Under the pieces are notes generated by a model, which was not told where the DNA came from, did no database searches, and saw nothing but the letters and a program-made list of their open reading frames with translations. The translations under genes and the position numbers were made by a program. 32,712 nt of DNA, from the NCBI GenBank assembly GCA_012034765.1, contig JAAUOU010000050.1, positions 1 to 32,712 on the forward strand, in the 5' to 3' direction. Below are positions 1-32,712 of this stretch, piece by piece (the stretch's first letter is position 1; the number at the start of each line of letters is the position of its first letter). Origin of the DNA: Pleurocapsaceae cyanobacterium CSU_1_1 (GTDB lineage Bacteria; Cyanobacteriota; Cyanobacteriia; Cyanobacteriales; Xenococcaceae).

Positions 1-262
1 CAAAAATCGCCCTAGACACAGTTATTTCTGGACGGGATTATACGGTACGACATGGATATTATCTATGGACATATGTTGGGTGTGGGTTGAAAAGTTAATG
101 AAAACAGCTATCAATAAACTACCATTTTATCTCCGAGGTCTTCAAGCGATGGAACGCATACAGAGTATAACCTAGCGGGGTTGTCACCCCGTCAGCTGTG
201 CCAGCAAGTTTTCAGCCGACTGCCAGAGTTCTGGTAAATTAGCCATGATTTCAAGTGGTTAG

Positions 263-299
263 TAATTTGCTTATTGTTCCCTGAGTAATAAGCAAATTA
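263..299. terminator. Strong hairpin downstream of lepA, probable bidirectional terminator
   Basis: TAATTTGCTTATT (263-275) and AATAAGCAAATTA (287-299) are perfect 13-bp complements around an 11-nt loop. The stem begins and ends in A/T-rich bases, so either strand offers a short U-rich side. It lies about 270 bp past the lepA stop and could close lepA from one side and any left-edge gene from the other. There is no long U-tract, so the terminator role is inferred. Confidence 0.5.
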
Positions 300-340
300 A
301 GCACCTGAATATCCTTTGTCTCGGAGCGCTCACCGATCTG

Positions 341-370
341 GTAGGTTGAGTTGAGGGACGAAACCCAACG
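341..370. repeat. Interspersed GTTGGGTTT-type repeat
   Basis: On the minus strand this reads as a GTTGGGTTTCG stretch followed by CCTCAAC and TCAACC. It closely resembles a repeat I know to be scattered through many cyanobacterial intergenic regions. GTTGAGTT and AACCCAAC can pair with one G-U, giving a small hairpin. Only one copy was seen in this window, so the family assignment comes from memory rather than from internal repetition. Confidence 0.45.
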
Positions 371-568
371 ACTGTCTAGGACGTTGGTTAATGATACGCT
401 TTTAGTTTTTCATCTAGCTTAATAAAAGCGATCGCTGTTTCTAACTATTTAACTATTTGCAGGCTATTAAGTACCTAAACAAAATTAAATATACACTTGA
501 GTTGCTCTTTTCCCTTTTCCCTCTCTTTGATCTTAACTAGGTAATTAATTTTGAGCGACTATTTAAAA

Positions 569-2380
569 TTACTCTTTGCCGATTTTTAAGACCGCCATAA
601 ACGCTTCTTGTGGAACATCTACAGTACCAATAGATTTCATGCGCTTTTTACCTTTAGCTTGTTTCTGCAATAGTTTTTTCTTACGAGAAATGTCCCCACC
701 ATAACATTTTGCTAGTACATCCTTACGCAAAGCAGGAATATGTTCACTGGCAATTATTTTTGCGCCAATCGCAGCTTGGATAGGAACTTTAAACTGATGA
801 CGAGGAATTAATTCTTTCAGTTTTTCGGTTAATGCTCGACCAACATAGTAAGCTTTATCCCGATGCACAATAGTAGATAAAGCATCCACAGGATCTTTAT
901 TCACCAAGATATCTAGCTTAACCAAATGATCTGTGCGATAGCCCAACATCTGATATTCCATGCTGGCATAGCCTTTAGTGCGAGATTTCATCTGATCGAA
1001 AAAGTCAGTAACAACCTCTGCTAAGGGAAGCTCATAGACTAAACAGGTACGACTTTGCGTAAAGTACTTCATGTCTTTAAAAATGCCTCGTCTAGTTTGG
1101 CACAAGTCCATGAGAGTACCCACATAAGTTTCAGGAGTAATTATTTCTACCTTAATAAAAGGTTCTTCAATTTTTTCTCTTTTTTGCGGATCGGGCAATA
1201 GACTAGGGTTATCAATTTCCATTACCTGCCCATCTATGGTGGTAACGCGATAAATTACTGAGGGTGCAGTGGTAATTAATTCGAGGTCATATTCTCGCTC
1301 TAGTCTTTCCTGAACAATTTCCATGTGTAGCAGCCCCAGGAAACCACAGCGGAAGCCAAAACCCATCGCGCTTGATGTCTCTGGTTCATAAGATAACGCT
1401 GCATCGTTAAGCTTAAGTTTATCTAAGGCATCTCGCAAGTCGGGATATTGGTCAGAATCGGTAGGGAATAAACCACAAAAGACCATCGGCTTGGCTTCGG
1501 TATAGCCTGGGAGAGGATTGGGTGCAGGAGCGTCAACCTGAGTAATTGTATCCCCAACACGAGCGTCTGCAACTGCTTTGATTGCAGCCGCAAAGTAACC
1601 TACTTCTCCTGCATGAAGTTCGTCTACTTCTACCTGAGTAGGAGAAAGAATACCCAGTTCATCGATCACATATTCTTTCCCTGATGCCATCAGACGCACG
1701 TTATCGCCTCTTTTAACCGTGCCATCCATAACACGAAAGTAAACCACTACACCTCGATAGGCATCGTAATAACTATCAAAAATTAAGGCTCGTAAAGGTT
1801 GATCCACTGTATCTGCTGGCGGTGGCACATGCTGCACGATCGCCTCTAAAATATCATTAACCCCTAAACCGATTTTGGCTGAGGCTTGAATGATATTACT
1901 ACAGTCTAAACCCACAACATCTTCAATCTCTTGAGCAACTCGCTCTGGTTCTGCTCCTGGTAAATCGATCTTGTTGAGTACGGGAATAATTTCTAAATCG
2001 TTTTCTAAGGCTAAATAAACATTAGCTAAAGTCTGCGCCTCCACTCCTTGGGAAGCATCCACCACCAGCAGCGCACCTTCACAAGCTGCCAGAGAACGAG
2101 AAACCTCATAGGAAAAATCTACGTGACCAGGAGTATCAATTAAATTTAAGACATATTTTTGCCCATCTTTGCCAGTGTAATTCATCCTGGCTGCCTGTAG
2201 CTTGATGGTAATTCCCCGCTCTCGTTCCAAATCCATATTGTCCAAAAACTGCTCTTTCATTTTTCTTTGAGCAACAGTACCCGTATCTTGCAACATCCGA
2301 TCAGCCAGGGTAGATTTACCATGATCGATATGAGCAATAATTGAAAAGTTGCGAATGCGAGATACAGGAACGTCAGTCAT
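569..2380 (-). CDS. lepA: Elongation factor 4 (LepA), ribosome back-translocating GTPase
   Basis: Translational GTPase that acts on stalled or mistranslocated ribosomes in the cytoplasm. The 603-residue length is normal for the family. The GTPase motifs appear in order: P-loop AHIDHGKST (16-24), the RGITI switch I element, DTPGH (G3), NKID (G4) and a SAK-type G5. The EF4-specific C-terminal domain follows, with the typical lysine-rich end before IGKE. The ATG at 2380 gives the expected MTD...[16 protein letters not shown]-terminus. It stands alone, with an A/T-rich 174-bp gap to the divergent small gene upstream and a hairpin well downstream. Nothing is missing. Confidence 0.97.
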
Positions 2381-2554
2381 AAAAATTAATTAGAATTAAT
2401 AATCTTTAAAAGTTACTATTTGATATATTGTAATGTTCATTTTTACTTATTTTCCAATCTGTAACAGATTTTGCTTAAGTTTAAGTTGTGATGAGCCAAG
2501 ATTTCAGTCTATATAGGTAAAATATAAAAAGAATCAGGAAAGCGTTTATGAATT

Positions 2555-2800
2555 ATGAATGATGATCTCTTCAACCAAAATAAATTTGACAATGAAGCAA
2601 TTAAAGACAAAGTTAAAGTCTCTGTCGATCTAGACTCGGAAGTTTTAGAACAGATTAAGCATCTAACCAACGAACCTAGTCGCGTGATTGAAGCTGCGAT
2701 TAAACAGTGGCTGCGAGGAGAGAGAAATGATAACACTGACTTAACCAGAACTTTTCAGCGTAATCCTCCTGTGCCACCTCAAGGAGAATGGAACGATTAA
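2555..2800 (+). CDS. Solitary ribbon-helix-helix (CopG/CcdA-like) small protein
   Basis: This 81-residue protein is acidic at its N-terminus. Residues about 20-54 read KVKVSVDLDSEVLEQIK...EPSRVIEAAIKQWLRG, an alternating beta-strand followed by two helices as in ribbon-helix-helix DNA-binding proteins and CcdA/CopG-type antitoxins. The tail (55-81) is proline-rich and probably disordered, as in antitoxins whose C-terminus binds a toxin. No toxin-sized frame follows it: 2801-3051 is non-coding. It may therefore be a solitary regulator or orphan antitoxin. The ATG at 2555 is chosen because an upstream ATG at 2548 is out of frame and stops at once. The family is moderately sure; the target is unknown. 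Confidence 0.7.
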   Translation: MNDDLFNQNKFDNEAIKDKVKVSVDLDSEVLEQIKHLTNEPSRVIEAAIKQWLRGERNDNTDLTRTFQRNPPVPPQGEWND

Positions 2801-3051
2801 AACCGCGCAGCGGTTAGCTATAAACACGGGAGCAATTAAAAAAGGTATTATTGCTAGGTGGCTCTTGGATCAAAATTCTTGCTCAAGAAACGCCGTTCAA
2901 AAAATGCCTTAACTTCCCCTTGTTCATTGTTCATTGTTCGTTGTTCATTGTTCATTGTTCATTGTTCATTGCTTAAATATCTATAGGTTATAGTTTCAGA
3001 TGTAGTGATCTATTTTTTTGGCAAGTTTCCAGAAATGCCATTTATTTACTA
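2801..3051. other. Intergenic stretch with a small palindrome and a heptad array
   Basis: No open frame of note. It starts with AACCGC-GCA-GCGGTT (2801-2815) immediately after the stop of the ribbon-helix-helix gene, a palindrome of the dispersed type also seen at 13394-13404. The tandem array at 2921-2969 follows, and then about 80 bp of A/T-rich leader to the histidine kinase. Confidence 0.5.
2921..2969. repeat. Heptanucleotide tandem repeat TGTTCAT x7
   Basis: Seven back-to-back copies of the 7-mer TGTTCAT, the third being TGTTCGT. This matches the class of short tandemly repeated repetitive (STRR) heptamers known from cyanobacteria. It lies 80 bp upstream of the histidine kinase start. 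It is too short in period, and has no spacers, to be a CRISPR array. Confidence 0.9.
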
Positions 3052-4785
3052 ATGCTCCCTAAATTTGATTTAAACGATAATAGTAATACTACTGTGTCCG
3101 CCAGCAAAATTGAATGGCAACATCTGGGAGCTGAACTAGTTTTTACTCAGGATCTGGCTGGCAATTATCTCTCTTTTTGGTGGGCAAAGGCAGCTGAATA
3201 TGGCTTAAACTACAATCAGCTAAAAAAGCCAAGTCACGGTCAACTAGACAGCCAAGATATCGATGCTCATATTAGCAAGGTTTTTGCTCCCGTCGATAAT
3301 TATGCTTACTTAGAAAAAGTCCGTCGAGTTATCAAACGACGTTTACCAGAGCAATGTTACTGTTTGTTTCAGTATCAAGATTTTTCTTATTCTTTTGAAC
3401 TGATCATTAGCCCAATTTTACCTCCCCAGGGAGAGCCTCAAGCAGTAATGGTGATGGGTCATTTGTTGAGAGAAACAGAAATGTTTTCTTTTGCCCAAAA
3501 TGAAGTCCCCGCAGCTATTTATAGCTATCAAAAACTACTAAATCAGGTGGTACAACAAATCCGTCGCAGCTTAGATTTAGCCACTATTTATCAGCATACG
3601 GTGCAGAACATTGGTACAACCTTCGCAACTAGTCGCTGTCTTATTTTGGCAAATCATTATAATCATTATAATATTACTCGCCTGTCAGTAAAAGCAGAAT
3701 ATTGCCGTGATGAATATGATTCAACCACCAAATATCAGATTAATTGGTACAAAGAGACTCACTTACAACAGGCGCTAGAATCTAGTTATCCTCTGGCTGT
3801 AGACTTTATCGGCGAAGATCTTTTACAGCGCAAATCTGTACTCGTAATCTCGACTAATAGCAGTAGTCAAGATAATGTTTTAATTTGCTTACAACAGTGC
3901 GATCGCTATCGTCATTGGACAACGGCTGAAATGGAAATGCTGCGGGAAATCGCCGAACAGGTAGAAGCAGCTATTTCCCTAGCTAAACTCTATCGTGAAG
4001 TTGAACAGGCTAGCATCCAAGCAGAAGAAGCCAGCCGTCTAAAAAGCGATTTTCTGGCTAATACCTCCCACGAACTTCGTACTCCTTTAAACGGCATCAT
4101 CGGCTTTTTGAAGTTGCTCTTAGAAGGGATGGCTGACGATCCCGAAGAACAGCGAGAATTTATCGAAGAAGCCTATAAGTCTTCAATTCATCTCCTCAAT
4201 TTAATCAATGACATACTCGATATTGCCAAGATTGAAGCGGGCAAGATGGAACTAGAATTAAATGAAATTGAATTAGATGAGCTGTTTCAAGATGTAGATA
4301 ATTTAATTAATACTCAAGCTAAACAAAAAAACCTCAACTTTCAAATTAAATCCCCCGCAACTCTAACTCCCGTTATCTTATATGGTAATTATCAACGGTT
4401 GCTTCAGATTATGTTGAACCTAATTAGTAACGGCATCAAATTTACTAAAGAAGGAGGTATTGTTGTTAGCGCAGAAGTTACTAACAAGAAAATAGAATGC
4501 CAAGGGATCGAATTTCCTGGCATGGTCAAAATTAGCGTTGCCGATACAGGGATCGGTGTGTCCTTAGAAAAGCAGGATAAATTGTTTGAAAACTTTTATC
4601 AGGTCGATGGTTCGCGAACCAAATCCTATGGTGGCACTGGTTTGGGGTTAGCTATTTCGCAAAAGCTAGTGGAAGCAATGGGAGGCACAATCTCTTTTTA
4701 TAGTATGGGAGATGGATTAGGTTCAACGGTTACATTTACCGTCCCACTAAGTCATTTACCAGTAATTAAGACTGCTCAATCTTAA
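3052..4785 (+). CDS. PAS/GAF-containing hybrid-type histidine kinase (no receiver)
   Basis: Two-component sensor kinase of 577 residues with no membrane segments, so probably cytoplasmic. Residues about 20-140 look like a PAS-type sensor (QDLAGNYLSFWWAKAAEYG). Residues about 160-315 look like a GAF domain, followed by a short coiled linker. The dimerisation/phosphoacceptor domain holds SHELRTPLNG with His340. The ATPase domain has an N-box (NLISNGIKF, Asn456), G1 DTGIGV (about 498-503), an F-box FENFYQVD and G2 GGTGLGLAIS (527-536). All kinase motifs are intact. There is no receiver domain and no adjacent response regulator, so the partner is encoded elsewhere. The ligand is unknown. Confidence 0.9.
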   Translation: MLPKFDLNDNSNTTVSASKIEWQHLGAELVFTQDLAGNYLSFWWAKAAEYGLNYNQLKKPSHGQLDSQDIDAHISKVFAPVDNYAYLEKVRRVIKRRLPEQCYCLFQYQDFSYSFELIISPILPPQGEPQAVMVMGHLLRETEMFSFAQNEVPAAIYSYQKLLNQVVQQIRRSLDLATIYQHTVQNIGTTFATSRCLILANHYNHYNITRLSVKAEYCRDEYDSTTKYQINWYKETHLQQALESSYPLAVDFIGEDLLQRKSVLVISTNSSSQDNVLICLQQCDRYRHWTTAEMEMLREIAEQVEAAISLAKLYREVEQASIQAEEASRLKSDFLANTSHELRTPLNGIIGFLKLLLEGMADDPEEQREFIEEAYKSSIHLLNLINDILDIAKIEAGKMELELNEIELDELFQDVDNLINTQAKQKNLNFQIKSPATLTPVILYGNYQRLLQIMLNLISNGIKFTKEGGIVVSAEVTNKKIECQGIEFPGMVKISVADTGIGVSLEKQDKLFENFYQVDGSRTKSYGGTGLGLAISQKLVEAMGGTISFYSMGDGLGSTVTFTVPLSHLPVIKTAQS

Positions 4786-4800
4786 GGGTAATCAAGAGCT

Positions 4801-4822
4801 AATTTTAATTTTAATTTTAATT
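4801..4822. repeat. Short TTTTAA hexamer tandem repeat
   Basis: Nearly four units of a 6-bp AATTTT/TTTTAA repeat sit between the convergent stops of the histidine kinase and the GT2 glycosyltransferase. GGGTA (4786-4790) and TACCC (4824-4828) flank it and could close a weak stem-loop with an A/U-rich loop. A role in termination is possible but not shown. Confidence 0.6.
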
Positions 4823-4832
4823 GTACCCATGC

Positions 4833-5708
4833 TTAAAACCTGCTACTACGGCGATCGATCATGTCTGCAAGCAAGGCAAATATACTAACTTGAATAGCAG
4901 CGACGAATAAGATTAGAGTAGACTCGGTTAAATCTTGTCTGATAAATACATCCTGAAATAGAGTAACAAGAAAAGCAGCGAAAAATAGTCCAGCAACAGG
5001 AAGAAAGATTCTTAAGGGGGCAAAATATACCCCCATGCGGAGAATTAACTGGACAAAACGCAAGGTGTCTTGAATCGGTTTAATCTTACTCTTGCCTACC
5101 CGATGAAAATAATCAATTGGCTCATAATGAACAATATAATTATTGGTCAGCATGGCGATGGTAATGGTGGTGGTAAAGCTAAAGGTGTTGGGCAGAACGG
5201 GAATAAATTTGACTAAAACATCGCGATGAAAAACTCGCAACCCACTGTTTAGATCGGGAATTTGAGTTTTGGTTACCCACTGAGCAAAGCGTACTAAAAA
5301 CCACTTAGGAATTTTACGCAGATTGGAGTAGCTGACGTTTTTACCAGTCCTTGAACCAACCACCATATCGGCTCTTGCTGCCAAGGTTAATAAATCGGGA
5401 ATGCGTTCATTAGGATAAGTCCCATCTGCATCAGTAATAACTATCAGAGGATACTGAGCCTGCCTGATCCCAGTTTTGAGGGCAGCACCATAACCGCGAT
5501 TATGATTATGTTCGATTAAGATAATTCCTGCCACAGAAGCCAATACCTGGGAAGTGGTATCGGTCGAACCATCATTCACCACAATAATTTCGTACTGATA
5601 ACTGGGTTGTAATATTTGATGTAGATGCTCTACCGTAGCTGCAATAATCTCTTCTTCGTTGTATACGGGAATAACGATGGAGAACGTTGGTAAAAATTCT
5701 TGTGGCAT
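4833..5708 (-). CDS. Family 2 glycosyltransferase with C-terminal membrane anchor
   Basis: Inverting GT-A glycosyltransferase of the polyprenyl-phosphate sugar type (DPM1/ArnC-like), 291 residues. Visible features are the N-terminal FSIVIPVYNEEE strand, VVNDGSTDTT (about 43-52), the metal-binding DAD at 93-95 in ITDADGTYP, and the acceptor-side region around LNSGLRVF. Two hydrophobic segments near residues 232-255 and 264-283 probably anchor it in the membrane. The product is likely a sugar-phosphate polyprenol used for cell-surface glycans; substrate and acceptor cannot be read. It is divergent, by 66 bp, from a large membrane protein that looks like a GT-C enzyme. Such pairs often work together, since GT-C enzymes use polyprenyl-linked sugars. 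Confidence 0.88.
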   Translation of the reverse strand: MPQEFLPTFSIVIPVYNEEEIIAATVEHLHQILQPSYQYEIIVVNDGSTDTTSQVLASVAGIILIEHNHNRGYGAALKTGIRQAQYPLIVITDADGTYPNERIPDLLTLAARADMVVGSRTGKNVSYSNLRKIPKWFLVRFAQWVTKTQIPDLNSGLRVFHRDVLVKFIPVLPNTFSFTTTITIAMLTNNYIVHYEPIDYFHRVGKSKIKPIQDTLRFVQLILRMGVYFAPLRIFLPVAGLFFAAFLVTLFQDVFIRQDLTESTLILFVAAIQVSIFALLADMIDRRSSRF

Positions 5709-5774
5709 CAGGTGTTTGGGCAGTAGCTAGGAGATAAGGCGCAAGCTGTAAAATCGAAGAAAAAAAGGGTTACT

Positions 5775-7539
5775 ATGTTCGACATTAAACTTACTTATCT
5801 TAAAATGTCGATCGCCAAAATAGCTAAATTTCTGTTAGCGACTGAAACTAAACTATACACAAAACTTTCTCTATCCTGGCTCGGCTTAGGTCTATTCTTT
5901 ACGGTAATTTATGCTTTGCTGGCATTGAGACTGGCTTTCCAGAGTGAATATGTGTTTCAAGATGATGCTCGTCAGCATGTCTTTTGGATGAGTCGTTTTA
6001 TCGATCCCGAACTATTTCACAATGATTTGATCGCCGATTATTATGAGTCCATTTCTCCTTGGGGAGTGAAAACTCTCTATCATGGGATGGCGATGTTGGG
6101 AATCGAGCCACAACTCTTGCATAAGTTGCTTCCTGGGATACTCGCTCTGGTTGTCACGGTGTTTAGCTTTGCCGTAAGCCTAGAAATCTTGCCCATTCCC
6201 TTTGGGGCATTTGTGACGACCCTGTTGTTTAGTCAGAATGTTTGGGCCGAGCAAGGAACAATTTCAGGAACAGCTAAAGATTTTGTTTACCCGTTATTTT
6301 TTATTTTCTTTTTATTTTTGGCTGAAGCGATCGCTTTTAGGAGTATGTCTTGCTCTTTTTTTAGGTTCTATATTTTATCCGCCCATGATCTTAATTTTTG
6401 CGGGGGCTTTATTTTGGCAATTATGGCAATTTAAAGGATTTATTCCTCGTTTGGTGCAAGATCGGCAAATTTATCTCTTTAGCTGCATATCTTTAGCGGT
6501 AGCTTTTATTTTGCTTCTACCTTACGTTTTGGCTTCTTCGGCGTATGGTCCCACCGTTACCCTAGAACAAGCAAGAAACATTCCCCAGTTCATGGCTGGT
6601 GGTCGGACTGCCTTTTTTAATGATAATTTTTGGGAATATTGGATTGGCAGTATGCGTTCTGGCATAACACTCCATGAGGCATTAGTTCCAAGTTTAGCGA
6701 TCGCAGGATTGTTCCTGCCGTTATTGTATAAGTTTCCTCAACGTTTTGCTTTACTAAAAAAAATTAGTCCGAAAATTTCTTATCTAAAGGATTTACTAAT
6801 TCCTTCCTTTGGCTGGTTTTTCCTGGCTCATGCTGTGTTGTTCAAGTTATATCTGCCTAATCGTTACGTGGCGCGTAGTTTGCGAGTTGCGATCATTATT
6901 GCTGCTGGGATAACATTAATGGTGCTGTTAGAAGCGGTTTTAAGTTGGGGCAATCAACCTACTAGTCAAGTTAAATCTATCGCAGCCCAATTTGCTACAG
7001 CTTTATTAATAATTCTCTTGGTTGGTTATCCTTTAAGCCAAGACAAATTTCTGGATACCGATTATATGATCGGTTCATACCCTGAACTGTATGAATTTAT
7101 CAAAGAGCAACCCAAAGATACTTTAATTGCTTCTTTAAGCGATGAGGCAGATAACATTGCCAGCTTTACCAATCGCTCGGTATTATCTAGCCGAGAACAC
7201 GCTATCCCCTATCATATGGGTTACTTTCAACCCTTACGGGAGCGTATTTTTGATTTAATTGAGGCACAATACAGCCCTGATCTGGCACTAGCTAAAGATT
7301 TCCTTAAACGCTATGGAGTCGATCTGTGGCTAATTGAAAATTCTAGTTTCAATGTCCCATACCTAGCGGATAATCGCTGGCTAACCGACCAACAGCCAGT
7401 TACCCAGGAAGCAATCAAGCAATTAGAACAGGGAACTATACCAGCGATCGCACTTTTACAAAATACCTGTACCGTATTTCAAGATGATAGATATACTGTC
7501 CTTGAGAGTGCATGTATCCTCAAAGAGCCAAATAGGTAA
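5775..7539 (+). pseudogene. Polytopic membrane protein, GT-C glycosyltransferase-like, frame broken once
   Basis: Two overlapping frames (5775-6434 and 6238-7539) are halves of one protein. The first is coherent up to about 6315, the second from about 6320. Removing one T from the T5 run at 6315-6319 joins them into one frame of 587 residues with no loss. The product has about ten hydrophobic helices, an early loop with VFQDDARQH (the acidic pair is typical of GT-C glycosyltransferases), and a soluble C-terminal domain after about residue 440 with a conserved-looking SLSDEADNIASFTNRS segment. I do not recognise the family precisely. A sequencing or assembly error is as likely as real inactivation, since the downstream part shows no further decay. 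Confidence 0.7.
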
Positions 7540-7589
7540 TTAAGCATTTTCATCTCTAAACAGATCCTTAAGGAATCGTGTATGTCACA

Positions 7590-7607
7590 ATGATTAGCGT
7601 TAATCAT
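7590..7607. promoter_or_regulatory. Interrupted palindrome upstream of ndhF1
   Basis: ATGATTA-GCGT-TAATCAT is a perfect 7-bp dyad about 38 bp before the ndhF1 ATG. It could be a repressor or activator operator, or a hairpin in the leader. No regulator can be named from the sequence. Confidence 0.35.
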
Positions 7608-7644
7608 ATCTTGTAGTTAAGCAATTTATATATCAGATATAAAC

Positions 7645-9657
7645 ATGGAATCGCTTTATCAATATGCTTGGCTAATTCCCGTTCTGCCTTTGTTAGGGGC
7701 AATGATCGTGGGAATTGGTTTAATCTCCGTCAACAAAGCGACTAATAATCTCCGTCAAATAGTCGCTGTCTTCATTGTCTCCATTCTTGGGGCAACAATG
7801 GTCATGTCTTTTGCTCTTCTCTGGAGTCAGATCCACGGACATGAAGTATTTACCCGCACAATCGAGTGGGCTTCAGCGGGAGACTTTCATCTCTCCATGG
7901 GCTACACTATTGACCATCTTAGCGCCATGATGCTGGTGATTGTCACCACCGTAGCTTTTTTGGTGATGATTTACACCGATGGCTATATGGCACACGATCC
8001 AGGCTATGTTCGCTTTTATGCCTATCTGAGTATCTTTAGCTCATCGATGCTGGGACTAGTCATTAGCCCTAACCTAGTCCAAATTTATATTTTTTGGGAA
8101 TTAGTCGGGATGTGTTCCTATCTCCTGATTGGTTTTTGGTACGATCGCCAACCAGCAGCGGATGCCTGTCAAAAGGCATTTGTCACTAACCGTGTTGGTG
8201 ACTTCGGCTTATTACTAGGTATGCTCGGACTTTACTGGGCAACAGGTAGTTTTGAATTTGGTGTAATGGGCGATCGCCTGGGAGAATTGGTTTCCTCTGG
8301 TGCGATCAGCGCCTTTCTAGCAACCGTTTTTGCCATCTTAGTATTTTTGGGTCCAGCAGCTAAATCAGCTCAGTTCCCCCTCCATGTGTGGCTACCAGAT
8401 GCCATGGAAGGTCCTACGCCGATTTCTGCCCTAATTCATGCTGCCACCATGGTTGCTGCGGGAGTATTTTTGATTGCGCGAATGTATCCCGTTTTCGAGC
8501 ATGTTCCGGCTGCCATGACTTTGATTGCCTGGACAGGGGCTTTTACTGCCTTTTTAGGTGCGAGTATTGCCCTAACGCAAAACGACATTAAAAAGGGTCT
8601 GGCATACTCTACTGTTTCCCAACTTGGCTACATGGTGATGGCAATGGGTATTGGTTCTTACAGTGCAGGTTTATTCCACTTGGGAACTCATGCCTACTTT
8701 AAAGCGATGCTCTTTCTTTGTTCTGGTTCAGTCATCCACGGTATGGAAGCGGTGGTTGGACATAACCCAATTCTGGCACAGGATATGCGTATGATGGGAG
8801 GATTGAGAAAATATATGCCCATCACTGCGGGGGCTTTCTTTATTGGTAATTTAGCCATTTGTGGAATTCCCCCCTTTGCTGGTTTCTGGTCAAAAGACGA
8901 GATTCTGGGACAAGCATTTACAGCAAATCCTGCTCTTTGGTTTGTGGGTTGGGCAACCGCTGGTTTAACCGCCTTCTATATGTTCCGCATGTACTTTATG
9001 ACCTTTGAAGGAGAGTTTCGCGGTAATGATGCTGGGATCAAGCAAAAATTAATGGGTGAAACAGGTTTAGCCTTTGGCCCTGGTGCGATGGATGCTGATG
9101 AAGGTCATGGTCATAGTGAATCTCCCCATGAGTCCCCGCTGACAATGGCGCTACCCTTACTAGTGTTGGCTGTCCCCTCTACCCTAATTGGCTTGCTTGG
9201 TCGTCCCTGGAATAATTACTTTGAAGAGTTTATTCATGCCCCAGGAGAAATTATTGAAGCTCATGCCTTTGACAAGAGCGAATTTATTACTATGGCTGGC
9301 TTATCTGTGGCGATCGCCGTTACAGGAATTATTGTCGCTCTACTGATGTATCGGACCAAGACTATCGATCCCCAGAGTATCGTTAATAAAGTCCCCACGC
9401 TCTATCGTTTTTCCCTGAATAAGTGGTATATCGACGATCTCTTCAACAAAGTATTTGTCACAGGTATTCGCCGTCTTGCTAGGCAAATTATGGAAGTTGA
9501 CTATCGCGTTGTGGATGGCGCAGTTAACCTCACTGGTTTGGCAGCAGTTCTTAGTGGCGAAGGATTGAAATACCTAGAAAATGGTCGCGCCCAATTCTAT
9601 GCCCTGATTGTGTTTGGCGCAGTCTTAGGCTTTGTCTTGATTTTTACTGTGGCTTAA
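7645..9657 (+). CDS. ndhF1: NAD(P)H-quinone oxidoreductase subunit 5 (NdhF1), NDH-1L
   Basis: Antiporter-like membrane subunit of the photosynthetic NDH-1L complex in the thylakoid, used in respiration and cyclic electron flow (ferredoxin to plastoquinone) with proton pumping. It is 670 residues long and shows the typical run MESLYQYAWLIPVLPLLGAM, IYIFWELVGMCSYLLIGFWYDR, the Lys-containing NDIKKGLAYSTVSQLGYM helix, and a long C-terminal lateral helix region ending in a last membrane segment. The close match to my memory of NdhF1, rather than the CO2-uptake forms NdhF3 and NdhF4, decides the paralogue. ndhD1, often next door, is not here. A terminator-like hairpin with T6 follows at 9718-9755. 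Confidence 0.95.
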   Translation: MESLYQYAWLIPVLPLLGAMIVGIGLISVNKATNNLRQIVAVFIVSILGATMVMSFALLWSQIHGHEVFTRTIEWASAGDFHLSMGYTIDHLSAMMLVIVTTVAFLVMIYTDGYMAHDPGYVRFYAYLSIFSSSMLGLVISPNLVQIYIFWELVGMCSYLLIGFWYDRQPAADACQKAFVTNRVGDFGLLLGMLGLYWATGSFEFGVMGDRLGELVSSGAISAFLATVFAILVFLGPAAKSAQFPLHVWLPDAMEGPTPISALIHAATMVAAGVFLIARMYPVFEHVPAAMTLIAWTGAFTAFLGASIALTQNDIKKGLAYSTVSQLGYMVMAMGIGSYSAGLFHLGTHAYFKAMLFLCSGSVIHGMEAVVGHNPILAQDMRMMGGLRKYMPITAGAFFIGNLAICGIPPFAGFWSKDEILGQAFTANPALWFVGWATAGLTAFYMFRMYFMTFEGEFRGNDAGIKQKLMGETGLAFGPGAMDADEGHGHSESPHESPLTMALPLLVLAVPSTLIGLLGRPWNNYFEEFIHAPGEIIEAHAFDKSEFITMAGLSVAIAVTGIIVALLMYRTKTIDPQSIVNKVPTLYRFSLNKWYIDDLFNKVFVTGIRRLARQIMEVDYRVVDGAVNLTGLAAVLSGEGLKYLENGRAQFYALIVFGAVLGFVLIFTVA

Positions 9658-9666
9658 AGTGTTTTA

Positions 9667-9687
9667 AGCTATTAGCTCTTAGCCTTT
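9667..9687. repeat. Degenerate heptamer array AGCTATT/AGCTCTT/AGCCTTT
   Basis: Three 7-bp units beginning AGC follow the ndhF1 stop. The 7-bp period is the same as in the arrays at 2921, 13308, 16665, 18770, 18838 and 24477, but the unit sequence differs. Confidence 0.5.
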
Positions 9688-9717
9688 TGATTCATCTTTA
9701 TTTATTTTGTTTTCAAG

Positions 9718-9755
9718 CGATCGCTCTTTCTAGTAATGGAAGGCGATCGTTTTTT
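9718..9755 (+). terminator. Probable rho-independent terminator of ndhF1
   Basis: CGATCG (9718-9723) pairs with CGATCG (9744-9749). The stem can extend inward through C-G, T-G, then TTTC with GGAA, with one bulge, around the loop TAGTAAT. Six T follow at 9750-9755. It sits between ndhF1 and the convergent DUF4336 gene, and the stem appears to be built from a pair of HIP1-like sites. Confidence 0.6.
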
Positions 9756-9770
9756 AATGTCCCTACTTCC

Positions 9771-11003
9771 CTACCTTACCACTGGTGGCTGTGGAGGTGG
9801 GACAATTCCAGGTTTGTAAAGTAAAGCATCAATCTTTTTCAAAGTGGCTAAATCAGCTTCAGGTAACTTATCTGAACTATCTGCCTCCAAAAAATTAAAC
9901 GCACGACGAAACTCGGAGGGGGTAGCAGCAACAGGAGCAGTAAAATGACAGGGAATGACTCGCTTGAAATTCCAGCTAGCAACTTTATCCGCCCATGCTA
10001 GGGTTTCTTTAGGAGCGCGATTAAGAATTAAGGTCTGTAGGATGGGGGCGACTAGTAGGCGACCATCTTGGCGTAATTGAGCAAAAGCAGTTTGCCAATT
10101 GGGTTGCCACTGAAAGGGAAACAAACCCCAATAAGTTTGAGCCGATTTGTCAGGCGATCGCCAAGCATCTTTTAAGATCTTACCCAAGGAAGGTATATCC
10201 AAGACACTAGAGCGAAAATACATCGCAAATAAGCAAATTCTTTGCCAACCCTTGAGGCGATTTTCAGGCGTATCCGTAATCTGCTCTCGACCATTTTCAC
10301 GGGCATGAAACAGCAAAGGAAACAAATCCTGTTCAATGATTTCGGGCGGGCGATTGGGAATTGAGACAATTGAGTCGGTTAAAAGCAGAGTTTGCGATCG
10401 CTTATGGAAAAAAGCCACTTCCTCAAATTGACCTAATCTGAGGTCTATATCACCTAAAATAGCGTAATCAAACTCATCAGCAAAGGGGGTTTGGCTACTG
10501 TCGGTAGGTAAAACTTGGGTGCGCCGAGGGGGAAAACCCAGCCAGCTTAAGGGCAGATTCACAGGAAAACTCCACTGTTTTGGGGCAATAAATACCGTTG
10601 CTTGAGGAAACTTGCGCGCAAACGGACCAACAAAATATTTATGCTCCAGTCCAGAGATAGTGGGCAAGATAATATATTTCACCTCTCCATGTTCTGCTAC
10701 CAACTCCTGTACTAAATCGATGCACTGCGGAGTAGGGGCAACGGGAGCATATACGAGGAGTCCTCCTTGGTCTAATCTAATCACGGTCATACGAATTGGC
10801 ACTACCACATAGAAAATGCCCTGTAGTTGATCGAAAGTCCAGATTGTCTCGGGTAAAATTTCTCGCCGAATTGTACGACGCTTACTATAAGGATAAATCG
10901 GCACGTTTGCCCAAAAATGCCAATGATACTGGCGATCTTTAATTTGATTGTGACGTAACTTATTTGTTGATAGTTGATTCACTCTAACTCGCTCTCCACC
11001 CAA
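9771..11003 (-). CDS. DUF4336 domain protein (metallo-beta-lactamase-like fold)
   Basis: A 410-residue conserved cyanobacterial protein. Hallmarks include YPYSKRRTIRREIL and TIWTFDQLQGIFYVVVPIRM near residues 37-72, a VYAPVAPT...LVQELVAEHGEVKYIILPT stretch, LEHKYFVGPFARKFPQA, and a C-terminal VIPCHFTAPV segment resembling the His-containing end of a beta-lactamase-like fold. Its biochemical role is not established. The start is uncertain: the first about 25 residues are unlike the conserved core and a shorter version is possible. A second beta-lactamase-type gene follows at 11140-12027 on the same strand, about 135 bp upstream, but repeats separate them, so an operon is not obvious. Confidence 0.8.
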   Translation of the reverse strand: MGGERVRVNQLSTNKLRHNQIKDRQYHWHFWANVPIYPYSKRRTIRREILPETIWTFDQLQGIFYVVVPIRMTVIRLDQGGLLVYAPVAPTPQCIDLVQELVAEHGEVKYIILPTISGLEHKYFVGPFARKFPQATVFIAPKQWSFPVNLPLSWLGFPPRRTQVLPTDSSQTPFADEFDYAILGDIDLRLGQFEEVAFFHKRSQTLLLTDSIVSIPNRPPEIIEQDLFPLLFHARENGREQITDTPENRLKGWQRICLFAMYFRSSVLDIPSLGKILKDAWRSPDKSAQTYWGLFPFQWQPNWQTAFAQLRQDGRLLVAPILQTLILNRAPKETLAWADKVASWNFKRVIPCHFTAPVAATPSEFRRAFNFLEADSSDKLPEADLATLKKIDALLYKPGIVPPPQPPVVR

Positions 11004-11110
11004 TGCACAAATTTCTTTTGTCTACATATTCTCGCTGAAAACAGGTCTTTGTTGACACTCCCATTCTCTAGGAGACTTGGGCGTAAATAAAGCTACTATG
11101 CGTAAGGTCA

Positions 11111-11136
11111 GCTTATCCTTTAGGACTTTTGACTTC
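11111..11136. repeat. Interspersed repeat with TCCTTTAGGA palindrome, copy 1
   Basis: A 26-bp sequence starting GCTTATCCTTTAGGAC and ending in GACTTC recurs at 13369-13394 with one mismatch. Its core TCCTTTAGGA (11116-11125) is a near-perfect palindrome that also occurs at 13137, 24473 and 30606. Confidence 0.75.
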
Positions 11137-11139
11137 TAA

Positions 11140-12027
11140 CTAATAACTGGTATCAACTGAGTTTTTCATCCAATTCAAACATATCTGCATTTGCTGTTTC
11201 ATGGTCGCGCGATCGCTCTCGAAGCGACGACCATGTCCTGGTAAAACCCATTCAAAAGAGTAATTTGCCAATTTTTCCATTGACCGCACTTGTTCCTTCC
11301 ATGAATACCAAGAATAAGCACGAAAGGCATAAAGATGATTGAGATATTTCGACCAAGCTAAATGATCGCCTGTAAATAAAAATTTCTGGTCAAAAAGTAG
11401 TACTGTATGTCCTTTACTATGTCCTGGTACGGGAATAATTAAAACATCGTCGCTAAATTGAATTGGGTCGACACCTTGAAGTTGAATTTCCACAGCTTTA
11501 GTATCTGAAGTAATATCGTCACTATGAAGAATGCGATCGCATTGGAAATGGTCATGAAATTTTTGATGATCGGCAACATCATCTCGATGGGTTAAATATA
11601 GGTAGCGTAAACCCCCCATTGCTTCTAATCTTTTCACCAAAGGAGGAGAATATCGAGGTGAGTCAACTAAAATATTACCTTCCGCTCTTTGAATAAAATA
11701 ACTGGCTGCGCCGTAAGAATTTTCTGCATGATAGCCACAATGATATACGTTATCGGCGATTAAAATAGGCAAGCTTTGTTGTGCAACTTTAATATCTTTT
11801 GGTTTTTCTACCGTTCCGATTGAAGCTGTAGGACAGGATAACAATGCCTGCATTGCTTTAAGCTGTTCTACTTCGTTACTCGGTTGTTGATATACGGCTG
11901 ATTGTTCCCCGACTTCTTTGAAAATTTCTGAAGCCATCCAGCGACATGTATCACAATCGATGCAGGTGCTATCTACGTAAAAATTACCACTAATATTTTC
12001 CGAGCGTCTTTTTGCTAGTTGAGCCAT
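11140..12027 (-). CDS. Ferredoxin-domain plus metallo-beta-lactamase fold fusion protein
   Basis: A 295-residue fusion. Residues 15-72 form a single-cluster ferredoxin-like domain: Cys22, Cys25 and Cys28 (CIDCDTC) with Cys65 before Pro (SCPTAS), the four ligands expected for a [4Fe-4S] cluster. Residues about 85-295 are a metallo-beta-lactamase fold with THRDDVADH (146-154), PGHSKGHT (201-208), GDHLAW (220-225) and LPGHGRRF near 258. The usual HxHxDH metal motif is altered to HxDDxxDH. The substrate is unknown. The combination suggests a redox-dependent hydrolase or thiol/persulfide chemistry, but that is inference. The ATG at 12027 gives the ferredoxin domain a short 14-residue lead. Confidence 0.85.
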   Translation of the reverse strand: MAQLAKRRSENISGNFYVDSTCIDCDTCRWMASEIFKEVGEQSAVYQQPSNEVEQLKAMQALLSCPTASIGTVEKPKDIKVAQQSLPILIADNVYHCGYHAENSYGAASYFIQRAEGNILVDSPRYSPPLVKRLEAMGGLRYLYLTHRDDVADHQKFHDHFQCDRILHSDDITSDTKAVEIQLQGVDPIQFSDDVLIIPVPGHSKGHTVLLFDQKFLFTGDHLAWSKYLNHLYAFRAYSWYSWKEQVRSMEKLANYSFEWVLPGHGRRFESDRATMKQQMQICLNWMKNSVDTSY

Positions 12028-12058
12028 TTGTCTTAAGGATCAATTTTAATCTAAGAAT

Positions 12059-13073
12059 TCAATCCTCATACCAACTCGATCGCCAAGCTGCTTGCGCCTC
12101 AATTATTGCAAGTTCTTGTTGAATTGCTTGATATTGACTGTCAAGTTTTTTTACTTTGCTCATCAGGTTGCGAATTTGTCCCCGCTTGGCATTTAAAAGA
12201 TGATCGGAAAATTCTACTTCTGCTAAACGCAAACGCAATAGACTAATTTGCAGAGATTTTTTCCCTGATTTTGATTTTTTACTTTTGTCACTTTCAATTG
12301 TTAAATTCATCACATGAGCAACTTGAGGCGGGTGGGAATTATTTCTCATGCCTTTGCCAACATCTGCCTGCATTGCTACATCAATAACTTGATTTGGCAG
12401 GCGATCGGGAATAATTTTCGACCCTTGAAGTAGCTGATTAACTTTCTTGGAAGTTTCATCTAGGGTTTTTAATTTCACGTTCAATCTGCTGATGCCATGA
12501 AATTAGATGCTCAGGGTTTTCAAAGTCTATTTGTTCCTTGATTACTTCTTCGAGGAAATTATCTGGCTTAAGCTCTTCATCTAAGCTAGTATCGATAGAA
12601 CTGGTATCGATCGCAATCAATTCAATATTTTCTAGGTCTTCAATATTTTCAAGATTGGCTATTTCGGCTTTGATTAACTCTAAATCATTCTGCGCTAAAG
12701 TATTCTCCGCTTCTCCTTCTCTGCTTGGCTTAGGTAATTTTTTAATTAACTCTGCCATCAAGTTCAATTGTGAAGGTTTTGGCTCTAGTTCTTTTCGGGT
12801 AATAATTTCGGTTAGTTGTGGCTTGAGATCGAGACTAAGCTGTCTGAGTTTTTGCTGTAGATCTTGTTTAGCGCTCAAAGACAAATTAGTAAATGATTGG
12901 GGATAAATTTGAGTACAAATTTGATAGCAAGCTAAAATTAGCTGTTGTTTGAGGGAATGACCTAAAAGTTCTAGGTAGCTGCTATGTAGCGCCTCAAGTT
13001 CAGTCGCGGTTTCGGCTACTTGTGATTTTAAATTTTCGAGGTTTTGCTTTACTTGCTGAATCGATTTTGTCAT
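12059..13073 (-). pseudogene. Conserved cyanobacterial protein of unknown function, frame broken once
   Basis: Two overlapping minus-strand frames (12456-13073, 205 residues; 12059-12484, 141 residues with a TTG start) are most simply one gene. The upstream frame ends ...IEREIKNPR and the other begins ...LKTLDETSKKVNQ. Dropping one base of the 5-base homopolymer at 12466-12470 gives a continuous IEREIKTLDETSKKV and a 337-residue protein. The N-terminal about 90 residues are helical and likely coiled, the middle is acidic and low complexity (about 115-175), and the C-terminal region is again helical, ending AAWRSSWYED, an ending I associate with a cyanobacterial hypothetical family. The function is unknown. 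Two genuinely separate overlapping genes is the alternative, but the second lacks a good ribosome-binding site. Confidence 0.65.
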
Positions 13074-13446
13074 CCTATCTTTTATATGTGTTCACGGGAC
13101 AGATGATTAGCAGCCTGATAATGCGTAGCTAGTTTATCCTAAAGGATACACTTCGTTATCTTAATTCCATCTTTTGAAAAAAGCAAAAGTCGCAGAACAT
13201 TCATTAAACCAGATGAGAATCTTCAAAGTTTAATGCAGCCTACGACTAGTGGACGTGGACATAAATAAAGCACCTATTCAAAAAGTTTGAAACCTTTAAA
13301 CTAAAAGACTTCTGACTTTTGACTTTTGATTTGCCCTAAAGGACTAGCTCCTTACGTCGCGTCGCGAAGCTTATCCTTTAGGACTTTTAACTTCCGCGTA
13401 GCGGTACTAGTGGGATGGTAATTTGCACCCACAAATTTGTTTTGCT
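13074..13446. other. Repeat-packed intergenic region upstream of the DUF gene and downstream of tsf
   Basis: No gene. It holds TCCTAAAGGA at 13137-13146, a heptamer array ACTTCTG-ACTTTTG-ACTTTTG at 13308-13328, CCTAAAGG at 13335-13342, a GTCGCGTCGCG palindrome near 13356, the second copy of the 26-bp repeat at 13369-13394, and CCGC-GTA-GCGG at 13394-13404. It looks like a landing zone for small interspersed elements. Confidence 0.65.
13369..13394. repeat. Interspersed repeat with TCCTTTAGGA palindrome, copy 2
   Basis: Same 26-bp unit as 11111-11136 in the same orientation, with one difference (TTTTAACTTC instead of TTTTGACTTC). Confidence 0.75.
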
Positions 13447-14106
13447 CTATTTTTGTCCTGTTTGAGCAGCCACTTCATCAGCGAAGTTGGATTCTACTTT
13501 TTCAATCCCTTCTCCCAAGACAAAACGAACAAAACGACGCACCTGAATGTTTTCTCCCAACTGAGATATACTCTGTTTGACTAATTCTTCGACAGTAATA
13601 CTCTGGTCGCGAATATAGGGTTGAGGTAACAAAGCAATTTCGTTTAAACGCTTGTCGATTCTACCAGTAACAATTTTTTCTTTAATATTATCTGGTTTAC
13701 CGTCTAGGTCATCTCGACCCATTTCAATTTCTTTTTCCTTAGCCACGGTACTTTCAGGAATATCGCTGGTTCTCACGAATTCTACGTTAGGACAGGCCGC
13801 AATCTGCATGGCAATGTTTTTAACTAACTCTTGAAACTCTTCACGACGCGCCACAAAATCTGTTTCGCAGTTTACTTCTACCAATACGCCAATTCTTCCG
13901 CCAGTATGAATATAGCTTTCTACCAATCCTTCGGCCGCAACACGACCTTGTTTTTTATCAGCAGAAATAGTTCCTTTTTGACGCAACCATTCGATCGCTT
14001 TGGTCATGTCGCCTTCATTTTCGGTTAAGGCTTTTTTACAATCCATCATCCCCGCACCAGTTTTTTCGCGGAGTTCTTTGACTACTTTTGCCGATATAGT
14101 TGCCAT
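13447..14106 (-). CDS. tsf: Translation elongation factor Ts
   Basis: Nucleotide exchange factor for EF-Tu. The 219-residue length is the usual short cyanobacterial form. It begins with the family signature [19 protein letters not shown] (UBA-like domain, about 9-27) followed by EWLRQKG, and has the exchange motif NCETDFVAR (about 79-87). The C-terminal [26 protein letters not shown] region is complete. It lies 237 bp downstream of rpsB on the same strand, the common rpsB-tsf order, with a long inverted repeat between them. Confidence 0.97.
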
Positions 14107-14246
14107 ATTTTTCTGTTTTAATTTAATTCTAGTGACGACAAAATAATTTTAAATTATGTTGGCAGAAGCTCTAATCATTAGATTAGCCAATATCTATTCT
14201 TCTTCGAGGACGTGATTTGAGTCCACAGATCTAATTTTAGATGATT

Positions 14247-14290
14247 CAGGACTTATACAATCAACAGCATAGATTAATGCATAAGTCCTG
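14247..14290 (-). promoter_or_regulatory. Long-stem inverted repeat between rpsB and tsf
   Basis: CAGGACTTAT (14247-14256) and ATAAGTCCTG (14281-14290) form a perfect 10-bp stem with a 24-nt loop. It lies between the rpsB stop and the tsf start and has no U-tract, so an attenuator, a processing site or a regulator of tsf expression is more likely than a simple terminator. The role is inferred. Confidence 0.5.
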
Positions 14291-14343
14291 TCAGTGTTGT
14301 GACTAATCCCTACTTGCTAGCAATTTGGTTGGTGAGATTAAGT

Positions 14344-15144
14344 CTATTCTTCGCTATCGGCATCCACTTCTTCGGGTTCTTCCGCTTCTTCTTCTGCGCT
14401 AGGATATTCATCTGTATCGACTCCTTCCTCAAGCTCATCATAATCATCCTGATTATCTGGCTGACCATGGCGACCTTCATAAATAGCGTCCGCTAGTTTA
14501 CTGACGATTAACTTGATCGAACGAATGGCATCATCATTGGCAGGAATTGCCACATCGGCTACTAAAGGATCGCAGTTGGTATCCAAGAGGGAAACCACAG
14601 GAATACCTAGTTTTTGACATTCAGCGATCGCATTGTGTTCCCGCTTTTGGTCGATAATTACGACAATATCAGGCACTTTACGCATCATTTTGATGCCACC
14701 TAAATATTTTTGTAATTTACTCATTTCACGACGCAATACTGAAGCTTCTTTCTTGGGTCTTCTGTCTAAAGCGCCAGTTTCTTCCAGATTTTCAATTTCT
14801 TTGAGTCTTTCTACTCTGGTTTTGATGGTTTCCCAGTTAGTTAACATTCCCCCCAACCATCTTTGGTTGACGTAGAAAGCACCACAGCGAGACGCTTCTT
14901 GAGCAATAATTCCTGCTGCTTGGCGTTTAGTACCAACAAAAAGAACTCGCTTGCCTCGCTCTGAAGAGGAGCGCATATAGTCATAGGCTTCTTCCATTAA
15001 CTGTGCAGTTTGCACCAAGTCAATGATATGTACACCGTTACGAGCAGTATAGATGTATTGAGACATCCGCGGATTCCAACGACGGGTCTGATGACCGAAG
15101 TGAACCCCCGATTCTAAAAGTTCTGCGAGAGAAACTACTGGCAT
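14344..15144 (-). CDS. rpsB: 30S ribosomal protein S2
   Basis: A 266-residue ribosomal protein of the small-subunit neck. It begins [19 protein letters not shown] and has the family signatures [12 protein letters not shown] and [17 protein letters not shown]...[15 protein letters not shown]. The C-terminus carries a highly acidic extension (about 235-266), common in cyanobacterial S2. AAGGAG lies 10 bases before the ATG. The leader upstream has a candidate pseudoknot that overlaps this ribosome-binding site, and a good sigma70-type promoter lies beyond it. tsf follows. Confidence 0.97.
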
Positions 15145-15155
15145 ATTGTTTTTTA

Positions 15156-15223
15156 CTCCTTCGGGTTAATCCTCCATTCAGGGACATTTTTAGTCAAGGT
15201 AAAAACACCCGAAAGCCTGAATG
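15156..15223 (-). promoter_or_regulatory. Candidate rpsB leader pseudoknot (S2 autoregulation element)
   Basis: In mRNA order: stem 1 is CATTCAGG (15223-15216) with CCTGAATG (15182-15175). Stem 2 is TTCGGGT (15213-15207), inside the loop of stem 1, with ACCCGAA (15166-15160) beyond it, so the two cross as an H-type pseudoknot. An extra hairpin TTTTTA/TAAAAA (15205-15200 with 15192-15187) fits between them. The 3' strand of stem 2 runs directly into the Shine-Dalgarno GAAGGAG (15162-15156), so folding would hide the ribosome-binding site. Pseudoknotted S2-controlled rpsB leaders are known from gammaproteobacteria; I know of none described for cyanobacteria. Confidence 0.6.
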
Positions 15224-15258
15224 TGTGAATTGTTTTATTTTGCGTATACTAGTCTAGC

Positions 15259-15286
15259 ACTATAAGCTCTTGATAGCCTTAGTCAA
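15259..15286 (-). promoter_or_regulatory. Predicted sigma70-type promoter of rpsB-tsf
   Basis: On the minus strand TTGACT (15286-15281) and TATAGT (15264-15259) are separated by 16 bp. Transcription would start near 15252, giving a leader of about 107 nt that contains the whole candidate pseudoknot. Confidence 0.5.
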
Positions 15287-15367
15287 AAGTTAGAAGTATC
15301 GCAATTTAATTAAAAAGTAGATAAAGCAGGTAAAATTTAAGCAGATTGTTACATCACAGTATAGTTA

Positions 15368-15790
15368 ATGGCATCATTACCTCAATATCGACCCAAAAAG
15401 TTGTCTCTTGGCCCATTAGAAGCCGAAATACTGGATATAATCTGGGATTTAAAAGTAGCTACGGTTAAAAATGTCCACGAGCAAATTTTAAAAGATCCCG
15501 ATCGCGAGCTAGCTTATACTTCAGTAACGACGGTGTTACAGCGATTGACTAGTAAAGGGTGGCTTAAGTGCAGTAAAAAAGGCAAAGCTTTCTCTTGGCA
15601 ACCCCTACTTTCCAGGGAACAAGCCCAAGCGATCCGCTCCTACGAACAGCTTAATGGTTTTTTAGCGGTAAGCAATCCTGATGTGGTGGCAGCTTTTGCA
15701 GACAGCTTAGATACTGCTAGTCTAGAACAAATAGAAGCGATCGCCGAGCGCCTTAATAATATTCGTCGTCAAAGAGAGGAGCAAAGCTAA
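15368..15790 (+). CDS. BlaI/MecI/CopY family transcriptional repressor
   Basis: A 140-residue winged-helix repressor. LGPLEAEILDIIWDLKVATVKNV (about 13-35) and YTSVTTVLQRLTSKGWL (about 50-66) are the usual DNA-binding elements of penicillinase-type repressors. The C-terminal dimerisation helices follow (about 77-130). Its stop overlaps the start of an M56 peptidase (TAATG), as in blaI-blaR1 pairs, where the peptidase triggers loss of repression. It is divergent from rpsB across 223 bp. The operator is probably in that gap, but I could not find a clean TACA/TGTA dyad. Confidence 0.88.
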   Translation: MASLPQYRPKKLSLGPLEAEILDIIWDLKVATVKNVHEQILKDPDRELAYTSVTTVLQRLTSKGWLKCSKKGKAFSWQPLLSREQAQAIRSYEQLNGFLAVSNPDVVAAFADSLDTASLEQIEAIAERLNNIRRQREEQS

Positions 15791-16641
15791 TGCATTTGCT
15801 AGCAATTTCAACCGTCGTCATTCTGGCGCTAATTATCCGTTATCAATTAACTCCCTCCTCTGGAGAATGGTCAAAACGCTGGTATAGAACCTTGTTTCTG
15901 TTTTGTTTTCCTGGGTTACTGCTGCTGACAACGGCAATTACCGTATTGTATATGGGTTGTCATGGAGAAATGTTGGGAGTTAAAGCTGGTTCTGTCGGCT
16001 GTTTTATTTCAGGCAGTTTGATCCTATTTGCCAGCGCTTGCTTGCTTAAATTAGCTATCCAAGGCGATCGCTCGATTCGTCAAGTTCGTAACTATCCAAC
16101 CCAAGTTATTGGTCAAACAGCCGCTCAAATTCTAGAGTTTGATTTGCCCTACAGCGCCCAAATTGGTTTTTGGAAGTCGCAGTTAGTGATTAGCAGGGGT
16201 TTATTAACTACCTTAGATCGCGAACATATAACAGCAGTCATTGCTCATGAACAAGCTCATGTAGAATATCGTGATACTTTTTGGTTTTTCTGGTTAGGCT
16301 GGATTCGCTCTTTTAGTTTTTGGCTGCCTAATACAGAATTATTGTGGCAAGAGTTGCTGTTACTCAGAGAATTAAGAGCAGATCGCAAAGCAGCCGAATC
16401 AGTTGATTTCTTATTGCTAGCAGAATCATTGTTAGCAGTAGCCAAAGCTCCCCTAGAATCTCCTATTTGGTGCGTTAGCTTAAATGATGCGCAAATTGGC
16501 GATCGCCTTCAAGAAAGAATCGATTCTTTATTAAACCAAACTGAACCTGTTCCTGGCGATCGTTGGTATAACTGGAGTTGGTTATATCTTTTGCTGATGC
16601 CCTTATTAACTATTCCGCTGCATTATTCAGGGATGAATTAA
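15790..16641 (+). CDS. M56 family membrane metallopeptidase (BlaR1/MecR1-like)
   Basis: A 283-residue membrane zinc peptidase. Membrane segments lie near residues 2-17, 34-55, 70-90, probably 163-180, and 262-278. The zinc site is HEQAH (153-157) with a downstream ELRADRKAA (about 194-202) as third-ligand region. It has no extracellular penicillin-binding sensor domain, unlike true BlaR1, so the signal must be something else, such as an envelope stress or a partner. Translational overlap with the BlaI-like gene makes joint function very likely: cleavage or induced release of the repressor. Confidence 0.88.
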   Translation: MHLLAISTVVILALIIRYQLTPSSGEWSKRWYRTLFLFCFPGLLLLTTAITVLYMGCHGEMLGVKAGSVGCFISGSLILFASACLLKLAIQGDRSIRQVRNYPTQVIGQTAAQILEFDLPYSAQIGFWKSQLVISRGLLTTLDREHITAVIAHEQAHVEYRDTFWFFWLGWIRSFSFWLPNTELLWQELLLLRELRADRKAAESVDFLLLAESLLAVAKAPLESPIWCVSLNDAQIGDRLQERIDSLLNQTEPVPGDRWYNWSWLYLLLMPLLTIPLHYSGMN

Positions 16642-16664
16642 CTGCGTTCAACTTAGCTAGTTTA

Positions 16665-16691
16665 ATCAGCTATCAGCTATCAGCTATCAGC
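16665..16691. repeat. Heptamer tandem repeat ATCAGCT, nearly four copies
   Basis: ATCAGCT is repeated at 16665, 16672 and 16679, followed by ATCAGC. It lies between the convergent M56 peptidase and purM genes, followed by a weak hairpin AATAAC/GTTATT (16705-16727). Confidence 0.85.
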
Positions 16692-16734
16692 CTTGGAAAA
16701 TCATAATAACTGACAGCAATTGTTATTTCAGACC

Positions 16735-17757
16735 CTAGCAAAAAGATAATGTTCCGTCTCCCGATACTACTTGACCAATTTGGGAGGCGGTAATATTTTG
16801 CCCTTTAAACCAGTCTAGAGCCAAATTAGCTTGTTCTGGTGGAACAATTACCACAAAGCCAATACCCATATTAAAAGTATTAAACATTGCTTCTGGTTGA
16901 ATTTTCCCTGCTTGAGCTAACCAATTAAAAACGGGCGGAATTGTCCAGCTATCCTGCTTGACTTCAATCGACTGTTCTTGATTTAAACACCGAGGTAGGT
17001 TTTCTGGTAAACCCCCACCAGTAATATGCGCCATGCTGTGTACTTCAATTTCCGTTTTCAGCAATTCTAAGATTGGTTGGACATAGATTTGTGTGGGCTT
17101 AATTAACTCTGCACCCAGACTCCTACCGTTAAATATTTCTGGTGTATCTGACCAAGAATAACCCCCTGTTTCTACGATCTTCCTGACTAAGCTAAAACCA
17201 TTACTGTGAAGTCCTGCACTAGCTAACCCAATGGCTACATCGCCAATTTCCACTCGCGAGCCATCCAGCAGTTTGCTTTTCTCCACTACACCGACACAAA
17301 ATCCTGCTAAGTCATATTCCCCTAACTGATAAAACCCTGGCATTTCTGCCGTTTCTCCCCCCAAAAGAGCGCAGCCGCTAAGACGACACCCTTGAGCAAT
17401 TCCCTTAACTACTTCTGCTAGCTGTTGAGAGTTGAGTTTTCCTGTGGCTAGATAATCTAAAAAGAAAAGTGGCTCTGCACCAGAGGTCAAAATATCATTG
17501 ACGCACATTGCTACAAGATCGATTCCCACCGTATCGTGACGGTTAATTGCTTGAGCAACTTTGAGCTTAGTCCCAACCCCATCTGTCCCTGAAACCAAAA
17601 CGGGTTGTTGATACCCTGATGGCATCTGAAAATAACCGCCAAAACCACCTAAGCCACCCAAAACCTCTGGTCGATTAGTGCTTTCAACGTCCTGACGAAT
17701 CTGACTAACGAAAGAGCGTCCTGCCTCAACATCAACACCAGCGTCTTTATAGTCCAT
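16735..17757 (-). CDS. purM: Phosphoribosylformylglycinamidine cyclo-ligase (AIR synthetase)
   Basis: Fifth step of purine synthesis: ATP-dependent closure of FGAM to aminoimidazole ribonucleotide. It is 340 residues long, as usual. It starts [17 protein letters not shown] and shows [15 protein letters not shown] (about 54-68), [26 protein letters not shown] (about 77-102), [11 protein letters not shown] (about 136-146), [17 protein letters not shown] (about 182-198) and [14 protein letters not shown] (about 247-260). All substrate and ATP regions are intact. It is monocistronic here, with a 399-bp gap to the next gene on the other strand. Confidence 0.97.
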
Positions 17758-18156
17758 AAATCTAATTGCCTAGCTCAAAATAACTACCCTTGTCGTCTAG
17801 AAATATTAAATCAGAAATTTTGTTACTTAAGCCAAAGATAATTTACTTTGCACGCTAAAGCGTTTCTGCGATCGCCTAAATGTACCTTGCTGACAATAAT
17901 TTAGCAGGAGATCGAGATTCAATGGATTAATAAATATGTTCAATAGCTTTTTATCTCTTTTTCCAAATTTTACCTTTTTTGTATTTAGAATAACCATGAT
18001 TTCTAATTCAAATCAGCCAAAACCTTGCAACTCTTTTAAGTGATTGCATATTTTTGTCTTAGATTTATCAAACCCAATGTGGACGCAAATATTAAAAAAA
18101 CATATAAATTTGCTTCTATAAAAATACCCTGACATACAAAATTTTAAATAAGAACA
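17758..18156. other. A/T-rich intergenic region between purM and the RlpA-like gene
   Basis: No open frame or convincing structure. It carries a HIP1-type GCGATCGC near 17868 and long poly-T and poly-A patches. It presumably contains the two divergent promoters of purM and the RlpA-like gene, but no clean -35/-10 pair was found. Confidence 0.45.
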
Positions 18157-18739
18157 ATGCTTAAAAACTCAAAATACAGTAAAATTGTTGCCATTACAGC
18201 ATTTTTATCTGTTGCTAATATATTATTAAATAGCTCAATTGTTACGGCACAACCAAATAGCAGAAAAAAAAGATTGCCAATAAACATCTGCTTTGAATAG
18301 CGCCAAAAAACAAGCAATCAGCCAAAATATATTTTTCCTAAAAGCTTCTAATCATCAAAATCATAAAAAAGCTGGGCAACAAGATTACTCCAAAATATCT
18401 AAAAATCGGCAAATCATTCCCGCACAAGAGCCACTTTTAATAGCTAATTCTGTGAGTGGAAACGCATCTTGGTATGGTCCTGGTTTTGATGGTCGTTTAA
18501 CTGCTAATGGCGAAACATACGATCAGCAGGAAATGACGGCTGCCCATCCCGACTTAGAATTTGGGACAAAAGTTAAAGTAACAAATTTGCAGAATGGTCG
18601 TTCAGTAATAGTGAGAATCAACGATCGCGGTCCTTTTATTAGAGATCGAATAATTGATCTGTCTGCTGCTGCTGCTAGTGCTTTAAATATGATCAGTTCA
18701 GGAGTTGCACCAGTTAGACTTACTATCTTAGGACAGTAG
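18157..18739 (+). pseudogene. RlpA-like secreted protein (double-psi beta-barrel), frame broken once
   Basis: A signal-peptide frame starts at ATG 18157: a basic start, a hydrophobic core VAITAFLSVANILLN, and a probable cleavage site after VTA near residue 31. It stops at 18300. The domain frame is open from about 18282 to the stop at 18739. Removing one base in 18282-18297, for example from TTT at 18292-18294, joins them into 193 residues. The C-terminal about 90 residues are the RlpA double-psi beta-barrel: GNASWYGPGFDGRLTANGE, EMTAAHP, GTKVKVTNLQNGRSVIVRIN, DRGPF and DLSAAAASAL. RlpA proteins bind or cleave denuded peptidoglycan glycan at septa; here enzymatic activity is unproven. The alternative TTG start at 18293 would leave it without a signal peptide. 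Confidence 0.75.
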
Positions 18740-18769
18740 TTTTCAATAGGATAAACTATATGTTTTTAG

Positions 18770-20425
<1,656 letters not shown>

Positions 20426-20564
20426 TAACTGATGCTAGGCATTAATTGCAATAATTAATCTATTTTGCCAACATATACTATCTAATCAGGGTTTTATTTG
20501 ACTCCCAAAACGCTTTTATATATCTCAAGTTAGAGGTATTTACTTGCTCTAGACCATTAGCATT

Positions 20565-20580
20565 TAGATGTATAGATGTA
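20565..20580. repeat. Direct repeat TAGATGTA x2 upstream of katA
   Basis: Two adjacent 8-bp copies about 52 bp before the katA start, followed by TATAAG. They may be a tandem activator or repressor site in the katA promoter region, but this is only positional evidence. Confidence 0.3.
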
Positions 20581-20631
20581 TATAAGTACAAAAGTAGTAG
20601 CGATCGCCTAATAACTGGAGAGAAATTTTTT

Positions 20632-22131
20632 GTGGTAGATAATAATCAACAAACTTTGACTAATGCGGCGGGTATTCCAATCGCTAGCAATACTGTCTCC
20701 AAGACTGTTGGTAAGCAAGGACCTTTATTGCTAGAAGACTATACTCTCTTAGAGAAGATGGCGCATTTCAATCGTGAGCGTATTCCTGAGCGAGTCGTTC
20801 ATGCGATTGGTGCGGGTGCTTATGGTACTTTTACCGTCACTGAAGACATCACTAGATATACTAAAGCCAAGCTGTTTTCTGAGGTAGGGAAGCAAACTGA
20901 ACTTTTTGCGCGTTTTTCTACCGTGGCTAAATCTAAAGGCGGTTCCGATATTTATCGTGACTTGAGAGGGTTTGCGCTTAAGTTTTATACCGAAGATGGC
21001 AACTGGGACATGGTGGGCAACAATACACCCATTTTTTTCGTGCGTGACCCCATGAAGTTTATGGACTTTATTCGTTCGCAAAAAGAACATCCCAAAGAAC
21101 ATTGGCGACACGATCAAATGTGGTGGGATTTCTGGTCTCTAGTTCCTGAAAGTATCCATCAAGTATTATGGTTGATGGGCGATCGCGGTGCGCCAATGGG
21201 ATGGCGGCACATAAATGGTTATGGTAGTCACACTTTTAGCCTGATTAACGAGCAGAATGAGCGAATTTGGGTCAAGTTCCACTTTATCACTGACCAAGGT
21301 AATAAATTCTTTACCGATCAACAGTGGCGCAATATGGAAGGAGTAGAACCTCGTTGGGCAACTAAAGATCTCTATCAAGCCATTGAAGAAGGTAACTATC
21401 CTTCTTGGACAATGAAGATCCAAGTAATGACCGATGAACAGGCGCAAAACTTCCAGTGGAATCCTTTTGATCTCACTAAAATATGGCCTCATGGTGATTT
21501 TCCTTTGCAGACAGTAGGTAAATTTGAATTAAATCGTAACCCCGAAAATTATTTTGCCGAAGTAGAACAAGCTGCATTTTCGCCTGGGAATGTCGTCCCT
21601 GGGATTTCTTGGTCACCAGATCGAATGTTACAAGCGCGGATTATGTCCTATGCTGATGCTCACCGCCATCGTTTGAGTGTTAACTACGATACTATTCCTG
21701 TTAACAAACCCCATGCCACCGAAGCTAATACGCCCTATCGTGATGGGTTAATGCGTGTTGACGATAATAATGGTTCACGCATTAACTATAATCCCACTCA
21801 TGAAAGCTATCCTCAACCAGACAAACGGGCAGAAGAACCTCCTTATCATGTTTCGGGAATGGCAGCGCGCATTGAGTTAGACGAAGACGATCATTACGAT
21901 CAGGCACGGATGTATTATGACATGCTTGATGACGGTGAAAAAGAGCGTCTCTATAGCAATATCGCGGGTAGTCTTGGTAAAGCAACCCCAGAGGTAATTA
22001 AAGACCAAATGGAGCTATTTGCCAAAGTATCCCCAATGTTAGCAGAGCAAGTACAAAAAGCGATCGCTACCACCGAACCACCAAAACCTGAACCCAAACC
22101 AGCAACGGTAAACTACAAAACCAGAAGTTAG
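20632..22131 (+). CDS. katA: Monofunctional heme catalase
   Basis: Breaks down hydrogen peroxide to water and oxygen. At 499 residues it has the small-subunit (clade 3-like) size. The distal His57 lies in RVVHAIGAGAYGTF, the distal Asn region is VGNNTPIFFVRD (about 128-139), and the proximal heme ligand is Tyr340 with Arg336 in RIMSYADAHRHRL. RFSTVAKSKGGSDIYRDLRGFALKFYT is the usual substrate-channel signature. The start is GTG at 20632, preceded by GGAGAG at a good distance; no in-frame ATG precedes the conserved region. A small gene follows after 17 bp and may be cotranscribed. There is no signal peptide, so it is cytoplasmic. Confidence 0.95.
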   Translation: MVDNNQQTLTNAAGIPIASNTVSKTVGKQGPLLLEDYTLLEKMAHFNRERIPERVVHAIGAGAYGTFTVTEDITRYTKAKLFSEVGKQTELFARFSTVAKSKGGSDIYRDLRGFALKFYTEDGNWDMVGNNTPIFFVRDPMKFMDFIRSQKEHPKEHWRHDQMWWDFWSLVPESIHQVLWLMGDRGAPMGWRHINGYGSHTFSLINEQNERIWVKFHFITDQGNKFFTDQQWRNMEGVEPRWATKDLYQAIEEGNYPSWTMKIQVMTDEQAQNFQWNPFDLTKIWPHGDFPLQTVGKFELNRNPENYFAEVEQAAFSPGNVVPGISWSPDRMLQARIMSYADAHRHRLSVNYDTIPVNKPHATEANTPYRDGLMRVDDNNGSRINYNPTHESYPQPDKRAEEPPYHVSGMAARIELDEDDHYDQARMYYDMLDDGEKERLYSNIAGSLGKATPEVIKDQMELFAKVSPMLAEQVQKAIATTEPPKPEPKPATVNYKTRS

Positions 22132-22148
22132 ATCTTAACAGCGAAACA

Positions 22149-22451
22149 GTGACAGTTAATGCGCGTAATGTAAAATTTACTTTACCTGGAGATAAAAAAA
22201 TTGGCTTGGAAGCAGATATCGAGATAGCCGAATCACAAACCACAAAACACATTGCCTTATCGGCAAAACCAAGCCTGGATGCTGACGGTAATAAAATCGC
22301 GATCGCCGATGTAGAATATCACGATCGCGAAAATGCTGCCTTTGCTCAAGCTTTATTGGACAGTACCAAGGAAATACTCGATCTACGCAATTTCGAATTA
22401 GATGCCATGTCCCTAAAATCGATAAACTCGATGTTTGTCAGGGGAAAATAA
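22149..22451 (+). CDS. Small protein of unknown function downstream of katA
   Basis: A 100-residue protein I do not recognise. It is beta-rich at the start (TVNARNVKFTLPGDKKIGLEADIEIAE), with further strands through the middle and a helical C-terminus (FAQALLDSTKEILDLRNFELDAMSLKSINSMF). There are no cysteines, signal peptide or membrane segment. The GTG start at 22149 has no strong ribosome-binding site; the frame stays open back into the 3' end of katA, so the true start may be slightly upstream at a non-ATG codon or the gene may be translationally coupled. The 17-bp spacing suggests an operon with katA, and so a link to peroxide stress, but this is inference only. Confidence 0.6.
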   Translation: MTVNARNVKFTLPGDKKIGLEADIEIAESQTTKHIALSAKPSLDADGNKIAIADVEYHDRENAAFAQALLDSTKEILDLRNFELDAMSLKSINSMFVRGK

Positions 22452-22567
22452 TTATGGCAGCTAGTGCTGTAATTCGTGAATTTCCTGATAACTAAATATT
22501 AGCTATCTACATAACTTAGAACAGAATTCTACTAGCTATATCTACGTTAGGAAGTTTTCTTGCTGAC

Positions 22568-22619
22568 AGCGATCGCCATAAATCGAGTTATTAATTAATC
22601 AGATTGCGATCGCTATTTT
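22568..22619 (+). terminator. HIP1-built inverted repeat, probable terminator after katA operon
   Basis: AGCGATCGC (22568-22576) and GCGATCGCT (22606-22614) form a perfect 9-bp stem with a 29-nt A/T-rich loop, followed by ATTTTT. It lies between the convergent katA operon and dapL. HIP1 is self-complementary, so any two copies give such a stem; only the T-run and position support a terminator. Confidence 0.4.
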
Positions 22620-22633
22620 TAGCTCACAACTAA

Positions 22634-23866
22634 CTAAGCAGTAAACTTTTCTATAATTCGTTTCATTGCCTCGTTAACATTATCTCGACTATTAAATGCT
22701 GAGATGCGAAAATAGCCTTCTCCTGCTGCCCCAAAGCCAGAACCAGGAGTACCAACCACGTTGCAGTTCAACAATAATTTATCAAAGAAGTCCCAGCTAG
22801 ATAAGCCATCAGGAGTTTTTACCCAAACATAGGGCGCATTTATTCCTCCGTATACGGCAATTCCTGCTGCGGTTAACTGTTCGCGGATAATTTTAGCGTT
22901 TTCGAGATAGAAACCAACTAATTCTTTGATTTGCGCCTGCCCAGCTTCAGAATAGACTGCTTCTGCACCCCGTTGTACGATGTAAGATACACCATTAAAC
23001 TTAGTACACTGACGACGGTTCCATAGTTGCCAGATTTTCACCTCAGAACCATCTTGCGCTTTACCCATTAAATTTTGAGGAACTACGGTAAAGGCGCAAC
23101 GAGTCCCCGTAAAGCCAGCATTCTTGGAGAAAGAACGAAATTCGATCGCACAGTCTTTTGCTCCTTCTATCTCATAAATAGAGTGAGGTAAATTAGGATC
23201 GCTGATAAAGGCTTCATAAGCTGCATCAAACAGAATTAATGAGCCGTGTTGTTTGGCATAATCTACCCAGGCTTTTAAATGTTCTTTGGTAGCTGTCGCT
23301 CCTGTGGGATTATTAGGGAAACAAAGATAGATTAAATCTACTTTTTCGCGAGGAATTTCCGCAGTGAAGTTATTTTCAGCACTGATGGGAAGATAAACTA
23401 AACCTTCGTATTTACCATCTTGAGCTTCTCCTGTATTTCCTGCCATAACGTTAGTGTCGACATACACAGGATAGACAGGATCGGTCACGGCAATCTTATT
23501 ATCATTGCCAAAAATATCGAGAATATTACCGCAATCGCACTTAGAACCGTCTGAGATAAAGATTTCCGACGCATCGATCTCACAACCACGGGATTGAAAG
23601 TCTTGTTGAGCAATTTTGTCTCTTAACCAGAGATATCCCTGTTCTGGTCCATATCCTTTGAAAGTACTGCGATCGCCCATTTCTTTGGTCGCCTCAATGA
23701 TTGCATCGCGACAGGCAGCAGGTAAGGGTTCGGTGACATCTCCAATACCTAGCTTAATAATTGGTGCATCAGGATGATCTGCTGCAAACGCACTAACTCG
23801 ACGCGCAATTTCTGGGAACAAGTACCCTGCTTTAAGTTTGAGATAATTATCGTTTATGGTTGCCAT
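22634..23866 (-). CDS. dapL: LL-diaminopimelate aminotransferase
   Basis: PLP-dependent fold-type I aminotransferase converting tetrahydrodipicolinate directly to LL-diaminopimelate, the route cyanobacteria and plants use for lysine and peptidoglycan. It is 410 residues long. Visible are [51 protein letters not shown] (about 104-115), CFPNNPTGA (182-190), FDAAYEAF (213-220), and the PLP lysine Lys248 in [15 protein letters not shown]. Length, substrate motif and active site are complete, and ATG 23866 is the only reasonable start. It is monocistronic. Confidence 0.96.
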
Positions 23867-23979
23867 TGATTCTTTACTACAAACGCCATTGATTAAGCTT
23901 ACTGTTATCTGGCAAGTTATATCACGTTTTTAATTTAGCTTTAATCTGTCTCTGTCTGCTTCAAGTTAAAATCTGCCCC

Positions 23980-24010
23980 AAAAAATAAGAGCGCTATTAT
24001 AAACGCTCTT
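23980..24010 (-). terminator. Rho-independent terminator of the small 24047-24409 gene
   Basis: AAGAGCG and CGCTCTT (23987-23993 and 24004-24010) form a perfect 7-bp stem with a 10-nt loop. On the minus strand it is followed by ATTTTTTGGGG. It lies 37 bp past the stop of the small gene, and is a good terminator for that strand. Confidence 0.7.
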
Positions 24011-24046
24011 CAGCATAATTACCCATAGATCATGTTACAAAGATTA

Positions 24047-24409
24047 TTAGCGACGCAACCATTTTGCTGCAACTGCGCCCAATGCTGCACCCACCATAGG
24101 ATTACTAAAGAATTTGAGCAAAGCAGGCTGATCTGCCATTACATCTTGGAAAATGTCAGGATGAGAATGATAAGTAAAACTCGCCAGTTTACTTACATCA
24201 TCAGCGTTCATCCGACTAGCATGATGAGTAGATAGACCGAGTTGACTGGCTAAATCTCTTTCTTTCAGTCCTCTTTGGTCAAGGCGTTTTAAAAACTCTC
24301 TAGCGACATCATCTCTTTCGTTCGGCTTGATTTGCGCGATCGCTTTTTGTAACTCTGGTTCCATTTGCTGTGGCGAAACATTGTCGTGATGAAAAGCATT
24401 GCGGAACAA
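24047..24409 (-). CDS. Small cyanobacterial protein of unknown function, start uncertain
   Basis: At least 120 residues. The middle (about 20-70) is charged and helical with REFLKRLDQRGLKERDLASQLGLS, resembling a helix-turn-helix-like or oligomerisation helix. It is followed by ASFTYHSHPDIFQDVMADQP and a hydrophobic C-terminal helix MVGAALGAVAAKWL. I know similar sequences only as hypothetical. The start shown is TTG, but the frame stays open for 27 codons upstream and the extension (SYDNFDDFANRSSRDERHG) looks coded. AAAGGAG at 24478-24472 sits where a start near 24466 is expected, but no start codon is there. A start may be lost by mutation or a sequence error. Its terminator is at 23980-24010. 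Confidence 0.65.
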   Translation of the reverse strand: MFRNAFHHDNVSPQQMEPELQKAIAQIKPNERDDVAREFLKRLDQRGLKERDLASQLGLSTHHASRMNADDVSKLASFTYHSHPDIFQDVMADQPALLKFFSNPMVGAALGAVAAKWLRR

Positions 24410-24476
24410 ACCATGTCTTTCATCTCGGCTAGAACGATTAGCAAAATCATCAAAGTTATCGTAACTATCTTCTCCT

Positions 24477-24511
24477 TTAGGACTTAGGACTTATTACTTA
24501 TTACTTAATCC
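24477..24511. repeat. Heptamer array TTAGGAC/TTATTAC/TTAATCC
   Basis: Five consecutive 7-mers: TTAGGAC, TTAGGAC, TTATTAC, TTATTAC, TTAATCC. The first overlaps a TCCTTTAGGA palindrome (24473-24482), so the two repeat classes meet here. Confidence 0.75.
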
Positions 24512-24515
24512 TCTG

Positions 24516-25663
24516 TTAACTTTCGATTTCAGCCAAAATACTATGACCTAATTTAAATAGATATTTTTCTCGTTCAATCATTGCCTGACTGGGTTTTAGA
24601 TCAAAAGTACTCAGTATATCTCGCCAACGGTAAGACCAATCGTGCTTAAGTAAGCAATTAGCGACGTTGCCTCGACTGATCCGCTCTAGTCTTTCTGGTT
24701 GAGCATCCAATTCGGCGATCGCTTCCACCACATCTGTACCAGATAAATCGACCTTAATAATTGGTTCTGACCAATCAAAATAGCGAGAAAAAGCTTCTCC
24801 AGCGGGTGGCATACCGATCATTACCGTACCTGCTGCTGCCCCTTCAAAAAAGCGATAGCCAATTTCTTGAGTCCCTCCTGTTTCGGCGGTGGAGTTGAAT
24901 TTGGCATAGTTGGTAATGTTATAGCGACTTCTTTGGAATAAATTAGCAAGCAAAATGCGATGTTCTCTAGCATTCCCAATTTCTAATTTACCTTTGACGG
25001 TGTCGTGATAGTAAAAGAAATTGTCTTGGGCGGCTCTTTTAACTAAAGTATCATGGATATTTGGCGATCGCCTGCCTACGTAAGAAACATCAATAAAACG
25101 TTGAGGTGGATTGGGATAGGGGGAAAAGCGCAAGGTATCAACCGCAGGAGGAATATAGGTAACGGGTGGCTTAATTAACTTACTCAATCCCTCGACGCAT
25201 TGGGTCACACCTAAAAAACGTGATCAAAATTTGACCAAGGCTCCCTAAATAATCGTTTAATCTGTAAGTCGGGCTGCCACATCTCAGTGATGAAACAGGC
25301 TGTATACCGACATTTTTCCCGCCATCCTTTGATTGATTCTAAAAGATGAAACTGAAACGGGTTGTCTAATACCGCGAAGAGTAAATCATATTCATGCTCT
25401 AAAACCAATTCTGTGGGAAAAGGAGTAGCTTTTAAAGCAAGACTATCCGAACCACCAAGATATTTGACTCCACGATAGATCTTGCAAGCAACGTCAAAGC
25501 CACGATTTGGATTTGCTACATGTAGTTGTGCTGATTCTAAGTCGGTTAATACATCTTCAAACTCATAAATACAGCAGTTTGCTGCTTGAAAACGGAATCC
25601 ACGCACAGAGAGAACCAAAATGCGTGGCGATCGATTGATATTAGAAGAAAAGCTATTGGACAT
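24516..25663 (-). pseudogene. CgeB-like family 1 glycosyltransferase, frame broken once
   Basis: Two abutting minus frames (25211-25663 and 24516-25208, the latter with a GTG start) are one gene. The first ends ...SNFDHVF and the second continues GVTQCVEGLSKLI. Adding one base to the A6 run (plus strand) at 25213-25218 joins them as FDHVFLGVTQCVEG, a 382-residue protein. The N-terminal half is a Rossmann-like domain (RILVLSVRGFRFQAANCC), and the C-terminal half has the donor-binding region TQEIGYRFFEGAAAGTVMIGMPPAG typical of GT-B enzymes of the CgeB/Glyco_trans_1_2 type. It probably glycosylates a surface polysaccharide or lipid; the substrate is unknown. No other decay is visible, so an error in the sequence is plausible. 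Confidence 0.78.
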
Positions 25664-25689
25664 AATAGAAAAATTTTAAAAGTTAGTAA

Positions 25690-25743
25690 TAAAAAGCTCG
25701 ATAAATTAACATGTATTGATACATATTTTTAACTTATCGAGCT
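25690..25743 (-). terminator. Rho-independent terminator of the SpoIID/LytB gene
   Basis: AGCTCGATAA (25695-25704) and TTATCGAGCT (25734-25743) are perfect 10-bp complements. The loop contains a second perfect hairpin, ATGTAT-TG-ATACAT (25711-25724). On the minus strand the stem is followed by TTTTTATT. It lies about 92 bp past the stop at 25836. Confidence 0.75.
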
Positions 25744-25835
25744 AGTGTCGCTGTGCGGAAGTCATAAGTACCACGAAGGTATAACATCAAAATTCAGAAT
25801 TATTTAAATTGTAGGTTTATAGCATTTACTAATAA

Positions 25836-27008
25836 TTACTTCATTCGACTTAAATTAGCGGTTTGATAGTAATGTGCCAAAATTTGATGATAGTTAATTC
25901 CTTGTTTCGCTAAATAATAAGCACCCCATTGACTCAAGCCGAGTCCATGTCCGAAGCCACGCCCTTTAACCAGCAGATTATCGCCATCAGTAGAAACGCG
26001 AAACAAAGTGCTGCGGAGATCGAGAGCTTTTCTGAGATCGTTACCGCTAACAGTTGCACTACCGCGATCGCCTGTGATATTCATTGTCACTACTCGACCA
26101 CGGGGAGTCATTGCTGTAGGCTGAAAAGCTTTAATTTTACCCACCCCAGCGACTAAACTTTGAATTTTACTGAGGGGAACTATTTGTTGCCATTGAAACA
26201 CAGGAGCTTGCTGATCGTAATCAACTACAGCTCTCAAATAAGGTAGGGGAGAAGTCCAGACATCCTCAACATTTTCCGTATATCCGCCAGAAGAAGAATG
26301 AAACGCAGCAAGAATGACTTGATTGTTATAGGTCATAATCTGACCTAAAGTACTGTCAACCGCCTGATGAGTGGTCGTATATTCGGTGTCTAGACCTTTA
26401 TAAACCTGAGTTCCAATTGTCGTATCAACATCATAAATACCGTTAGAGCCTGTTTTACGCTTGTAGAGAGCATAAGAACGAGCAGCAACAGCCTGAGCCT
26501 TAAGAGCTTCAATTGGCCAACTAGAGACTGCTTCAGCGCCAACTACGCTATACAAATATTGCTCTAAGTCAACTTTATTAATTGCTGTAATACCATTGTT
26601 TTGCCGAATCAAACGAGTTGTTCCTCGATACCAGCGATCGCCAATCCAAACATAGCCATTATTTTCTGGCTCAATCACCAATTCCCCCGCAGCGACTCGA
26701 TTTGAAATTGTAATGCTGTTGCCATCCAGTTTAGCTGCTAGAGAGGACATGGGGTTAAGTTCCCCAAGCTGCCTTCCTGCACCATCTTTAACTATGGCAG
26801 CAGTAGAGCTACCTACTTTTATACTATCAACTTCTTTCTCTATAGCTACTTTTAACTCTACTGCTTGAACTGGAAGGACAATTAACAGCCCCATCAGGCA
26901 AGATAGCCAAGATAGTTTGTTTAAAAATAAGTATTGAATAAAATTAACCGATTTTACGTTTTGAAATATCATTTTGTTGATGTTGCTACGATTAAAGATC
27001 GCCATCAA
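25836..27008 (-). CDS. SpoIID/LytB domain protein, secreted peptidoglycan-binding or lytic
   Basis: A 390-residue exported protein with a signal sequence (hydrophobic core LSWLSCLMGLLIVLP, likely cleavage after VQA near residue 49). An SpoIID-type domain follows at about 150-385: VDLEQYLYSVVGAEAVSSWPIEALKAQAVAARSYAL holds the conserved catalytic-type glutamates, then AAFHSSSGGYTENVEDVW and the C-terminal GRGFGHGLGLSQWGAYYLAKQG. In sporulating bacteria SpoIID cleaves glycan strands lacking stem peptides; in cyanobacteria the role is probably cell-wall remodelling at division, not sporulation. The start is uncertain: M1, M2 or M13 all keep the signal peptide. A strong terminator follows. Confidence 0.9.
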   Translation of the reverse strand: MMAIFNRSNINKMIFQNVKSVNFIQYLFLNKLSWLSCLMGLLIVLPVQAVELKVAIEKEVDSIKVGSSTAAIVKDGAGRQLGELNPMSSLAAKLDGNSITISNRVAAGELVIEPENNGYVWIGDRWYRGTTRLIRQNNGITAINKVDLEQYLYSVVGAEAVSSWPIEALKAQAVAARSYALYKRKTGSNGIYDVDTTIGTQVYKGLDTEYTTTHQAVDSTLGQIMTYNNQVILAAFHSSSGGYTENVEDVWTSPLPYLRAVVDYDQQAPVFQWQQIVPLSKIQSLVAGVGKIKAFQPTAMTPRGRVVTMNITGDRGSATVSGNDLRKALDLRSTLFRVSTDGDNLLVKGRGFGHGLGLSQWGAYYLAKQGINYHQILAHYYQTANLSRMK

Positions 27009-27390
27009 TATCTTGCGTTATTTTATAAGCGATGACAACAGGAGTTTTTACAGTAGTTTTCAATTGGCTGAAACATGCTGTTGCTCTTACTAGTCCTTAG
27101 CTATTGCCTCCTCAAATGTGGCGATCGCCTAATATCTCCAAATTCCGAAAATTGCTGTTATTCATACGCTCCAAATGTTATTAGCGCCTTCAGTGGCAAA
27201 TCTTAAAAAATACAAAGAAATGATAAATTCAATGTAAAGAAACAGTCAATTCGTTGCTTTTAAGCTGTTAATTTCAGGCATTCTTTTTTTGAGAAAACAC
27301 TCTCTTGCTCAAAAACTTTTTGATGATTATTTATGATTATGTCTAAAAGGATGTTTGAAAAGTAAAAAGTGATGCTTAATCAAAAAATTG
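27009..27390. other. Intergenic region between ccs1 and the SpoIID/LytB gene
   Basis: No gene seen. It has one HIP1 near 27121 and an 8-bp inverted repeat TTTTTGAG/CTCAAAAA (27286-27293, 27308-27315) with a 14-nt loop. On the minus strand that stem is not followed by T, so it is not a standard terminator for ccs1. Confidence 0.5.
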
Positions 27391-28761
27391 CTAAAGATTG
27401 ATCACAGATTCACGAGATTCAGGTAGATCGACAGCTTCAGGCTCACCATTTAAGACATCAATTACCCCTAGCATTTCTCGTTCAAAGCTTACCTGCGCCC
27501 GATTGGTTTTTGCCCCAAAATAAAAGCTGCGCTCTTGTTCTAATGCCCAAATTTGAGAATGAGAAAAGTAGCTCATCACTACCCCAATCATCAGTAGAGC
27601 AAAACCAGTATAAACAATGGGAACACCAGGATCGGCTTTGATCTGTAAGCCAGTACTGCCGATAATATCAATTAGCTTCAGGTTAATACCGTCAATGTCT
27701 ATACTTTGACCAATACGCAGGGCGCTGGTTAAATCTCCTTGCTGATTATAAATTAATGCCGTTCCCTGGAGATCTTTAATCAACATTGAAACCCCCGTAC
27801 TCAGATCGGGCTTGGTAGGAATCCAAGTTCCCCAGATGTTACCTGCCCCTAGGGTATCTAACTTCGCCACTGGTAGCTGAAAGATGGGGCTATTATTTAG
27901 CTGAACTTTAGCAGCAGCAATACTCCAGTTAGTTTGATAGAAAGTAACGCCGTCATACCGCAGGGGTTTATTGACGTGGATTGTTTCTCGTTTGATTTCT
28001 TCGTTGCGATCGCTGACCACAGACAAATCAGAGTAAAATTGGTCTATATCGCCGTTTTCTGTATAGTCAATCCAAAAGCGATTTACTTTAACTGACCAAT
28101 CTGAAGGAAGCTGATTAGCGCCAAATGGCCCTAGTTCAATAATATTTTTAATTTTAAAAGTATCCCCGCTGGCAACCATTTCTTGAGCAAAAAATCCTGT
28201 AAAAATACCCCACACGCCTCCTGCCAAGACAATTAACATCCCAGCATGAACGATAATTGGCCCAATCCGCCCGATAATTCCCTTACGGGCATATAGAGCA
28301 TTATCCTGCTGCCAGACTTGATAGTTTTGCTCCTTAAGCAGAGGAATTAAAGACTTAATTGAACCTTGCTCTAATTCGGCACTAAGAGCTAGTTTTTCAT
28401 ACTGCTGGGGCTTTTGATAATATTTCCACTTACGGGCAGCTTTGAGGGCGGGTAACTGGCGAGTAAAGGTACAGGCGGTTAGACTGGCACCAAATAAAAT
28501 TAGCAGAGAAAGATACCACCAGGTGCTATAAACATGATTGAGTCCCCAGGCGAGAATCACTTTCCAAGTTAAAAAACCGTATAAAGCAGGAGATTCAGGA
28601 TAGTTTTGTTGATAAAAAGACAGGGTTTCTGCCTGTTCAATAACTGTACCTGAAATACTGACTACGGCGATCGCCAGCAATAAAGCGATCGCTAATTTTA
28701 AGTTGGCAATGATGCCGACAAAGCGACGCAAGATTGACCCTGGCTTAAGAATAAAATTCAT
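27391..28761 (-). CDS. ccs1: Cytochrome c biogenesis protein Ccs1 (ResB)
   Basis: Membrane half of the system II cytochrome c maturation machinery. With CcsA it brings heme to the lumenal/periplasmic side and attaches it to apocytochromes (f, c6, c550). It is 456 residues long with four membrane segments: about 14-40, 80-97, 163-191 and 383-399. A large lumenal domain (about 192-380) lies between the third and fourth. His172 in the third segment ([16 protein letters not shown]) is the position of the conserved ResB histidine. [27 protein letters not shown] is a family signature. ccsA is not adjacent. ATG 28761 is a good start; no N-terminal extension is missing. Confidence 0.93.
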
Positions 28762-28975
28762 TATTTATATATTATGGAGCAAATATGGAGCAAAAATTAG
28801 AGGTAACCAGTTTCTTGAGAATGACTTTATTTGTTTGAGTGCCTCCAGACTCATCAATGCCTGGAACGATAATTTAATTAAGATTATACTCAAACAACCT
28901 ACTATTAATTAATTGACTAACCATTAGTATAAATTGAGCGCTCGCTTTGGAGATTGTCAACAGTTAGATCTCTAA

Positions 28976-28995
28976 GTTGAGGAAGTTGTGAGGAG
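28976..28995 (+). promoter_or_regulatory. Shared element GTTGAGGAAGTTGTGAGGAG, copy 1
   Basis: 20-bp element matching 18 of 20 with the reverse complement at 29382-29401, and its first 16 core bases (TTGAGGAAGTTGTGAG) recur exactly at 31161-31176. It lies 170 bp before the 63-residue gene. A regulator site or dispersed repeat are both possible. Confidence 0.45.
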
Positions 28996-29018
28996 AAAGT
29001 TACTGTTTAGTTCTAGAA

Positions 29019-29045
29019 TACCGCTACCCATATGGTTAGTGGTTG
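29019..29045 (+). repeat. Interspersed repeat with CATATGGTTAGT core, copy 1
   Basis: TACCGCT-CCATATGGTTAGT-GGTTG type unit. The inverted counterpart at 30555-30588 has the same two ends and core plus a 7-base insertion. The two copies enclose the 63-residue gene and the nitroreductase. Confidence 0.6.
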
Positions 29046-29165
29046 AAAAATTCAATAAATATAACAACGAATTTAAAATTTATCGAATAGTTGCAAAGAG
29101 CATTTGGGAAGGGAAAAAACTGATACAACAGAAGTATAGAGCAATAAAATAAGAGGCAAACGATT

Positions 29166-29357
29166 ATGGATAACGTCTCTAACATCTTAATGACCGACCA
29201 AGATTGGATTGATCAAGGTAAAGCTGATGCTTGGGCGGAAAAACCAAAACAATCCCCAGAACACGATCCCCAGGCAGCTAGTATGTATGATCTTGGCTAT
29301 TGTGAGGGAGAAATAAGGCGATCGCCTTTAACTGATAAAAAGCGATCCAAAACATAA
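29166..29357 (+). CDS. Small acidic protein of unknown function
   Basis: 63 residues with an acidic, aromatic core: TDQDWIDQGKADAWAEKPKQSPEHDPQAASMYDLGYCEGE. I recognise the GKADAWAxKPKQ...DPQAASxYDLGY pattern only as a conserved cyanobacterial small protein. There is no membrane segment or signal, one cysteine, and a basic tail. ATG 29166 with AGAGG a short way upstream is a good start. The shared element occurs both upstream (28976) and downstream (29382), and the gene sits between inverted repeats, so it may belong to the accessory block on this end. Confidence 0.75.
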   Translation: MDNVSNILMTDQDWIDQGKADAWAEKPKQSPEHDPQAASMYDLGYCEGEIRRSPLTDKKRSKT

Positions 29358-29381
29358 CGAATAACGAGTTTTTTTGTCTAG

Positions 29382-29401
29382 CTCCTCACAACATCCTCAA
29401 A
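29382..29401 (-). promoter_or_regulatory. Shared element, copy 2 (inverted)
   Basis: CTCCTCACAACATCCTCAAA is the reverse complement of TTTGAGGATGTTGTGAGGAG, 18 of 20 identical to copy 1. It lies 93 bp before the nitroreductase ATG. Confidence 0.45.
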
Positions 29402-29493
29402 CTTTTCCCTTAACTTCAAAGTGAATTTAGAACATCCGAATCAACTAGCAAAACTCTTTACTCTTTCCTTAGTGAGTTGATAGGAGAAAGATC

Positions 29494-30554
29494 ATGTCAA
29501 AATTAGCTTTAAATCCCTGGCAAATTGAAGAATCAGACTTTCCCGCTGATGGTACAACTTCAGAAAAGCTCAAATTTTAATTAACTATGCCGTCTTAGCT
29601 CCATCGGGACATAATACTCAACCTTGGTCATTCATCATAGTTAATGATGCTATTGAACTCTATGCAGATAAGACTCGTGCTTTACCTGTGGTCGATCCAG
29701 ATGATCGCGAACTAATTATTAGCTGTGGTGCAGCTTTATTTAATCTTCGTATTGCTATACGCCATTTTGGTTATAGAGATATTGTAGAAATTTTTCCTCA
29801 GCCAGAAATTGCCGATTTGTTGGCTAGAGTGAGTATTGGTAGTAAAAGAATCATCAAACAAGAAGAAAGCTATTTATTTAGAGTTATCTCCAAAAGAGCT
29901 ACTAATCGCCTTCCATTTATAGATCGTGAACTTCCTGCATCTTTAATTTCAGAACTTGAATCGGCAACTGAATTAGAAGGCACTTGGCGAGAAATTATGA
30001 CTAAAATAATCTCCGCAAGTACTCGCTCAAAAGTAATTGAATTAATCGATCGCGGAGATCGCCTACAAATGGCAGATCCATTGTTTCGTCAAGAATTATC
30101 AAAATGGGTTCATGCTCATAACAATCCTAGTCATGATGGTATTTCCGCCCATGCTCAAGGCATAAACGAAAAATTAGATGTGTTTACACCTTTGATTTCT
30201 CTGGCTATTCGCTCTTTCGATTTGGGAAAATCTCAGTCAGCCAAAGATTGTCAACTTGCTAAAAATGCCCCAGTTTTAATGCTGATCGGTAGTAATAATG
30301 ACTATCCTCGCGATTGGCTAGAAACAGGAGAGGCTTTAGAACACCTATTATTGAAAGCCAGAATTAATGATGTTTGGGCATCGTTTTTCAATCAGCCTGT
30401 TGAAATTCCTGAATTGCGATCGCGCCTACAGGCTATGTTTCCCGAAAATGGCCATCCGCAAATATTGCTGCGATTGGGTTATGCCAAGGAAATCAAACCA
30501 ACCCCAAGAAGAACTGTAGATGAAGTCTTAAATGAAGTCAGAAGTAGGAAGTAG
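29494..30554 (+). pseudogene. Acg-type FMN-binding nitroreductase-family oxidoreductase, frame broken once
   Basis: An ATG at 29494 (AGGAGAAAG just upstream) opens MSKLALNPWQIEESDFPAD and stops at 29580. The frame then continues from the same point, one base shifted, through to 30554. Adding one T to the T4 run at 29575-29578 restores 353 residues. Residues about 36-47 (APSGHNTQPWSF) are the FMN-binding signature of nitroreductase-fold proteins, and the two-domain length fits the Acg family (a fused double nitroreductase fold thought to bind FMN rather than reduce substrates). The C-terminal half ends LRLGYAKEIKPTPRRTVDEVL, typical. The first 30 codons are otherwise easy to miss. Regulation may involve the shared element 93 bp upstream. 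Confidence 0.82.
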
Positions 30555-30588
30555 CAACCACTGGCTACTAACCATATGTGAAGCGGTA
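30555..30588 (-). repeat. Interspersed repeat with CATATGGTTAGT core, copy 2 (inverted)
   Basis: Reads CAACCACTGGCTACTAACCA then TATGTGAAGCGGTA on plus; its reverse complement matches 29019-29045 at both ends, with 7 extra bases between GTTAGT and GGTTG. It starts right after the nitroreductase stop. Confidence 0.6.
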
Positions 30589-30878
30589 CCCTTTAGGGTT
30601 AGGAATCCTTTAGGACAAGGGTGCAAAATCCTTTAGAGCGCGTCGCCCGCATGTAGTCAGGAGTCAGAATTAGCTTAGAAGGTTCAACACAATCATTAGG
30701 GAGATAATTGTTTTAGTTGTGACTATAGAGCGATCGCCTTCAAACTGTTTAATCTATATATAGAGTTATTGATGCCCTTAGTTTTTTCAGGGAAAGTAGC
30801 GAGCAGACGATCGCGAAATTTTTCCCAATCTAATGGGAAACGAACTATTTACTATTTACACCATCAATTTTCCACTCC
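30589..30878. other. Intergenic region downstream of the nitroreductase
   Basis: No gene seen. It contains CCCTTTAGGGTTAGGAATCC and TCCTTTAGGA (30606-30615), a third partial TCCTTTAGAG at 30635, and a GCGCGTCGCCCGC patch like that near 13356. One HIP1 lies at about 30731 and the terminator-like hairpin at 30821-30840. Confidence 0.5.
30821..30840 (-). terminator. Hairpin TTTCCCA/TGGGAAA, possible terminator of the 80-residue gene
   Basis: TTTCCCA (30821-30827) and TGGGAAA (30834-30840) form a perfect 7-bp stem with a 6-nt loop, 38 bp past the stop at 30879. On the minus strand it is followed by AAATTTCG, a weak U-tract, so the call is tentative. Confidence 0.4.
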
Positions 30879-31109
30879 CTAATCTTCTGACCATTCATCT
30901 TTGGCTAAAAGATCGCAGATACGATCTCTCAACAAATAATCGTTTCTTTCTAATTCACATTCAGCGCAAATCCATTCTTTTGGGGGAATAAAATCACAAA
31001 GAGCGCAAATTGATTGATGGGGATCGATTTTGCCAGTTTCAACCAGATGGCGGGCTTCATCTTTAATTTCATCAAGAGAAAAATTATAAAAACTTACTGT
31101 AGCAACCAT
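30879..31109 (-). CDS. Small protein with a CxxC/CxxC zinc-ribbon-like motif
   Basis: 76 residues from the ATG at 31109, or 80 from the ATG at 31121. The inner start is preferred because TGAGGT lies just upstream. The N-terminal about 30 residues are acidic (FSLDEIKDEARHLVETGKID). Then CALC (35-38) and CAEC (48-51) give CxxC-x9-CxxC, a probable zinc-binding ribbon, followed by an acidic helix RDRICDLLAKDEWSED. No family name is certain; similar small proteins are hypothetical in cyanobacteria. It might bind nucleic acid or protein. The shared element lies about 52 bp upstream, and a hairpin follows the stop. Confidence 0.75.
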   Translation of the reverse strand: MVATVSFYNFSLDEIKDEARHLVETGKIDPHQSICALCDFIPPKEWICAECELERNDYLLRDRICDLLAKDEWSED

Positions 31110-31160
31110 GATTGACCTCATTAGTTAATTCAGTTCTCATATTTAAGATAATTAATAAGC

Positions 31161-31176
31161 TTGAGGAAGTTGTGAG
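31161..31176 (+). promoter_or_regulatory. Shared element, copy 3 (TTGAGGAAGTTGTGAG)
   Basis: 16 bases identical to the core of 28976-28995. It lies 52 bp before the zinc-ribbon gene, in the opposite orientation to that gene's reading direction. Confidence 0.45.
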
Positions 31177-31306
31177 CAATATATAGTCAGTAAATTAACA
31201 GAACAACCAGGGCTATTTCATTCAAGCTTTAGTTGTCGGACAAAATTCAAAGTTTGCTCGGCTTCATCGCGATCGCTTAGGGAAATAATTTTTTTCAGGT
31301 ACAGCC

Positions 31307-31992
31307 CATTGGTCACAAGTTAAGGAAATCAGAAAAAAGTCAAGAGAAATTAAGAATCGTGTGAAACTCAAAGAGAATAAGCAATTGAAAGGTTTTATTT
31401 CTCTATGGGCAAGAGTAAAAGACTGAATCGAGACCACGCTAAACAAACTCAACGACCGATGGTGGAAGATCGAGTCATTGCCGAACACCTAACTGTTCTA
31501 CTAACTCCCACAATCAAATCTCAGTCGCGACATTTTCGAGAATTAGGACTCAGAGAGAGAATTCTGACACTCCCTCTAATGGTAGCTGCGGTTTTGACTT
31601 TGCTTTGGAGGGATGTACCAGGAATCACGGAACTAAATCGATTACTGGAAACAGAAGGTTTTTTATGGTGTGGAAGAACTAAGGTCAGTCAACAAGCCTT
31701 ATCTGAAAGATTTTTGACATTTCCTGCTATTTTATTCCAGAGAATTTTTGATGAAATCTTGCCTCAACTGAAAATTAGATGGTCTGAGCGTCACAATCGT
31801 CCTTTACCTGACAGTGTTCGGTTTACTTTGTCTAAGTTTGAGAACATATTGTTAAAAGACAGAGAAAACCGAAGAAAAAGTTAATCATTGCTCCCTTTCC
31901 AGATAAACAGCGAGATTCTGACCAGTTTTTCTTTCAATCTCCTCTCAAACCCTCTTTGGCAAATGGCTTACGCGCTTAACTTGTGACCAATG
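31307..31992 (+). mobile_element. MITE-like internally deleted IS4-family element, 686 bp
   Basis: Bounded by 18-bp perfect inverted repeats: CATTGGTCACAAGTTAAG at 31307-31324 and its complement at 31975-31992. Inside are the transposase N-terminus and C-terminus but not the catalytic centre (see 31405-31979). Full IS4-family elements are about 1.3-1.6 kb, so about 0.7 kb or more is missing. The stop codon lies inside the right repeat, as is common. With intact ends it could still be moved by a full copy elsewhere. Flanks (AGGTACAGCC and CTTCCGCTCT) show no duplication. Confidence 0.75.
31405..31979 (+). pseudogene. IS4-family transposase remnant, catalytic core deleted
   Basis: Two pieces. 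31405-31884 starts MGKSKRLNRDHAKQTQRPM and continues LPLMVAAVLTLLWRDVPG and LCGRTKVSQQALSERFLTFP-like segments up to LPDSVRFTLSKFEN, about 150 residues typical of the N-terminus, before which an active copy would reach DGSTLEALF and the DDE residues. From about 31842 another frame carries the likely C-terminus: IVKRQRKPKKKLIIAPFPDK, then SDQFFFQSPLKPSLANGLRA, stop at 31977-31979. The join at about 31842-31850 is therefore a deletion that also shifts frame. It cannot encode active transposase. Family confidence is good from remembered similarity; the C-terminal match is inference. Confidence 0.75.
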
Positions 31993-32265
31993 CTTCCGCT
32001 CTAATTTTTTCGCAGTCTTTGAGCGCCTTAAGAATGACATCCTGCTGATTATTCTTACCTTTAACTTAATGTCGCGAGAATGCCCATTTATCATTGATGG
32101 CAACTGTCGGTGCAGGCGATCGCTTTAAATGTTTGAGAATCTGTAATTCTACATCCATAGAATTGGTAGCATAATTGCTTGATAATCAGGAATTGGCATC
32201 GCTTTAACCGTAAACTAAACGCTTAATAGATAGAATTCCCACAATTGAATAATTTAACTCACTAG

Positions 32266-32397
32266 TTAATATCCCAACAACTTAAGAACTTGATTTTGGT
32301 TAAAAGAACGTTTTTGGGCGATCGCCATATTTTTAATTTTCTCGCGAAATTCCTGATACTTTGCCTGGGATTGAGGTTTCTTGAGGCAATGTTCAAT
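32266..32397 (-). pseudogene. Remnant of a small protein lacking a start codon
   Basis: Minus-strand frame of 43 codons: begins after a TAG at 32398-32400, reads IEHCLKKPQSQAKYQEFREK and then IKNMAIAQKRSFNQNQVLKLLGY to TAA at 32266-32268. An upstream ATG AAA ATA TAG (32409-32398) is in the same frame, so a single stop separates a likely start from the body. Composition is basic and helical and codon use is coding-like. It precedes the IS-split gene by about 107 bp on the same strand. Family and function are not known. Confidence 0.4.
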
Positions 32398-32409
32398 CTA
32401 TATTTTCAT

Positions 32410-32712
32410 TGGTGATCTGGCGCTACTCCATTGGTATTAAATTGGGGATGCTGATTTTAAAATAATGTAAAGTGTTTTTTTAGGTGATGATTAGGGAACT
32501 TTATAAAGTACTCATGATTAATTATGTTTGACTAAATTTATGGGTTCTTCAGTTGTAAATATGCCAAATAGTTAGTCAGCAAGCTAAAAAAAAGAAATAA
32601 GCTTAAGAAGATATTGAACTAAAGTCTTTGTTGTGTATAGCTTGCAATTACAACTAATTATTACTTATACTTGCTGGAATTAGGGTTAATAAAAATAGTT
32701 AACTACGTAAAA
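32410..32712. other. Gene-poor right edge
   Basis: A/T-rich with no open frame of interest and no strong hairpin. It may hold the promoter of the decayed minus-strand genes, but nothing is clear. Confidence 0.4.

Follow-up and report, generated by a model that had tools for sequence, protein, structure and literature searches.

The leader of rpsB in Pleurocapsaceae cyanobacterium CSU_1_1 as a cyanobacterial form of the bacterial rpsB motif and a probable S2 translational operator

The window analysed here, a stretch of 32,712 nucleotides from Pleurocapsaceae cyanobacterium CSU_1_1 (contig JAAUOU010000050.1), carries on its minus strand the genes of ribosomal protein S2 and elongation factor Ts, preceded by a leader whose parts are given below together with the evidence on which each was placed.

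14344 to 15144, minus strand: rpsB, ribosomal protein S2, 266 aa (Pfam PF00318, E 9e-96)
13447 to 14106, minus strand: tsf, elongation factor Ts, on the same strand downstream of rpsB (Pfam PF00889, E 5.5e-35)
15149 to 15227, minus strand: rpsB motif (S2 leader), limits according to Rfam RF01815 (29.6 bits against a gathering score of 40)
15216 to 15223, minus strand: 5' strand of P1, CATTCAGG (RNA CAUUCAGG) (sequence; covariation in 38 leaders)
15175 to 15182, minus strand: 3' strand of P1, CCTGAATG (RNA CCUGAAUG) (sequence; covariation)
15207 to 15213, minus strand: 5' strand of the pseudoknot, TTCGGGT (UUCGGGU) (sequence; leader comparison)
15160 to 15166, minus strand: 3' strand of the pseudoknot, ACCCGAA, adjoining the Shine-Dalgarno (SD) sequence (sequence; leader comparison)
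15200 to 15206, minus strand: 5' strand of P3, the nested hairpin, GUUUUUA (sequence; leader alignment)
15186 to 15192, minus strand: 3' strand of P3, UAAAAAU (sequence; leader alignment)
15167 to 15174, minus strand: linker (loop 3) GAGGAUUA from P1 to the pseudoknot, within a UGGAGG-UAAC stretch common with E. coli
15156 to 15159, minus strand: GGAG, SD core, 11 nt before AUG (sequence)
15251 to 15256, minus strand: TAGACT, putative TG-extended -10 box, 23 nt before CACA (TGnTAnnnT in 39 of 47 leaders)

The start codon ATG of rpsB occupies positions 15144-15142 of the minus strand, and upstream of it the three pairings announced in the original prediction are present in the minus-strand sequence: P1 of 8 bp, a crossing stem of 7 bp that forms the pseudoknot, and the nested hairpin P3, in which TTTTTA/TAAAAA gives 6 bp with one outer G-U pair. 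Loops 1 and 3, which had been estimated at about 2 and about 8 nt, measure 2 nt (15215-15214) and 8 nt (15174-15167), respectively. The 7-bp pseudoknot ends just before GGAG and is extendable to 9 bp through two further pairs, U-G and C-G, formed with the first two G of this motif. Only 2 nt separate P1 and the pseudoknot, and P2 is thus within the limit described for Cyanobacteria, where it is absent or at most 3 pairs long. Divergently from rpsB, at 15368-16641 of the plus strand, a gene for a BlaI-type repressor overlaps a gene for an M56/M48-type peptidase (PF03965; PF01435; PF05569 just below its cut-off).

When the 108-nt leader was shuffled 2000 times with its dinucleotides preserved, 6 of the shuffles held an H-type pseudoknot with at least 15 bp in total, perfect Watson-Crick stems, L1 of at most 6 and L3 of at most 14 being demanded. 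Pseudoknot-free energy folding of the leader was unremarkable (z -0.75) and lends the fold no support, and RNAalifold returned P1 and two doubtful pairs only; both results were set aside because neither method can show a pseudoknot. The main support for the predicted fold is the comparison with relatives.

This comparison covered the rpsB loci of the best 80 of a larger number of matches, 47 of them cyanobacterial. In all 47 cyanobacterial loci among these best matches, as in CSU_1_1, the core lies directly upstream of rpsB in the order CACA, P1, CGGGUG, P3, the 3' strand of P1, linker and AACCCG, a count in which the 5' half of L022 was placed by the model R1 described below and L046 was read by eye. 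An alignment (A1) of 38 leaders was made from 37 of the 47 loci and the CSU_1_1 leader, with the omission of eight leaders for long or odd loops (L004, L022, L031, L033, L034, L038, L045, L046) and of two as near copies (L014, L037); a wider alignment (A2) holds 69 matches from 86 sources, L004 being misplaced in it. In the 38 leaders P1 is paired in 99.0% of cells and both sides have changed in 7 of its 8 pairs, so that this helix covaries. The covariation score of the whole structure is 0.270 against 0.161 for shuffled alignments and at most 0.106 with slid partners; of the five measures of covariation, the one for further pair types does not rise above the shuffles, 81 of 500 reaching its value. 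P3 is weaker, with 79.1% of cells paired, perhaps owing to bad alignment of a variable loop. The length of the P3 region varies widely in L004, L022, L031, L033 and L034 (more than 100 nt in L004), P1 and the pseudoknot being fixed there.

The pseudoknot is almost invariant in the 38 leaders; it is conserved, but with so little variation in the helix its covariation tells nothing, and more distant members were needed. In each of 67 leaders, which comprise 45 distinct cores, the junction and the 3' extension of P1 can form five or more contiguous pairs, although the inner four pairs served as anchors and their count is not independent, and in L026 and L085 the 3' anchor was set by hand. Further out, 5 of the 67 lack pair 6 and 13 lack pair 7. 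Double changes are confined to two distant genera: pair 5 turns from C-G into U-A in L082-L084, and pair 6 from U-A into A-U in L085 and L087. The covariation that had been proposed as a check on all three helices is thus found in P1 and, in these two genera only, in the pseudoknot. Automatic placement of P1 was wrong in two leaders: that of L026, read by eye, is CAUCCAGG with CCCCGGAUG, an imperfect helix, and that of L046, also read by eye, is followed by an insert before the pseudoknot. This insert of the Gloeobacterales leader is long and occupies the place assigned to P2 in 2009 (PMC2704228). In the six leaders of an outlying family (f31, L101-L106) the core was not identified with confidence, and recurring fragments such as GGGUU/AACCC were the only ones noticed; the Firmicutes leaders aligned poorly on the 3' side and no claim is drawn from them.

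The rpsB motif described by Meyer et al. in 2009, pseudoknot included, was reported explicitly in Cyanobacteria and ranges over most Alpha- and Gammaproteobacteria, a small number of other Proteobacteria, some Firmicutes and Cyanobacteria; in the last of these P2 is absent or very short, and the pseudoknot is present in all taxa (PMC2704228). In a passage of a 2020 survey of new ribosomal leaders, rpsB occurs once, inside a Bacteroidia L13 leader (PMC7247131). A search of structured-RNA families, as had been advised, led to the existing family RF01815, which aligns to the CSU_1_1 leader within a 201-nt stretch at 29.6 bits, below its cut-off of 40 (E about 2e-4); t44 RNA (RF00127) aligns to the same stretch at 28.4 bits against a cut-off of 44 (E about 2e-4). 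Over the whole CSU_1_1 genome, the rpsB leader is the sole RF01815 match at E<=1 (E 0.0011), and t44 gave no match at E<=10. The gathering score of RF01815 was reached in none of 291 genomes of the phylum and none of 14 control genomes, but this cut-off is operational and missing it is no argument against the fold. At E<=0.05 RF01815 gave 21 matches in the 291 genomes, 15 coinciding with sites of R1 and 6 elsewhere, the latter probably due to chance. Among 11 relatives RF01815 matched two at E<=1 and t44 matched one more; on its own the Rfam evidence is modest.

R1 is a model built from the 38 cyanobacterial leaders (37 loci and CSU_1_1). It matches 116 of the 291 phylum genomes at E<=0.1, including two weak matches (E 0.048 and 0.095) on contigs other than that of rpsB, which are probably chance. 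The genomes missed by R1 comprise 20 that are listed, all of the class of CSU_1_1, and 155 more; since the rows are ordered by kinship, R1 seems to have missed none of the genomes from the genus or the order of CSU_1_1. Among the 20 listed, rpsB was located in 19, and a divergent core precedes it in all 19.

The CSU_1_1 leader belongs to the bacterial rpsB motif, in its cyanobacterial form, and this element is already known as a published family. It resembles RF01815 in its position before rpsB, in P1 and P3, in a pseudoknot joining the P2/P3 junction to the sequence 3' of P1 and in the conserved linker letters; it differs in a pseudoknot of 7 bp, against the five predicted outside Firmicutes (PMC2704228), and in carrying CGGGU/ACCCG where the RF01815 consensus has CCGGU/ACCGG. 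With t44 RNA, the rpsB-tsf leader of E. coli and other gammaproteobacteria, it has in common CACACA, P1, the GGGU/ACCC core, the UGGAGG-UAAC linker and the same gene, whereas an extra stem segment above P1 in the t44 model is deleted in CSU_1_1. The E. coli leader carries GGGGU/ACCCC, CACACAC and UGGAGGCAUAACC, and its order CACACAC, GGGGUG, GUGGAGGCAUAACCCC matches the cyanobacterial one, with many of the same unpaired letters; it differs in a 12-nt spacer that separates the pseudoknot from GAGG. Within a 401-nt stretch chosen around E. coli rpsB, the best match of R1 is the leader itself (21.2 bits).

The original prediction had seen in this leader a cyanobacterial analogue of the S2 operator, perhaps independently evolved. 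A related, conserved and pseudoknotted leader is indeed there, as a known motif rather than a new one (PMC2704228), and the suggestion of independent origin fares badly. A cyanobacterial S2 leader that came to resemble the proteobacterial one by convergence would fit the RF01815 score below the cut-off, the absence of P2 and the different length of P3, yet it leaves unexplained the order of elements and the letters outside the helices that are common with E. coli (CACACA before P1; UGGAGG and UAACC after it), the alignment of both RF01815 and t44 at the right place, even if below their cut-offs, and the publication of all these leaders as one motif that includes Cyanobacteria (PMC2704228). Because order and unpaired letters recur in E. 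coli and R1 finds its leader, common descent appears far likelier than an independent origin, which we consider improbable. Chance complementarity, or a sequence conserved for other reasons such as the SD, could be read into the near invariance of the pseudoknot, but the rarity of such folds in the shuffles, the two covarying outer positions of the pseudoknot and, already, the strong covariation of P1 contradict it and make its probability negligible.

What the fold does is a further matter. In E. coli S2 represses its own synthesis in vivo through the rpsB leader, according to two papers (PMC2704228; PMC10931766), and the second, a 2024 review, adds that excess uS2 represses rpsB-tsf translation via the 5' UTR, aided by bS1 (PMC10931766). 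We infer an S2-feedback function for the cyanobacterial leader, conservation and covariation of the fold being the observed part. A constitutive structure that affects mRNA stability or serves as a ribosome standby element, S2 feedback being absent from cyanobacteria, would agree with a literature search in which none of the titles and abstract openings listed reports experimental work on a cyanobacterial S2 leader, and with the 13 of 67 leaders that have no SD to hide; it accounts poorly for a position before rpsB in 47 of 47 loci and in 19 of 19 relatives of the class and for a core that is the same as that of the E. coli S2 operator, and it is judged quite unlikely. The leader is very probably an autogenous translational operator of S2.

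The original prediction had been made conditional on the transcription start not falling inside the element, and nothing suggests that it does: of 47 leaders, 39 carry a TG-extended -10 box, TGnTAnnnT, at 18-26 nt upstream of CACA, whereas 200 mononucleotide shuffles gave a mean of 1.75 and a highest value of 7; the scan placed 47 of 48 leaders, L046 being the exception. The spacing between box and element hardly changes in these 39, and AG-A-AGTTGTC often follows the box (L001-L047). In CSU_1_1 the -10 region is TGCTAGACT, with TAGACT at 15256-15251; a consensus scan prefers instead TTGACT-16-TATAGT, with TATAGT at 15264-15259 (2 sites found, 0.9 expected). Either candidate promoter places the transcription start upstream of P1, and the element would then be transcribed whole.

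The blocking of the SD by the pseudoknot, as originally proposed, is weakly supported: in CSU_1_1 the helix could be prolonged into the GG of GGAG, but the SD core usually lies outside the pseudoknot. An unbroken helix could reach a G of the SD in 5 of 54 SD-bearing leaders (CSU_1_1, L010, L040, L085 and L087), and the 3' strand of the pseudoknot ends 7-21 nt before AUG (L026 and L085 excluded). An SD (GGAG or AGGA) is absent in 13 of the 67 leaders, all of one family (f25, L088-L100) that we take to be probably picocyanobacteria. In all 13 of these leaders the pseudoknot has 9 pairs, and none of those counted is longer; there being no SD after it, control in this family cannot work by SD masking. 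The same leaders keep GGAGG in the linker from P1 to the pseudoknot, some 20-30 nt upstream of AUG. It is conceivable, if rather doubtful, that the fold in this family gates an SD-independent landing of the 30S subunit, or that it shows the linker GGAGG as a displaced SD in one conformation only.

In the mechanism proposed for the S2 operator, the element is a 5'-UTR RNA that consists of P1, P3 and a P2 that is very short or absent, and in which the P2/P3 junction pairs with the sequence just 3' of P1 as a pseudoknot. S2 in excess over 30S subunits would bind the folded leader, perhaps with S1, and the bound protein would stabilise the fold and keep the 30S subunit off the rpsB start; the output of S2 would fall, and that of EF-Ts too if rpsB and tsf share a transcript. 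The occlusion would be mainly steric, with the pseudoknot inside the ribosome landing zone, and is preferred to direct SD pairing because the helix seldom includes the SD and the leaders of the family named above are SD-less.

As regards annotation, the cyanobacterial copies of the motif would go unannotated by RF01815, and R1 gives matches in 116 of 291 genomes, two weak ones away from rpsB included. The mechanism of S2 repression is called unclear in the 2024 review, since the operator there includes neither the SD nor the start codon (PMC10931766), and the cyanobacterial data are compatible with this. The spread of the motif in cyanobacteria offers natural variants, SD-less ones included, for working out how S2 represses its own synthesis.
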